This document shows, piece by piece, positions 1 to 55,671 of a stretch of DNA of 55,671 nt. Made by a program: the position numbers and the translations under genes. Below the pieces are notes generated by a model. The model was not told the DNA's origin. It worked only from the letters and a program-made list of their open reading frames with translations, and did no database searches. The stretch is from Bacillota bacterium (lineage in GTDB: Bacteria; Bacillota; SHA-98; UBA4971), in NCBI GenBank assembly GCA_012841305.1, contig DUVA01000048.1, forward strand, positions 1 through 55,671, read 5' to 3'. Numbering within the stretch: the first letter of the stretch is position 1; the number at the start of each line of letters is the position of its first letter.

Positions 1-1021
1 CATCAGTTCAGGCTATGACTTCTACAATGATACAACTCAAGTGACTGATCATAACGGACATGGGACACACGTTGCAGGGATAATCGGTGCTGTTACCAAC
101 AACGGCCTGGGTATTTCCGGGATAAACTGGGATGTATCAATAATGGCTCTTAAAGCTGCTGATGATTCAGGCGCAGGGTACCTAAGTCTTTCGGAGATCA
201 TCGAAGCCTTGCGCTATGCAGCGGATAACGGGGCTGACGTGGTCAACATGAGCTTTCAAATAGGAGGCGCTTCAAGCGGTGAAGACTTCTTCATGGAAGA
301 GGCAATTGAATATGCGTATAATAAGGGCGTGACAATGGTAGCAGCTGCAGGAAATGAAGGGCAGGGATGGCTGGCATATCCTGCCAGACATTCAAAGGTC
401 ATTGCAGTCAGTGCTATCGGCCCTGACCTTAACCGTGCAAGTTGGAGCAACTACGGCAATAACATTGATGTGGCAGCCCCAGGCGACAGTATTGTCAGCA
501 CGTGGCCAATGAATACTTTTGCGTCTGCTTCAGGCACATCTATGGCAGCGCCTCAAGTCGCAGGTGTTGCGGCCCTTCTCATCGCCCAAGGAGTGAGAGG
601 CCCTGAGAACATAAGGCGCATCCTTCATGACACTGCCATGGATTTGGGCACGCCGGGGTACGATGACGTTTACGGCTGGGGCCTCGTTAATGCTCATGCA
701 GCAGTAAACGGCGCTCTGATCACTAACATGAAAGTCTTTGCAGGAGACGATGATGGGACAAGCGCAACTCCCCGCAGCGACATGGGAAATCCCACAGCAG
801 GTGGTTTCTTTGAAATACCGAATGTTGAAAAGGGTTCATGGTACATATATGGATGGATAGACATAAACAACAACGGAGTCGTGGACGAAGGAGACTACTT
901 CGGACGCACATCAAGTAAGGTGACTTTGAGCGGTGAAGTTCTGACAGGGATCGAACTTCGTGTGAGTCCTAACGTCGGATCCGGGATAACAGGGACATTG
1001 AAGCTAAGTGAGGATTATTAG
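1..1021 (+). CDS. Secreted subtilisin-like serine protease (S8), 3' part only
   Basis: The reading frame is open from base 2, so the 5' end, including the signal peptide, propeptide and catalytic Asp, lies outside the window. The visible part carries the catalytic His in HGTHVAG (about base 59), the oxyanion Asn in AAAGNEG, and the nucleophile Ser in SGTSMAAP (codon 539-541), so the visible active site is intact. After the peptidase domain there is a roughly 100-residue tail with an acidic DINNNGVVDEGD loop of the kind that binds calcium, probably a beta-sandwich. These features fit an exported protease. The next gene, 37 bases downstream, encodes a lipoprotein with a subtilisin-inhibitor fold, so the two are probably co-transcribed. 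The family call is firm; the substrate is unknown. Confidence 0.93.
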   Translation, partial: ISSGYDFYNDTTQVTDHNGHGTHVAGIIGAVTNNGLGISGINWDVSIMALKAADDSGAGYLSLSEIIEALRYAADNGADVVNMSFQIGGASSGEDFFMEEAIEYAYNKGVTMVAAAGNEGQGWLAYPARHSKVIAVSAIGPDLNRASWSNYGNNIDVAAPGDSIVSTWPMNTFASASGTSMAAPQVAGVAALLIAQGVRGPENIRRILHDTAMDLGTPGYDDVYGWGLVNAHAAVNGALITNMKVFAGDDDGTSATPRSDMGNPTAGGFFEIPNVEKGSWYIYGWIDINNNGVVDEGDYFGRTSSKVTLSGEVLTGIELRVSPNVGSGITGTLKLSEDY

Positions 1022-1058
1022 GCTTTATTGGCCTCCCGGACAAAGGAAGGTGATTGTG

Positions 1059-1535
1059 ATGTTTTGGACACGGATGCTTGCCGGTAACAAGATCGTCCTA
1101 TGCATGATATTGGTATTTGTTGCCTGTGTCCTCGTTGCCGGGTGTTCTGTGGACGCTTTCCGGAATCTGAAGGTTCAAGTAGGCGCAAGCCCGGTACGAG
1201 TAGACGGGCAAAACTTCCAAGTGTTTACCGTAGCAGCTCTAAACACAGGAGAGGAAAATGTCAAGCTCCAGTTTTCCAGTGGTATGCAATTCGATTTCGT
1301 GGTGGTGTCAGGGGATACTGAGATATGGCGCTGGTCCCATGACAAGGTAGCTACCATGATGTTGACAGAACGCGATATTGCCTCAGATGAGCTTGCCGTA
1401 TACTCAGTTGTCTGGGACGGCAGCGACCTTGGAGGTGCGCAGGTAGCACCAGGAGAATACCAAGTATTCGGAGAGATTCTTACAAAGCCTAAAGTAAAGA
1501 CGAACAACGTGACTTTCTATTGGCCCGGTAACTGA
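1059..1535 (+). CDS. Lipoprotein with BsuPI (intracellular proteinase inhibitor) domain
   Basis: The protein has 158 residues from ATG 1059, which sits 8 bases after AAGGAAGG; an upstream in-frame ATG at 1008 overlaps the protease gene and lacks a ribosome site. Residues 12-29 form a hydrophobic signal ending in the lipobox LVAGC, so Cys29 should be lipidated and the protein surface-anchored. The rest matches the BsuPI fold of the Bacillus subtilis intracellular subtilisin inhibitor: an LNTGEENVKLQFSSGMQFD strand pair and a late APGEYQVFGE strand. The Bacillus inhibitor is cytoplasmic, whereas this one is exported. Lying directly behind a subtilase gene, it may restrain or fold that protease at the cell surface, which is inference. 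BsuPI domains also occur in proteins with no shown inhibitor role. Confidence 0.82.
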   Translation: MFWTRMLAGNKIVLCMILVFVACVLVAGCSVDAFRNLKVQVGASPVRVDGQNFQVFTVAALNTGEENVKLQFSSGMQFDFVVVSGDTEIWRWSHDKVATMMLTERDIASDELAVYSVVWDGSDLGGAQVAPGEYQVFGEILTKPKVKTNNVTFYWPGN

Positions 1536-1608
1536 GCCGGTAATTCCGGAACTGTTCATTTTGGCGCGTTCACCCTCATAGATTATCTGTAGTGTGGGGG
1601 TGAACGCT

Positions 1609-2601
1609 ATGCCTTCTCGCATCGTACGGAGAGCTCTTGTCTTCTTGGTGATCTCAGTCGTTGCTGCTTCTACCCTGCTTCTTATTGTTTCTACAGGCAA
1701 ATCGGGTAAGTTTCCAGTGTCTGTGGAGGCAAACCCCGGTAGTTACCAAATCACTGTCCCAAAGTGTGAATGCAGCTCAACTTACCGGAGCTTGTGCCTT
1801 ACTCATCCCCATTTACGTGGGCACGATGTTGCTGAACTTCAAGAGCGTCTTCTTTCCTTAGGCTTCTTTCGGGGGAAGGTTGACGGCGTATTCGGCGTCT
1901 CAACTGATTCCGCCGTGCGAGAATTCCAGAAGGCTGTCAGCATGGAACCTACCGGCCTTGTCACAGATTCAGTATGGCTTCGTATGGCCACAGGCCCGTC
2001 ACGTACTCTGCCTGCAATTGCTGAACTTCCCAAAGGCGTGCGAAAGATTGTTGTTGACGTTAATAGGCTCGTTCTAACTCTCTATGTAGGTGATGAAGTC
2101 ATCAAGAAGTACCCGATAGCGATTGGAAAGTGGCACACCCCGACACCCATAGGGGAATTTGTTATCCTTAGCAAAGACTATGCGCCCGGTGGGGCGTTCG
2201 GAAGCAGATGGATGGGGCTTAATGTCCCATGGGGAGGGTACGGAATTCACGGCACAAACAAACCGTGGTCAATCGGTAGCGCAGCCAGCGCAGGGTGTAT
2301 CAGGATGTTCAACGAAGACGTAGAAGAGCTTTTCGAACTGGTTACAGTCAAGACTCTGGTTGAAATAATCGGAGAAGAGCCTGAGGGAGATATTACACGC
2401 ACCCTTGAAATTGGAGATATGGGCCACGATGTCCAAGTGCTTCAACTCCACCTTCGACGAGGAGCCTTTGACGCCGGCCCTTTAGACGGAAGGTTTGGTG
2501 TTCGTGTTGAATCTGCAGTAAGAGAGATGCAGAAGCTCTACGGACTCCCGCCTACAGGCCGAGTCAGTGTAAACGAGCTATACCTTTTGGGGCTGCGCTA
2601 A
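1609..2601 (+). CDS. L,D-transpeptidase (YkuD) with two peptidoglycan-binding domains
   Basis: The protein has 330 residues from ATG 1609, preceded by GTGGGGGTG at a normal distance; GTG 1594 is in frame but has no ribosome site. Domains in order are a signal anchor (about 5-28), a PG_binding_1 domain (about 68-125), a YkuD catalytic domain (about 145-250) and a second PG_binding_1 domain (about 263-325). The catalytic signature is complete: HG at 214-215 and SAGCIRM with the nucleophile Cys230. Such enzymes form 3-3 cross-links in peptidoglycan outside the membrane, or attach proteins to it. Flanking the catalytic domain with binding domains on both sides is common in Clostridia-type YkuD proteins. 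It appears to be a single-gene unit. Confidence 0.93.
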   Translation: MPSRIVRRALVFLVISVVAASTLLLIVSTGKSGKFPVSVEANPGSYQITVPKCECSSTYRSLCLTHPHLRGHDVAELQERLLSLGFFRGKVDGVFGVSTDSAVREFQKAVSMEPTGLVTDSVWLRMATGPSRTLPAIAELPKGVRKIVVDVNRLVLTLYVGDEVIKKYPIAIGKWHTPTPIGEFVILSKDYAPGGAFGSRWMGLNVPWGGYGIHGTNKPWSIGSAASAGCIRMFNEDVEELFELVTVKTLVEIIGEEPEGDITRTLEIGDMGHDVQVLQLHLRRGAFDAGPLDGRFGVRVESAVREMQKLYGLPPTGRVSVNELYLLGLR

Positions 2602-2647
2602 GCGTGGCTTCCAAAACCACGAGGCTCTTTCGGCTGTGCCCGGTCTA

Positions 2648-2923
2648 GGTATGAGTTCATCAATTTTTGCTGGTTTTCCGAGGTCTTGGGTGGCCCCGCA
2701 CGGTACGTACGCTTTCTGGAACCGGCGATTGCTTATGGTGGAGATCGTTGATTTCTCCCAATAGCGGCCAGGCATCCTGGGTCTTTGTGGTTATGCCGAG
2801 ACTATTTTCACATGGACTGTACCTATCATAAAGCAGGATTATGGCATTACACTGTTTGTCAATGTACAGTCCATATTTACATTTAACTGGGAGAACTCAA
2901 CGGTCTCATGGTGATCTACTTAG
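2648..2923 (-). repeat. Composite dispersed repeat, copy A
   Basis: Two conserved blocks face each other. Block 1 (2648-2761, reading on the minus strand) matches 25561-25674 almost throughout, including a shared AATCGCCGGTTCCAGAAAG. Block 2 (2887-2923, plus strand) matches the reverse complement of 25457-25493. The inner ends of the two blocks form a roughly 20-bp inverted repeat, TGGGAGAACTCAACGGTCTC against its complement. The ~125 bp between them is unrelated to the other copy and contains its own perfect 11-bp inverted repeat, ATGGACTGTAC/GTACAGTCCAT. A non-autonomous mobile element or a structured RNA are both possible. Confidence 0.7.
2812..2874. repeat. Perfect 11-bp inverted repeat inside the composite repeat
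   Basis: ATGGACTGTAC at 2812-2822 is repeated inverted at 2864-2874, 41 bases apart. This segment is absent from the second copy of the surrounding composite repeat, so it may be a separate insertion into it. Confidence 0.65.
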
Positions 2924-3030
2924 TAAGGCTGCACACCGGTATGTAGCGCACCGGCTGGCAAGTGCGATGATTTGATTTGACGGCCGCTCTCATAATACGC
3001 AGGAAGGAATTGCGTGTAGGAGGGATTTGC

Positions 3031-4512
3031 GTGTCTGGAACTGGAAAGGCTATTAAAGTTGCCTTGGTAGTCCTGGTAACCTTGCTGGCAGGTATTATCA
3101 TATACGGTGCTGTGGTATTCAACCGGCCGGAACTTATGCCCCCAGGGCCATATCATCCTCGAGCATTGGTGTCGCAGTTTAGGGGGTACCGTGTCCACCC
3201 CTGGGTGAAAATCGATCCGACTAAGCAATATACATTGAAGATATGGAGCACTCGTTGGCCTATGTTTCGGGACGGCTACGGATATGACGATCTTATCGAA
3301 GAAGTAATTGACAAATTTCAGGCTGATTACCGGAATGTAGATGTTGAATATGTGCTTTTACCGTTAGATGAAGTCGGAAGGGCAATAGCTGAGGCGGTTG
3401 AAAACGCAACTCCTCCTAACATATGCATAGCTCCGTTCGATCCATCCCTTGTTGACAGTGGATTAGTCGTGCCTATCAACATGTTTATGTGTGACGAACC
3501 AAGAGACGATATTAAGGCTACCCCGGCTACAGACTTCGAACTCTCTTCTTTACAGGCTGTATCCGCAGGCAATCGCCTGTGGGCATGGCCTTCATGGATA
3601 GCAGTGAAATCTTGGGCAGGAAATGCAGCGATCCTGAGAGAGGTGGGCATTGATGTTGAGCGAGTCATGCTTTACGGATGGTCGTATGAAGATATCTTGA
3701 CAATGATAGAGACTCTAAGGGCGCGGGAAGCCGGAGTGCCGGAGCAATACATGACATATGGTCTTGTCCTGGATACAACAGCTACTCATGTCCTTGACAC
3801 ACTTATGGAGGCGACCGGACGAGGGCTTGTGCTATCAGAGGATGGCGACCTTATGTGGCAAGGAGAGGCCATAAGATCCAGCTTGTCTTTTCTTCAGGAT
3901 GTTAACGCAATGAATGGCTTTCCCGAGCCGATCCACATGATGACTGAGAGAATGCTCGAGCTTTTTTGGACAGGTAGGGCAGCTGTGATAGGGCCGGTAG
4001 GCCCTGGTTTTCTAAGACATGTCCGTGAAAGGCAGGATAGGATAACCGCAGGTGGTGTGTTCTCCGGAAAGGAAACGGTCGAGCCTGTACTTCTGCCTGT
4101 GCCTCATCCTACAGGAGGCATGAGCTCTCCATGTATCACTGTGCATGCAGCTGCGGTATTGACATATCCGGGCACAGGCGGGGAAGACACTGCATATCTG
4201 GCTGTCAGGCTTTCGGAAGCCCTGGCCAGAAAAGAGGCCTTGTGGCTTGCAGGCGAGTTGCCTGTGGTGCCTGCCAGAACCAAAGACCGTCAACATGGGT
4301 TTGATCTGGCCACCCGGCCTGACGGCGCCAGCCGGCGTTTTCTTCTGGGCGCCGCGTCATCCGGCCGGATGTACCGCAACCTATCTTCTGAGATGAAGGA
4401 AAAAGAGAAGCTTTTGCGAGAACAAGTAATCAGTCCCATGATGGATCAGTTTTGGAGAGGGGCTTTGAGCCCTGATGAGTTTAAACAACGCCTGCATGAT
4501 GCTGAGAGGTGA
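3031..4512 (+). CDS. Extracellular solute-binding protein, family 1 (ABC sugar binder type)
   Basis: The protein has 493 residues from GTG 3031, placed 7 bases after TAGGAGGG. The in-frame ATG at 2977 has no ribosome site and would add an unlikely N-terminus. Residues 6-28 form a transmembrane signal anchor without a lipobox, so the protein is either membrane-tethered or cleaved. The body has the layout of SBP_bac_1 proteins: an early YTLKIWSTRWP strand, a V.YVLLPLDE segment, the WPSWIAVKSWAGN hinge region, and a long helical C-lobe. No permease or ATPase gene is adjacent, so this is an orphan binder and its ligand cannot be read from context. The downstream gap holds a palindrome array, not the rest of an operon. 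Confidence 0.78.
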   Translation: MSGTGKAIKVALVVLVTLLAGIIIYGAVVFNRPELMPPGPYHPRALVSQFRGYRVHPWVKIDPTKQYTLKIWSTRWPMFRDGYGYDDLIEEVIDKFQADYRNVDVEYVLLPLDEVGRAIAEAVENATPPNICIAPFDPSLVDSGLVVPINMFMCDEPRDDIKATPATDFELSSLQAVSAGNRLWAWPSWIAVKSWAGNAAILREVGIDVERVMLYGWSYEDILTMIETLRAREAGVPEQYMTYGLVLDTTATHVLDTLMEATGRGLVLSEDGDLMWQGEAIRSSLSFLQDVNAMNGFPEPIHMMTERMLELFWTGRAAVIGPVGPGFLRHVRERQDRITAGGVFSGKETVEPVLLPVPHPTGGMSSPCITVHAAAVLTYPGTGGEDTAYLAVRLSEALARKEALWLAGELPVVPARTKDRQHGFDLATRPDGASRRFLLGAASSGRMYRNLSSEMKEKEKLLREQVISPMMDQFWRGALSPDEFKQRLHDAER

Positions 4513-4930
4513 TCGAATTTCGCACACCTAAACCCTGATCTGTGCTCGAAAATAGTACACGTCCTTTGTGAAGACCCCTGCGGTGTCCGGTTTTCGATCA
4601 CGGATTCCGAAAACGTGCTCGAAAATAGCGCACGGTTCTCCAAACTTGTGTTCGAATTTCGATCAGGCACCGTTAGAAATCGCTTAATATGTAGCGTCGT
4701 TCGGGTTTAGTGATCCAAAATCGAACACCAAACCCGGAGGGTGTGCTCGAAAATAGGACACGGCTTCCGGAGAATCACCGATTTTCAGGTGCCCTCCGGC
4801 TTATTCGTGAAAGTGTGTTCGAAAATAGCACACGGCCGTCTACACCGGTGCTCGAATTTCAATCAGGCACCATCAAAAGTCGCTCACTATGTAGAGTTAT
4901 TTGGGTTTGGTGTTCGATAATCGAGCACGT
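4508..4930. repeat. Palindrome array 1: two ~200-bp tandem units of 19-bp palindromes
   Basis: About eleven copies of a palindrome of the form GTGNTCGAAAATNGNNCAC occur here, most exactly 19 bp. Examples are 4542-4560, 4615-4633, 4710-4728, 4743-4761, 4815-4833 and 4910-4928; longer variants ending in GGCAC are at 4648-4670 and 4848-4870. Equivalent palindromes recur 200-201 bases apart (4542/4743, 4615/4815, 4648/4848, 4710/4910), so the array is a tandem duplication of a ~200-bp unit. The same unit makes up array 2 at 42089-42445. The first palindrome overlaps the stop codon of the upstream gene. Confidence 0.88.
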
Positions 4931-5086
4931 CACTGAGACATGCTGTGAAATATCATATACACAGAATTATTCACACTCCGGACATGCAGTCGAATTCATT
5001 TATATACCGAACTCATTGGCGGATCGATTGCATCGGCCTACTGGGCGAGCCAGTCGCTCACACTCCCCAGTGAGGCCCCAAAATTC

Positions 5087-5240
5087 GCCGGAATGGCTCT
5101 CCGGAAGAGGCAAGCGATAGCCGGAGGGACACCAAATCCGCCGAAGTGGCTCGGGGAGGGCCACTCAGCGATCGGCCGGCAATCAGATTCGCCTGGGTGG
5201 CTCTCAGGAAGAGCCATGCTCGACGAAGAGACCCTGTAAG
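5087..5240. repeat. Degenerate ~52-bp GC-rich tandem repeat, three units
   Basis: Units begin near 5087, 5137 and 5188. Each starts with an A-rich TTCGCC-like motif (AATTCGCCGGAATGGCTC, AATCCGCCGAAGTGGCTC, GATTCGCCTGGGTGGCTC), followed by a GGAAGAGCC-like segment. The units have diverged, so this is an old duplication. It could be a structured RNA, but I recognise no family. Confidence 0.5.
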
Positions 5241-5572
5241 GGGCCCCTCCCTATATGCTTTTCATAGATGGACAAAGCTCCCATCCAATCTGACGGCTAT
5301 AACCAGAGTGCCAGCTGGAACGCATATCCAGGGATAAGGGCGTTTGCGGAATTCGTGCAATGTACCGGCAGTAATGCATCGGCAGAGGTTGACAGTTGAG
5401 GTATGATATGTTAAAACCTATCCTACGAGACAAAACACGAATTAGGATATGTCAACCGTAACACCTTTATCCAGCTTTGAATAAATTAGGTGACTACATG
5501 CCGATAATGATGTATAGTAGAGAACATCTGGTATAGGATTCCAGTTCCGGCTCTAAAGAAGGAGTTTAGGAT

Positions 5573-5597
5573 TTTTGGCCGAATAATATGGCCAAAA
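5573..5597. terminator. Hairpin upstream of the yabE-like gene
   Basis: TTTTGGCC (5573-5580) pairs perfectly with GGCCAAAA (5590-5597) across a 9-base loop. The flanking A/T runs make it resemble a small terminator or attenuator in the leader, 76 bases before the start codon. No second competing hairpin was found. Confidence 0.45.
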
Positions 5598-5673
5598 GAC
5601 CTGGTGCCGGATGAGTGCCGGAATTGATATCAAGAAAAGCAGGGTTATTATACACTGCAAGGAGGATGGGATC

Positions 5674-6705
5674 ATGACGTCCAGCCCCTGTTATAGGCAG
5701 GAGCGAGCGTCGGTATTTGTCGAACGCAGAAGAGAAATCGCTCTTGTTTCATGTTGCGTGGTGCTCTTAGTGACTGGGCTTGCAGGAGCAGCGCGGGAAA
5801 TAAGAATAATTGTTGATAATGAGGTTATAGCGGTTGCCGCGGCCCCTGCTCTTAGGGTGGGAGATGTCCTGAAACAGGCCGGGGTGGAATTACAAGACGG
5901 CGATAAAGTGACACCTCAAATATCAGAGCGTGTACGTGGGAGAGGTGTCATCACTGTTACCCGTGCAGTTCCTGTAGAGCTTACAGTAGACGGCTCGAAA
6001 GTTGGGCTCCGTTCAACAGGTCCGATGGTTAAACATGTTCTGGCTGAGTCCGGAATCCTGCTGAGGCCTGAGGACAAGGTCAGTCCGGGAATGGAAGCCG
6101 GACTTACTCCCGGTATGAACATCAAAGTGACTCGAGTGACATCTGAGGTGGTCGTGCGACAGGTCCGTATCCCGTATCGCACTGAGGAAAGACCTGATTC
6201 AGGTATGGATCGCGGTGAATCTAAGGTTATCAAGCAGGGAATCGAAGGCCTTCGTGAAGAGGAAGTTCGTGTGACCTATGAGGATGGCAGAGTCGTCAAT
6301 GAGACTGTGCTGTCCAGCAGAGTATTGCGGGAAGCAGTCTCAAGAGTGGTGAGAGTAGGCACTCGCAATCCAATCAGAACCTTGCTTACTTCAAGAGGTA
6401 CCTTTAGGTACCGGGAAGTCAAAACCATGACAGCCACTGCTTATGAGCCGGGCCCTACCAGTTGCGGAAAGTGGGCGGACGGCTATACAGCTATCGGCCT
6501 GAAGGCCGTCCCCGGCATTGCTGCCGTAGATCCAAAGGTCATACCTCTTCGCACTAAGCTGTATGTGGAGGGTTATGGACCTGCAATCGCAGGTGATGTG
6601 GGAGGCGCTATCAAAGGCAACAGAATCGACTTGCTCTTTGAGACTGTAGAGGAGGCACTACGGTACGGAAGACGGAAGGTGAAAGTTTATATTCTGGAGC
6701 CATGA
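5674..6705 (+). CDS. yabE: YabE-like cell-wall-binding protein (DUF348-G5-3D)
   Basis: The protein has 343 residues from ATG 5674, 8 bases after a perfect AAGGAGG at 5659-5665; in-frame codons upstream lack such a site. A membrane/signal segment (about 20-40) is followed by two DUF348 (ubiquitin-like) repeats (about 42-85 and 98-142), a G5 domain (about 150-230) and a C-terminal 3D domain (about 245-340). The 3D domain shows MTATAYEPGPTSCGKWADG and the Asp residues that give it its name (AAVDPKVIPLRTKLYVEGYG, AGDVGGAIKGNRIDL). It is related to the resuscitation-promoting factor family, thought to be lytic transglycosylase-like. Its position just before rsmA matches the Bacillus yabE-rnmV-ksgA order; the overlap with rsmA indicates an operon. 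Confidence 0.9.
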   Translation: MTSSPCYRQERASVFVERRREIALVSCCVVLLVTGLAGAAREIRIIVDNEVIAVAAAPALRVGDVLKQAGVELQDGDKVTPQISERVRGRGVITVTRAVPVELTVDGSKVGLRSTGPMVKHVLAESGILLRPEDKVSPGMEAGLTPGMNIKVTRVTSEVVVRQVRIPYRTEERPDSGMDRGESKVIKQGIEGLREEEVRVTYEDGRVVNETVLSSRVLREAVSRVVRVGTRNPIRTLLTSRGTFRYREVKTMTATAYEPGPTSCGKWADGYTAIGLKAVPGIAAVDPKVIPLRTKLYVEGYGPAIAGDVGGAIKGNRIDLLFETVEEALRYGRRKVKVYILEP

Positions 6706-7607
6706 AAAAGCAAATAACGAATATGAGTAAAGAATCTAAAATTCGGCCGAGGAAACACCTCGGCCAGAATTTTCTTATCGACCGCTCCATTTTGGAAGTC
6801 ATTGTTAATGCTGCCAAGTTAACCAAGGATGATTTGGTTTTAGAGATTGGTGCAGGCACCGGGACGCTGACTGAGGCGCTTTCAAGGGACGCCGGTCATG
6901 TCGTTGCTGTTGAAATAGATGAGAGATTGGTTTCCCTGCTTCGACAAAAGTTCTTTCAATATCCCGATGTAGAGATTGTAAAAGGGGACTTTCTGCAGCT
7001 AAACTTGACAGAGCTAACCGCTTCTAGTACACTGATTTCAGAGAAATCTAAAGTGGTTGCCAATTTGCCTTACTATATTACGTCTCCTATTATTTTGGAA
7101 TTATTTCGTCATGCCGAGCTTTTCGAACGATTGGTGGTTCTGGTTCAGAAGGAAGTCGCAGAGCGAATTGTCGCAGCTCCGGGCTCCAAGAGGTACGGAG
7201 CATTTTCCGTAGCTGTGCAGTATCACGCGGATCCGGAGATTATGGCAATCGTGCCTCCTGAGGCGTTTTGGCCTCAACCCAAAGTGGACTCTGCTGTGGT
7301 CAAGATGATGATTCGCGAAGCCCCCCGGGTAAAAACAGTTGATGAGGGAATCTTCTTTGCGGTAGTCAGAGGCGGTTTTGCAAAAAGGCGAAAGACAATT
7401 CTGAGAGCGCTTTCCATGGCGGGAAAGACCTATCCGGAGCTTGCGTCCGTCAAGGAGGATAGCATAAGGAGGATCCTTGCCGAGGTTGGCGTGGATTCAG
7501 AGAGAAGAGCTGAGACTCTATCATTAGAGGAGTTCGGCAGAATAGCAGACGCAATCGCATTGGAACGTGGTGAACTTAGTCAGGGTGAGAAACATGATGT
7601 TCATTAG
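6702..7607 (+). CDS. rsmA: 16S rRNA (adenine1518-N6/adenine1519-N6)-dimethyltransferase
   Basis: The protein has 301 residues; ATG 6702 overlaps the previous stop in an ATGA arrangement, so the two genes are translationally coupled. RsmA (KsgA) dimethylates two adjacent adenines in the 3' hairpin of 16S rRNA during late small-subunit assembly. All motifs are present: the LGQNFLID entry, the SAM-binding EIGAGTGTLTEAL, the acidic VAVEIDERL, GDFLQL, the catalytic NLPYYITSP, and the C-terminal PQPKVDSAVVKM with GGFAKRRKTI. Length is normal. The neighbouring yabE-like, yabG and veg genes confirm orthology. Confidence 0.97.
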   Translation: MKKQITNMSKESKIRPRKHLGQNFLIDRSILEVIVNAAKLTKDDLVLEIGAGTGTLTEALSRDAGHVVAVEIDERLVSLLRQKFFQYPDVEIVKGDFLQLNLTELTASSTLISEKSKVVANLPYYITSPIILELFRHAELFERLVVLVQKEVAERIVAAPGSKRYGAFSVAVQYHADPEIMAIVPPEAFWPQPKVDSAVVKMMIREAPRVKTVDEGIFFAVVRGGFAKRRKTILRALSMAGKTYPELASVKEDSIRRILAEVGVDSERRAETLSLEEFGRIADAIALERGELSQGEKHDVH

Positions 7608-8064
7608 TCCCTCAAAGGGAAAAATGAGTTTCGACGAGGCTTTTAAGGATATCGTCGGCTATATGCAGGAAATGCCCGGCATTCCGTACAGGCTGATTAT
7701 CGGCACTGATTCTCAGTTGCGAGAGGATGCTTGTTTTGTTACTGCCATAGTCATTCACAGAGTGGGTAAAGGCGGACGCTATTACTATACCAAGGAAAAC
7801 GAAAGAATGGGTCGCAGTTTGAAGCAGAGGATCTTCTTTGAGGCTGCAAAAAGCCTGGGAATCGCCAGCAGGCTTGCTGAGAAGCTTGCTCAAAACGGAT
7901 ACGGGGATTTAAATGTTGAAATCCATCTGGATATCGGTCAGAACGGAGAGACGAAAGATCTTATCAGAGAGATTGTCGGTATGGTAACAGGCACCGGATT
8001 TGAAGCTAAGATCAAGCCGGATGCTTATGGAGCAACAAAAGTCGCGGATAAGCACAGTAAATAG
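7594..8064 (+). CDS. YkuK/DUF458-family RNase H-fold protein
   Basis: The protein has 156 residues from ATG 7594, after AGGGTGAGA; it overlaps the end of rsmA by 14 bases, which indicates coupling. The family (PF04308) is predicted to have a ribonuclease H-like fold. Characteristic stretches are IIGTDSQLRED with its acidic residue, a VIHRVGKGGRYYYTKE strand pair, and VEIHLDIGQNGETKDLI followed by GYGA-type KPDAYGATKVADKHSK at the C-terminus. Members are common in spore formers and none has a well-established role. In Bacillus subtilis the neighbour of ksgA on this side is yabG, and rnmV (the 5S rRNA maturase) precedes ksgA; rnmV is missing here. A role in RNA metabolism is inference. Confidence 0.85.
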   Translation: MMFISPSKGKMSFDEAFKDIVGYMQEMPGIPYRLIIGTDSQLREDACFVTAIVIHRVGKGGRYYYTKENERMGRSLKQRIFFEAAKSLGIASRLAEKLAQNGYGDLNVEIHLDIGQNGETKDLIREIVGMVTGTGFEAKIKPDAYGATKVADKHSK

Positions 8065-8222
8065 ACGGCCATTGACACTCCCCTTTACGGCTTGTTCTTG
8101 CCGTCCGGCGAATGCCGGTATGTAATCCCTCATTGCGTATTCAAGGAAACAGAGCTCCTCTTTAGTAGCAATCGTTTTTTGCTGCATGATTTTCCGCCAC
8201 CTTATGCGAGGCGATAGTCTGC

Positions 8223-8292
8223 GTGGTCGAAAACAGACCGCTTATCGGCTCTTTACTGCAGAAAACCCAAAAGGTGGTTGAGAATCGACCAT
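8223..8292. repeat. Pair of 19-bp palindromes (GTGGTC subfamily)
   Basis: GTGGTCGAAAACAGACCGC (8223-8241) and GTGGTTGAGAATCGACCAT (8274-8292) are both 19 bp and match the subfamily that fills array 3 at 52122-52574. Confidence 0.7.
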
Positions 8293-8310
8293 GTTCGTGT
8301 TAACCGGCGT

Positions 8311-8347
8311 GATCCCAGGCGGGGACTATTTGGCGCTGCTCTTTAGT
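8311..8347 (+). repeat. Short dispersed segment shared with 42552-42591
   Basis: GGCGGGGACTATTTGGCGCT corresponds to GGTGGGGGCTATTTGACGCT in the other copy; both end in TTTAGT and both lie just downstream of 19-bp palindromes. It is probably a tail of the same repeat system. Confidence 0.55.
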
Positions 8348-8472
8348 CGGCTCAAGCTTGATCTTAACTGAGATCTGCACTGTTTACCCTCTCTCGGAAG
8401 TCTTTTGCCTTGCGATTTGCGGCATGCCTTCCTTAGATTAGGAGGGCGTGTTCTTTATTATAAAGAGCCTTC

Positions 8473-8499
8473 ACCTTTTCTCGTCCACCTCATAGTATG
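8473..8499 (+). promoter_or_regulatory. Sigma-K-like promoter for yabG
   Basis: AC (8473-8474), a 16-base spacer, then CATAGTATG (8491-8499) fits the mother-cell sigma-K pattern AC-N16/17-CATANNNTA with one mismatch. yabG is sigma-K dependent in Bacillus subtilis, which supports the call. Confidence 0.55.
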
Positions 8500-8535
8500 T
8501 CATATCATGGACTTGATCCCTTTGGAGGGGAGAGC

Positions 8536-9426
8536 GTGGGCGAGATAAAAATCGGAGATAAGGTGGCGCGGAGATCTTACGGGTCAGACGTAATCTTCGT
8601 GGTCCTAAAGATAGTTACGGCTCGAGTGAAGGTTGCAAGGGTTCTTCTGCGAGGCTTGAATATGAGGCTCATGGCAGACGCCCCCGTTGATGACCTTGTG
8701 ACTATTCGTAATGAAGAGGTGGAATCATCATTTCAGAATCTTCACCAAGAGACACGGCAACTGGTGGAGAAGGTATTTCTAAGGCGCATGGCAGAGGATT
8801 TCAGCATAGATTATCGAGGGCGTGATGACGCAATTCTGCCTTCGGGCATTGATTATCGTCATTTCCCGGGAAAAGTCCTTCATCTTGACGGGGACGGGGA
8901 CTACCTGAAGCATTGCCTGAAGTACTACCAAGAACTTGGCGTGCCTGCTGTAGGATATCATGTCTCGGAAGAGGCACAGCCGTCGAAGGTTGCAGCACTT
9001 TTCAGAGAGCACCTTCCGGACATTTTGGTAATTACAGGCCATGACGGATTTATCGCGCGTGTAGGCGATAAGCTAAACCTGGACAGCTACAGAACATCAA
9101 GGTACTTTGTGGAAGCAGTAAAGAAGGCCCGACAGGTACAGCCTGACAAGGATTCTCTCGTGATCATTGCCGGGGCATGCCAGTCATATTATGAAGCTTT
9201 GATAGATGCGGGAGCAAATTTCGCGAGCTCCCCGCAAAGAATATTCATTCATTGCGCTGACCCGCTACTTGTCGCGGAGAAGATATCCCATACCCCATTT
9301 GATACCATTGTTCATGTGAACCAGGTAGCTGAAAACATAATCAGCGGGCTGAACGGAATCGGCGGCATAGAAACCAGAGGGAAGTTGCGTCTCAGCTTAC
9401 CGAATACAGTGTCAAATCACAAGTGA
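8536..9426 (+). CDS. yabG: Sporulation-specific protease YabG
   Basis: The protein has 296 residues from GTG 8536, 7 bases after GGAGGGG; the in-frame ATG at 8497 lies within the predicted promoter. YabG is a cysteine protease made in the mother cell that trims coat and germination proteins (SafA and SpoIVA in Bacillus, SipL and CspBA in Clostridioides difficile). The sequence matches the family throughout: KIGDKVARRSYGSDVIF at the start, then GKVLHLDGDGDYL, DILVITGHDGF, IIAGACQSYYEALIDAGANFASSP with conserved Cys/His residues, and IDP-type HCADPLLVAEKI. It stands between rsmA and veg as in Bacillus. SipL-type proteins, known YabG substrates in C. difficile, are encoded a few kilobases away. 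Confidence 0.94.
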   Translation: MGEIKIGDKVARRSYGSDVIFVVLKIVTARVKVARVLLRGLNMRLMADAPVDDLVTIRNEEVESSFQNLHQETRQLVEKVFLRRMAEDFSIDYRGRDDAILPSGIDYRHFPGKVLHLDGDGDYLKHCLKYYQELGVPAVGYHVSEEAQPSKVAALFREHLPDILVITGHDGFIARVGDKLNLDSYRTSRYFVEAVKKARQVQPDKDSLVIIAGACQSYYEALIDAGANFASSPQRIFIHCADPLLVAEKISHTPFDTIVHVNQVAENIISGLNGIGGIETRGKLRLSLPNTVSNHK

Positions 9427-9540
9427 CTTGTTTTGTGGAGAAGGCGAGAGAGTTCTTTAGCAATCTTTAGATCGAGAGATGTAGATCACAATTTTTAAGG
9501 GCTATGAGGCTTGTCTACTCAATACATATGAAATACCCTA

Positions 9541-9569
9541 TTGACATGATACCGGCATGTTGTTATACT
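9541..9569 (+). promoter_or_regulatory. Sigma-A promoter P1 of veg
   Basis: TTGACA (9541-9546), 17-base spacer, TATACT (9564-9569). The -35 is consensus and the -10 has one mismatch. Confidence 0.8.
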
Positions 9570-9581
9570 TATTCCTTTTCC

Positions 9582-9610
9582 TTGACATAAAACCGGAGGC
9601 GTGCTAGAAT
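9582..9610 (+). promoter_or_regulatory. Sigma-A promoter P2 of veg
   Basis: TTGACA (9582-9587), 17-base spacer, TAGAAT (9605-9610), 34 bases before the veg start codon. Together with P1 it forms a tandem pair of strong vegetative promoters. Confidence 0.78.
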
Positions 9611-9644
9611 TAGTTAGGTATGGCCCGCCGAGGAAGGTGGTAAA

Positions 9645-9920
9645 ATGGCAGGCAGAAATGCCCTCGAAATCATTAAGCGAGATCTTGAGCCATTTGTCGG
9701 TAAGAAGGTCATGGTCAGGGCAAATCAGGGACGCAGGAAGGTCTTTGAAACTGAAGGGATTCTTGAGAACACATACCCCAGACTATTTGTGGTAAAGTTG
9801 TCTGATAAACCGGGATTAGTGAAACGAGTCTCCTATACCTACGCCGATGTTTTGACTGAAACAGTAAAACTGTCTGTTCGGTGTAGGGATGAGGAGAAGA
9901 GAATCGGCTGCGCGGGCTAG
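9645..9920 (+). CDS. veg: Veg family protein
   Basis: The protein has 91 residues from ATG 9645, preceded by GGAAGGTGG. The family is recognisable from ALEIIKRDLEPFVGKKVMV, then GRRKVFETEGILENTYPRLF and RVSYTYADVLTETVKL. In Bacillus subtilis Veg is small, abundant and made from one of the strongest vegetative promoters, and stimulates biofilm gene expression. The fold is SH3-like and the biochemical action is unsettled. Two near-consensus sigma-A promoters lie directly upstream, consistent with high constitutive expression. An ATG or GTG further upstream (9601) would place the second promoter inside the coding region and is rejected. Confidence 0.95.
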   Translation: MAGRNALEIIKRDLEPFVGKKVMVRANQGRRKVFETEGILENTYPRLFVVKLSDKPGLVKRVSYTYADVLTETVKLSVRCRDEEKRIGCAG

Positions 9921-9946
9921 AACCGGAATAAGTCTTTAATTTGAGT

Positions 9947-9980
9947 AACGGGCAGGGTAGTATTTATGACCTTGCCCGTT
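9947..9980 (+). terminator. veg terminator
   Basis: AACGGGCAGGG (9947-9957) pairs with CCTTGCCCGTT (9970-9980) with one G-T pair across a 12-base loop. The following T-tract is weak. Confidence 0.7.
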
Positions 9981-9983
9981 CTT

Positions 9984-10009
9984 GTGTACACAGGGCTCTC
10001 TGTGTACAC
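9984..10009 (+). terminator. Second perfect hairpin after veg
   Basis: GTGTACACAG (9984-9993) pairs perfectly with CTGTGTACAC (10000-10009), followed by GCAGGTTTTCTTCC. It is either a back-up terminator or an operator-like palindrome. Confidence 0.6.
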
Positions 10010-10225
10010 GCAGGTTTTCTTCCCCTTTCTTCTTACTTGAACAGGCCGTAAGGCCCCTAGCTACAGCGTGGGGACATAAGGCGTACAGCTCGACAATTCC
10101 CTCTGATGCAGGTTTCATGAGTCCTCCCACCCTGCTAGACGCTGCATTGGATGATTTTCCCTATTGAAATCTCATGGAGAACTCTCTAACATTAAAAGTA
10201 AGAGGAACCAAGGGGAGGGTTACAC

Positions 10226-11008
10226 ATGAATAGACGAATTACTATGGCAGTGATGATTGCAGCTGCACTTGTGGTAGCGCTTATCATGCCTACTTACGCC
10301 TCTGCAGCTACAACGTACTACTCAAGCTCCGGAAGTTCCGGTTATCAGTATCCTGGCAGCAATTACTACTCAAGCGGTTCAGGATCAACCTATTACTACA
10401 ACAGTAACTCATCAGGGGGATCTACCTACTACTACAGCGGAAGGTCGTACTCGAATTCCGGTAGTAAGACTTATTACTACAACTCAGGCAACACCTGGTA
10501 TTATGGCGGTGGTTCGTACACGCCTTCCAGGCCTACTCCGACCCCAACTCCTCAACCGACTCCCACGCCTGAGCCAAACCCGGAACCCACACCTCAACCG
10601 GAGCCCACTCCTACACCGGGGCTCACCGCTGACGAGCAGAGGATGGTGGATTTGATTAATCAGGAAAGAGCAAAAGCAGGGCTTGCACCTCTCACTGTTG
10701 ACTTGAGGCTGGTTGACCTGGCCCGCAAGAAGAGTCAGGATATGATTACGAACAACTATTTCAGCCACACATCCCCGACTTACGGTGATCCTTTCAAGAT
10801 GATGACCGCAGCAGGGATCAGCTATCGAACTGCAGGTGAGAACTTAGCAGGGGCCAGAACCGTGGATCAAGCGCATTCAGCTCTTATGAATAGCGCAGGG
10901 CACCGTCAGAACATCCTTAGCCCGTCATACAACAAGGTTGGTGTAGGGATCGCTACCGGAGGTCCTTACGGCAGCATGTATACCCAGCTATTCATCGGCA
11001 CATGGTAA
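10226..11008 (+). CDS. Secreted CAP-domain (SCP-like) protein with Tyr/Ser/Gly-rich region
   Basis: The protein has 260 residues from ATG 10226, after GGGGAGGG. Residues 1-28 are a signal peptide (hydrophobic, ending TYASA). Residues 30-98 are low complexity, made of repeated SSGSTYYY-like and YYYNS-like words. A Pro/Thr/Glu linker of the PTPTPQPTP type follows (about 99-132). The C-terminal ~125 residues are a CAP domain of the bacterial YkwD type: MVDLINQERAKAGLAPL, the His-containing YFSHTSP, GENLA, and the second His in SAGHRQNIL. Bacterial CAP proteins are secreted and their activity is poorly defined; several are spore-associated. The Tyr-rich region could stick to or cross-link with a surface layer, which is inference. 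Confidence 0.88.
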   Translation: MNRRITMAVMIAAALVVALIMPTYASAATTYYSSSGSSGYQYPGSNYYSSGSGSTYYYNSNSSGGSTYYYSGRSYSNSGSKTYYYNSGNTWYYGGGSYTPSRPTPTPTPQPTPTPEPNPEPTPQPEPTPTPGLTADEQRMVDLINQERAKAGLAPLTVDLRLVDLARKKSQDMITNNYFSHTSPTYGDPFKMMTAAGISYRTAGENLAGARTVDQAHSALMNSAGHRQNILSPSYNKVGVGIATGGPYGSMYTQLFIGTW

Positions 11009-11072
11009 ACACTTGGCAAAGCCGTTGATTCCTAGAGGCTGATCGATTACAAACAGATATGCTAAGCCATGG

Positions 11073-11111
11073 GACAGGCCTCCTTGTCCACCAGGGATGA
11101 GGAGGCCTGTC
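11073..11111. terminator. Shared hairpin between convergent CAP gene and cwlD
   Basis: GACAGGCCTCC (11073-11083) and GGAGGCCTGTC (11101-11111) form an 11-bp perfect stem with a 17-base loop. It ends next to the cwlD stop codon and can serve both converging genes, although neither side has a long T-tract. Confidence 0.65.
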
Positions 11112-11831
11112 TTATGAGCCTTCAAAGAAAGACAAGAGGCCACGGAAAATGGCTTCAGCCAGACGTCCTCTATGAGAAGGAGTGAGAAGCAGTTCCTTCT
11201 CCGCGGGGCTGGAAATGAACCCGACTTCCACAATAACGGCAGGGAGGTTTGCAGCATTTAACACATAATAATCGCCCTCCAGCACAGACTGGCCGCGGAA
11301 AGGGGCGACGTCCTTTATCGCTTGTTGGATACAAGTTGCCAAGCGCTTGCTTTCAGGCTTGTTCTTGCTATAGAAAACAATTGCCCCCGAGGTAGACTTA
11401 GAACCGATTTTATTCACATGTATACTGACAAATACATCTGAATTAGTGCGATGTGCGATATGGATTCGCGCAGCCAAATCCTGCCTGTGCCTGGTTTTCT
11501 CTTCAGGCCACAGAGGGCTCATCTCCCAGTCCCCATGCCTGGTTAAGATAGGGACAGCCCTTGCCCTGGCCAGCAGGTAGCACACATCTCTGGCTATCTC
11601 CAGCACAATGTCTTTCTCAAGAATACCTTCACTGTCGTGGGAGCCGGGGTCAATACCGCCATGCCCTGGGTCGACTGTTATAACTTTGCCTACCATCGCA
11701 GGGTGAAGGGGCGCCAAGGCAGGTATTGTTCTTCCTGTGGTAAGAACAAGCAATAACAGAACTGAGGTTCCAAGAAGGAGACCAATCGTGCCTCTGCCCG
11801 TTGCAACGACTACTAGGATTTTCTTTCTCAT
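11112..11831 (-). CDS. cwlD: N-acetylmuramoyl-L-alanine amidase CwlD (spore cortex maturation)
   Basis: The protein has 239 residues; ATG 11831 follows AGGAGGTG by 6 bases. A membrane anchor (about 5-31) precedes an Amidase_3 domain. The zinc ligands are visible: His57 in DPGHGGIDPGS, Glu72 in the LEKDI segment, and the His in SIHVN; the catalytic Glu is in IVEVGFISSPAE. CwlD removes the stem peptide from muramic acid so that PdaA can make the muramic-delta-lactam recognised by germination lytic enzymes. Length and membrane anchor match CwlD better than vegetative amidases. It is transcribed towards the CAP-domain gene and is next to the SPOCS cluster. Confidence 0.92.
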   Translation of the reverse strand: MRKKILVVVATGRGTIGLLLGTSVLLLLVLTTGRTIPALAPLHPAMVGKVITVDPGHGGIDPGSHDSEGILEKDIVLEIARDVCYLLARARAVPILTRHGDWEMSPLWPEEKTRHRQDLAARIHIAHRTNSDVFVSIHVNKIGSKSTSGAIVFYSKNKPESKRLATCIQQAIKDVAPFRGQSVLEGDYYVLNAANLPAVIVEVGFISSPAEKELLLTPSHRGRLAEAIFRGLLSFFEGS

Positions 11832-11961
11832 GCAGGCACCTCCTACAGAGAACTATATTCTGATGAACCCTCGTTAATCCCTGAAGGATCGGACAGGACA
11901 ACAGGCGTGACGCCAGGAAGATACTTGCCCGCATGCAGTGGGCTCAAGGTCTTCTTAGAAC

Positions 11962-12014
11962 AGCAAAAGAAGCTGTCCCTTCATAGGCAAAAGAAGCTGT
12001 GCGTTCATAAGATA
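11962..12014 (+). promoter_or_regulatory. Tandem 25-bp repeat with sigma-K-like -10 before the first SPOCS gene
   Basis: GCAAAAGAAGCTGTCCCTTC, continuing ATAG, is followed directly by GCAAAAGAAGCTGTGCGTTC, continuing ATAAG. The second copy ends in CATAAGATA (12006-12014), which fits the sigma-K -10 pattern CATANNNTA, 47 bases before the ribosome site. No AC pair lies at the usual -35 distance, so the promoter call is weaker than for other genes of the cluster. Confidence 0.45.
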
Positions 12015-12069
12015 GTGTAAGATCCTACGCTTGCCTTCTAAGTTTGTGATATTCGAGGGGGATAAGCTT

Positions 12070-14043
12070 ATGGCATATGCATCTCATAGGTGTTGTTCTG
12101 ATGTAACTCATAGATCCTGTTCCGAGATGACTCTTACGTTGCCTATTCCGGCAATCAAGATAAAGGAGATCCGTGCTCACGTTGACAGCGTTACGACACA
12201 TGTAATTCCAGGTAAGGTGATAGTCCAAGGGACGCTTCAGAAGCAAGTGTTCTTTGTAGGGGAAGACAACATTGTCCATCACTTCCCTGAACAAGCGCGT
12301 TTCTCGGCTTTGATTGAGATACCCGCGGTTGTGCCGGGCCCTGAGGTGGTGGTGCAGGCTCATCCTAGGGTATTCAATATTATTGCTACCTTGAGCCCTG
12401 ACGGCACTCAAATAACGCAAAAGGTCATTATCGATGTGGACGTGACCGTCACCCAGTTTGCTCAGGTGCCCCTTGAGGAAGACCCTGAGGGGCCCAGTGT
12501 CCTGACAGAAGAAGTGATAGGAGAAGACACAGGCCAGATTCTTGAATCAGGGACTGTGACTTTGGTTACGCCTGCAGTCAAGGTAACTGACATCCGCGTA
12601 AATCCTGAGATTACTCAGGTTACGGTAAAAGAAGACAAAGTAGTGGTCCAAGGGAATATTCTAAAACAGATCTTCTTCATTGATCTTGATCAGGTAGGCC
12701 GCCATCAAGCTGTCGTGGTACCGTTCGCGATAATGATAGATATCCCCGGCGCACAGCCGGGCATGAATGTCCAGGCGCGTGCTACTGTAGCAGACGTGAA
12801 TTTCACCTTGGATCCGACAGGCGCTTTTGTCAGTCAGGAAGTGGTCCTTGACGTATTCGCAAAGGTCACTCAGACCGTTGAGGTATCACTGGCGTTAGGC
12901 GACGACTTGACTATCAAGACTGAGCAGGTAATTGCCTCTGCTTCAACTCAGATAATGGAAGAAGTCACTGTTGTTTTGGCGCAACCCGCCATCAAGATCA
13001 AGGACATAGAGCTGGTTGTACAGGATGCCAGAGGCCGTACAATTGCAGATAAAGTCATCATACAGGGCGTCTTCGTAAAAGACGTGTATTACATTAACGA
13101 AGACGATGTGGAGGTCCTGGAGTCCTTCACTATTCCCTTCAGCACTTTCATACCGGCACCAGGGGTTACGCCCGGGCTTAACGTTTTTGTCCTCGCACAG
13201 GCTTTACCGGTAGTATTTGATCCTTCGCAGACCGGAACGGAGATAACAGAGAAGGATCTTGCAGAGATTGAGGCCATCATTACAGAGACAGTGAAAATCG
13301 AAGTTGAAGAGGATCCCACCGGTACCCTGTTCAAGGTCCAGAAAGTGATCGGAGAAGGTACAGCACAGGTTTGCGCTGAAGGAATACCCGTGCCTGTGCT
13401 TCCCATTACCATAGAATTTGAAAGAATACGTGTGGGAGAGGCGGTAGAGGCTGAGAAGCAGCTGCTCGTAGAGAACTCAATTTGCCTGCCGTTCATCGCC
13501 AAAAAGATCAAGTCAGTAGAATCCACGGTTCAGAATGTGACCTTTGAGATCGTTGGGGAGCAGGTTCTTGTTGAAGGTGAAGTCAAAAAGGACGTATTTG
13601 TGGTCGGGCTTGATAACATAGTCCACCATATCCAAGAGATCGTCCCATTCAGCGGGTTTGTCGATGTGCCCGGAATTGTGGAAGGCGCAACAGTTACTGT
13701 GGATGTAGTAGTGGAGAGCCTTGTTCAGAACCTCATCTGTGGGGGAAGCAAGATTCAGCAACTGATAGTCTTACTTGTTACTGTCACATCAGCCGAAGAG
13801 AGAATCGTTCAAGTGGTGGTAAACGTGACAGGCCCCGGTGTTTTCCAAACCAAGACAAAGGTCCTTGTCGATGTTGTCGATGATGGTAACCCGAACCCTG
13901 TGCCGCTTGATGTGGTTACAGATCTTACCGGGCCCAACGTAGACACAGTTACGAAAGAGACGCTTCTCCTCGTAGTAATTGTGAACGGGACTGTTGGCCC
14001 TGTGCCTGTGTCTGTAGTAACGAACGCTACATTTAAGATTTAG
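12070..14043 (+). CDS. Four-repeat SPOCS (DUF3794) protein, SPOCS-1
   Basis: The protein has 657 residues from ATG 12070, 7 bases after GAGGGGGA; the in-frame ATG at 12031 has no ribosome site. It contains four SPOCS-type repeats (about 25-140, 165-275, 300-415 and 465-580) and a further beta-rich tail. Each repeat begins with an AIKIKEI-like strand, then a KVIVQGTLQKQVFFV-like hairpin, and ends in a long QKVIIDVDVTVTQ-like strand. Repeats 1 and 4 share a VHH motif. SPOCS domains occur in SipL, which binds SpoIVA at the forespore surface. There is no LysM and no signal peptide, consistent with a mother-cell cytosol or coat location. A structural coat role is inference from the family and from the LysM-bearing paralogues downstream. 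Confidence 0.85.
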   Translation: MAYASHRCCSDVTHRSCSEMTLTLPIPAIKIKEIRAHVDSVTTHVIPGKVIVQGTLQKQVFFVGEDNIVHHFPEQARFSALIEIPAVVPGPEVVVQAHPRVFNIIATLSPDGTQITQKVIIDVDVTVTQFAQVPLEEDPEGPSVLTEEVIGEDTGQILESGTVTLVTPAVKVTDIRVNPEITQVTVKEDKVVVQGNILKQIFFIDLDQVGRHQAVVVPFAIMIDIPGAQPGMNVQARATVADVNFTLDPTGAFVSQEVVLDVFAKVTQTVEVSLALGDDLTIKTEQVIASASTQIMEEVTVVLAQPAIKIKDIELVVQDARGRTIADKVIIQGVFVKDVYYINEDDVEVLESFTIPFSTFIPAPGVTPGLNVFVLAQALPVVFDPSQTGTEITEKDLAEIEAIITETVKIEVEEDPTGTLFKVQKVIGEGTAQVCAEGIPVPVLPITIEFERIRVGEAVEAEKQLLVENSICLPFIAKKIKSVESTVQNVTFEIVGEQVLVEGEVKKDVFVVGLDNIVHHIQEIVPFSGFVDVPGIVEGATVTVDVVVESLVQNLICGGSKIQQLIVLLVTVTSAEERIVQVVVNVTGPGVFQTKTKVLVDVVDDGNPNPVPLDVVTDLTGPNVDTVTKETLLLVVIVNGTVGPVPVSVVTNATFKI

Positions 14044-14061
14044 TCTGGGCTTTAGCGCATC

Positions 14062-14089
14062 ACATTTTTAGGTAGATTTCAATACGATA
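14062..14089 (+). promoter_or_regulatory. Sigma-K-like promoter of SPOCS-2
   Basis: AC (14062-14063), a 17-base spacer, then AATACGATA (14081-14089), one mismatch from CATANNNTA. It lies 35 bases before the start codon. Confidence 0.45.
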
Positions 14090-14123
14090 TAGGGAAGAAA
14101 GGCTCAGAGGGGGACTGACCGAT

Positions 14124-16202
14124 ATGTTCATAGGGCTATGGCAATCAGGCGTAATTGTGGCTGCTATTGCCCTTGTCCTCCTGGGACTTTTGCTGATACC
14201 GCGTCGCAGGCGCATGGTTGAAACACTTCTTGGCGTCGATTATCCTGATGATGACAATGGCCTAGAACTATCATTAGGGCACAGCAATCCTCAGCCGGCA
14301 TTAGCACAACATATAGGTGAAGTAGCTTTTGCGGTTGACTGCGACCTTTTGGAGGACGGCGGAGGGGCGGAGGTCAACCAAGAGACAGTATGCTCCGAAG
14401 CTGTCCAGGCCAAAAGGAATCTCATGCTGCGTGCCCCTGGTTCGTGGCATGCCGGAAATGCCACACCTGCACCCACATGCACTTCTGAACCGGCGATCAC
14501 AATCACATTCCAACCTTCTTCAAGCGAAATTCACATGGATCTGCCCAGCGAAATAACTCTCAGGGCGGAATCTTTCGATAGTCTAGGCCAGATTATGTGC
14601 TGTCAGAGTGAATCTAACTTTTTGCCGGAAGCTCCCTGTACTTCGTCAGAAGATCATGACGACGCCAGGTTAGGGTTTCTGTATCCTATCTCTCATGATC
14701 GGGAAGAGGATGCAGAGGAACAAGAACATGTACCTGTCCAACATCAGTCTCAGGCGACAGAGGGCCCAAGGGAGGCGCGACCCGTATTTCTTAATCGTTT
14801 GATGGAAAGCCCATTCAGGCTTAGGGAAGGAGGCTCGCATATGCTGAATATCGAGAAGTACAGTCAGGTTCAAACAGCGTGTCTTAAGGTGGAAAGGGTT
14901 GTAGGCCATGGTTCAAAGCAGGTCCTTTTGGAGGAGACAAACACTATACCCGGGATCAAGATAGTGGAAATCATTCCTACGCTCATCAATATTCGTTCCA
15001 TAGTAAAGGACGGCAAAGTCATTATCCAAGGCACTGTCCACAAGCAGATATTCTACATTGGTACTGACGAACTGGAACATCACCTTGCAGAGGATATGGA
15101 TTTCAGTGAGCTTGTTGATATCGAGCCGTTGAATCCTATGTGTCCGGTGCGAGAAGGCATGAATCAGCAGGACTTCTCTGTAATTGAGAACAGCGTGTTT
15201 GAGTTTGACCCGGATACCGGCGCTTTGACGCAGAAGATCATCCTTAGATTGTGTGTGAAGGTAACTGAAACAGAACAACTTGAGGTGGGGGTTGGTTGTC
15301 AGGGCACGCTGATCAAGGCTGCTGTTGTAGTCGGTGAAGGCACAAAGCAGAAGTTCATTGAGGAGACGAAAGTCATTCCTGCAATTAAGGTCATTGAAAT
15401 CGTCCCACGAATATCTCAGATCAGGCACACAGTCAAGAACGGAAAAGTCCTGGTCCAAGGTATCGTTCATAAGCAGATATTCTACGTAGGTACAGACGAC
15501 CTAGTTCATCACCTGGCAGAAGACATTCCATTCAGTGATCTTGTGATAGTGCCATACGCATGTGAGGGAATGAACTCTCAAGACCATTCCTTCGTAGATA
15601 ACCTTGTGTTTGAATTCGACCCTGCTACCGGTGCTCTCACTCAAAAGATTATCCTTGCCCTGTCCGTGAAGGTTACGGAGACATGCGGGGTGCCGGTGAT
15701 TGAAGGAACCGCGGGAACGCTTATCAGCGCTAACCAAATCATTGGGATGGGATGCGCCGAGAAGCTGGTTGAGGAGACAAAGACCCTGACAGCCATTAAA
15801 ATCGTAGATATCGATGCCAGGATCAGTGAAATAACGTCCATAGTCAAGAACGGCAAAGTCATAGTGCAAGGGACTGTCCACAAGCAGATATTCTATGTCG
15901 GTACAGACGACCTTGTCCATCATCTTGCAGAGGATCTGCCTTTTAGCGAAATGATAGAGATACCCCCGATAAATCCGGAATTCCCTGTGGAGGAAGGCAT
16001 GGATCAACAGGATCACTCATTTATTGAGAATATCGTATGGGAATTCGACCCTGCCACAGGCGAGCTTACGGAGAAGGTTATCATCGGCATACAGGTAGTA
16101 GTGACGAATCATATTCAAATACCGGTAGTGGTCATTGGCGGCTGTCCCGGCAACGACCTTTGGCCGATCAAGGAGGGTTGTCCAGCCGATACCGTCAAGT
16201 AA
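14124..16202 (+). CDS. Membrane-anchored three-repeat SPOCS protein, SPOCS-2
   Basis: The full frame encodes 692 residues from ATG 14124, after AGAGGGGGA. One transmembrane helix (about 8-27) is followed by a basic RRRRR stretch, a low-complexity acidic linker to about residue 235, and three SPOCS repeats (about 250-690). The repeats are closely alike, each with a V.GKVI.QGTVHKQIFYVGTD core and an HHLAED motif, so they arose by recent internal duplication at roughly 410-430-bp steps. A perfect AAGGAGG (14827-14833) stands 7 bases before an in-frame ATG at 14841, exactly where the repeat part begins, so a 453-residue soluble form may also be made. If so, the gene yields both a membrane-bound and a free SPOCS protein. 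Confidence 0.82.
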   Translation: MFIGLWQSGVIVAAIALVLLGLLLIPRRRRMVETLLGVDYPDDDNGLELSLGHSNPQPALAQHIGEVAFAVDCDLLEDGGGAEVNQETVCSEAVQAKRNLMLRAPGSWHAGNATPAPTCTSEPAITITFQPSSSEIHMDLPSEITLRAESFDSLGQIMCCQSESNFLPEAPCTSSEDHDDARLGFLYPISHDREEDAEEQEHVPVQHQSQATEGPREARPVFLNRLMESPFRLREGGSHMLNIEKYSQVQTACLKVERVVGHGSKQVLLEETNTIPGIKIVEIIPTLINIRSIVKDGKVIIQGTVHKQIFYIGTDELEHHLAEDMDFSELVDIEPLNPMCPVREGMNQQDFSVIENSVFEFDPDTGALTQKIILRLCVKVTETEQLEVGVGCQGTLIKAAVVVGEGTKQKFIEETKVIPAIKVIEIVPRISQIRHTVKNGKVLVQGIVHKQIFYVGTDDLVHHLAEDIPFSDLVIVPYACEGMNSQDHSFVDNLVFEFDPATGALTQKIILALSVKVTETCGVPVIEGTAGTLISANQIIGMGCAEKLVEETKTLTAIKIVDIDARISEITSIVKNGKVIVQGTVHKQIFYVGTDDLVHHLAEDLPFSEMIEIPPINPEFPVEEGMDQQDHSFIENIVWEFDPATGELTEKVIIGIQVVVTNHIQIPVVVIGGCPGNDLWPIKEGCPADTVK
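14827..14843 (+). promoter_or_regulatory. Strong internal ribosome binding site and start in SPOCS-2
   Basis: AAGGAGG at 14827-14833, then 7 bases, then ATG 14841 in frame with the SPOCS-2 gene. The site separates the membrane/linker part from the SPOCS repeats. Confidence 0.6.
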
Positions 16203-16254
16203 GCACATGAGGCTTCGTCCTGGATGACTCCTTAGTACTGGTGCCAGCCTACAG

Positions 16255-16287
16255 GGGGATTGCCGGTGATTTCATCCGGCAGTCCCC
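16255..16287 (+). terminator. Terminator after SPOCS-2
   Basis: GGGGATTGCCGG (16255-16266) pairs with CCGGCAGTCCCC (16276-16287), with one wobble, across a 9-base loop. A pyrimidine-rich CCCTCCTTTTCTCC follows 10 bases later. Confidence 0.65.
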
Positions 16288-16411
16288 GAATTAATGCCCT
16301 CCTTTTCTCCTCGGACACCAATTCATGACAGAATACCGGAAAACTCCTGTGAATAGGGATTCAGTACAGTGGGCCATACATACTTTGCGGCAGCCGGATA
16401 GGAGAAGAGAG

Positions 16412-16978
16412 GTGCACATTTTGGGCTGTCTTACAATAGAGAGCCGAGAAGTGCAGATCGAACAAGTCATAACTCGTTTCACTCATAGTGCATCCATAAG
16501 AGCTTCACATGTAGTAGAAGATCTATCCAGGCAACAACCCTTCGGGATTACCATCGACTTACTATCTCTGTCATGGGAAATCCTAGATGGCTCTGCCATT
16601 GCCTCTTTGGATCTTTCAATATGGGTCTACTTACCGTGTGATGGTGAAATTCAGGCAGTGTCCTTGATTCATAAGATGCGAACACTTATAAGAATCCCGG
16701 AAATCAGCTCTTCCATGCGCATAGAGGCCAAATTTCGTGTTGAAGACATTGAAGTGGCTCCTGATGAAATAGACGGTGAAATGGTTATTGAAGCTGTCGC
16801 TTTCATTGAAGGGCTTGTCCTTGAGAAGCGTATTCTCCACGTTGTGACCGGGGTTATGTTGGAACGAGATACTTGCCGGGTCTCAGAGGACGAAGGATTT
16901 CCAGCCCGATTTCGCTTCCTGGCCACCATAGGCAACCTGTTCAACCAGATCGCGGGTGTCCTCCGAAGGAATCGTTAG
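16412..16978 (+). CDS. Degenerate single-SPOCS-like protein
   Basis: The protein has 188 residues from GTG 16412, 7 bases after AGGAG; a longer in-frame reading from ATG 16325 has no ribosome site and follows the terminator closely. No motif is strong, but the strand order matches a SPOCS repeat: an early ESREVQIEQVI strand, a GSAIASLDLSIWVYL hairpin in the place of QGTLQKQVFFV, then LIRIPEISSSMRIEAKFRVEDIEV and a long GEMVIEAVAFIEGLVLEKR strand. It lies 6 bases ahead of the pseudo-GH18 gene, so the two are probably co-translated. Assignment to the SPOCS family is inference from pattern and context. Confidence 0.6.
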   Translation: MHILGCLTIESREVQIEQVITRFTHSASIRASHVVEDLSRQQPFGITIDLLSLSWEILDGSAIASLDLSIWVYLPCDGEIQAVSLIHKMRTLIRIPEISSSMRIEAKFRVEDIEVAPDEIDGEMVIEAVAFIEGLVLEKRILHVVTGVMLERDTCRVSEDEGFPARFRFLATIGNLFNQIAGVLRRNR

Positions 16979-16984
16979 CTTGCC

Positions 16985-18487
16985 GTGGGTGACAATGACG
17001 AAAACGTCACAAACCTGTTGGCCCAGGCATACAATAAATTCGCAAGGTACGGGAATCTGTCTTCATTCACCTGCATGGAGGACGTTCTTGCCATGGCATC
17101 ATCTCAAAGGGAGATCCTTTGGAAAAGAACCCTGAGACCCGATATGAAAGGCCAGGATGTGGCAGCGCTTCAACGACGTTTGGCTGAGCTCCGTTACTAT
17201 ACAGGGGCATGTGACGGAGTGTATGGCCTTCTTACAAAGGGCGCTGTATTTGACTTTCAGAAAGCCCACAGGTTAAGGGTTGACGGTATTGCAGGCAAGG
17301 AAGTCTTCAGTCTTCTTAAGTCGGGGCTTGAGCGAGAAAAGATTGAGCACATAGTTACGAAAGGCGAGACCCTTGCCGGCATTGCCGGTAAACATAAAGT
17401 CCCTCAAGAATTGCTTGTCACGGCAAATTCCTTAAGGACGGAGAAAGTTGAAGAAGGCGACAGTCTGATGATTCCTGTATTGCGCCTTTTCGGATTCTGC
17501 TCCCCTCCGGTTCCCGGAGAGCCCGTATGTTCCCACGAATACGTGTTACCATTCCTTACGGCAATTGCGCCTCGATGGTTCTTTGTTGATGAGCATGGGG
17601 ATATTCAAGGCGCGCCCGACAGGAGGCTTGCTGCTTTGGCACAGATGACAGGTGTAGAGCTATGGCCTGTAGTAAGTATCGCAAGACCCGGACCCCGCGA
17701 GGAAGGAGTCGAGATCCGAGACCCTCTTGATAACGTGCTCTCAGACAGCTTAGCTTATTCCAAGGCAATAAAAGGTTTATCGGCTCTTGCGACTCGAATG
17801 CGAACTAAAGGATTCATCATTTCTGCAGGAACTATTCATGAAAAAGACGTCTATGCATTTCAATCCTTCCTCCGCAAGATTCGGAACGCCCTCAAGCAAG
17901 AGGGGCTTATGCTGGCAGTTGAAGTTCCTTTGCCTGAGGATGCCGTATCCTGTCAGGGACAGGATCGTAGAAAAGGCATACAGGATTTAGAGGGTATTGC
18001 GTCCGTTGTTCACCTGGTCTTTCTCAAGGCGTATAAAGATCCGTGGGAGTTTACATCTCCCGAACCCATAGTATCTATTAACCGTTGCAGAACTGCATTG
18101 AAAAGCCTTGCCCGAGCACTGGATTTCTGGAAAACGATAGTTGTCATGCCTGCTTTCGGTGTCGACTTCTCTTCAGGCCTTGGCACAACTCCCCTTCGAA
18201 AGAGGCATCGGGAGATCATGGAGATAATGGAGCTCTTCAAACCTACGGTGTCACAGCCTGACGGGGAAAAGTCTAAAGTTTTCAGGTACAGATCATTTCG
18301 TGTCAGTCATACTGTGTATTTCGAGGATGCAGAGAGCATTGGCACCTATGCAGATCTGGCGCAAAGATATGGCGTAGCCGGCATTGCCATTGCCGATTTG
18401 GAGGATGTGGATCCATGGGTTTGGTCTACGCTCAAGGCCAGGTTCAAGGTGGTAAAGGATGGAGGTGGGGATCGGGGTTTCAAGTAG
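16985..18487 (+). CDS. Peptidoglycan-binding / LysM / GH18-like protein lacking the GH18 catalytic motif
   Basis: The protein has 500 residues from GTG 16985. Domains are PG_binding_1 (about 48-112, RPDMKGQDVAALQRRLAELR), LysM (about 120-165, HIVTKGETLAGIAGKHKV) and a GH18-like barrel of the YaaH/SleL spore type (about 188-495). YaaH-type enzymes are N-acetylglucosaminidases acting on cortex fragments, with DG-x-D/N-x-D-x-E on the fourth barrel strand. Here the matching strand reads KGFIISAGTIHEKD (275-288), so the catalytic Glu and both Asp residues are absent. The fold markers around it (AFQSFLRKIRNALKQEG, YFEDAESI, GIAIADL) are kept. It is probably a spore-surface binding protein rather than an enzyme. 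Confidence 0.8.
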   Translation: MGDNDENVTNLLAQAYNKFARYGNLSSFTCMEDVLAMASSQREILWKRTLRPDMKGQDVAALQRRLAELRYYTGACDGVYGLLTKGAVFDFQKAHRLRVDGIAGKEVFSLLKSGLEREKIEHIVTKGETLAGIAGKHKVPQELLVTANSLRTEKVEEGDSLMIPVLRLFGFCSPPVPGEPVCSHEYVLPFLTAIAPRWFFVDEHGDIQGAPDRRLAALAQMTGVELWPVVSIARPGPREEGVEIRDPLDNVLSDSLAYSKAIKGLSALATRMRTKGFIISAGTIHEKDVYAFQSFLRKIRNALKQEGLMLAVEVPLPEDAVSCQGQDRRKGIQDLEGIASVVHLVFLKAYKDPWEFTSPEPIVSINRCRTALKSLARALDFWKTIVVMPAFGVDFSSGLGTTPLRKRHREIMEIMELFKPTVSQPDGEKSKVFRYRSFRVSHTVYFEDAESIGTYADLAQRYGVAGIAIADLEDVDPWVWSTLKARFKVVKDGGGDRGFK

Positions 18488-18572
18488 ATGCGCTTGGTAT
18501 ATACGGGTCATGTGTCTAGTTCTTGGGCTTTCGCCGTGCGTAAGGCGTAATCTTGTATTTAGAAATATATGC

Positions 18573-18601
18573 ACATTTCGGTAAGTTGCCCGCATATAGT
18601 A
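18573..18601 (+). promoter_or_regulatory. Sigma-K-like promoter of SPOCS-LysM-1
   Basis: AC at 18573-18574 followed by an 18-base gap (17 if read as ACA) and CATATAGTA (18593-18601), a full match to CATANNNTA. It lies 40 bases before the ribosome site. Confidence 0.55.
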
Positions 18602-18656
18602 GAAATGAAAAAGAAGTGTACGGCTCCATGTGTGTAATGGGAAAGGAGGAAAAGAG

Positions 18657-20258
18657 ATGGCTGTGGGTATCGAGCTCAAAGAGGAACTCCTAAAAGTTGA
18701 ACAGGTCATTGGCGAAACCACGGCGCGGAAGGTCCTGCGAGAAGTCATCAAAATAGCAGACACCCTACCTACTGCTGAGAAGATTATCAGTGTGGATGTT
18801 ATCATTCTCACCACGTCTTTTCAGCTGATTAAGAACAAGATCTTAGTTGAAGGGACAGCTAAGGTAAGAATTCTCTACGTAGCTCGGGAGGCTACCGGAG
18901 CGCAGCCGGTTCAGGTATTCGAAGAAGACATATCATTTGAGCTTATCGCTGAAGTGCCTGGGACTGAACCGTTAATGAATGCCTGGGTGCAGGTGGACGT
19001 CCATGATATAGCCTTCGATCTGGTTGACATCAGGACTGTTGATGTACGCGTTGTGATTTCTGCCAGGGTTAAGGTCACTGTAACTGAGCAATTAGAGGTG
19101 GTCACAGAGGTGACCGGGCCCGCGGATTTGCAGGTTACGAGGGAGCTCCTAAAAGTCGAGGATGTAATTGGTGACGCTCAAGCACAGGCTCTTGTAACCG
19201 GTAGGCTCATAGTCCCGTTTGAGAAGCCGGATATAGATTCTGTCATAAGCGTCGAGGCTAAACCGCGCCTCACAGATGTGCAAGTTCTCGACGGCCAGGT
19301 AGTTGTTGAAGGCTTAATAGATGTTGACGTTCTTTACGCTGCAGTGCCCCAGGACCCAACTCCTGAAGGCGTGAAACTGCCGGTTCACTTCTTCTCGAGT
19401 CAATTGCGATTCTCCCAGGTAGTAGAAGTCCCAGGTGCAGCAGTCGGCATGGTTGCCCAGGCCAGAATAATCTTTGAAACAGTCAGCTTTACTGAACTGG
19501 ATTTCCGCACCGTAACTGTGGACGTAGTCCTGAAAATCGTTGCCAAAGTAACTATTGTCAGGCAACTGGAAATTGTCACAGATGTGACTTCTGCCAGTGA
19601 AGTCCTTGACGTAGAAAAGCGTCTCCTTAGAGTAGAAGATGTTATAGGGGAAGACATAGCTCAGACCATTATCAAAGAAGTCCTGGAGGTGCCAAGAGAG
19701 AAGCCCAATATTGAACGTATCCTCCGCATTGATACTTCAGTGAAGGAAACATCGTGGAGGATCATTGACGGCAAGGTAATCATTGAAGGAGTTATAGAAC
19801 TCCAAACTCTTTACGTGGCGCAAACACCTGAAGGAGACCAGCCTGTACATCATATGTCCCATCGGGTGAAGTTCACTCTTTTCGTGGAGATACCAGGCAC
19901 ACAAGAGGGCTTCACTGCAGAAACTCGCGTAGCCGTCGAACATGTCGACTTTGAGCTTGTTGAAGACAGACGGTTCACTGCTAAAGTGCTTGTCGGCGTA
20001 TTCGCGAAAGTGACTGAGCCGGTGCAACTTAATGTAGTCGTCAATGTAGTTGTTGTTTCACCTGCTCCGCCAGCGCCATGCCCACAGCCTACCATTGTCA
20101 TGGTGACGATTCAGCCGGGTGATACTCTCTGGGCGTTGGCCAGGAAGTATAATACGACAGTCGAAGCGATTATTCAGGCGAACCCCGGGATACAGCCGGA
20201 GAACCTCCAGGTGGGCCAGGTAATACAGATCCCTGCCTGCCCTGCTCCTAAGGGGTGA
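18657..20258 (+). CDS. SipL-like coat morphogenesis protein: three SPOCS repeats plus LysM
   Basis: The protein has 533 residues from ATG 18657, 7 bases after AAAGGAGG; ATG 18630 is upstream and has no ribosome site. The three SPOCS repeats (about 1-150, 155-310 and 315-470) each start with LLKVEQVIGE or a close variant. They are followed by a Pro-rich linker and a C-terminal LysM (about 484-528, VTIQPGDTLWALARKYNTTV). This is the architecture of Clostridioides difficile SipL, which binds SpoIVA through its LysM and is needed to encase the forespore in coat. A similar LysM-bearing paralogue lies at 23738. I cannot tell which of the two is the true SipL orthologue. Confidence 0.87.
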   Translation: MAVGIELKEELLKVEQVIGETTARKVLREVIKIADTLPTAEKIISVDVIILTTSFQLIKNKILVEGTAKVRILYVAREATGAQPVQVFEEDISFELIAEVPGTEPLMNAWVQVDVHDIAFDLVDIRTVDVRVVISARVKVTVTEQLEVVTEVTGPADLQVTRELLKVEDVIGDAQAQALVTGRLIVPFEKPDIDSVISVEAKPRLTDVQVLDGQVVVEGLIDVDVLYAAVPQDPTPEGVKLPVHFFSSQLRFSQVVEVPGAAVGMVAQARIIFETVSFTELDFRTVTVDVVLKIVAKVTIVRQLEIVTDVTSASEVLDVEKRLLRVEDVIGEDIAQTIIKEVLEVPREKPNIERILRIDTSVKETSWRIIDGKVIIEGVIELQTLYVAQTPEGDQPVHHMSHRVKFTLFVEIPGTQEGFTAETRVAVEHVDFELVEDRRFTAKVLVGVFAKVTEPVQLNVVVNVVVVSPAPPAPCPQPTIVMVTIQPGDTLWALARKYNTTVEAIIQANPGIQPENLQVGQVIQIPACPAPKG

Positions 20259-20338
20259 GGATCGGCCTGCAAGAAGGAGTGGGTTTGAGGTTTGGCGTGG
20301 AGTTCTCAAGGATGGTTTGAAAGGGAGGGAAATAGGAG

Positions 20339-21754
20339 ATGGTTCTGAGAAGGGAACGCCTCAAGCTCTTCGAAGTCGTCAGCGAGACTGTGACCACTGT
20401 TACGCTGAGGAGTATTCAGTCAGTGCCTGCGGGGAAACCTGACGTCCAGAAGATCTTGAGCATAGCTAATGTAACAGTCTCAGCAACAGGGACGCCGCTA
20501 CCCAATAAAGTCGTAATTGAAGGCACCGCAACAGTCCAGACTATATACGTAGCTGCACTGCCTGACCAGCCTGTCCACCATATGGAGCACGTCATAAGCT
20601 TCCTGCAATTTGCCGATGTGCCTGGGACACAACCCGGTATGACAGTAATATTGAAGCCTCGGGTGAAGTTCTCGGACATAGTAATAAGGTCGCCAAGGGA
20701 AGTGGAGATAGAAATCATCATAGAATTCCTTGTGAAAGTAATTAGGCTAGTCCAGCTTGATGTAGTCACTGACGTCATGTTCAAAAGCGTCCCCGTTAAA
20801 GTCGACAAACAGCTTTTCCGGGTCGAACGTGTCAGAGGTGAGAATACAGGCCAGGTGATACTAAGTAACATGTTGCCTGTGCCTGCCGGCAAACCGCCTG
20901 TCCAGAAAATCTTAAACGTTGTCAGCACAGAAATCATAACAGATGAGGTGCGGATTATTCCGGATCTCGTAATTATCCAGGGTAGGGTCAGAACCCAAGT
21001 GATTTATGTAGCTGCAGAGCCGGATCAACCTGTTCATCACATGCATTTGGAAGTAAATTTCCTGGCAAATATCAGAATACCCGGGGCGGTGCCGGGGTTG
21101 ATGGCAGAGATATTCCCGAGCGTAGAGTTTGTGCAGGTGTCTATTGTAAATCCCACTACTGTCATGCAAGACTTGATCCTGAGTATCTTTGTGAAGGTCA
21201 CTGAAATTCAACAACTCCGTGTAGTTACAGACGTAAGGTCAGACAGAATTCCGATTAATGCCGTAAGACAGCTTGTAGCCATAGAGGACGTGGTAAACGA
21301 AAAATCTCAGCAAATCAATATCCACAGGGAGGTAGAAATACCTGAGGAGAAGCCGCCTGCGCAAAAGATCCTTCAGATCTTCAGTTCAACTGTGGACATA
21401 ACACGGTCTGACATACTCGATGGCAAGGTCATCCTGGAAGGCACCTTGGTCCTCCAAATAATCTACGTTGCAGCTGAACCTGACCAACCTGTGCATCATG
21501 CCCATGTTGAAATACCGTTTACCACATTTGTGGATCTGCCCGGAGCTTATCCCGGCATGAATCTCCTGGTGCGGCCAAGGGTGGAATTCGCTACTGTCCA
21601 GTTCTTGCCGGTAGGGGTGACTCCTCCTCCTGAGATCGGCACGAGGGATCTCCTGGTTGACGCTATTATCGAGGTATTTGTGAAGGTAACGAAGACAGTC
21701 CAGAAGTATGTAGTTATCGATGTGATCGTTCCTCAGGGATTTCGGGATCCGTAA
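20339..21754 (+). CDS. Three-repeat SPOCS protein without LysM, SPOCS-3
   Basis: The protein has 471 residues from ATG 20339, with GGGAGGG upstream. It has three SPOCS repeats of about 155 residues, each with the core DQPVHHM or DQPVHHA followed by an F-strand and PG.QPGM-type turn. The repeats share VPAGKPPVQKIL-like segments with the other cluster members. There is no signal, membrane segment or LysM. No promoter is visible in the 80-base gap behind SPOCS-LysM-1, so co-transcription is likely, and a clear terminator follows. It probably partners the LysM-bearing paralogues in the coat, which is inference. Confidence 0.84.
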   Translation: MVLRRERLKLFEVVSETVTTVTLRSIQSVPAGKPDVQKILSIANVTVSATGTPLPNKVVIEGTATVQTIYVAALPDQPVHHMEHVISFLQFADVPGTQPGMTVILKPRVKFSDIVIRSPREVEIEIIIEFLVKVIRLVQLDVVTDVMFKSVPVKVDKQLFRVERVRGENTGQVILSNMLPVPAGKPPVQKILNVVSTEIITDEVRIIPDLVIIQGRVRTQVIYVAAEPDQPVHHMHLEVNFLANIRIPGAVPGLMAEIFPSVEFVQVSIVNPTTVMQDLILSIFVKVTEIQQLRVVTDVRSDRIPINAVRQLVAIEDVVNEKSQQINIHREVEIPEEKPPAQKILQIFSSTVDITRSDILDGKVILEGTLVLQIIYVAAEPDQPVHHAHVEIPFTTFVDLPGAYPGMNLLVRPRVEFATVQFLPVGVTPPPEIGTRDLLVDAIIEVFVKVTKTVQKYVVIDVIVPQGFRDP

Positions 21755-21787
21755 AGCTGTCAGTAGGCTACTTTCATCGTGTTCGAC

Positions 21788-21826
21788 AAGCGACCCTGTT
21801 TGCGCCAAATGCGGGGTCGCTTTATT
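21788..21826. terminator. Bidirectional terminator between SPOCS-3 and the 4Fe-4S gene
   Basis: AAGCGACCC (21788-21796) pairs with GGGTCGCTT (21814-21822), then TATTC. The hairpin ends on the stop codon of the reverse-strand gene and serves both converging units. Confidence 0.75.
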
Positions 21827-22775
21827 CTGCCGAAGTGCCATACTTCACCTTAATAGCAGGGCAAGAAGTGCATTCTAAGCATTTTATACAGCCCTTGGAG
21901 TCTGCATCGAGATACGGGTCAATATCCATGGGGCAAGCTGCTCTGCAGGCCCCGCATTTGTTGCACAGCTCATTATCTACTTTAAGTCTTACGTAGCTTA
22001 CTTTGTTGAATGGGGAATATATGGTTCCAAGGGGACAGATGAATCTGCAAAAAGGTCTTTTGATGAGAATTGCGGCGACTATGAAAACCAATACTATGGC
22101 CATTTTCACGATAAACAAGGTTCCCGCCATAGCCCTGATCGACGGATCAATGGCCACCAGAGGCAACCCGGCTTCGAGGCCACCTGCCGGACATAGCTTG
22201 CAAAACAAAGGTTCTCCCGTGGCGAACGCCCCAATGAGAACAAGTCCGACAAAGACCGGGTACCGGGCGGCTTCCCAGGCGTGATGTCTGATTTTTACCT
22301 GCAGCTTCTTCCTGCCGAGTCTGATTTTGAAAAGGAGATCCTGCAGGAACCCGAACGGGCATGCCCACCCGCAGGTCATCCGTCCAACAAGCGCTCCTAT
22401 GACCGTGAAGAATCCCACCAGGGCAAAGGGAAATCTCCTTTGTCCGATAAAATGCTGGAGCGACCCGATAGGGCAAGCCATGACCGCGAGCGGGCATGCG
22501 TGGCAATTGAGTACGGGCGCAGGGCAAAACTTCAAAAGTGATAAGACATAGGAGTTGGCAAACACAAGCGATGCCAGTTGGACCAGTGTTCGCTTATGGA
22601 CAGCCGGCCTACTACTAACAACCGGCCTATTACTAACAGCTGGCTTATTACTAACTGCCCGCCCATTATTAATAGCTCGCTCACGATTGACAGCAGATTT
22701 ATGCCTGTCAGTTGCCGGCTTGCTTGTCATACCACGAATCCACGAACCCTTGATCTTCCAATCCCGCCTTCTCAC
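21822..22775 (-). CDS. Membrane 4Fe-4S ferredoxin-type protein (NapH-like)
   Basis: The protein has 317 residues from GTG 22775; ATG 22730 is an alternative start because neither has a convincing ribosome site. The N-terminus is a basic six-residue repeat of the AVSNRP type (five copies). Four or five membrane helices carry paired cysteines (CHACPLAVMACP, CGWACPFGFLQD, CKLCPAGG, CRFICPLG). The C-terminus holds two 4Fe-4S clusters (CNKCGACRAACP, then CIKCLECTSCP). NapH/CcoG-type proteins pass electrons from membrane quinol or ferredoxin. Behind a TlpA-type thioredoxin and a small CXXC protein it probably supplies reducing power to an extracytoplasmic thiol system. The cassette stands between SPOCS genes but on the other strand. 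Confidence 0.86.
   Translation of the reverse strand: MRRRDWKIKGSWIRGMTSKPATDRHKSAVNRERAINNGRAVSNKPAVSNRPVVSSRPAVHKRTLVQLASLVFANSYVLSLLKFCPAPVLNCHACPLAVMACPIGSLQHFIGQRRFPFALVGFFTVIGALVGRMTCGWACPFGFLQDLLFKIRLGRKKLQVKIRHHAWEAARYPVFVGLVLIGAFATGEPLFCKLCPAGGLEAGLPLVAIDPSIRAMAGTLFIVKMAIVLVFIVAAILIKRPFCRFICPLGTIYSPFNKVSYVRLKVDNELCNKCGACRAACPMDIDPYLDADSKGCIKCLECTSCPAIKVKYGTSAE
22604..22693. repeat. 18-bp tandem repeat, five units, within the 4Fe-4S gene
   Basis: Units such as CCGGCCTACTACTAACAA, CCGGCCTATTACTAACAG and CTGGCTTATTACTAACTG follow each other at 18-bp steps and encode six-residue repeats rich in Ala, Val, Asn, Arg and Pro on the minus strand. Confidence 0.75.
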
Positions 22776-22789
22776 TTAAGACTTACAGG

Positions 22790-23005
22790 TTACCTAAGGC
22801 CTATACATGATGCGCATAGGATCAAAGCGTTGAGTAAGATAGTCTCGAATTCACTCCTGAAAGCGCCGATGACTATGAAGCCTATTCCCAGCGATAATAA
22901 GAGGCATGTGCCGGGTCTTATGGGAATCTTTGTTCGGAGGCTTCCCCGGCCTTCGCGCGCCTTGTCACATATCTTCTCATGCTTATCAGCCTTCTTATCT
23001 CTCAT
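22790..23005 (-). CDS. Small membrane CXXC protein, CD1871A-like
   Basis: The protein has 71 residues; ATG 23005 directly follows the stop of the TlpA gene. After a charged N-terminus there is one hydrophobic segment (about 33-48) and a C-terminal ILLNALILCASCIGLR. The ending matches the CD1871A family, small Clostridia proteins whose C-terminus reads like KAINICLECIGIG with a CXXC pair. These are regularly found with TlpA-like thioredoxins and 4Fe-4S membrane proteins, exactly the arrangement seen here. Function is unknown; a thiol relay between the two neighbours is a reasonable guess. Confidence 0.72.
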   Translation of the reverse strand: MRDKKADKHEKICDKAREGRGSLRTKIPIRPGTCLLLSLGIGFIVIGAFRSEFETILLNALILCASCIGLR

Positions 23006-23596
23006 TTACTGTTCCTTCTCAAGGAGGTCAGAGATGAGCTTGCCTAATTCCTCCTGGAATTTTGCTTTATCGGCGCCTGTCCCGACTGAGACATGCCTTA
23101 CTATGCCGGATTTATCAACCAGGACAAGTGTAGGTATAGCTCTCACCCCATAGTCCTGTATGATTTTGGTAAGGGGGGTATCGCCCTTGGAAGTGGCCGC
23201 TATGATAGAATATGGAATTCCATTGTCCTCAACATATTTTTCCACATTCTTTCGGGTATCGTTTACTGCAATTCCAAGAACGGCTAAGCCTTGGTCAGCG
23301 TAAGTTTTATGAAGAGCGATTATTACCGGAGTGATCTCTCTACACGGGCCGCACCAGGTAGCCCAGAAATCTATGAGTGTTACCTGGCCTGGGTCAGTAA
23401 GGTTAATGCGTGTTCCGTCAAGATCGGTTACAACGAATGAAGGAGCAGGTTTATTCACGAGGTCTTCCGGGCGGGCTGCAAAACACCCCGGTACCCGGTA
23501 AATTGCCGCAAGGAGAAGGCCTGCAGCTAGAATCAGGATAAACGCCGGATATGTTCTCTTAGTGTTGAAGCTCTTTGGGTTGCCTGGTCTTGACAT
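23006..23596 (-). CDS. TlpA/ResA-like membrane-anchored thiol-disulfide oxidoreductase
   Basis: The protein has 196 residues; ATG 23596 follows AAGGAGGGCC. A signal anchor (about 17-34) is followed by a thioredoxin fold with the active site WCGPC (Cys82, Cys85) and the cis-proline loop AIPTLVLVD. The AhpC/TSA-like start (APSFVVTDLDGTRINL) is typical of the TlpA group. It should act outside the membrane, reducing disulfides in exported proteins. It is the first gene of a three-gene unit with the CXXC and 4Fe-4S proteins. ResA-type members take part in cytochrome c or spore cortex assembly (StoA), but I see no haem genes nearby. Confidence 0.9.
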   Translation of the reverse strand: MSRPGNPKSFNTKRTYPAFILILAAGLLLAAIYRVPGCFAARPEDLVNKPAPSFVVTDLDGTRINLTDPGQVTLIDFWATWCGPCREITPVIIALHKTYADQGLAVLGIAVNDTRKNVEKYVEDNGIPYSIIAATSKGDTPLTKIIQDYGVRAIPTLVLVDKSGIVRHVSVGTGADKAKFQEELGKLISDLLEKEQ

Positions 23597-23672
23597 GAAA
23601 GGCCCTCCTTTTGTTCCACTAAGAAGTAATACGACAATCTGCCGAAGTAGTTCCCGTACGTGGTTCCAAGTG

Positions 23673-23700
23673 ACGCACTTTCCTCACCCGGCATATCATA
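23673..23700 (+). promoter_or_regulatory. Sigma-K-like promoter of SPOCS-LysM-2
   Basis: AC (23673-23674), a 17-base spacer, CATATCATA (23692-23700), a full match to AC-N17-CATANNNTA. It is 37 bases before the start codon. Confidence 0.58.
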
Positions 23701-23737
23701 TTCTGGTAGATGTGTTACCAGAGAGGGAGGGAGGGAG

Positions 23738-25435
23738 ATGTCAGAGGATTTGACCATCTCCGGTGTTCATCACAAGAAGGTAAAAGTGGAGGTAATAGTT
23801 GCTGATGTAAGCGCCACTATTGTCGCCAGCGGTCAACTTACCGTGCCGCCTCCGAAGCCTGACATAGCTTCGATTCTGGATACTCAGGCCGAGGTTACTA
23901 TTAGCCGTGTCTCAGTCGTTTCCGGAACCGTCGTGATCCAGGGAAACGTGATAGTGGACATAACATATGTTTCCACCGCGCCTTCCCAGCCGGTTCACTT
24001 CTTCGAAGGGACCTTATCCCTGTTCGGAAGTGTCAATGTGCCTGGGATTTTTCCGGGAATGACTCCTGAAGTAGTGGTAACGAGTGTTTATGCCACATCT
24101 CGTCTTGTGGATCCCAGAACAGTTGAAGTTAACGTGTTAGTCACGGTAAGGGTGAAGGTCCTAAGAGAACAGGTCCTGCCGATAGTCAGTGAAGTCCCGA
24201 AAACGATTATTGTGCCTACTGTAACCGTGCCTGTAGTTCCTATAGTCCAACGCAGGGTCGTCACGGTGGAACGTGCTGTGCTGCAAGGAGAAGCCCAGAC
24301 GATTGCTGTAGGGACTATATCCATACCGCCTGATAAGCCAGGCGCATCGGATATCATTCGAACCAGCGCTGCCGGATCTGTTACCCGGGCTAACGTGCTG
24401 AGAGGTAAGGTAGTGGTTGACGGGGTTGTATCCACACGCACTCTCTATGTAGGCCTGAGTCCTGCACAGCCTGTTTTCTCCGTGGACGGAGTCATCCCCT
24501 TCAGCGTAATTGTAGATCTTCCCGGGGTAGAAGTAGGAATGTTTGCGTTTGCGGCTGTGCAGATTGAGGCAGTGGACACGACTATTGTGAATGCTCGCAC
24601 CTTGCGTATAAGGGCAGTGGTCAAAGTCTCAGTGGTCGTTACGGTAGAAAGAGAGCTTCCCCTCGTGACCGGCATAGGAGCTCTTCCGCCTACGCTTGTG
24701 CCTATCACCCAGGACTTCCTTGTGGAGGAGATCGTGGGTCAAGTACAGGATGATTCCACGGTTACGGTGCAAATCGTAGTTCCTGCCACGCTCCCCGGTA
24801 TTGGAAGGGTCATACAGTCCTTTGCTCAAGCCAGGATTACCAAGACCATAGTTCTCGATGGTGTAATCATAGTTCAGGGGACTCTGAGGATTACTATACT
24901 CTTCTCTGAACTGCCCAGCCAGAAAGTGTTTGCTCATGTTGAGACAGTGCCCTTTTCAGTGACACTACGTATACCCGGGGCTGTTCCGGCTTTCTTCGGA
25001 ACAGCGGAAGTAACCGTGGTTAGGGTAGTGGCAGTCCCGGTGCAGCCTAAGATCGCAAATGTCAGGGTAACGTTGCGAGGCTGGGGAATGGTGACAAGGA
25101 TCGATACCGTCCCTACGGTAGTCGATATTCGTTCTCAAGGGGCAGGGCAAGTTCCGCCTGGAATAGTGGTGCCACCGGGAACTGAAGTGCCACCAGGAAC
25201 CGTGACGCCACCCGGAACAAGCGTTCCCGGAGGGGGAGAGTTGCCGGGGCCACCGGTTAGCTCAAGTTCACAAAGCTCATCAAGCGCAGGAGGTAGAGTC
25301 TACGTAGTCCAGATTGGGGATACTGTGTTCCGAATAGCACAGAGATATGGCACCACCGTTGACGCGATAGTACAGGCAAATAGCATTCAAGATCCGGATC
25401 GAATAGTAGTCGGCGACACGTTGGTGATTCCATAA
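23738..25435 (+). CDS. SipL-like protein: three SPOCS repeats, Pro/Ser linker and LysM
   Basis: The protein has 565 residues from ATG 23738, which follows a purine-rich GAGGGAGGGAGGGAG site; the in-frame GTG at 23660 lies inside the promoter. It has three SPOCS repeats (about 5-150, 170-310 and 325-460), then a PPGTEVPPGTVTPPGT-type linker, a serine run, and a C-terminal LysM (about 518-562, YVVQIGDTVFRIAQRYGTTV). The layout matches SipL and the paralogue at 18657, but its repeats lack the HH motif of most other repeats in the cluster. It has its own sigma-K-like promoter and is separated from the rest by the redox cassette. Confidence 0.86.
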   Translation: MSEDLTISGVHHKKVKVEVIVADVSATIVASGQLTVPPPKPDIASILDTQAEVTISRVSVVSGTVVIQGNVIVDITYVSTAPSQPVHFFEGTLSLFGSVNVPGIFPGMTPEVVVTSVYATSRLVDPRTVEVNVLVTVRVKVLREQVLPIVSEVPKTIIVPTVTVPVVPIVQRRVVTVERAVLQGEAQTIAVGTISIPPDKPGASDIIRTSAAGSVTRANVLRGKVVVDGVVSTRTLYVGLSPAQPVFSVDGVIPFSVIVDLPGVEVGMFAFAAVQIEAVDTTIVNARTLRIRAVVKVSVVVTVERELPLVTGIGALPPTLVPITQDFLVEEIVGQVQDDSTVTVQIVVPATLPGIGRVIQSFAQARITKTIVLDGVIIVQGTLRITILFSELPSQKVFAHVETVPFSVTLRIPGAVPAFFGTAEVTVVRVVAVPVQPKIANVRVTLRGWGMVTRIDTVPTVVDIRSQGAGQVPPGIVVPPGTEVPPGTVTPPGTSVPGGGELPGPPVSSSSQSSSSAGGRVYVVQIGDTVFRIAQRYGTTVDAIVQANSIQDPDRIVVGDTLVIP

Positions 25436-25775
25436 TAGCCGTTACGCAAAAGTCACCTAAGTAGATCACTATGAGACCGTTGTTCTCTCCCATATTATGT
25501 TAACGCAGCTCGCTTGAATCGCAGAAACTGGTCGCCATCTTGGGCGAAATTGGCAGTTACTGGAGAAGTTCAACGGTCTCCACCACAAGTAATCGCCGGT
25601 TCCAGAAAGTATACGTATCGTGCAGGGCCACCCAAGACCTCGGAAAACGAGAGAAAACTAATGAACTCATACCCCTTCAACTATTCCTTACAGGAAAACG
25701 CAAAAAGCAGGAAGCAGAAGAAAATCAAAGAATCTCTAAGAAGTGAAACAGGACGGAGGTATGGAGGTATCGCGA
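25436..25775. other. Intergenic region holding the second composite repeat
   Basis: Bases 25457-25674 are copy B of the composite repeat. The rest up to the GGAGG ribosome site at 25763 is A-rich with no recognised signal. Confidence 0.6.
25457..25674 (+). repeat. Composite dispersed repeat, copy B
   Basis: Block 2 (25457-25493, minus-strand sense) and block 1 (25561-25674, plus-strand sense) match copy A at 2648-2923 in the same relative order, read on the opposite strand. The ~65-base centre differs wholly from copy A. The inner ends again form inverted arms containing CAACGGTCTC. Confidence 0.7.
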
Positions 25776-26570
25776 ATGGCAGACCGGATGCAGCATCATA
25801 TTAGGTGTAAGGTAGGGGATATTGCACGATATGTGCTTCTCCCCGGAGACCCGGGGCGAGCTCATAGAATTGCTACATTCTTTGATGATGCCAAGCTGAT
25901 AGCGGAGTCCAGGGAGTATGTCACCTATACCGGGACAGTGGACGGTATCCCGATTTCAGTGGCTTCCACAGGAATAGGGTGTCCATCAGCGGTAATAGCA
26001 GTAGAGGAGCTGACTAAGTGCGGAGCTGATACTTTCATACGAGTTGGTACCGCAGGAGGCATGCAGGAGTTTGTCAAGCCCGGTGACGTAGTCATTGCCC
26101 AAGGCGCTATCAGGGACGAGGGCACCGGTGTGCACTATGTGCCACTTGAATTCCCTGCTATTGCATCAATTGAAGTGGTAAATGCGCTTATTGCAGGCTC
26201 AAAGCAAATAGGGGCCAAGTATCATGTAGGAATTGTCCATACACATGATTCCTTCTACGGACAACATGAGCCTTGCAGAATGCCTATGCACGATATGCTC
26301 AAGGCCAGGCAAAAGGCGTGGATGAAGTGTGGAGCCCTTGCCTCTGAGATGGAGTGTGCAGGTATTTTCATTGCGGCGTCCGCCCTGGGAGTCAGGGCAG
26401 GCGGTGTATGTTTGGTGGCAGGCAACCGGCTTTTGCCTCCCCTTTCCGAAGAGGAGAGACAGAGGATTACTGAAGATGATATCATCAAAGTGGCGATAGA
26501 AGGGGTCAGGCTGCTGGCAGAGAGGGACTCAACTCCTTCGCATACGTCTCGAAAAGGGCTGAATGTATGA
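25776..26570 (+). CDS. udp: Uridine phosphorylase / nucleoside phosphorylase
   Basis: The protein has 264 residues from ATG 25776, 8 bases after GGAGG; ATG 25761 lies too close to its own site. It belongs to the PNP_UDP_1 family: the phosphate-binding LLPGDPGRA near the start, VASTGIGCPSAVIAVEEL, FIRVGTAGGMQEFVKPGDVVI, and the ribose-binding SEMECAGIFIAA. These enzymes split (deoxy)nucleosides with phosphate to base plus (deoxy)ribose-1-phosphate. SEMEC and the overall spacing favour uridine phosphorylase over a purine enzyme, but substrate range is not certain. It overlaps the next gene (ATGA). DeoB and DeoC encoded elsewhere in the window would process its sugar phosphate. Confidence 0.88.
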   Translation: MADRMQHHIRCKVGDIARYVLLPGDPGRAHRIATFFDDAKLIAESREYVTYTGTVDGIPISVASTGIGCPSAVIAVEELTKCGADTFIRVGTAGGMQEFVKPGDVVIAQGAIRDEGTGVHYVPLEFPAIASIEVVNALIAGSKQIGAKYHVGIVHTHDSFYGQHEPCRMPMHDMLKARQKAWMKCGALASEMECAGIFIAASALGVRAGGVCLVAGNRLLPPLSEEERQRITEDDIIKVAIEGVRLLAERDSTPSHTSRKGLNV

Positions 26571-27760
26571 ATATGTCAAAGGCGCTAAGACCGGCTAGGA
26601 TAAACGTAGTTCCGTTTGCGTCTAAGTTGCGAGATGAGGAGCAAATTCAAGCGCGAATTTCCGGATATGTTGAGGATCTACAGAAAATCCCAGGCTTTGA
26701 ATTCCATTTATCCTCACCTGATCGTGAACGTATGCTATCATTCTCTGATCATGCGCATCAAGACAGCGACATCACATTGCCTTTAGTGCTAAGCGGAGGG
26801 ACAGAGCTGGAAGTCCTTGAATTCTTAGCTTACCTTGATGCGCCGACGCTTATCTTAACGCATCCATCAGATAATGCACTGGCAGCCTCTCTTGAGATAC
26901 TTGCGCTTCTTGATGCTGACGGGCACGTCGCACGCCTCGTGCAAGCGACACCCGGATGGCAAGAAGAGCTCTCTGGGCTGCTAAAAATGTTCGATGCCAG
27001 GGCACGAATGAAAAGAGCGAGGTTGGGTGTATTCGGCAAGAGAGAGATAGAGGCTGTACCGCACTGGAGGTTGACTAAGGCAGTACGACAGGTCTGGGGC
27101 CCGCGTCTGGTCAGTTTTGACATGGATGAGCTCATAGATGCTATCGGAGCTGTATCTCCACAAGAAGCGAAAGATGCAGCATTCGAATTTGCCCGGCGGG
27201 CAACGTGTATCTTCGAACCGGAAGACGACGCACTGGAAGGCTCAGCCCGGATCTACCTGGCCTTAAGGAGACTGGTAGAGGAACATCAACTGGACGCGAT
27301 AACAGTGAAGTGCTTTGACCTATTGCAGCCGTGCAACAACACTGGTTGTTATGGCCTGGCTCGCCTCAGCGAAGAAGGGATCCCTGCTGCCTGTGAGGCA
27401 GACATCCTTTCCTGTGTGGGCATGCTGTTTATCCATGAACTTACTTCACAGCCTAGTTTCATGGCAAATCCGTCAGTCATAGATGTGGAATCAGGTATGA
27501 TACGGTTTTCCCATTGCACGATTCCTCGGACTATGACGAGCGCATATAGAATACGATCGCATTTTGAATCAGGGATTGGGACTGCTCTGGAGGGGGATAT
27601 GAAACCCGGTCCCGTAACCATAGTGCGAATAGGGGGCAGGCGCTTTAGCGAAGTCTCTGTTGCATGCGGTAGAGTGATGGAATGTGATTTGATAGAGGAT
27701 ATGTGCAGAACTCAAGTAACAGTGGAATTATCTGACAAGGAGAGCGAGACTCTCTTGTAG
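26567..27760 (+). CDS. L-fucose/L-arabinose isomerase-family protein
   Basis: The protein has 397 residues; ATG 26567 overlaps the udp stop, and ATG 26573 is an equally possible start. It resembles the short FucI-like proteins of Clostridia: an N-terminal lobe with LPLVLSGGTELEVLEFL, a middle domain with RLGVFGKREIEAV, and a C-terminal domain with KCFDLLQPCNNTGCYGLARL and FSHCTIPR that carries the likely metal-binding acids (EADI, VESG). Such proteins interconvert aldoses and ketoses or act on related sugars; the substrate is not predictable. Translational coupling to uridine phosphorylase hints at a role in pentose salvage from nucleosides, which is inference. Confidence 0.72.
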   Translation: MNMSKALRPARINVVPFASKLRDEEQIQARISGYVEDLQKIPGFEFHLSSPDRERMLSFSDHAHQDSDITLPLVLSGGTELEVLEFLAYLDAPTLILTHPSDNALAASLEILALLDADGHVARLVQATPGWQEELSGLLKMFDARARMKRARLGVFGKREIEAVPHWRLTKAVRQVWGPRLVSFDMDELIDAIGAVSPQEAKDAAFEFARRATCIFEPEDDALEGSARIYLALRRLVEEHQLDAITVKCFDLLQPCNNTGCYGLARLSEEGIPAACEADILSCVGMLFIHELTSQPSFMANPSVIDVESGMIRFSHCTIPRTMTSAYRIRSHFESGIGTALEGDMKPGPVTIVRIGGRRFSEVSVACGRVMECDLIEDMCRTQVTVELSDKESETLL

Positions 27761-27800
27761 AATCATCTGTGATGGTTGTCTCCTTTACCAAACCATTGGG

Positions 27801-28370
27801 ATGATTGCTCTACTTGGGGCAAAAGAAAGAAGGGTCCGGAGAAGGAAGGGATCAGGGTTGGAGAGTAATTTCGAAAAATATGCAGTGCTCGCCAGGGAGC
27901 TAGGGGCTGTTGACGCTATTGTCATCAGTCTCCGGGATATCGTGTTTGACCCCAGGACTTACATCAAGTGCATGTATGGTTGTTCTACTTGGGGTAAAAG
28001 CTGGATATGTCCGTCCGCTCCCGGTGCGCTGAAACCGTGGGAAGCCAAGGATGTGCTCTCCCGCTATAAGAAGGCCTTGATTATCCATACCCATGATAAA
28101 GACACGTCACAGATGATATCTCTTTCAATAGAAAGCAAGGCTTTCGTTGACGGTTACTACTTTGCGTTCAGTATGAGCGACTGCGGTCTCTGTCAAGAGT
28201 GCTCATTTCCTGACAGGGAACCGTGCCGCTTCCCGCGGAAGGCAAGACCTGCTATGCAGGCAATGGGGATAGACGTATTCGCTACAGCAAGGGGTCAAGG
28301 GCTTCCCATAGAGACTTTGGCTGACGAAAGCTGTAAGGAGAATTGGTATTCCCTCGTCATGCTCGAATAA
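27801..28370 (+). CDS. DUF2284 cysteine-rich predicted metal-binding protein
   Basis: The frame encodes 189 residues from ATG 27801. A TTG at 27858, 7 bases after AAGGAAGGG, is a strong alternative that would remove a basic, non-conserved start and give 170 residues. The DUF2284 pattern is clear: CMYGCSTWGKSWICPSAPG, then CGLCQECSFPDREPCRFPRKARPAMQAMGIDVF. The cysteines probably hold an iron-sulfur cluster or zinc. The family is widespread in anaerobes and has no assigned role. It is separated from neighbours by short gaps and may be co-transcribed with the helicase gene downstream. Confidence 0.86.
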   Translation: MIALLGAKERRVRRRKGSGLESNFEKYAVLARELGAVDAIVISLRDIVFDPRTYIKCMYGCSTWGKSWICPSAPGALKPWEAKDVLSRYKKALIIHTHDKDTSQMISLSIESKAFVDGYYFAFSMSDCGLCQECSFPDREPCRFPRKARPAMQAMGIDVFATARGQGLPIETLADESCKENWYSLVMLE

Positions 28371-28424
28371 AAGGGTATGCCGGATGCAGGCTGATACAAA
28401 GGAGGGCGGTTCGAGCTGGCAAAT

Positions 28425-30998
28425 ATGGATGTATCGAGATTTATCGAAAGGCTGATGTTGGAACCTGGGTACCGGGATCAAATAGTCCATATCCAGGACA
28501 TTCCTGAACGGGAAGCAAGATACGGAGAGCTTATGTCCCCTCTCCCGCCCAGAGTTGCGAAAGTCCTTGAAGACACAGGTATAGAGCGGTTCTACACTCA
28601 CCAGGTTCAAGCTATCGACGCTATCAGAGGTGGACAAGATGTCGCAATCGTGACATCAACTGCCAGCGGTAAAACCCTCTGCTATAATGTGCCTGTCCTG
28701 GAGCGGTTGGTCACGAACCCAAATGCCAAAGCGCTTTATCTTTTTCCCACTAAGGCCTTAGCCCAGGATCAACTAAGAGGACTTGTCCGTTACGTGGAAC
28801 TGGATCCTTCACTTCCTATGATCCCAGGCACGTATGATGGTGATACGCCTCCTAACGCCAGGCGCAAACTAAGGGATGAAGGTAATATCATTTTGACTAA
28901 CCCGGACATGCTTCATCAGGGGATTCTCCCGAGACATCCTTCATGGGGACGGTTTTTCGCGAATCTGGCTTATGTGGTTATTGATGAGATGCACACCTAT
29001 AGGGGTGTTTTCGGTTCAAATGTAGCTTGTGTAATCAGGCGGCTCAGCCGGATTTGTGAGCACTACGGCGGAAGGCCACAATTTGTGTGCTGCTCAGCTA
29101 CTATTGCAAATCCGAAGGAGCTTGCTGAGAAGCTGATAGACAGGCCTGTAACCCTTATTGATGATGACGGAGCGCCCCGCGGGCCCAAGAAGTTCGTGTT
29201 CTGGAACCCTCCTTTCATTGACGCCACCCGTACAGAGAGGAGGGGCTCGAGCTTTGAGGCAGAGCAACTCCTTACGAAGCTGATTCAAGACAGGGTTCAG
29301 ACTATCACTTTTGTGAAAGCGCGGGTAGTGGCTGAACTTATTTACAGGTTTACGCAGGAGCGACTGCAGAAAATCAGCCCGTCACTGGCAAACTCTATAA
29401 AACCTTATAGAGGCGGTTATCTTCCTGAAGAAAGGCGTGATATCGAAAAACGGCTATTCTCCGGTGAACTCCTTGGAGTGACCTCCACAAATGCCCTGGA
29501 GCTGGGTATAGATATAGGAAGCCTGGATGCTGCAATACTTACCGGCTACCCCGGAAACGTGGCCAGCACATGGCAACAAGCAGGACGCGCAGGGCGCGGC
29601 AGGGATGAAGCCTTAGTGATTTTGGTAGGGCAGAGTACACCGATAGACCAATATCTCATGAATCATCCTGAATACTTCTTCGAGCGGACCACTGAGAGTG
29701 CAGTAATTGATCCTCTAAATCCATATGTCCTTGCAAAACACTTGAGGTGCGCTGCGTTTGAGCTCCCCATCACCGTGAATGACTTGGCAAGATTCGGTGA
29801 CTACATGCCTGCTATCCTCGAAATTTTCCAGGAGCGGAAGGAGATCGTTCGTCGAGGGAATCGGTGGTTCTGGACGAGTTCAGGCTATCCCTCAGTAGGT
29901 GTGAAGCTGCGTAGCATGTCTGATAACACCTATACCATTATTGACACTACTACGTCGCCTGCAGGATACGAGGAGGGTCAAGGAGGCTCAGCCAAGAATC
30001 GCGTTATCGGTACCATGGACGAACTGTCAGCCTTTGAACAGATCCACCCGGAAGCGATTTACCTCCACGACGGCGAGACATATTTTGTCTCTGACCTCGA
30101 GACAGATAAGAAAGTTGCATATGTCGAGAAGGCGGACGTAGACTATTTCACACAATCGATAACGGAAACCCGGGTGAAAGTTGAGAGCGAAGACGAGAAG
30201 AGGCAATTTCATGAGGCTAATGTAGCCTTTGGAGATGTTACGGTAACATCTCTTGTTTTCATGTTCAAAAAGATTAAGTTCCACAGCCGGGATAGTATAG
30301 GATTTGGAAAGATAACCCTTCCTCCCCAGGTGATGGATACAGCAGCCCTCTGGTTGATCCCTCCCCTTTCTGCCCTTAACTTGGTTAGGAAGTGGGGACG
30401 GGATCCGTCTGAAGGGTTATACGGGATCGGAAACGTAATCACTGAAGTCGTGCCCCTTTATGCAATGTGTGACCCCAGGGATGTAGGAGCAGTGGTGGAT
30501 TCTCTGAACACAGGGTCGCCTACTTTGTTTGTCTACGATCGATATCCGGGGGGCATAGGATTTGCAGAGAGGACATACCGGGTGCTTGAGGATGTGTTGG
30601 AGGCATGCTTGCAACTGGTAATGGCTTGTGAGTGTGAAGACGGTTGCCCGTCTTGCGTAGGAGCGCCTGTGCCTCCTTTCGCCCAGAATGACCCGGATAC
30701 CTCTCCCAGAGGCCGCATCCCTGACAAGGAGGCTGCGCTTATCCTTCTTCACAGCCTCCTGGACAAAGAACCGTACACTCCGAAGCCTGTCAAAATACCG
30801 CATTATCTATCTACATCGGCTGAATGGGACAGTGAATCCGGCGGGTACGATGCCTTGTGCACCAAAGAGCCGGGTTTGCGCGGAGCTTTGGATCCACAGG
30901 GGTCTTTAGATGAGGTTGTTGAGCTTCCCATGAAACGCTTACCCGAAAGCGTTGAGGCGAGGCTCAGGCGTCAACTGGCGCGTCTTTCCAGGCAATGA
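28425..30998 (+). CDS. mrfA: DEAD/DEAH-box DNA helicase with DUF1998 (MrfA/YprA)
   Basis: The protein has 857 residues. ATG 28425 is 18 bases after AAAGGAGG; a CTG at 28416 has better spacing, so the true start may be three codons earlier. The helicase core shows the Q-type YTHQVQAIDAI, Walker A TSTASGKT, the IDEMHTY box, LELGIDIGSLDA and QQAGRAGRG. The C-terminal DUF1998/MZB region has the zinc cysteines CECEDGCPSC. In Bacillus subtilis MrfA works with the exonuclease MrfB to remove mitomycin lesions. No mrfB is adjacent here. The order of domains and length fit the family well. Confidence 0.92.
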   Translation: MDVSRFIERLMLEPGYRDQIVHIQDIPEREARYGELMSPLPPRVAKVLEDTGIERFYTHQVQAIDAIRGGQDVAIVTSTASGKTLCYNVPVLERLVTNPNAKALYLFPTKALAQDQLRGLVRYVELDPSLPMIPGTYDGDTPPNARRKLRDEGNIILTNPDMLHQGILPRHPSWGRFFANLAYVVIDEMHTYRGVFGSNVACVIRRLSRICEHYGGRPQFVCCSATIANPKELAEKLIDRPVTLIDDDGAPRGPKKFVFWNPPFIDATRTERRGSSFEAEQLLTKLIQDRVQTITFVKARVVAELIYRFTQERLQKISPSLANSIKPYRGGYLPEERRDIEKRLFSGELLGVTSTNALELGIDIGSLDAAILTGYPGNVASTWQQAGRAGRGRDEALVILVGQSTPIDQYLMNHPEYFFERTTESAVIDPLNPYVLAKHLRCAAFELPITVNDLARFGDYMPAILEIFQERKEIVRRGNRWFWTSSGYPSVGVKLRSMSDNTYTIIDTTTSPAGYEEGQGGSAKNRVIGTMDELSAFEQIHPEAIYLHDGETYFVSDLETDKKVAYVEKADVDYFTQSITETRVKVESEDEKRQFHEANVAFGDVTVTSLVFMFKKIKFHSRDSIGFGKITLPPQVMDTAALWLIPPLSALNLVRKWGRDPSEGLYGIGNVITEVVPLYAMCDPRDVGAVVDSLNTGSPTLFVYDRYPGGIGFAERTYRVLEDVLEACLQLVMACECEDGCPSCVGAPVPPFAQNDPDTSPRGRIPDKEAALILLHSLLDKEPYTPKPVKIPHYLSTSAEWDSESGGYDALCTKEPGLRGALDPQGSLDEVVELPMKRLPESVEARLRRQLARLSRQ

Positions 30999-31059
30999 TG
31001 CTTGAGTAATGTGGGGCATGTGTTTTTAGAATTCTTCCTTGCCCTATTCTGATTTTTGG

Positions 31060-32220
31060 CTATTCATTCATGTATAGCCTGGGCAATCGTTCAGTCAGCG
31101 AAGACACTATTTCGTTCTGTATTGTCCCGGAAGCGTCTGCAATGTCGCGTGCGCTGATGTACTCTTCCTCGCTCTTGCCGATGATTGTGACTACTTCGCC
31201 GGGTTCCACATGCGGGATGTGGCCAACGTCGATCATGAATTGGTCCATGCAAACTCGCCCGACAATCGGCGCCTTCTTGCCTCTTACCAAGACATATCCT
31301 TTATTTGATAAGGCCCGGGGTAAGCCGTCAGCATATCCTACCGGCACTACTGCCAATACCGTATCTTCCGGCAATGTATAAGTTTGGCCGTAACCTATGG
31401 AGCTGCCGCGGGAGAAGCCCTTTACTTGAACTGTTCGGGCCTTCAATGAAAGAGAGGGGCACAGTGAAATCGTCTCGAAAGCAGTGGGGTAGGGAGGCAA
31501 ACCATATAGTGCCAGCCCGGGCCTGACCATGTCGAAATGTGCTTCGGGATACTTCACTATTCCCGCGCTGTTAGCTGCGTGGACGATTCCTGTATTGACG
31601 CCGAATGAAGCTAATTCCCGAAGCGTCTTCCGGAAATTCTCAAGTTGTAATTGAGAAACCGAATCATCATCTTCGTCTGCACACGCCAAATGAGTGAAGA
31701 TCCCTGAAATGACCAGGCCAGGCAGCTTTTGAAGCTCCATGACGAATTCGACGGTTCTCGGCACATCCATCCCCAGCCTTCCCATGCCTGTATCTACCTT
31801 GATGTGCACATAGGCTGTCTTACCAAGCGAACATGCAGCTTCTGACAGAGCTTTGCCCGTCTGGACAGAGCTGACTGTTTGGGTGAGCCTGTTGTGTATA
31901 ATGTCATGCGCCATTTCAGGTAAGCTACATCCCAGCACGAGAATGGGACATGCTATGTTTGCTTTGCGCAACTCAAGCGCTTCTTGAAGCATGGCGACGC
32001 CTAGCTGCTGAGCTCCGCCTTCCATCGCAGTCTTGGCCGCCTGGATAATGCCATGGCCATAGCCGTTTGCCTTTATCACTGCCATGATTTTTACCCGTGG
32101 TCCAATTAACCCTCTAAGCGCACGTAGGTTATACCTGATAGCCTCAAGGTCCACCTCAAGCCACGCGGCGCGTTTCAGGTCTGCATAGCCGGACTCTACT
32201 CTACCATCCTCTACTTTCAC
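31060..32220 (-). CDS. alr: Alanine racemase
   Basis: The protein has 386 residues from GTG 32220, with GAAGGAAG about 11 bases upstream. The PLP lysine is Lys50 in AVIKANGYGHG and the second catalytic base is Tyr277 in SSIGYGQTY; the C-terminal barrel has VGRVCMDQFMIDV. It interconverts L- and D-alanine for peptidoglycan synthesis, and in spore formers one paralogue controls germination by alanine. A roughly 18-residue N-terminal extension before the usual WLEVDLEAI start is slightly unusual. It converges on the helicase gene and diverges from deoB. Confidence 0.96.
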   Translation of the reverse strand: MKVEDGRVESGYADLKRAAWLEVDLEAIRYNLRALRGLIGPRVKIMAVIKANGYGHGIIQAAKTAMEGGAQQLGVAMLQEALELRKANIACPILVLGCSLPEMAHDIIHNRLTQTVSSVQTGKALSEAACSLGKTAYVHIKVDTGMGRLGMDVPRTVEFVMELQKLPGLVISGIFTHLACADEDDDSVSQLQLENFRKTLRELASFGVNTGIVHAANSAGIVKYPEAHFDMVRPGLALYGLPPYPTAFETISLCPSLSLKARTVQVKGFSRGSSIGYGQTYTLPEDTVLAVVPVGYADGLPRALSNKGYVLVRGKKAPIVGRVCMDQFMIDVGHIPHVEPGEVVTIIGKSEEEYISARDIADASGTIQNEIVSSLTERLPRLYMNE

Positions 32221-32389
32221 AGCGTATGCACTTCCTTCGGTTTATCTAAGGTCAGGTTGCGTGTGGACGTGCCCGGTTTGGGGATACTATCCTGTATGAA
32301 TATTTGAAATTCACCTTATGTTGGGAAAGTCCTGCATAATTTCAGTAGTTTCTGAGTGCACCATTTCTTTTGCCAAAGAAACACCGTTG

Positions 32390-32419
32390 TTGACACTTTT
32401 GACGGACACATGATATGTT
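32390..32419 (+). promoter_or_regulatory. Sigma-A promoter of deoB
   Basis: TTGACA (32390-32395), 18-base spacer, TATGTT (32414-32419), 38 bases before the deoB start. Confidence 0.55.
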
Positions 32420-32457
32420 GTCGATAGCAAATCTTGGTCAAATGAGGCGGTTTTCTC

Positions 32458-33660
32458 ATGATATACGACGGTGTCAAACAGGTTATTCTGCTGATCTTGG
32501 ACAGTGTAGGGATTGGCCAAGCGCCTGATGCTCACCTCTACGGGGATGCCGGTAGTGACACTCTGCGCAATACGGCAAAAGCTGTAGGCGGGCTTAGGCT
32601 CCCGTACCTTGCCCGGCTGGGCCTCGGAAACCTGGCAGAGGCATTTGGCGAGCCTATCCTGGGACTGCAGCCGGTTTCCGCGCCTTTGGCAGCTTATGGT
32701 AGGATGGCTCCGAAATCGCCGGGGAAGGACACAACTACCGGCCACTGGGAGATTGCAGGCATTGTTTTGGATAAACCTTTCCCCGTTTACCCACATGGTT
32801 TCCCTCCTGAAGTAATCGAGCCGTTCGAGGAGGCAATCTCCACAAGAATCCTTGGCAACAAGCCTGCTTCAGGCACAGAAATCATCAATGAGCTGGGCGA
32901 AGAACACTCAAGGACAGGTTATCCCATAGTATATACTTCTGCTGACAGTGTCTTTCAAATTGCAGCCCATGAAGATGTAATCCCTGTTCCCAGACTCTAT
33001 GAGATGTGCGATATTGCCAGATCCATCCTTATAGGTGAGCATGGCGTAGGGCGAGTGATTGCCCGTCCTTTCATAGGCGCAAAGGGAGAATTCACAAGAA
33101 CGGAGCGGCGTAAAGACTTTTCCATAAAACCTCCTCGTAAGACTCTTCTGGACTATGTGAAGGAGGCAGGGATGGACGTAATCGGGGTCGGCAAGATTGA
33201 AGACATCTTTGCTTTCCGCGGATTGACCCAGTCAGACCATACAGGCAACAACAAAGACACAGTGGAATCTGTCACCGGATTTGTGAAGGAAGGCGGTAGG
33301 GGACTGATAATCGCTAACCTTATTGACTTCGATATGCTCTATGGCCATAGGAATAATCCACAAGGGTATGCATGTGCTCTGGAGGAAATCGACGAAATGA
33401 TAAGGGATCTCGAAGGGAGCTTGCAGGAAGGGGATGTCGTTGTAGTAACCGCAGATCACGGCTGTGACCCTACCACTCGCGGCACTGATCATTCCAGAGA
33501 GCACGTCCCGGTTCTTGTGTATGGCAGACACATAGAACAGGGAGCCTTTCTCGGGACGCGTAGTTCTTTTGCGGATCTTGGCCTTACAATCGCAGATCTT
33601 CTGGAAATCGAGACAGATCTTGCCGGCACGAGTTTCAAGAGCCGAATCTTAAGAAGGTAA
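32458..33660 (+). CDS. deoB: Phosphopentomutase
   Basis: The protein has 400 residues from ATG 32458; GAGGCGG is upstream. It shows the alkaline-phosphatase-superfamily features of Deo[16 protein letters not shown] with the metal Asp, the activated Thr in [13 protein letters not shown], then [26 protein letters not shown] and the metal site [21 protein letters not shown] (split across the text). It converts (deoxy)ribose-1-phosphate to the 5-phosphate, joining nucleoside phosphorolysis by Udp to cleavage by DeoC. It is a single-gene unit with its own promoter. Confidence 0.96.
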
Positions 33661-33833
33661 GGGCCTTTACGCCCATTTAGAAGATACAGTCCAAAATGCC
33701 TTGAAGACCACACACAAGTCACGCACCAAACTGAAGAGGCCCAACATAGGATAATCACCGAGGGCCTTTTCTTTGGTTCCCGGAAGACAACTGCTTCAGT
33801 AATCAACTATGAAAGCAAAAAGGTGGGCTTCAT

Positions 33834-33986
33834 GTGCTGAGAAGATGTCCTAAATGCGGCAAGGAGGCAGGTAGAGAGTATACCATAGGAATCACCGCGA
33901 GCCGACAAGGCTGGCTCTATACTTATTGGATGGAATGCGAAGCGTGCGGAAACAGATGGCAGGCGGTTCAGATCAAGAAAGTTTAG
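33834..33986 (+). CDS. 50-residue zinc-ribbon protein
   Basis: GTG 33834 follows AGGTGG by 7 bases and opens a 50-residue frame ending at TAG 33984-33986. The protein has two cysteine pairs, CPKCG near the N-terminus and CEACG near the C-terminus, separated by about 30 residues that include ITASRQGWLYTYWMEC. This is the layout of a TFIIS-like zinc ribbon, expected to bind zinc and perhaps nucleic acid. A strong terminator follows at once, which supports a real gene. It is too small for confident naming. Confidence 0.65.
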   Translation: MLRRCPKCGKEAGREYTIGITASRQGWLYTYWMECEACGNRWQAVQIKKV

Positions 33987-33997
33987 CGGTACATGAG

Positions 33998-34037
33998 AGC
34001 GGGGGATCCAGGGCATTCCTGCTCCCCCGCTATTTCT
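33998..34037 (+). terminator. Rho-independent terminator after the zinc-ribbon gene
   Basis: AGCGGGGG (33998-34005) pairs perfectly with CCCCCGCT (34024-34031), followed by ATTTCTGTTTTC. Confidence 0.78.
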
Positions 34038-34123
34038 GTTTTCTGCGATAGGAAATGCGGCCGGCATTTTCATGAGGAACCAGGCAGATTGTGCGGCTGA
34101 CATTTCATAAAGAACTAGGGCGC

Positions 34124-34639
34124 CTATTCTGAAAACCGCTCATAACACACGATATCTTCTTGCGGCTTGCGTGTTGTCAGCCCGGGCGCATCCTTAGGAT
34201 AACCCAGAGGCATTAAGGCTACGATTTTATATGAATCCGGGACTCCCACAATCTGCTTTGTTTCCTCTTGCGAAAACGCTCCGATCCAACATGTTCCCAG
34301 GCCTTCCTTTTGAGCTGCCAGAGTAATGTGTGTAAGTGCAATTGCAAGATCTACGGCGTAAGCAGGCACTCCGCAACTCATAACCCGCTCCGGCTCAAGA
34401 GCTACTCCTACTATGACTACAGGCGCTTCACCTACGAATGCTTGGCCCCGGGCTGCCTTGGCCAGCTCTCGCCTTTTCTGCGGATCCTGTACCACGACGA
34501 ATTTCCACGGTTGTCTGTTAGAAGCTGAAGGAGCGAGCCTGGCAGCTTCAAGGATTCTGCCGAGTATCTCCTCTGGGACCTCCTGGCTCTTGTATGCCCT
34601 TACGCTTCTGCGTTTTGCGATTATCTCCATGAGCTCCAC
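34124..34639 (-). CDS. Nitroreductase-family FMN oxidoreductase
   Basis: The protein has 171 residues from GTG 34639, 8 bases after GGAGAGGTG; ATG 34630 is also in frame. It has the FMN-binding RRSVRAYKSQEVP start, then PSASNRQPWKFVVV, HITLAAQKEGLGTCWIG and a final MPLGYPKD. It is short for the family and of the Clostridia type. It is expected to be a cytosolic dimer using NAD(P)H; the natural substrate is unknown. It is transcribed divergently from the glucan gene cluster. Confidence 0.92.
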   Translation of the reverse strand: MELMEIIAKRRSVRAYKSQEVPEEILGRILEAARLAPSASNRQPWKFVVVQDPQKRRELAKAARGQAFVGEAPVVIVGVALEPERVMSCGVPAYAVDLAIALTHITLAAQKEGLGTCWIGAFSQEETKQIVGVPDSYKIVALMPLGYPKDAPGLTTRKPQEDIVCYERFSE

Positions 34640-34859
34640 TAATACGTCACCTCTCCTTTCATCGCTTGCCGCTGCTTCCAGGGTATCAGTCCTTTTGGCA
34701 ACTGCGAATGTTTGTCTTCTTGTATGTAGCTATACACTCTAATAAACTACTACATGCATGTGGGAGATTCCTTGTCATTACAGGAAGTTCTGAGAGTTCC
34801 GCGTATTGAAGGACATGACCACGTGCCGTCGAAGTATCTACTTGAAAGGAGGCAACTCT

Positions 34860-36080
34860 ATGCGTGTACTAATGCTATCGTATGAGTATCCTCCGGAAGT
34901 GGTTGGAGGGTTGGGTGCAGCCGTTTCAGGCCTTGCCCGTGCATTAGTCCATAGAGGTGATCACGTACACGTAGTCAGTGCAAGCTCCACGGGAGATGAA
35001 GCTCCTCAGCTCCTAGATGGCGTCATGGTCTCCAGGTCGGCGCGAACAACATTCGCCGAGAGATTCGATCCCTACGGCAGTGGGGGCGACTCCGATTTCC
35101 TCCGTGTCGCAATGGAAGCGAATTTTGGCCTTGCAAGCAGAGGCTTTGCCGAGGCTACACGCACCGAGCCTTACGACATTATTCACGCCCATGACTGGCA
35201 CAGCGCCTTTTCAGCCAAGTCACTCAAACATGCCTTAAGGATTCCGCTTGTGTTCACTGTTCACTCCACCGAACACGGCAGGAATCGAGGTATTCATTCA
35301 GATCTGCAGCGGTACATCCACGAAATCGAATGGATGGGCACGTATGAAGCTTGGAGGGTCATCTGCTGCAGTAACTACATGTCTGATGAACTAAGACGAA
35401 TCTTCTCGCTACCGGAAGACAAGATTGATGTCATCCCAAACGGAGTGGACCAGGCAGCCATACCTGAGCCGAAGGTTGTTGATGAGATAAGGTCCCAATA
35501 TGCCGGTTCAGGTGAGCGGTTAGTATTCTATGTCGGCCGGCTTGTTTACGAAAAAGGCGTCCATGTGCTCCTTTCTTCTGTTCCAAAGGTCCTGGAAGAA
35601 GCCGCAAATACAAGATTCGTCGTAGCAGGCGACGGTTATTACGCAGGTGTCCTGCGGGAAAAAGCAGAAAAGCTGCGTATTGGCGGATATGTTTCGTTCA
35701 CAGGCCGTATCAGTGACCGGGAACGGGATGCCCTTTATGCTGCAGCTGACGTAGCAGTGTTCCCCAGTCTCTATGAACCTTTCGGCATAGTCGCGTTGGA
35801 GGCGATGGCAAGAGGGACTCCTGTTGTGGTATCCGACACAGGAGGGCTTCGAGAAGTCGTCAGGCATGAGAAAACCGGGCTCAAGGTTTATTCAGGCGAC
35901 GCGGATTCTTTGGCATGGGGGATTAAGCGGGTCCTTTTGGATGAATCCTTGCGGACGAGGCTTAGAGAAAACGGTCCGGCTGAGGTCAGAGAAAGGTTTA
36001 GCTGGGACCGCGTTGCAGACTTGACTTCGTGTGTTTACAGGCGTGTATTAAGCGAGGCAAGGAGTGTGCCGTGGTCATAA
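34860..36080 (+). CDS. GT4-family glycosyltransferase, glucan (glycogen) synthase-like
   Basis: The protein has 406 residues from ATG 34860, 8 bases after AAAGGAGG; the in-frame ATG at 34806 lacks a site. The N-terminal Rossmann domain starts MRVLMLSYEYPPEVVGGLG, with the GGLG loop found in starch/glycogen synthase-like enzymes. The C-terminal domain carries FYVGRLVYEKG and the donor motif EPFGIVALEAMARGTPVV. With the GH57 branching enzyme and the nucleotidyltransferase fusion downstream it forms an alpha-glucan synthesis cluster. The donor is probably an NDP-glucose. Retaining transfer is known for GT4; the exact product is inference. Confidence 0.85.
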   Translation: MRVLMLSYEYPPEVVGGLGAAVSGLARALVHRGDHVHVVSASSTGDEAPQLLDGVMVSRSARTTFAERFDPYGSGGDSDFLRVAMEANFGLASRGFAEATRTEPYDIIHAHDWHSAFSAKSLKHALRIPLVFTVHSTEHGRNRGIHSDLQRYIHEIEWMGTYEAWRVICCSNYMSDELRRIFSLPEDKIDVIPNGVDQAAIPEPKVVDEIRSQYAGSGERLVFYVGRLVYEKGVHVLLSSVPKVLEEAANTRFVVAGDGYYAGVLREKAEKLRIGGYVSFTGRISDRERDALYAAADVAVFPSLYEPFGIVALEAMARGTPVVVSDTGGLREVVRHEKTGLKVYSGDADSLAWGIKRVLLDESLRTRLRENGPAEVRERFSWDRVADLTSCVYRRVLSEARSVPWS

Positions 36081-36242
36081 ACCAACTATGACCGGTTCCA
36101 TGCTCTATCATCCGGCATGAAACACTAAGCAGGATATAGCAGGCAAGCAGTGTGCCGGATGTGAAAAGCGAAAGAAATACCGGCGACGAGAGGCTGAATT
36201 TCAGCGTGAAAGGGGGGAGCGGCGTCGCCAATGTGACGTCGC

Positions 36243-37955
36243 GTGATAGACTTGACCCGAGGTTCTTTGGTTTTTGTGTTCCACAGTCACATACCCTATT
36301 GCCGCAAATCGGGCATGTGGCCGTTTGGCGAAGAATGGCTGTATGAAGCTATGCTCGGATCATATATACCCTTTCTGGACGTTCTCCGTTCCATACCTTA
36401 TGGCCAAGGTGAATCAGGCCGATCAGACTCTTCCTCCGAATTGCCTGTCAGTGTCACCATAGGGGTCACGCCCATTCTTTTGGATCAGTTGGATGACGAC
36501 TATATGCGTGAAGGATTCATCAAGTGGACTCAAGCCCGGATAAAGCGTGCTGACGAAGACAGAAAACGCTTCAAACTCACAGGTGATGAGGATTTGGAAT
36601 GCCTGGCAGGCTCATACTTTGACGAATACAGGCAAGCTCTCAGGACGTTTTGTAACGACTATGCAGGCGACATAGTCAGCGCTTTAGCTGAACTCGAGAG
36701 GCGGGGCGTGGTAGAGATTATTACGTCTGCTGCTACCCATGGCTACTTGCCTCTTCTGAATGAAGATACATCTATTCGTGCGCAATTGGCAGTAGGTTGT
36801 GAAACCCATGAGATGAGGTTCGGACGGCCTTCGAGAGGGATCTGGCTCCCTGAGTGTGCCTATCGACCGGGCCTTGAGGAATACCTGGAGGCTTTAGGGC
36901 TTGAGTACTTCTTCGTGGACAGACATGCTATTGAAGGTGGGGCCCCGATCGGTATCTCCAGTGGCGATGAGGCCAGAGAGGTTCGTGCAAACCATGCGGC
37001 ATTCGGCGATGAAAAGAGGGGCACGACCTACATGCCATACCTGGTTAACCGCTCAAATGTAGTATGCATGGGCAGAAATGAACGAGTAACGACGCAGGTA
37101 TGGTCCTCTTGGCTGGGATATCCAGGCGATGGTTTATACAGGGAGTTTCACAGGAAAGACGACGTAACAGGCTTGCAGTACTGGCGCGTTACCGGCAGAG
37201 ACGTGGATCTTGGAAAGAAAGAAGTCTATGACCGGGAAAAGGCAGCCCTTAGGGGCAAGGAGCATGCAGCTCACTTCGTCGGGCTGGTGCACGAGCTCAT
37301 CAATGACTGGAACAAAACCACCGGTGAGCACGCTCTGATCGTGGCGCCATATGATATGGAACTCTTCGGCCATTGGTGGTATGAAGGCGTCCTCTGGCTC
37401 TCTGAAACCTTAAGAGAGTTCTTGGGCAGCTCTACTGTGGGTATCTCTTCTGCAGGCGAACTCCTTGATCATCATCCTCCTTCTGAGACCATTAAGCTGC
37501 CTGAATCCTCATGGGGGAGAGGCGGGAGGCATGAGGTCTGGCTAAATGATGAGACAGCATGGATGTGGGATATGATTCATGCTGCAGAAGCCCGGATCAA
37601 GCGGCTTGCTGCGCTCAGCCCTGGAACAGAAGATACTGATCTCCTTGACCTCCTCAAAACCCAGGCGCTGAGGGAGTTTCTCCTTTTAACGTCCAGCGAT
37701 TGGCCGTTCCTCGTCACAGAGAGGCAAGCAGAGGATTATGGGGCGAGGCGATTCCGGGAGCATGCAGAGAGGTTCGACAGGCTGATGGATTATGCAGAAG
37801 CAATTCTGGACGGAGAGGAGTCTAAAGTGTCAGAGGAAGAAATCATCGGCTACCTCTCCTATGTGAGTGAACTTGATAATCCCTTCCCTGGCCTTAGGTT
37901 CTCCGTCCTTGGCAGGCAGGATCATGAGAACCGGGAGAAGGAGGACAATGAGTAA
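36243..37955 (+). CDS. GH57 1,4-alpha-glucan branching enzyme with C-terminal DUF1957
   Basis: The protein has 570 residues; GTG 36243 is the first possible start after an in-frame stop, with no good ribosome site, so TTG 36252 cannot be excluded. The GH57 motifs are clear: FVFHSHIPY at 12-20, [12 protein letters not shown] with nucleophile Glu204, and [15 protein letters not shown] with acid Asp371. The C-terminal helical part (about 420-540) is the DUF1957 region typical of branching enzymes rather than amylases. It makes alpha-1,6 branches in a glucan delivered by the GT4 enzyme encoded just upstream. This kind of branching enzyme is common in thermophiles and some Bacillota. Confidence 0.93.
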
Positions 37956-37984
37956 GGCTGACACGAGCGAAAGGGGGCGTCTTT

Positions 37985-40546
37985 ATGAAGGCTGTGGTCA
38001 TGGCAGGTGGGGAAGGAACAAGGCTTAGACCCCTTACCTGCAACCGGCCAAAACCCATGGTCCCTGTGGTAAACAAGCCTATCATCCAGCATATATTCGA
38101 GCTTTTGAGACGCCATTCTATTACTGATATAGCGGTTACCTTGTACTATCTTGCTGATGAAATCGAAAGCTTTTTCGGTGACGGGTCAGAACTGGGCCTT
38201 AAGCTTTCCTACTCTATTGAGGATGTGCCTTTGGGGACAGCGGGCAGCGTCAGAAAGGCTTGTGAAATGCTTGGGCGAGAGCGAGTCATAGTAATATCAG
38301 GAGACGCTTTGACTGACATCGACCTTGATGAGGTAATCAGGTTTCACGAAGCTAAATCAGCCATGGCTACCATTGTTACCACCAGGGTTCCTAACCCTCT
38401 TGAGTACGGGATCGTTGTGTTTGATGAAGAGGGGCGAATCAGGAGATTTCTGGAGAAGCCCAGTTGGGGTCAGGTTTTCAGCGACACTGTGAATACCGGC
38501 ATTTATGTCCTTGAGCCGGAAGTGCTTGATTACATTGACCCGGGCAGGCCTGTGGATTTCAGTCAGGACGTGTTTCCGAAGCTCCTCCATGAGGGAGAGA
38601 GATTGTTCGGATTTGTGACAACTGACTACTGGTGTGACGTGGGTAATCTGCAGCAATATAGGGAAGCGCAGATAGACGCTGTCACCGGTAAGGTAAATGT
38701 GACAATCCCCGGCGCAAAGATAAGACATGATATCTGGGTCGGCGAAGGGACAGAGATTGATCCTGGGGCAACCCTCGCCGGTCCCCTGGTAATCGGCAGG
38801 AATTGTCGAATCGGCAAAGGGGCAGGCTGTTTTGAATACAGCTTCATAGGGGACAATTGCATTATTGAAGAGGATGTAAGAATTCATCGGAGCGTTTTAT
38901 GGCCGGACTCGTTTTTAGGCCAGAGCGCTGAAATAGGAGGAACCCTTGTAGGCCAGCATGCGATTGTTAAGGATTTTGTCACTTGCCACGAAGGGGTTGT
39001 CATAGGAGATAGGTGCAGAATCGGGCAAGGCGCAACTCTGCAGCCACATGTCAAGATTTGGCCTAATAAAGTCATTGAATCCGGGTCGCGCGTTGCTATG
39101 AGCTTGATATGGGGCACAAAATGGCCGGGTTCCATATTCAAAGAGCGGGGCGTTACCGGACTGACTAACATTGAGTTGACTCCGGAATTTGCAATGAAAC
39201 TAGGGGCATCCTTTGGAAGCTCTATTGGCAAAGGTGCTACTGTCACCACCAGCCGAGATGATCACCCGTCATCCAGGATGATTCTGAGGTCCATCATTTG
39301 CGGACTCATGACAGTAGGCGTAAACATCCTGGATCTTCGGTCGACCCCGCTTCCGGTGAGCAGGTATAATATCAAGACTCTTGGCGTGGACGGCGGTCTG
39401 CATATCCGAATTTCCCCCGATAACCCCAGGTATACACTGGTCGAGCTCTTCAATAGACAAGGAATCAATCTTCCCAGATCTCATGAGCGAAAAGTTGAGA
39501 ACCTTTTCTTCAGAGAGGATTTCAGACGCACTGACGCGGATGAGGTCGGGAAGTTGGAGTTTCCCGGGCGAGTCCTTGACTCGTACGTGGAAGCGTTCTT
39601 TAACTATGTGGACATAGGGGCAATTCTAAGCTCAAGAAAGAGTATTGTCATAGACTACGCATATAGCAGGCTGTCCATGTTTTTCCCCAGTATCTTCGGG
39701 CGGTTGGGATGCGAAATGGTGGCGCTGAATGCCTATCCGGATCATTCCAGAATTCCTAAGACCGCTGAGGACAGAAAAATTCATCTTGATAGGTTGTCTA
39801 AGACTGTAAGCACTCTGAAGGCGGATATAGGGGTCCTCATCGAAAGCGACGGAGAGAGGTTGTCGCTGGTAGATGAAGGAGGAAGGATTATTGAAGGGAA
39901 CACCCTGCTTGCTGCCATAGCGTGGCTTGCGTTAAAGGATGCTTCAGCTCGAACGAGCGCCGGAAATGGTAAGGAGGGCCTGGAATACCCGTTGTATCCT
40001 TTGCGAGTCGCTGTTACGGTGGACGCTACCGGGGCAGTAGAGGAAATAGCCGGAGGCTTCGGGGCTGAGGTGTTTAGAACGAGGCAGGATCCGCGATCTC
40101 TCATGGAGTTTCTGCTTCGTCCAGGGCAGGAGGTCCTGTTTGCAGGAGACGGAGACGGAGGTTTTATCTTCCCAAGTTTTCAGCCTGCCTTTGATGCAAT
40201 GTTTACCCTTGCAAAAGTACTTCAGTTCCTGGCCGGGGAGGGCTTGGAGCTTTCGAGTGTCGTCGATAGCTTGGATATTCCGCCTATGGTGAGAAAAGCA
40301 GTTACGTGTCCGTGGGAACATAAGGGCCGGGTAATGAGGGTTCTGGCGCAGGAATCGGAAGGGACAAGAAGAGAATTCATTGACGGTCTTCGCATGTTCC
40401 GAGATGACGGATGGGTTCTTATATTGCCTGACCCCGCAGAGGCGACTGTTCATATTTACTCTGAAGCTACTACTCATGCCGCTGCAGCCGAGTATGCGGA
40501 AGGATTCGCGGAAAAGATAAGCGAAATAGCGGGATTAAATAAGTGA
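37985..40546 (+). CDS. Nucleotidyltransferase / left-handed-helix / phosphohexomutase-like fusion
   Basis: The protein has 853 residues from ATG 37985, after AGGGGGC. Part 1 (1-235) is a sugar-1-phosphate nucleotidyltransferase ([43 protein letters not shown]). Part 2 (about 245-385) is a left-handed beta-helix of hexapeptides. Part 3 (about 385-853) has the fold of phosphoglucomutase/phosphomannomutase, but its motifs are weak. The phosphoserine loop reads RISPDNP (Ser477) instead of TASHNP, the metal loop ESDGER (620-625) instead of DGDADR, and the phosphate-binding SGTEP is replaced by PDPAE. Fusions of this kind are annotated as mannose-1-phosphate guanylyltransferase. Here it probably supplies NDP-glucose to the GT4 enzyme. 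Part 3 may be regulatory, not catalytic. Confidence 0.86.
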
Positions 40547-40925
40547 GTCGGTCGCGGCGGGCGGGAGCAGTATGAGTCGACGTGTCAAGTAAACTTGGAT
40601 ACCAGGTATAGGCTGGTGTCGGCTTCTGTTGGCACTATGGGCGAGAGTTGGTCCGGGTGCAAACATTATTACCGTCAAAGGCGAAGGTTGACGCTGAGCG
40701 CGAACATCGCTGCCGCAGGACGCAAAAGAGCAACTGCAACTACTGCAACTGTTAACTGTTCGCGTGGTAGACAAGGGTGAGCACAAACATATGATACATA
40801 GATCGTGGAAAAGGGGCGCATTAACGCGCCCCTTGTCAATGAGTGAGTTCAGCACGGGTTAGTCCAGAACGAGTTAGCCCACTACGAGCCGGCCCGACGT
40901 TGTGTCCTAAGCCGGCTGAGTAGTG
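40547..40925. other. Intergenic region with the rubrerythrin terminator
   Basis: Apart from the hairpin at 40811-40834 and short direct repeats such as GCAACTGCAACTACTGCAAC (about 40732) I see no gene or signal. Confidence 0.55.
40811..40834 (-). terminator. Terminator of rubrerythrin
   Basis: AAGGGGCGC (40811-40819) and GCGCCCCTT (40826-40834) form a perfect 9-bp stem with a 6-base loop. Read on the minus strand, TTTTCC follows, so it fits the rubrerythrin gene. Confidence 0.7.
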
Positions 40926-41459
40926 TCAGTAGCTCTCACATAGGGGTTGAAAGAATGCCCTCGGATGTTTACAAGCAGGACATGCTTCAGGCGCCTCCGC
41001 CCCTTCATGGACATATCCGCAGTTGCGGCAGTGCCACTTAATCGGCTCATCTCTGCGGAAAGTCGTTCCGTCCTGAATCCTTGCCAATAGCGCCTTATAT
41101 CGCTTTTCGTGTGCCTCCTCGACTTCCCCTACCTCTTCAAAAGTTGCTGCGAGATCTTCAAAGCCCTCTTCCCGTGCGACTTCGGCAAATTCCTTATACA
41201 TTGAGGTCCACTCGTAGTTTTCACCTTTGATGGCGTCGTCTAAATTAGCCGCAGTATCTGAAATCATGCCCAGGGCTTTAGCCCACAATTTTGCGTGCTC
41301 TTTTTCATTGTCTGCTGTCTCTTCGAATATGGCAGCAATTTGCTGATAACCTTCTCTGCGTGCTACGGAAGCGAAGTATGTATATTTGTTCCGAGCCTCG
41401 GATTCACCGGCAAAGGCGGCCTTCAGATTGGCTTCAGTCCTAGATCCTTTAAGTTGCAT
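40926..41459 (-). CDS. rbr: Rubrerythrin
   Basis: The protein has 177 residues; ATG 41459 follows GGAGG by 8 bases. The ferritin-like four-helix domain supplies the di-iron ligands (Glu in [19 protein letters not shown], and [14 protein letters not shown]). The C-terminal rubredoxin domain has CRNCGY and CPACKHP. Rubrerythrin reduces hydrogen peroxide in the cytosol and is a marker of anaerobic life. It is a single-gene unit with its own terminator. Confidence 0.97.
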
Positions 41460-41844
41460 TTTGATGCCTCCATCTCTCTCGTATTTTTTCTATGCTTATC
41501 ATTCGCCTGATACCCTAAACCTATTATGTCGTTGATCTGCTCCATCATCAAGTTCACACCGATGAAGCTGACAACTATGTGAAATTCTCAACCAAAGGTG
41601 TTGCCGAGCCCACAACCAAGACTGTCAACCAGGATTGTCGACTACGGTCGCCAAGTCTACACCGATGCGAGATTGCCAACCAAGATTAGCCAATGAACTG
41701 TGGACATTACAAATTCTCCGTAGAGTTGTAGAATCCTTCTGAGATACGTGTTTTCTTAGCCTGTCTGGTGTGCGCGAATACTTGTCACCTTCTTTTCGTC
41801 GGCTGCCAGAATATCTACGAATACCTGACACGTCTTTGCTGAAC

Positions 41845-42445
41845 GTGGTCGAATCCCTCGAACCATCCAAACGCTCGTCGGTGGTTGAAACTCAGGCACG
41901 TTTTCTGTTGGCCTTCCTGCGATGGCAGGATGGCTGCCATCTAATATTTACCAGCAAGCGAAAAGGCGCATCTTCGCAGGGAGGGTGTTCGAAAATAGAA
42001 CACGGTTTCTAGAAAATCCCCAGCGACGGCCGAATGACATTCCATATTTTGGAGAATAAGTTGAAAAAGCTTGAATCCCCCGGGCAAGGTGATCGAATTT
42101 CGAACACCCCAACCCTGATCTGTGTTCGAAAATAGCGCACGTCTTTCCTAGAGACCCCTGGGGTGTCCGGTTTTCGATCACGAATTCCGAACTCGTGTTC
42201 GAGAATAGTACACGGTTCTCCGAACCTGTGTTCGGATTTCGAACAGGCGCTGTCAGAAGTCGCTCATTATGTAGAGTCATTTGGGTTTGGTGATCGAAAA
42301 TCGAACACCAAACCCAGAAGGTGTGCTCGAAAATAGTACACTGCTTCCAGAAAATCATTGATTTTCAGGCACCCTCCGGCTTATTTGTGAAAGTGTGCTC
42401 GAAAATAGTACACGCTCTCCAAAAGCATGTTCGAAAATCGAACAC
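41845..42445. repeat. Palindrome array 2: same ~200-bp unit as array 1
   Basis: The perfect palindrome GTGTTCGAAAATAGAACAC (41985-42003) stands alone. A full ~201-bp unit (42089-42289) follows, then a second unit (42290-42445) with an internal loss of about 60 bp. Equivalent 19-bp palindromes recur at 42089/42290, 42122/42323 and 42195/42395. Order, spacing and inter-palindrome sequence match array 1 at 4508-4930 on the same strand. Two GTGGT-type variants precede the block (41845-41866, 41881-41899). Confidence 0.87.
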
Positions 42446-42551
42446 CTCGGCGAGACAAGCAAGCAGGTGGAAGGAAGTCAGATACTCCTATACATAGGTC
42501 GTCGGTAAAGATCAATGATCGGCAAATTCAGTTTATCGCATTTCCACTGAC

Positions 42552-42591
42552 GAGCTCCTAGGTGGGGGCTATTTGACGCTCACAGTTTAGT
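42552..42591 (+). repeat. Short dispersed segment shared with 8311-8347
   Basis: See 8311-8347. It lies between palindrome array 2 and the 14-bp tandem repeats. Confidence 0.55.
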
Positions 42592-42601
42592 GATTCGTGA
42601 A

Positions 42602-42673
42602 GATCAGTAATACGGGATCAGTAATATGGGATCTGTAATATGGGATCTGTAATGTGGGATGTCAGTAATGTGG
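42602..42673 (+). repeat. 14-bp tandem repeats abutting a promoter
   Basis: Units are GATCAGTAATACGG, GATCAGTAATATGG, GATCTGTAATATGG and GATCTGTAATGTGG at exact 14-bp steps, then a 16-bp variant GATGTCAGTAATGTGG. The last unit ends two bases before the -35 box at 42676. It could be an operator array or an unstable minisatellite. Confidence 0.85.
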
Positions 42674-42675
42674 GA

Positions 42676-42703
42676 TTGACAAAAGATGAGTGCCGGATAT
42701 AAT
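42676..42703 (+). promoter_or_regulatory. Consensus sigma-A promoter
   Basis: TTGACA (42676-42681), 16-base spacer, TATAAT (42698-42703). Both hexamers are perfect. The next gene is the cupin, 176 bases downstream of the -10, so the transcript would carry a long leader. Confidence 0.78.
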
Positions 42704-42878
42704 ATAAGTGATGAACTTAGTAATATATTCTATGATTGGATCTATTTCCCCTATCCTCATGTTCTTAGTCGTCACGTGCAATGATTTGGAACGAGTGTCC
42801 GCAATACAGATGCAGAACAAAGAATTCAAAAGAGCAACTTAAGATAAAGAGAAAAATCAATAACATGGAGGGATATCA

Positions 42879-43217
42879 ATGAAAAGAATTAGACTCGAGG
42901 AGCTTCCAATGGTGACTTCACCAAGAGGCCCGAAGATCAGAAAAGTGGTGTCTACAGATGACGTTGCCGTTGCCAACGTAGTTCTCGAACCCGGTCAGGT
43001 ATTGCCGTCTCACAAGACTCCAGTGGATGTGCTATTCTATGTGCACTCAGGTTCAGGTTATGTCGTTATTGATGATGAGAATATCGAAGTCTCCGCCGGT
43101 GATATGGTTCCCAGCCCTAAGAACATACCTCACGGCTTAAAAGCAGGTGAAGAGACTGACTTTAGCGTTCTGGTAATAAAGACACCCAACCCGGATACTC
43201 TGAAGAATCGCAATTAG
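42879..43217 (+). CDS. Small cupin-domain protein
   Basis: The protein has 112 residues from ATG 42879, after GGAGGGATATCA. It is a single cupin barrel with motif 1 PGQVLPSHKTPVDVLFYVHSG (one His and no His-x-His pair) and motif 2 DMVPSPKNIPHGLKA. The usual metal-binding set is incomplete (Lys in place of the second His), so metal binding may be altered. Small stand-alone cupins of this type occur widely in anaerobes with no settled role. It is the first gene after a consensus promoter flanked by tandem repeats. Confidence 0.82.
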   Translation: MKRIRLEELPMVTSPRGPKIRKVVSTDDVAVANVVLEPGQVLPSHKTPVDVLFYVHSGSGYVVIDDENIEVSAGDMVPSPKNIPHGLKAGEETDFSVLVIKTPNPDTLKNRN

Positions 43218-43302
43218 CCCTTGATATGTAGGAATTTCGGTTTCTATAGAGAACGATTTCAGTGATGGGAGTTTAATCTATAGACGGGATGTGGTTTGTT
43301 TA

Positions 43303-44088
43303 ATGGAACTTGATCAGCTTATAGAAAAGGTTACAGTCGAACTCATGAAGGAATTCAAGCGGGAGCCACAGGATCTGCAGGGCTTGCAATCTTCGCCTGC
43401 GTCGCAGACAGCCTGCGCTTCGCAAGAAATAGCTCGCTTCATTGACCATACGTTGCTCAAACCGGATTCCACACGTGAGCAAATAGTCAGGTTCTGTGAG
43501 GAAGCAAAAGAATACTGCTTTGCTTCCGTCTGTGTGAACCCGACAAATGTGAGCTTGGCCTCGAACCTTCTCAAAAACACACCGGTGAAAGTATGCACAG
43601 TCATAGGGTTTCCCTTAGGCGCAAATACTTCTGTGACTAAGGCAATAGAAACCAGAGATGCAATTGTGAACGGAGCATCCGAAGTAGACATGGTCATTAA
43701 TGTCGGTGCTCTGAAGTCAGGCGATGATAATCAAGTGCTGGCGGATATCGAGGCTGTCGTGGACGCAGCCGGCGGTAAAGCCCTGGTCAAGGTGATTCTG
43801 GAGACTGCCCTTCTTACTGATGAAGAAAAGGTGAAAGGATGCCTGCTGGCAAAACTGGCCGGAGCTGACTTTGTGAAGACATCTACAGGATTCGGCCCCG
43901 GAGGAGCCACTGTTGAAGATATCAGACTCATGCGGAAGGCAGTCGGCTCGGACATGGGTGTGAAAGCCTCAGGAGGCATCCGAGACTATGAATCTATGCT
44001 ACGAATGATACATGCAGGCGCAACTCGGATCGGAGCAAGCGCAGGCGTCAAGATTGTGAAGCAAGCTAGAGAGTCCGAATCCAGGTAG
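43303..44088 (+). CDS. deoC: Deoxyribose-phosphate aldolase with N-terminal helix extension
   Basis: The protein has 261 residues from ATG 43303; GTG 43291 is an in-frame alternative and neither has a clear ribosome site. The aldolase begins near residue 43 ([14 protein letters not shown]). Family motifs are [20 protein letters not shown], the Schiff-base Lys192 in [11 protein letters not shown], and Lys221 in VKASGGIRD. DeoC splits deoxyribose-5-phosphate into acetaldehyde and glyceraldehyde-3-phosphate. The extra ~42 residues start with an amphipathic helix ([17 protein letters not shown]) and a Gln/Ser/Pro/Ala linker, a pattern seen in microcompartment-targeted enzymes. No shell gene is in the window. 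Confidence 0.93.
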
Positions 44089-44112
44089 TCACTGGGTAGT
44101 TCCAATGTGTGC

Positions 44113-44145
44113 GGAAGCAGGGAGGATTTCTTTTTCCCTGCTTCC
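44113..44145 (+). terminator. deoC terminator hairpin
   Basis: GGAAGCAGGGA (44113-44123) pairs perfectly with TCCCTGCTTCC (44135-44145) across an 11-base loop; the T-tract is missing. Confidence 0.68.
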
Positions 44146-44272
44146 TATCATCATCGGCCAACCGGGCTTTCGCAAGGCGTTTGCGTGAGCAATCCCGCTT
44201 GCGGGTTGACCGTGGCCCAATTGCCGCCATCTCTTAGTGGCAGCTAAAGGCTATTATAACCGTATCCGATTT

Positions 44273-44300
44273 TTGTATACACGACAATGCGTGGTATTAT
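44273..44300 (+). promoter_or_regulatory. Possible sigma-A promoter of the chromate transporter pair
   Basis: TTGTAT (44273-44278), 16-base spacer, TATTAT (44295-44300). Four of six and five of six positions match consensus. Confidence 0.35.
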
Positions 44301-44414
44301 GGTGTAGAGACGCAACTGTCCACACCTAGCATGAGTATTATCAGTAGTTGCCGAACCCAAATTGGGCGTTAACAGAGACAGCCACAAAAGCATAAAGGGA
44401 GGCTGCACCTAAGC

Positions 44415-44975
44415 ATGCGATTCTTACTGGAACTTTTCACATCATTCTTTAAAATAGGCGCGTTCACGTTTGGAGGGGGCCATGCCATGGTTCCTCTTAT
44501 CCAAAAAGAAGTCGTAGATGAAAAGGGATGGATTGAGGCAGAAGACTTCATAGACATACTGGCTTTGGCTCAGACTGCTCCCGGCCCTGTGGCTGCCAAT
44601 ACATCAGTTTTTGTAGGATATAAACTTGTCGGTATCCCAGGCGCGGTCTGGGCTCTGGCAGGGACGATACTGCCGTCCTTCATTGTAATTCTTGTTGTTG
44701 CCATGTATTTCACGAAAATTACTGATTCTGCCGTTATAAACGCAGCCTTCTCCGGAATAAGGCCTGCAGTAGTAGCGCTTGTGGTAAGCGCAGCCATTAA
44801 TATCGGCAAGACAGCGCTTCGCGATCTGAAGGGAGTAGGCATTAGTATTCTTGCCTTTCTTGCCGTCACAGTCGGAGGCATACATCCGATACCCGTGATC
44901 TTGGGAAGCGCTGCGCTGGGTTATGCGTTCTTTAGAGATGATAAGATTCCCGGGCTAAACAATCAGGTTGACTGA
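44415..44975 (+). CDS. Chromate transporter, short form, subunit 1
   Basis: The protein has 186 residues from ATG 44415, with GGGAGG upstream. It is a single CHR domain (PF02417): the TSFFKIGAFTFGGGHAMVPLI signature, then EDFIDILALAQTAPGPVAANTSVFVGY, and about five membrane helices. Short CHR proteins are half-size and work as a pair of two different subunits encoded side by side, as here. The pair exports chromate or a related oxyanion; the physiological substrate in anaerobes is unclear. Confidence 0.92.
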   Translation: MRFLLELFTSFFKIGAFTFGGGHAMVPLIQKEVVDEKGWIEAEDFIDILALAQTAPGPVAANTSVFVGYKLVGIPGAVWALAGTILPSFIVILVVAMYFTKITDSAVINAAFSGIRPAVVALVVSAAINIGKTALRDLKGVGISILAFLAVTVGGIHPIPVILGSAALGYAFFRDDKIPGLNNQVD

Positions 44976-45006
44976 CTAATAGGACTTACTAGGGGCTGAC
45001 GAAACA

Positions 45007-45558
45007 ATGACAAGCATTCTATTTAAGCTGCTATTTACTTTTTCAAAAATCGGCCTTTTTACATTTGGCGGAGGATACGCCATGATTCCCCTGATGGAGA
45101 AGGAAATAATACAAGCAAACAAGTGGCTGTCAATGAAGGAATTTGTGGACATCATCGCTATCGCAGAAGTGACTCCCGGGCCTATTGCCGTCAATTCGGC
45201 CACTTATGTAGGCTACAAAATGGCCGGAGTCTGGGGCGCAGCGTTTGCCACGGTAGGCGTGGTCTTACCGTCATTTGTAATAGTCATCTCCTTGGCCTCC
45301 CTATTCCTAAAATACAAGGATGCTCCCGCTGTGAAGGCTATCTCAAAAGGGCTCAGAGCTGCAGTCACGGCAATGATAGCCAGCGCAGCCTTTTCAATGG
45401 CGAAAGCATCCATTATTGATGTGCAAGGTATAGTAATTGTTGGACTAGTATTATTCGGGATATTCAAGATGAAAATACACCCGATAATTTGCATTTTTTT
45501 GGCGGCAGTCCTGGGAATTACCTTATGGGGTGGAATGATGCTTGTCCCCGGTTTGTAG
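45007..45558 (+). CDS. Chromate transporter, short form, subunit 2
   Basis: The protein has 183 residues from ATG 45007, 31 bases after subunit 1. It has the same CHR fold (FTFSKIGLFTFGGGYAMIPLM, VDIIAIAEVTPGPIAVNSATYVGY). Sequence similarity to subunit 1 shows an old duplication; the two are expected to insert with opposite topology and form a heterodimer. No regulator gene of the ChrB type is adjacent. Confidence 0.92.
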   Translation: MTSILFKLLFTFSKIGLFTFGGGYAMIPLMEKEIIQANKWLSMKEFVDIIAIAEVTPGPIAVNSATYVGYKMAGVWGAAFATVGVVLPSFVIVISLASLFLKYKDAPAVKAISKGLRAAVTAMIASAAFSMAKASIIDVQGIVIVGLVLFGIFKMKIHPIICIFLAAVLGITLWGGMMLVPGL

Positions 45559-45628
45559 CTATGTCACATATGCCCAGCCTTTGTGGGGAAACATAAAAGG
45601 TGACAAGTGAACAAGGAGGGGACTTTCA

Positions 45629-45922
45629 GTGCCGGCCAGGAAGAAAAGACCTGCTAAAGCTAGGGCTAAACGCCCATTGGATTCGCTGAAATACGAAGTT
45701 GCCAGGGAACTCGACCTTCCCAAAGAGGTATTTGAGGAGGGTTATTGGGGGAATCTGTCTTCCAGGCAGTGTGGAGCCGTGGGCGGCCAGATGGTCAAAA
45801 GAATGATAGAGGCTGCTCAAAAGGCCATCGCTGAGGAAGCAGCAGCTCAAGCCATAGCGGGATTCCGATCCGGTTTAGGGCTTCCTCCGGAAACAGACGT
45901 GGAGATACCGTCTGAATTGTAG
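45629..45922 (+). CDS. Alpha/beta-type small acid-soluble spore protein (SASP) 1
   Basis: The protein has 97 residues from GTG 45629, 7 bases after AAGGAGGGG. The N-terminus is a long Lys/Arg/Ala stretch. The germination-protease site is in LKYEVARELDLP, and the DNA-binding part has GYWGNLSSRQCGAVGGQMVKRMIEAAQ, the GG.MV signature of the family. SASPs coat spore DNA in the forespore and are degraded on germination. A Cys in the conserved CGAVGG is shared with SASP 2. It is longer at both ends than Bacillus SASPs of ~60-70 residues. No clear sigma-G promoter was found. Confidence 0.93.
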   Translation: MPARKKRPAKARAKRPLDSLKYEVARELDLPKEVFEEGYWGNLSSRQCGAVGGQMVKRMIEAAQKAIAEEAAAQAIAGFRSGLGLPPETDVEIPSEL

Positions 45923-45934
45923 AGCATCCACCGG

Positions 45935-45977
45935 CTGGGCACAGAAACCTCAATCTGTGCCCGGTTACCTTTTTTTA
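45935..45977 (+). terminator. Rho-independent terminator after SASP 1
   Basis: CTGGGCACAG (45935-45944) pairs with CTGTGCCCGG (45955-45964) with one wobble, followed by TTACCTTTTTTTATTT. Confidence 0.85.
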
Positions 45978-46158
45978 TTTCATTACAACAGTTGCCAGCA
46001 CTGCCACAATTACTCAGGTATGCTCCTCGGCACCTGCTATCCAATAGAGACGACCAGATATACTAATTATGACCGATACTCTCCATCGGTTTCCTAGCAT
46101 ACCTTCATGCATTTGTGTGACACTATAAGCAGAAAAGCGTGGAGGGTGGTGAAATATA

Positions 46159-46503
46159 ATGGCACGTGGCTCACGTAGAAGGAATCGCCCGGTTGTCCCT
46201 GAGGCCCTTGCAGCGCTTGATAGGTTTAAGTACGAAATTGCAAACGAACTGAACCTGCCTGGCAATATCATAAACACGGGATACTGGGGGAACTTGCCTT
46301 CAGCTCAATGTGGCGCAGTCGGCGGACAGATGGTTCGCAGGATGATAGAGGCTGCCCAGCGGTCGCTGATAGAAGGCACTATGGCCGGAGTCAAAGCAGG
46401 ATTCCAGGCCGGCCTCACCCAGCAAGGCGTCACCCAGTCCTTCACTCAGACCGGCTATGGAGCGGGGCAGACAGGTTATAATGAACCTATCCAGCCTGTA
46501 TAA
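46159..46503 (+). CDS. Alpha/beta-type small acid-soluble spore protein (SASP) 2
   Basis: The protein has 114 residues from ATG 46159, after GGAGGGTGGTG. The protease site is FKYEIANELNLP and the DNA-binding signature GYWGNLPSAQCGAVGGQMVRRMIEAAQ. It is a paralogue of SASP 1 but carries a 35-residue Gln/Gly/Thr-rich tail (SFTQTGYGAGQTGYNEP) that is unusual for the family. It has its own terminator, so the two SASP genes are separate units. Confidence 0.93.
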   Translation: MARGSRRRNRPVVPEALAALDRFKYEIANELNLPGNIINTGYWGNLPSAQCGAVGGQMVRRMIEAAQRSLIEGTMAGVKAGFQAGLTQQGVTQSFTQTGYGAGQTGYNEPIQPV

Positions 46504-46536
46504 ATCATAGATATACGAGGCAGTAAGCATATGAAG

Positions 46537-46561
46537 CAGGCCGTCTCAAAAGGACGGCCTG
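46537..46561 (+). terminator. Terminator hairpin after SASP 2
   Basis: CAGGCCGTC (46537-46545) pairs perfectly with GACGGCCTG (46553-46561) across a 7-base loop. Confidence 0.7.
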
Positions 46562-46659
46562 TGGTTCCTCCACACATACACATAAGTCCGGAAGCGTTTT
46601 ACGAGAGGGCATAAATCGTGTAATACGTCCCAAATGTATAATACATTCCCAATTCAGTA

Positions 46660-47523
46660 TCAGCAGTAATAAAACTGAAATCCAATGAGTCCCGGACCCA
46701 CGTGGGTGCCGATTATCGGTCCGATTTCTATTGGCTGCGCTCCAATACCGGGGAATTGCTCCTCCAAGGATCTTGCGACTTCATCAGCTTTTTCCCGGTT
46801 ATCAGCATATGCTATGGCAATGTTTGTCGGAAGTCGCTCCCCGCCTCCTTCGGCTATCATGAGATCCGTGATTCTCCTCAAGGCACGCTTCTCAGTTCTG
46901 ACTTGCTCAAGGACTTCAATTCGTCCTTCATCACGCACAAAATGAAGAATAGGTTTGACCTGCAAGAGAGATCCTATCACTGCTTTGGCGCCTGACAGAC
47001 GGCCTCCTTTATGCAGAAACATAAGATCATTGACGACGAAGAGAGTCCTCATAGAGTCCATGACTTCGTGCACGCGGTTTATGATCTCTTCCTTATTATT
47101 ACCTGCTTCAGCCAACGCTACGGCTTCTTTCACGATGAAACCGAGGGCAGGCCCGGTTTGCTTTGAGTCAATAACGACTATGTCAGCGTCCATGTCTTCT
47201 ATCATTCCGGCTGCGGTGGAGGCGGAGTTGACAGTTCCGCTGATGCCGCTTGAAATGTGTATGGAAATAATGGTATTGGCGCCTTCTTCCAAGAGGCGCT
47301 TGTAAGTCCCAAGAAAGTCACCTGATGATGGCTGTGAAGTGGTGGGAAGCTCTTGTACCTTTCTCAATCTGGCATAGAAATCGCGATTAGTGATTTCAAC
47401 ACCTTCTTTGCAGACTTCTGATTCTATGTTAACAAGTAAAGGCACAACGGCAACATTGTGAGCTTCACGCCAGTCATCGGGCAAAGCGGCTGTACTGTCC
47501 GTAACGATTCTAATGGAATTCAT
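46660..47523 (-). CDS. DegV family fatty-acid-binding protein
   Basis: The protein has 287 residues; ATG 47523 follows AAAGGAGG. DegV proteins bind fatty acids; related FakB proteins present them to the kinase FakA. The pattern is clear: RIVTDSTAALPDDW at the start, LPTTSQPSSGDFL, ISIHISSGISGTVNSA with the carboxylate-binding Ser, LMFLHKGGRLSGAKA, and IIGTHVGPGLIGFQFYY at the end. No fakA is adjacent. It is a single-gene unit. Confidence 0.95.
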   Translation of the reverse strand: MNSIRIVTDSTAALPDDWREAHNVAVVPLLVNIESEVCKEGVEITNRDFYARLRKVQELPTTSQPSSGDFLGTYKRLLEEGANTIISIHISSGISGTVNSASTAAGMIEDMDADIVVIDSKQTGPALGFIVKEAVALAEAGNNKEEIINRVHEVMDSMRTLFVVNDLMFLHKGGRLSGAKAVIGSLLQVKPILHFVRDEGRIEVLEQVRTEKRALRRITDLMIAEGGGERLPTNIAIAYADNREKADEVARSLEEQFPGIGAQPIEIGPIIGTHVGPGLIGFQFYYC

Positions 47524-47830
47524 GACATATCCTCCTTTTTGCCCAAAATGCCATTAATTTGCATGTATTCTTTTTGGTACAAAAATATTCTTCGTCATCT
47601 TGCCCTTAAATCCTTCACTTTAAACTTTTCTTCCTATTCAAGAGTATTTTGGAACTTCGTCGGAAAGTCATTACTAGAATTAGCAGGCATGGACGATGCC
47701 AAACTTTCATCAAAACATGAGCCATAGACTCTTAAGAAATCCCGAGAAGGGAGAAAATACAATTGAGATCCACGGGGTATAGTAGTAAAGGACGCACAGC
47801 GGCACAAAAAGTGTGCGAAGGGGGAGTATC
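47524..47830. other. Intergenic region between divergent genes
   Basis: This 307-base, partly A/T-rich gap separates degV from the zinc-ribbon gene. No hairpin, clear promoter or repeat is recognised. Confidence 0.45.
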
Positions 47831-48025
47831 ATGAAGAATAACGAATGCGGAAAACATCCTCACATGCCTGACAATGCAGAAAGCAGCGTAAAGTGCAAGC
47901 AATGTGGAAACATGGTTAATGTCGGCGATATGTCATCAGAAGGGATGGTATCTTGTCCGGTTTGCGGAGCATCAGTGAGCTCCTGGGACACTTTGAAATC
48001 TGAGGTTTCAAACGAAGATTACTAG
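47831..48025 (+). CDS. Small zinc-ribbon protein
   Basis: The protein has 64 residues from ATG 47831, after GGGGGAG; the in-frame start at 47813 lacks a site. Two cysteine pairs, CKQC and CPVC, are about 20 residues apart in a zinc-ribbon arrangement, with an additional Cys/His-containing ECGKHPHMPD start and an acidic tail. It is probably a small zinc-binding or rubredoxin-like protein of unknown role. It converges on the Amidase_6 gene. Confidence 0.68.
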   Translation: MKNNECGKHPHMPDNAESSVKCKQCGNMVNVGDMSSEGMVSCPVCGASVSSWDTLKSEVSNEDY

Positions 48026-48047
48026 GTTATCAGTGTATTTAGGGGGC

Positions 48048-49298
48048 TTACATAACAATCTTCAACAGCCAAAATATCGTGCTGGAATCCCATCCCAGAT
48101 CCCATGGGACATGATAACGGTCAGCGGTATGAGAGTTCACTAGCAGGTATAAGCCGGAGTCTGCGCCGACGACTACCGCAAAATGCGCAATCCTGCCGTT
48201 TTCCTCATAGGCAATGAGGTCTCCTCTGTTGAGCGCCCCTATGGCCCCTGCGGGGTGTGCTTCGCTGGTTGTTATTAGGTCAGCATATGTGCCGCGGGCG
48301 AGCCTTTGAGCTCGTCCGCTGCTCAACAAGAAACTAAGCAAACTCGATGCCTGGGCCCAAGCAGACGTCGCTCCCGCGGCGTGTCCGTACGGAGCATACC
48401 TCCAAGCATAAGTCATAGGAAGATTGCCGGCTTCTGCATCACCTAACACTTGGGACGCGAAATTCGTGCAATCACCTCCAAGGCCTGTGTAGTTCTTATA
48501 TGCAGGGTTATACTTGCGGTTATTGCCGCAGCCCCATGCTAACCCACAATACTTGTTTGCATAGGCGACTGCGTTCTCTCTATTATAGAGGTAAGCACGT
48601 TCTTTGGCGTCCGCTTCGTCAGTGGTTCCGGACAGATTTCCCGACGCGTATGGCGATGAATATGCTGAAGCAGGAATGGCTGTAAGCTGTGGGAACATGA
48701 AATCATCCGATGATGTGACATATATCTCAAAGGATGAACCAAGTGCAGTCGCTGAGCTTATGGAGCTTGCATCTACGTCCAAGGGATCTAAATACCAATC
48801 CCGTCTGATGACCCATTCCCCGTCTTTGAATGTAAGCTCCAGCAAGTGTTCGGTACCAATGCCGAAGTAGTCTGGTTCGGACTCAGATACGGATTCATGT
48901 TTGTAGCAGATTCTGACGCTCTCATCCAGCTCGATCCAGGCGGTAGTCCCTTTGAGTTCTATTGAGGTGATTCTAAACTGAACCTCAGTATCGAGAAACC
49001 TGATACTACGGGCAGCGCTCCACGCTTGAAGGTACGCACTCCTTCTGGTTTCATGCTCAAAAGCCCACTGTCCGTAACGGGAATCAAGATCATAATGGGA
49101 CATCAACGTGTCTGTGTCTCCGTTGACAATAGCCTTAGCCCTGCCGGTAAGAAGCATGTCAAGGCGCATGTTAATTACTCTTTCCAGAGATAAAGGTATC
49201 CCTGCAACCGGTCGATGAGGGATACCTTTTAATGTTATCACAATACTGATGACGGCAATTAGGCCCAGTAAAAGTCTTCTTCCATATAACACATACAT
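48048..49298 (-). CDS. Membrane-anchored protein with Amidase_6 domain
   Basis: The protein has 416 residues from ATG 49298. A signal anchor (about 7-24) precedes an extracytoplasmic NTF2-like middle region (about 45-170, with SHYDLDSRYGQWAFEHE) and the C-terminal Amidase_6 domain (PF12671, about 240-410). The domain shows YNRENAVAYANKYC, LGGDCTNFASQVL with the likely catalytic Cys, IAHFAVVVG with the His, and NSHTADRYHVPW. The domain is predicted to be a CHAP/NlpC-like cysteine hydrolase of cell-wall peptides. The layout is common in Clostridia; the substrate is inferred. It lies 21 bases after the small HTH gene, so the two are an operon. Confidence 0.87.
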   Translation of the reverse strand: MYVLYGRRLLLGLIAVISIVITLKGIPHRPVAGIPLSLERVINMRLDMLLTGRAKAIVNGDTDTLMSHYDLDSRYGQWAFEHETRRSAYLQAWSAARSIRFLDTEVQFRITSIELKGTTAWIELDESVRICYKHESVSESEPDYFGIGTEHLLELTFKDGEWVIRRDWYLDPLDVDASSISSATALGSSFEIYVTSSDDFMFPQLTAIPASAYSSPYASGNLSGTTDEADAKERAYLYNRENAVAYANKYCGLAWGCGNNRKYNPAYKNYTGLGGDCTNFASQVLGDAEAGNLPMTYAWRYAPYGHAAGATSAWAQASSLLSFLLSSGRAQRLARGTYADLITTSEAHPAGAIGALNRGDLIAYEENGRIAHFAVVVGADSGLYLLVNSHTADRYHVPWDLGWDSSTIFWLLKIVM

Positions 49299-49319
49299 TT
49301 CAATTCCCTTTACTTGCCC

Positions 49320-49496
49320 TTACTTGCTTGGCATCCCACGGTTAAGTGCGCTTATAATTAATCTTGCTTGTTGCGGACGGAGTTTCACAACACCTAATTC
49401 CGCCTTAACTACAAGTTCAAAAGGGATTCCTGTGCGTATCGAAAGCTCTTTGGCGCTTATGCCCGCCTTTTGCCTGAGCTTCAATAAAGTGGTCAT
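49320..49496 (-). CDS. Small XRE-type helix-turn-helix protein
   Basis: The protein has 58 residues from ATG 49496, 9 bases after GGGAGAGG; ATG 49505 is too close to that site. It is essentially one HTH domain: LLKLRQKAGISAKELSIRTG, then IPFELVVKAELGVVKLRPQQ. It has no dimerisation or sensor part. As the first gene before the Amidase_6 gene it may control this small operon, which is inference. Confidence 0.72.
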   Translation of the reverse strand: MTTLLKLRQKAGISAKELSIRTGIPFELVVKAELGVVKLRPQQARLIISALNRGMPSK

Positions 49497-49615
49497 GTTG
49501 CCCATCCTCTCCCTACATGGCTTATACTACCAGTATAGTGAGGATGTCCCTTTTTTATGCCAAGTCAAATATATAAAGGTTTTGATCTCTTTCCATATGC
49601 GGCAAGCCGAAGCTC

Positions 49616-50107
49616 CTAACCGGCTGAAGGCACTTCCTCCGCCAGTTCTCTTACGCGGGTGTCTGCCAGTCTGTCACCGAGTCTCTTCCCTTCCGGATCC
49701 GTAAACACCAACGCAATTTCAATAATGCCGATGATGGTAGTTACGCCTGTCAACAGAGACCAACTGGACCATGCCAGTGCTCGATAAGACAGCAACGAAA
49801 TTACGAATGACAGAAGCTGTCCTATTGCCAGAGGCCAGTTACGTCTGGCGGACAATTGAATATCCACATCACTGCCACCCGGTCCTACAACCTCGAGACG
49901 CATAACCCTTTTACCAATACTTTGGTTCTTCCACGCCGGATCCTTCAGTAGTTCAAACATTATGGCGTCCTTAACTAGGATATACGCGCCCCCAATCAGA
50001 GACCCTATTCCGCGAAACGGGATAATACTTGACACCACCGCTGCTATAACTGTATCAATTAGTGCCGCAATAAGTCGTTTGCCCAAATCAGCCTTTCCCT
50101 TTCCCAA
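49616..50107 (-). CDS. RDD-family membrane protein
   Basis: The protein has 163 residues from TTG 50107, 5 bases after AAGGGGTGAG. The RDD signature is present: LGKRLIAALIDTVIAA with the Arg and two Asp-type positions, WKNQSIGKRVMRLEVV, and a final GKRLGDRLADTRV. Three membrane helices are expected. RDD proteins are proposed transporters or small-molecule exporters, and the role here is unknown. A GTCGT/ACGAC inverted repeat (50126-50142) lies just upstream. Confidence 0.87.
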   Translation of the reverse strand: MGKGKADLGKRLIAALIDTVIAAVVSSIIPFRGIGSLIGGAYILVKDAIMFELLKDPAWKNQSIGKRVMRLEVVGPGGSDVDIQLSARRNWPLAIGQLLSFVISLLSYRALAWSSWSLLTGVTTIIGIIEIALVFTDPEGKRLGDRLADTRVRELAEEVPSAG

Positions 50108-50458
50108 GAGAACTCACCCCTTTTTGTCGTCATACTAACGACATTATTCACCTTTCAACAGATTTATCCTTCCAGAAACTTCATGTGAGTCCGAATATTT
50201 CCTCAACAAAACACTTATGCGAAGTATCGCAGAGCGACATGTCGAGAAGCGACTTATGGCAAAACGAAGCCACCCGGAGACAGGTATGACGTTTGCCATA
50301 TTCAGTGGTAATCTCCTGACATATGCGGGGTTTAGCAGGTATTTGCATTTCAGCATTGAATTTATTCTATTGACAAGTAATGGACTCTGCACGATTATTG
50401 TGTGGGCTTATTCTGCGCGACTATTCTCTGCGATTACAAGGGGGCGCATATTGAGGCA
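50108..50458. other. Intergenic region between divergent RDD and GHL10 genes
   Basis: It contains a short inverted repeat (GTCGT 50126-50130, ACGAC 50138-50142) near the RDD start. The remaining ~300 bases show nothing recognisable. Confidence 0.45.
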
Positions 50459-51736
50459 GTGAAACAGTTCGTCATCAGGATGATTAAAGGCTTTGAGCAG
50501 GCAAGCTCAAAATATCATATACCCTTTTTGATGGCTGTCTTATTAATAGCCGGAGGGGCTTTATGTATCATGGCCGGAACCGATGTGCATCCGGAGGCTG
50601 CAATGAATGAAGAGTTCCGAGGGCTGTGGGTTGTACGCACAAGCATGCAATCTCAAGAATCAATTGAGCAGGTGATCGAGAGAGCTGTAGAAAGCAATTT
50701 CAACGCCATCTTAGTCCAGGTCAATGGGCGCGGGGAAGCGTATTATGAAAGTGACATCGTGCCCAGGATGCCGGATGTGCCTGAAGGATTTGATCCTCTG
50801 GCGTTTTGCATCCAAAAGGCCCATGCTGCAGGCATAGAGGTGCACGCATGGATCAATGCTTTTACTGTAGGTGTGTTAGGGCGTAGTGATTATCAAGAGA
50901 AGCATGTGCTTAGTCAGCATCCTGAGTGGTCACTGGTAGATCTCGACCAGGTTTCGACCTTTGATTATACCCCGGGGACGGCCAGGGGTGAACTTGTTTC
51001 AGTGATGCTGGATCCTGCAATAGAGGGCGTAAAGGAGTACGTCCGTGAGGTGTTCATGGAGGTAGTCACTAACTACGATGTGGACGGTGTCCATTTCGAC
51101 TACATTAGATATCCCGGTAAGAAGTATGGGTATGGCCAAGAGGCTAGGGATGGGTTCAGAGAACTCACAGGCTATGATCCGCTGGACCTTGTAAAGCAGC
51201 CGGAGGCCTTGCGCGGCACAATCATAGATGGGAACGACCTCTTTGAGAGTCTCAGCGATAGGTGGGACGAGTTTCGCTGTGAGCAAGTGACTGAGGTGGT
51301 GCGGAGAGTCTATCAAGATGTTAAGCGGGCAAAGCCTGATGTAGTAGTGTCTTGTGCTGTGTTCCCCGATGCGGATCAGTCTCGTGCCTTGAGAATGCAG
51401 GATTGGCGGAGCTGGATTCAAGAAGGCATTGTAGACTTCGTAGTGCCAATGGCGTATACGCCGGATACCCAGAAGTTCATAGGCCATATCAGAACGGCTG
51501 TGGAAACGCCGCCCGGCGGAAAGGCTTTGGCCGGTGTCGGGGTTTATCTTATGCTGGACGATCCCAAGGACTGCATAGAAAAGATTGATGCTGCAAGGGA
51601 ACTTGGAACACCTGGGATAGTCCTATTTTCATACGATTCCATCAAGGAAAGGACAGGCTATTGGGAAGCTTTGGCGCGCGGTCCATTCAGTGATCAGGCA
51701 ACGGCCCCGAAAATGATCCGCCAGGCCTCAGACTGA
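50459..51736 (+). CDS. Secreted/anchored GHL10 (DUF187) family glycoside hydrolase
   Basis: The protein has 425 residues from GTG 50459. The frame is open back to 50402, but those codons have no ribosome site, and AAGGGGG stands 14 bases before GTG 50459, so the start is uncertain. A signal anchor (about 21-41) is followed by a GHL10 barrel of the Bacillus YngK type: EFRGLWVVRTSMQSQE, FNAILVQVNGRGEAYY, GIEVHAWINAF, and the acidic VDGVHFDYIRYPGKKYG, ending with GTPGIVLFSYDSI. GHL10 proteins are thought to cleave glycans at the cell surface, possibly peptidoglycan. It is a single-gene unit. Confidence 0.88.
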   Translation: MKQFVIRMIKGFEQASSKYHIPFLMAVLLIAGGALCIMAGTDVHPEAAMNEEFRGLWVVRTSMQSQESIEQVIERAVESNFNAILVQVNGRGEAYYESDIVPRMPDVPEGFDPLAFCIQKAHAAGIEVHAWINAFTVGVLGRSDYQEKHVLSQHPEWSLVDLDQVSTFDYTPGTARGELVSVMLDPAIEGVKEYVREVFMEVVTNYDVDGVHFDYIRYPGKKYGYGQEARDGFRELTGYDPLDLVKQPEALRGTIIDGNDLFESLSDRWDEFRCEQVTEVVRRVYQDVKRAKPDVVVSCAVFPDADQSRALRMQDWRSWIQEGIVDFVVPMAYTPDTQKFIGHIRTAVETPPGGKALAGVGVYLMLDDPKDCIEKIDAARELGTPGIVLFSYDSIKERTGYWEALARGPFSDQATAPKMIRQASD

Positions 51737-52121
51737 CTAATCGGCGTGTCCTACAGTCTGTCTGATCATGTTCTTCACAGAAGGCAGCTCGCGGTGAACG
51801 ACATTCCATACTGTTCAATTGCCTGAATGCAATCTAGTATGTGGTGAAGGTAGACGGTGTCATCTTCCATAGCTCTACTGACTCCCGCACAATGTTATCT
51901 CGCGCATTTGAGTGTACCGCTTTTTTAGTCATTGTGAACTTACCTGCTTAACAGGGTTTCAAGCTTATCTTTTAGTAAGTGCCTAAGGGCTTCCACATAG
52001 GGTGGTGCCGACTACATAGAATGCTGCCGGCCAGTCATCTACACAGAATTATCTACATTCCAATTTGCACTTCCTTGCAAAACACGTGTGGGAAGTGCAT
52101 GCGTGCCGTCGCTCTGAAGAG

Positions 52122-52574
52122 GTGGTCGATTTCCAACCACTTTTTTCAAGACGTTGCTTCAATTTCTACCACCTAATGGGATTGTTGGAATAAAAAATGC
52201 ATAAGTGATAGGTTCTCGACCACCTCCAACGGCAACGGTGGTTGTTTTTCGACCACATCTTTGGGCTAATGAAGGATTTCAATGCCTCTTTGAGGCGCAG
52301 GTGGAAGGTTTTCTACCACTTTTTTGGAAAAGGTGGCAGTTTTTCGCTCACCTTTTTGAAAAATGTGGTTGATTTTGTATCCACGATCCTTATGTGAAGG
52401 GGTTCTCTGTGATGAGGTGGTCTATATCCTACCACCTTGACGCTTGGGCCTGGTCGATAACCGACCACTAACAAGCCTCGACGTGGTCGATTATCAACCA
52501 CTCAGGCGATCCCTCTCGAAAAAGTGGTAGAAAATCATACAGCAAAAGAGAATTTGTGGTCGTTTTACGACCAC
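52122..52574. repeat. Palindrome array 3 (GTGGTC subfamily)
   Basis: About ten palindromes, nearly all exactly 19 bp, with consensus GTGGTNGNTTTTCNACCAC. Clear members are 52122-52140, 52238-52256, 52301-52319, 52333-52351, 52417-52435, 52450-52468, 52483-52501 and 52556-52574; partial ones are near 52211 and 52524. The best, GTGGTCGTTTTACGACCAC, has 7-bp arms. Length and GTG/CAC ends equal those of arrays 1 and 2, but the inner arm bases change together (GTT/AAC to GGT/ACC). Confidence 0.88.
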
Positions 52575-52579
52575 ACCGC

Positions 52580-52692
52580 ATGAGGCTTACAGTATGAGGC
52601 TCACAATATGAGGTTTACAGCATGACGCTTACAGTGAAGGTTCGGAATCAAGGGACTTAAGGTCAAGGGGCTTAAAGTCAAAGGACTCAATG
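52580..52692 (+). repeat. Two adjoining short tandem repeats, 14 bp x4 and 15 bp x3
   Basis: ATGAGGCTTACAGT and three variants occur at exact 14-bp steps (52580-52635), then TCAAGGGACTTAAGG, TCAAGGGGCTTAAAG and TCAAAGGACTCAATG at 15-bp steps (52648-52692). Confidence 0.85.
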
Positions 52693-52753
52693 CAGTTAAG
52701 GTTGAGCGTTGGAGCTCACCGTCGGGACGTGGAGCTGAGGCTTACATTTTTTG

Positions 52754-52797
52754 GACGAGTAGTAGACGAGTAGTAGATGAACGGTAGACGAATAGGA
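52754..52797 (+). repeat. 11-bp tandem repeat, four units
   Basis: GACGAGTAGTA, GACGAGTAGTA, GATGAACGGTA and GACGAATAGGA at exact 11-bp steps. Confidence 0.82.
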
Positions 52798-53081
52798 TCA
52801 GACGGAGATCTCGCACCTCCAAATTTGACGAAAAGGCCAACATGGCTCGAAAAACATTGAAAAACATTTAGGTTTGGGAAGGAATATCAGAAGTGCCGTA
52901 GAATGATAAGCTACAATGGCACATTTGTGCGGAACATATGTGCAAGCAGAAGCATCAGTGCGGCCTCTGAATACTCTCGGATTTCGCAGGGCCTATGCTC
53001 ACCTGCCGCGGTGCGCTCCGCCGCTGCACATGGCGCGCTGTGCGGCTGCACGCCGGTAATATGATTCCCAGGGGTGTAAGA

Positions 53082-54032
53082 ATGGCTTTTGATGAACGCA
53101 CGCTATATGAAATCGCCAGGCACTACCACGAGCTGGGCAAAACGCAAAACGAAATTGCCGACAGTTTAGGCATATCCAGAAGCCAGGTTTCAAGAGCCCT
53201 GAAACAAGCGCAGGATGAAGGGATCGTCGTGATACACGTAATCCCTCCTGAGTTTGATTTCACTGACCTCGAAGCCAAACTGTGCTCCGTCTTCGGCCTT
53301 CGCGACGCAGCGGTCATCTTAGGCAGCGCCGGCTCGTCCAGGCTGCTTACACAAAACTTGGGCATGGCAGGCGCCAAGTATCTCGACAAGACGCTGAAGG
53401 CCGGCCATGTGGTAGGGGTATCGTGGGGGGCGACTCTCCGCGAACTCGTCGCAGCCTTTAGTGAGACAAAACCGACCCCCAGAGAGATAATGGTAGTTCC
53501 GCTTCTCGGCGGTCAGGGACAGGCCAGTCCCGACCTTCAAGTAAACGATATCGCATCCCGTGTCTCTATGACTTTTAGCGGGTCCCACCTATACCTGCAT
53601 GCTCCTTCATTTGTTGATACTCCTGAAGCACGCGCTACGATGCTGAACGACAGCAACATAAAGAACGTCGCGGACAAGTGGGCAACCGCGGACGTGGCCG
53701 TAATGGGAATAGGCTGTTTCGTCCCTCCTTCAACTTTGCTGGAGGAAGGAGGCTTTCCTCCTGACGAGTTAATCGAACTTGCGAAAATGGGGGTAGTCGG
53801 CGATATTTGCATGAGATTCTTCGATGTGCATGGCGAACCTGTCAATACTCCGCTGGGGGAACGGATCATCGGGGCAAGTCTGGAGCAGTTAAAGAGTATA
53901 GAGTGTGTTGTGGCGGTTGCAGGCGGTGTGAACAAAGCCCAGGCAATACTCGGAGCGCTCAGAACCGGTGTCGTGGATGTGTTAATTACTGATGATGTAG
54001 CTGCTCGAAGGGTGCTGGAAATGGCATCATGA
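53082..54032 (+). CDS. SorC/DeoR-type sugar-binding transcriptional regulator
   Basis: The protein has 316 residues from ATG 53082, with AGGGGTG upstream; in-frame starts at 52995 and 53061 have no ribosome site and would add a GC-rich non-conserved stretch. The N-terminal HTH (about 15-40, GKTQNEIADSLGISRSQVSR) is followed by a SorC effector domain: LGMAGAKYLDKTLK, VVGVSWGATLRELV, VVPLLGGQG, and VAGGVNKAQAILGALRTG at the end. The family includes DeoR of Bacillus subtilis, which binds deoxyribose-5-phosphate and controls nucleoside use. The ECF transporter downstream is the likely target; the effector is inference. Confidence 0.9.
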   Translation: MAFDERTLYEIARHYHELGKTQNEIADSLGISRSQVSRALKQAQDEGIVVIHVIPPEFDFTDLEAKLCSVFGLRDAAVILGSAGSSRLLTQNLGMAGAKYLDKTLKAGHVVGVSWGATLRELVAAFSETKPTPREIMVVPLLGGQGQASPDLQVNDIASRVSMTFSGSHLYLHAPSFVDTPEARATMLNDSNIKNVADKWATADVAVMGIGCFVPPSTLLEEGGFPPDELIELAKMGVVGDICMRFFDVHGEPVNTPLGERIIGASLEQLKSIECVVAVAGGVNKAQAILGALRTGVVDVLITDDVAARRVLEMAS

Positions 54033-54122
54033 TGACCATCGTGATGATCGCCGTGATGACGTTTGTCTTACGGTATCGAGCCTATTTTGATCCCGTCAAA
54101 TCAAACTAAGGGGGTAATCTGA

Positions 54123-54758
54123 ATGCCGCTTGGGCAAGGAGCTTTAGGGCTTGGGGTGTCATACGTATTGGCAGTTGGTTATCTACTTCTGATGAGGCTT
54201 CTCGGAGGCATATTGAGCAAGCAGTATCCTGAAGAACACGGTGTCGTATGGGACACGCGCACAATTTCTCGTGTGACGATATTAGCTGCAGTGGCAGGGG
54301 CAGGCGCGATGATTAAGATACCGGGACCTGCTACCACCATTGCCCTTGATGCTGCTGCCGGTTATTTTGCTGCTGCGTATTTCGGATGGCCTGTCGGTGC
54401 CACGGTGGCTGTGATAGGAACCTTCCTGGCAAACGCTCTGGGAGGCTTCGCCAGCTGGTTCCCGATGGTTCCGATCTACATGTGCGCAATGGCTTTTACA
54501 GTCACGCTCGGAGTGTTTGTGGCGAAGAAGACTAATATCCTGTTTGCAATCATAGTCGGCACGATAGTAAACACAGTGACTTGCTTGGGTCCATGGGTGA
54601 TTATGATAGGCCCTGCCTTGATGATTGCTTTACTGCCATCCCAGCTGATCGGCTCAGCAGTGAATGCGGCTGCCGGCCTGACAGTGGCACGGGCTCTAAG
54701 GAGCGCTCAGAAACACGGAAAACGCGAAATCGATGAGCACATAGAGCCTGGGGCCTGA
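54123..54758 (+). CDS. ECF transporter S component (substrate-binding membrane subunit)
   Basis: The protein has 211 residues from ATG 54123, with AAGGGGGT upstream. It is very hydrophobic with five or six helices, an IKIPGPATTIALDAAAGYFAAA segment (given here in part: IKIPGPATTIALDAAAG) and a GGFASWFPMVPIYMCAM stretch typical of ECF S subunits that line the substrate pocket. The gene for a matching CbiO-type ATPase follows 65 bases on. The substrate cannot be read from the sequence; the SorC-type regulator suggests a sugar-related or nucleoside compound. Confidence 0.82.
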   Translation: MPLGQGALGLGVSYVLAVGYLLLMRLLGGILSKQYPEEHGVVWDTRTISRVTILAAVAGAGAMIKIPGPATTIALDAAAGYFAAAYFGWPVGATVAVIGTFLANALGGFASWFPMVPIYMCAMAFTVTLGVFVAKKTNILFAIIVGTIVNTVTCLGPWVIMIGPALMIALLPSQLIGSAVNAAAGLTVARALRSAQKHGKREIDEHIEPGA

Positions 54759-54823
54759 GGCCTGAGTGAGCACCGGCGGGGACCGGTGAGGACTAAAGTT
54801 TCAAGATGTGAGAGGTGTTCCAC

Positions 54824-55671
54824 TTGGAGCCTACGATTGTTTCACTTAAAGACGTGACCTTTGCTTACAAGGGCTCAAAACGACAAGCCCTAAAAGGTAT
54901 CTCCCTCGATGTCAAAGAGGGTGAGTGCGTAGCCATACTCGGCCCCACCGGCGCGGGTAAGAGCACTCTCGCGTGTGTCATAAACGGCACGGTGCCCCGG
55001 TTTATCGAGGGGACGCTTACAGGAGACGTGGTTGTTGACGGCCAGATCCCAAATGACGTGGGAACCGCCCAGATGGCGTCTAGAGTAGGACTGGTGTTCG
55101 GCGACCCGGATACGCAACTCTTCGGAATGACGGTAGAAGAGGATGTAGCCTTTGGCCCGGCTAACCTCGGGTTTGATTATGAAACCATCATGGAGAGGAT
55201 CACCCGCGCCATAGAAGGCATGAGGCTTCAAGGCCTTGAACAGAGGGCTCCTCATCGCCTTTCAGGCGGACAGAAACAAGCGACCGCTATCGCAGGAGTC
55301 TATGCCATGCTTCCTAAGATTATGGTGCTGGATGAACCCACATCCATGCTGGATCCTGAGGGCAAGGCGCGTGTTTTCTCAATAATACGTGATCTCAACA
55401 AGTCCTTAGGGATGACTGTTATTTTGATTGAGCAAGAGGTTGATGACATACTTGAGCTGGCGGATCGGGTCTTTGTAATGAAATCAGGTGAGTTTGTTCT
55501 CGGCGGTACGCAGGACGAGGTGTTTGCCGCTGTCGATGTGCTGAAGGAAGTGGGCATAAGAGTACCCAGCATTGTTGAGTTCGGAAATCTCATAGGTGCT
55601 CAGAAAACGCCTTTCTCGGTGGAAGAGGCGGTGTCAATTGTCAAAGGCGGGGCTTGGAAGGAAGCTTCGGA
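54824..55671 (+). CDS. ECF transporter ATPase (CbiO type), 5' part
   Basis: The frame starts at TTG 54824, 7-8 bases after GAGAGGTG (GTG 54815 is an alternative), and is open to the window edge with 282 residues visible. Motifs are Walker A GPTGAGKST, ABC signature LSGGQKQ, Walker B IMVLDEPTSMLD, and the switch region ILIEQE, where the usual His is Gln. The Q-loop region reads VFGDPDTQLFG rather than the common VFQDPESQ, so Gly replaces the Q-loop Gln. The residues after ~230 may belong to the start of a linker to a second ATPase domain, as in tandem CbiO proteins. It should energise the S component encoded upstream. Confidence 0.9.
   Translation, partial: MEPTIVSLKDVTFAYKGSKRQALKGISLDVKEGECVAILGPTGAGKSTLACVINGTVPRFIEGTLTGDVVVDGQIPNDVGTAQMASRVGLVFGDPDTQLFGMTVEEDVAFGPANLGFDYETIMERITRAIEGMRLQGLEQRAPHRLSGGQKQATAIAGVYAMLPKIMVLDEPTSMLDPEGKARVFSIIRDLNKSLGMTVILIEQEVDDILELADRVFVMKSGEFVLGGTQDEVFAAVDVLKEVGIRVPSIVEFGNLIGAQKTPFSVEEAVSIVKGGAWKEAS

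Follow-up and report, generated by a model that had tools for sequence, protein, structure and literature searches.

The pseudo-GH18 gene and its setting

The window, a 55,671-nucleotide stretch of DNA from a member of the Bacillota (contig DUVA01000048.1), carries a gene for a degenerate GH18 protein, here called pseudo-GH18, within a cluster of genes encoding SPOCS proteins. The features of the locus are listed below with their grounds in brackets; residues are numbered on the open reading frame as first called.

8497-9426, + strand: yabG, spore protease gene (PF05582, 1e-104)
9645-9920, + strand: veg (PF06257, 7e-28)
12031-14043, + strand: SPOCS protein of the cluster (3.5e-38)
14124-16202, + strand: SPOCS protein of the cluster (3.5e-28)
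16325-16978, + strand: upstream gene w15, fast-evolving and at most weakly SPOCS-like (Pfam, profile comparison)
17006-17035, + strand: predicted mother-cell-type (SigE/SigK-like) promoter, GTCACAAA-N14-CATACAAT (conserved spacing, shuffles)
17077-17081, + strand: ribosome-binding site GGAGG (found in 5/5 species compared)
17093-18487, + strand: pseudo-GH18 gene, corrected coding sequence, 464 aa (stops in frame further upstream in three relatives; shared ATG start, MASS..; GGAGG)
17150-17314, + strand: PG_binding_1, residues 56-110 (Pfam E = 4.4e-15)
17348-17476, + strand: LysM, residues 122-164 (Pfam E = 8.2e-7)
17537-18439, + strand: degenerate GH18 barrel of SleL/YaaH type (sub-threshold Pfam match, structure alignments, Foldseek)
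17807-17830, + strand: lost catalytic strand KGFIISAG, residues 275-282 (active relatives: DGVN(I/L)D(F/L)E)
18657-20258, + strand: SipL-type neighbour with three SPOCS and a C-terminal LysM, open reading frame called from 18630 (SPOCS 3e-54, LysM 1e-16)
20339-21754, + strand: SPOCS protein of the cluster (4.8e-48)
23660-25435, + strand: SPOCS-LysM protein of the cluster (5.2e-39)

The preliminary description had placed an open reading frame at 16985-18487 (+), with KGFIISAG at residues 275-282, inside a SPOCS cluster; both the frame and its setting were recovered as described, with SPOCS genes on either side. The frame starts at GTG 16985, and ATG 17093 is its Met37. Upstream of M37 it is not conserved, whereas ATG 17093 (MASS...) and a GGAGG 11 bases 5' of it are common to the sister species, as is a promoter-like GTCAC...CATA(C/G)AAT with constant spacing within what had been taken for coding leader. 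Given the ribosome-binding site at 17077-17081, the stop codons that interrupt the frame ahead of Met37 in three sister species (L007, L009 and L043) and the conserved promoter within the leader, the true start is almost certainly ATG 17093, and the same grounds rule out GTG 16985. The spacing of 6 bases behind a SPOCS-like gene that had been noted is therefore a start-codon artefact; the gap between ATG 17093 and w15 is 114 bases and, since it holds the conserved promoter, the pseudo-GH18 gene has a promoter of its own. The description of w15 as SPOCS-like survives only in part: it is not established as a clear SPOCS protein, having no Pfam SPOCS match and a weak profile comparison (E = 0.009, probability 5%), although its positional counterpart in locus L047 matches SPOCS at 9e-9. 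In other families (L046-L049) the position of w15 is taken by proteins of 570-630 aa, one of which matches SPOCS, and w15 itself, with a dN/dS of 0.3-0.5, changes more rapidly than the other genes of the cluster.

The predicted promoter is the top-scoring site of its kind on either strand of the window. In all ten family f1 loci whose upstream region is complete, CATACAAT or a one-base variant follows a GT(C/A)AC-type -35 at a distance of 14 bases (at most 4 of 100 shuffles); a search ahead of the f2 and f3 genes and the deeper ones found no mother-cell promoter, and it is clear only in f1. The SigE consensus is GTMATAWW-N14-CATAYAMT and that of SigK is AC-N17-CATANNNTA. We take the site at 17006-17035 to match both, and it is therefore called mother-cell-type only.

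Loss of the catalytic site

The encoded protein has the architecture PG_binding_1–LysM–GH18, and the retention of the first two domains agrees with what had been reported from the sequence. No Pfam match to SPOCS (PF12673) was obtained in the protein, the adjacent gene having SPOCS, and no export signal or signal peptide was found in it. The Pfam GH18 match at residues 286-469 falls below threshold (24.4 bits against a cut-off of 29.6); both the single sequence (phmmer) and the class profile align with the SleL/YaaH structure 4s3k and with YdhD (3cz8), the match to 4s3k reaching E = 2.6e-47 with a profile of 13 class orthologues. Alignment with SleL/YaaH structures had been proposed as a check on the assignment of the lost strand, and those to 4s3k and 3cz8 put KGFIISAG on the acidic strand (..FDFE / GGVTIDFE); at the same columns the paralogue on contig C49, the only other GH18 gene found in this genome, reads DGVNIDLE. 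The claimed loss of both Asp and Glu on beta-4 is thereby borne out, the strand aligning unambiguously. At beta-6 Tyr350 is kept and Lys351 replaces Asp; at beta-8 Ala470 replaces Trp. Measured against an active GH18, the protein has the fold and an end-to-end profile match, and it lacks both the catalytic DxxDxDxE on beta-4 and the beta-6 Tyr-Asp and beta-8 Trp of the -1 site.

Structure prediction was informative at the strand and poor overall. The two AlphaFold models, built from four sequences, are of low confidence (mean pLDDT 43 and 49) and were used for strand assignment and Foldseek family alone; in both, residues 276-281 form a beta-strand followed by a helix (local pLDDT about 70-87), and a Foldseek search with the second ranks SleL and YdhD first (E about 1e-10).

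The gene was found in 16 of 17 genomes compared from the class, and D-x-E is kept by none of the 15 orthologues with a readable strand, a count that leaves out G003, whose contig ends before the motif. The strand endings observed are SAG, SVG, SIG, SVE, SIN, SVS, SVC, SVA, WLD, CLT and WLT. A local quirk or an assembly error is ruled out by the absence of D-x-E from all 15; the loss is shared throughout the class, and it extends far beyond the genus.

Distribution, selection and history of the dead family

Searching 399 genomes from the phylum with profiles recovered more genes combining PG_binding_1 with GH18, and degenerate related genes occur in at least nine further families, the distribution being a lower bound. 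We fetched the loci of the full-architecture matches listed, together with 18 LysM-GH18 loci for comparison, giving 53 GH18 genes with flanks; the named relatives are metagenome assemblies, and L099, a degenerate gene ending at a contig edge, was left out of the counts. Thirty of the 53 are SPOCS-linked, with a SPOCS-LysM gene directly downstream in 20 (spacing 0-140 bases) and a SPOCS gene within 1.9-5.4 kb in ten class loci. In L139 the SPOCS-LysM neighbour came to light on inspection of the locus; Pfam confirmed it, and its start lies about 100 bases on. Near the 23 intact genes (5 with PG_binding_1, 18 with LysM only) no SPOCS gene was found within the fetched flanks.

The catalytic D + E pair is kept in 0/30 SPOCS-linked genes versus 23/23 unlinked ones, the beta-6 Tyr in 5/30 versus 23/23 and the beta-8 Trp in 3/30 versus 23/23, while a hydrophobic N-terminus is seen in none of the linked and most of the unlinked proteins; the contrast is clear, and it is given without a p-value because the comparison set, two of whose contigs are short, is the top of the search list and so non-random, and because the rows are related to one another. 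That the catalytic residues are lost and the GH18 site is dead is strongly supported by these alignments, as is the earlier contention that the protein is not a hydrolase. The window protein fits what we define here as the SipL-linked pseudo-GH18 family, having PG_binding_1, a dead GH18, no export signal and a SPOCS neighbour.

Partial sites do occur among the SPOCS-linked genes, five deep members retaining Glu without Asp and four Asp without Glu, which could be taken to mean that the protein is still an enzyme, with its catalytic residues relocated in the barrel or its mechanism altered. We consider this very improbable, as no new acid is conserved at the barrel strand ends of the class orthologues: the conserved barrel acids (A4) include E374, which is invariant and lies outside the strand ends, and D358, which is nearly invariant and whose column is Asp in active genes too. 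In family f56 (L095, L096, L131-L133) the catalytic Glu is kept and the Asp two residues before it is changed to Ala, Gly or Pro, a separate route of active-site decay.

In a barrel tree calculated without the motif columns, one branch parts the dead from the intact genes with support of 100/99 when all rows are included; removing the Tyr and Trp columns together with ten rows on long branches brings the support for this split to 86/88. A single ancient loss of the active site is the reading that the tree favours, and two losses are possible; one or two remain in play because the tree had no outgroup rooting and the support fell to 86/88.

Comparison of the window gene with three relatives 55-85% identical to it (NG86) gave an overall dN/dS of 0.20-0.24, with 0.22-0.27 in the barrel and 0.12-0.17 in PG_binding_1, against 0.02-0.12 for three neighbouring SPOCS genes. 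Purifying selection acts on the pseudo-GH18 gene; its barrel is under constraint, though a looser one than that on the neighbouring SPOCS genes. This looser constraint is what a decaying gene on its way out would show, but such a fate is hardly credible here: dN/dS lies well below 1, near orthologues that do not end at a contig edge have intact frames, and promoter and synteny are conserved; the dN/dS values and intact frames rule it out. Between taxonomic families the dead proteins are 48% identical in PG_binding_1 and 21% in the barrel, compared with 47% for intact barrels, and a block of the barrel is missing in four deep relatives (L092, L093, L094 and L098). Within the dead family, constraint has shifted from the barrel to the PG_binding_1 module.

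Gene order in the class is SPOCS13-SPOCS14-(w15 or its longer counterpart)-pseudoGH18-SPOCS-LysM17-SPOCS18-SPOCS-LysM22. In L035 (6914-9179) the counterpart of the SPOCS gene at 14124-16202 is split into two overlapping frames, by a frameshift or an assembly error. Readable loci of the sister genus and other class families (L044-L053) have glycosyltransferase genes before the pseudo-GH18 gene, and genes for a GDP-mannose 4,6-dehydratase and a nucleotidyltransferase after it, the latter resembling mannose-1-phosphate guanylyltransferase. These flanking genes suggest a spore-surface glycan, and pseudo-GH18 might help to build or anchor such a polysaccharide together with their products. We regard this as improbable, since neither the cluster of the window's genus nor the deep loci contain the GDP-sugar and glycosyltransferase genes, although pseudo-GH18 and the SPOCS genes persist there.

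A possible partner of the SipL layer

In Clostridioides difficile the gene order is yabG-veg-sipL (PMC10681294), sipL is controlled by SigE (PMC3789822), and SipL is built from three DUF3794 domains plus a SpoIVA-binding LysM (PMC6436350). Loci L095 and L096 read ksgA-yabG-veg-pseudoGH18-SPOCS-LysM, and in the window ksgA, yabG and veg stand a few kilobases before the SPOCS cluster. Because the order yabG-veg-pseudoGH18-SPOCS-LysM parallels yabG-veg-sipL, and because the downstream neighbour has the layout of SipL, our leading inference is that pseudo-GH18 is a partner of the SipL layer. Like SipL and SpoVID, the SPOCS/LysM coat morphogenetic proteins, it has a LysM and lies in the yabG-veg region; unlike these SPOCS-bearing proteins it has no SPOCS, and would thus be a partner rather than SipL itself, the neighbouring gene being the SipL-type one.

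Judged from sequence and gene order, pseudo-GH18 is probably an ancient non-catalytic GH18-fold spore protein, made in the mother cell, that serves as a binding or scaffold subunit of the SipL(-SpoIVA) layer. The mother cell would make the protein, which would join this layer at the outer face of the forespore and act there in binding, as a scaffold or in sensing. PG_binding_1 and LysM could bind peptidoglycan or its precursor, or may recognise a coat partner, while the barrel would be a spacer or a protein-binding body and not an enzyme.

A binding or scaffold role had been proposed in the preliminary description and is also our best reading; its placing on cortex glycan fares less well. The cleft of the dead barrel might, in the manner of chi-lectins, still bind GlcNAc-MurNAc and hold cortex strands or lipid II uncut. 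Other GH18 proteins are known to have become lectins, the chain also carries two modules suggestive of glycan, PG_binding_1 and LysM, and families f2 and f3 retain an aromatic at beta-8. Against this, the beta-8 Trp is lost in 27/30 and the beta-6 Tyr in 25/30 of the SPOCS-linked genes, the barrel diverges fast with its block missing in four deep members, and the protein lacks a signal peptide that would take it to the cortex; we think a lectin-like cleft unlikely, if less so than a surface polysaccharide role. With Trp and Tyr mostly lost, gaps in the barrel block and no signal peptide, a position beside SipL, at the outer forespore membrane on the side facing the mother cell, suits the protein better than one in which the barrel grips cortex strands like a lectin. 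The shift of constraint to PG_binding_1 and the barrel gaps speak for recognition through the N-terminal modules rather than for a lectin cleft in the barrel.

Most of the known dead GH18 proteins are lectins of animals and plants. Chi-lectins (YKL-40, Ym1, TCLL) and other dead GH18 proteins share with pseudo-GH18 the barrel, the lost catalytic acid and retention under selection. Chi-lectins are secreted and keep an aromatic sugar site, whereas the pseudo-GH18 family is mostly without the Trp and Tyr and has no export signal; the window protein has lost the catalytic acid in an otherwise kept barrel, and its aromatic -1 site is gone (Ala470). The spore LysM-GH18 glycosidases SleL/YaaH and YdhD (4s3k, 4s3j, 3cz8) belong by profile and Foldseek to the same GH18 subfamily and likewise have an N-terminal LysM and a spore association, but in pseudo-GH18 DxE, the beta-6 Tyr-Asp and the beta-8 Trp are altered or lost, and PG_binding_1 and the linkage to SPOCS genes are added. 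SafA resembles it in bearing LysM and in its part in spore coat assembly; to our knowledge, SafA has neither a GH18 barrel nor PG_binding_1. The LysM coat protein SafA switches from protein to peptidoglycan binding (PMC6436350), and the LysM of SpoVID binds lipid II and SpoVK in the mother cell (PMC10659427). By analogy with the SpoVID LysM in the B. subtilis coat-cortex checkpoint, pseudo-GH18 might be a dedicated SipL-SpoIVA subunit outside the model spore-formers, a former glycosidase that uses its dead enzyme fold and two wall-binding modules to read the state of peptidoglycan precursor or cortex at the forespore surface and relays it to coat assembly, a suggestion we offer tentatively and with considerable doubt.

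No dead GH18 tied to SipL was found in the open-licence papers searched, and checking a Moorella spore protein paper by locus tag and name did not find the pseudo-GH18 family. The family is a dead spore glycosidase kept across a dozen bacterial families, with SPOCS genes alongside wherever the neighbourhood is readable, and it provides a candidate partner for SipL, a protein essential to C. difficile spore formation. Annotation of GH18 matches beside SPOCS genes as cortex-lytic enzymes should be avoided. Elsewhere in the window, two neighbouring genes encode small acid-soluble spore proteins (46159-46503 by Pfam, 45629-45922 by sequence likeness), and an L,D-transpeptidase (YkuD) with two PG_binding_1 stretches is encoded upstream, at 1594-2601.
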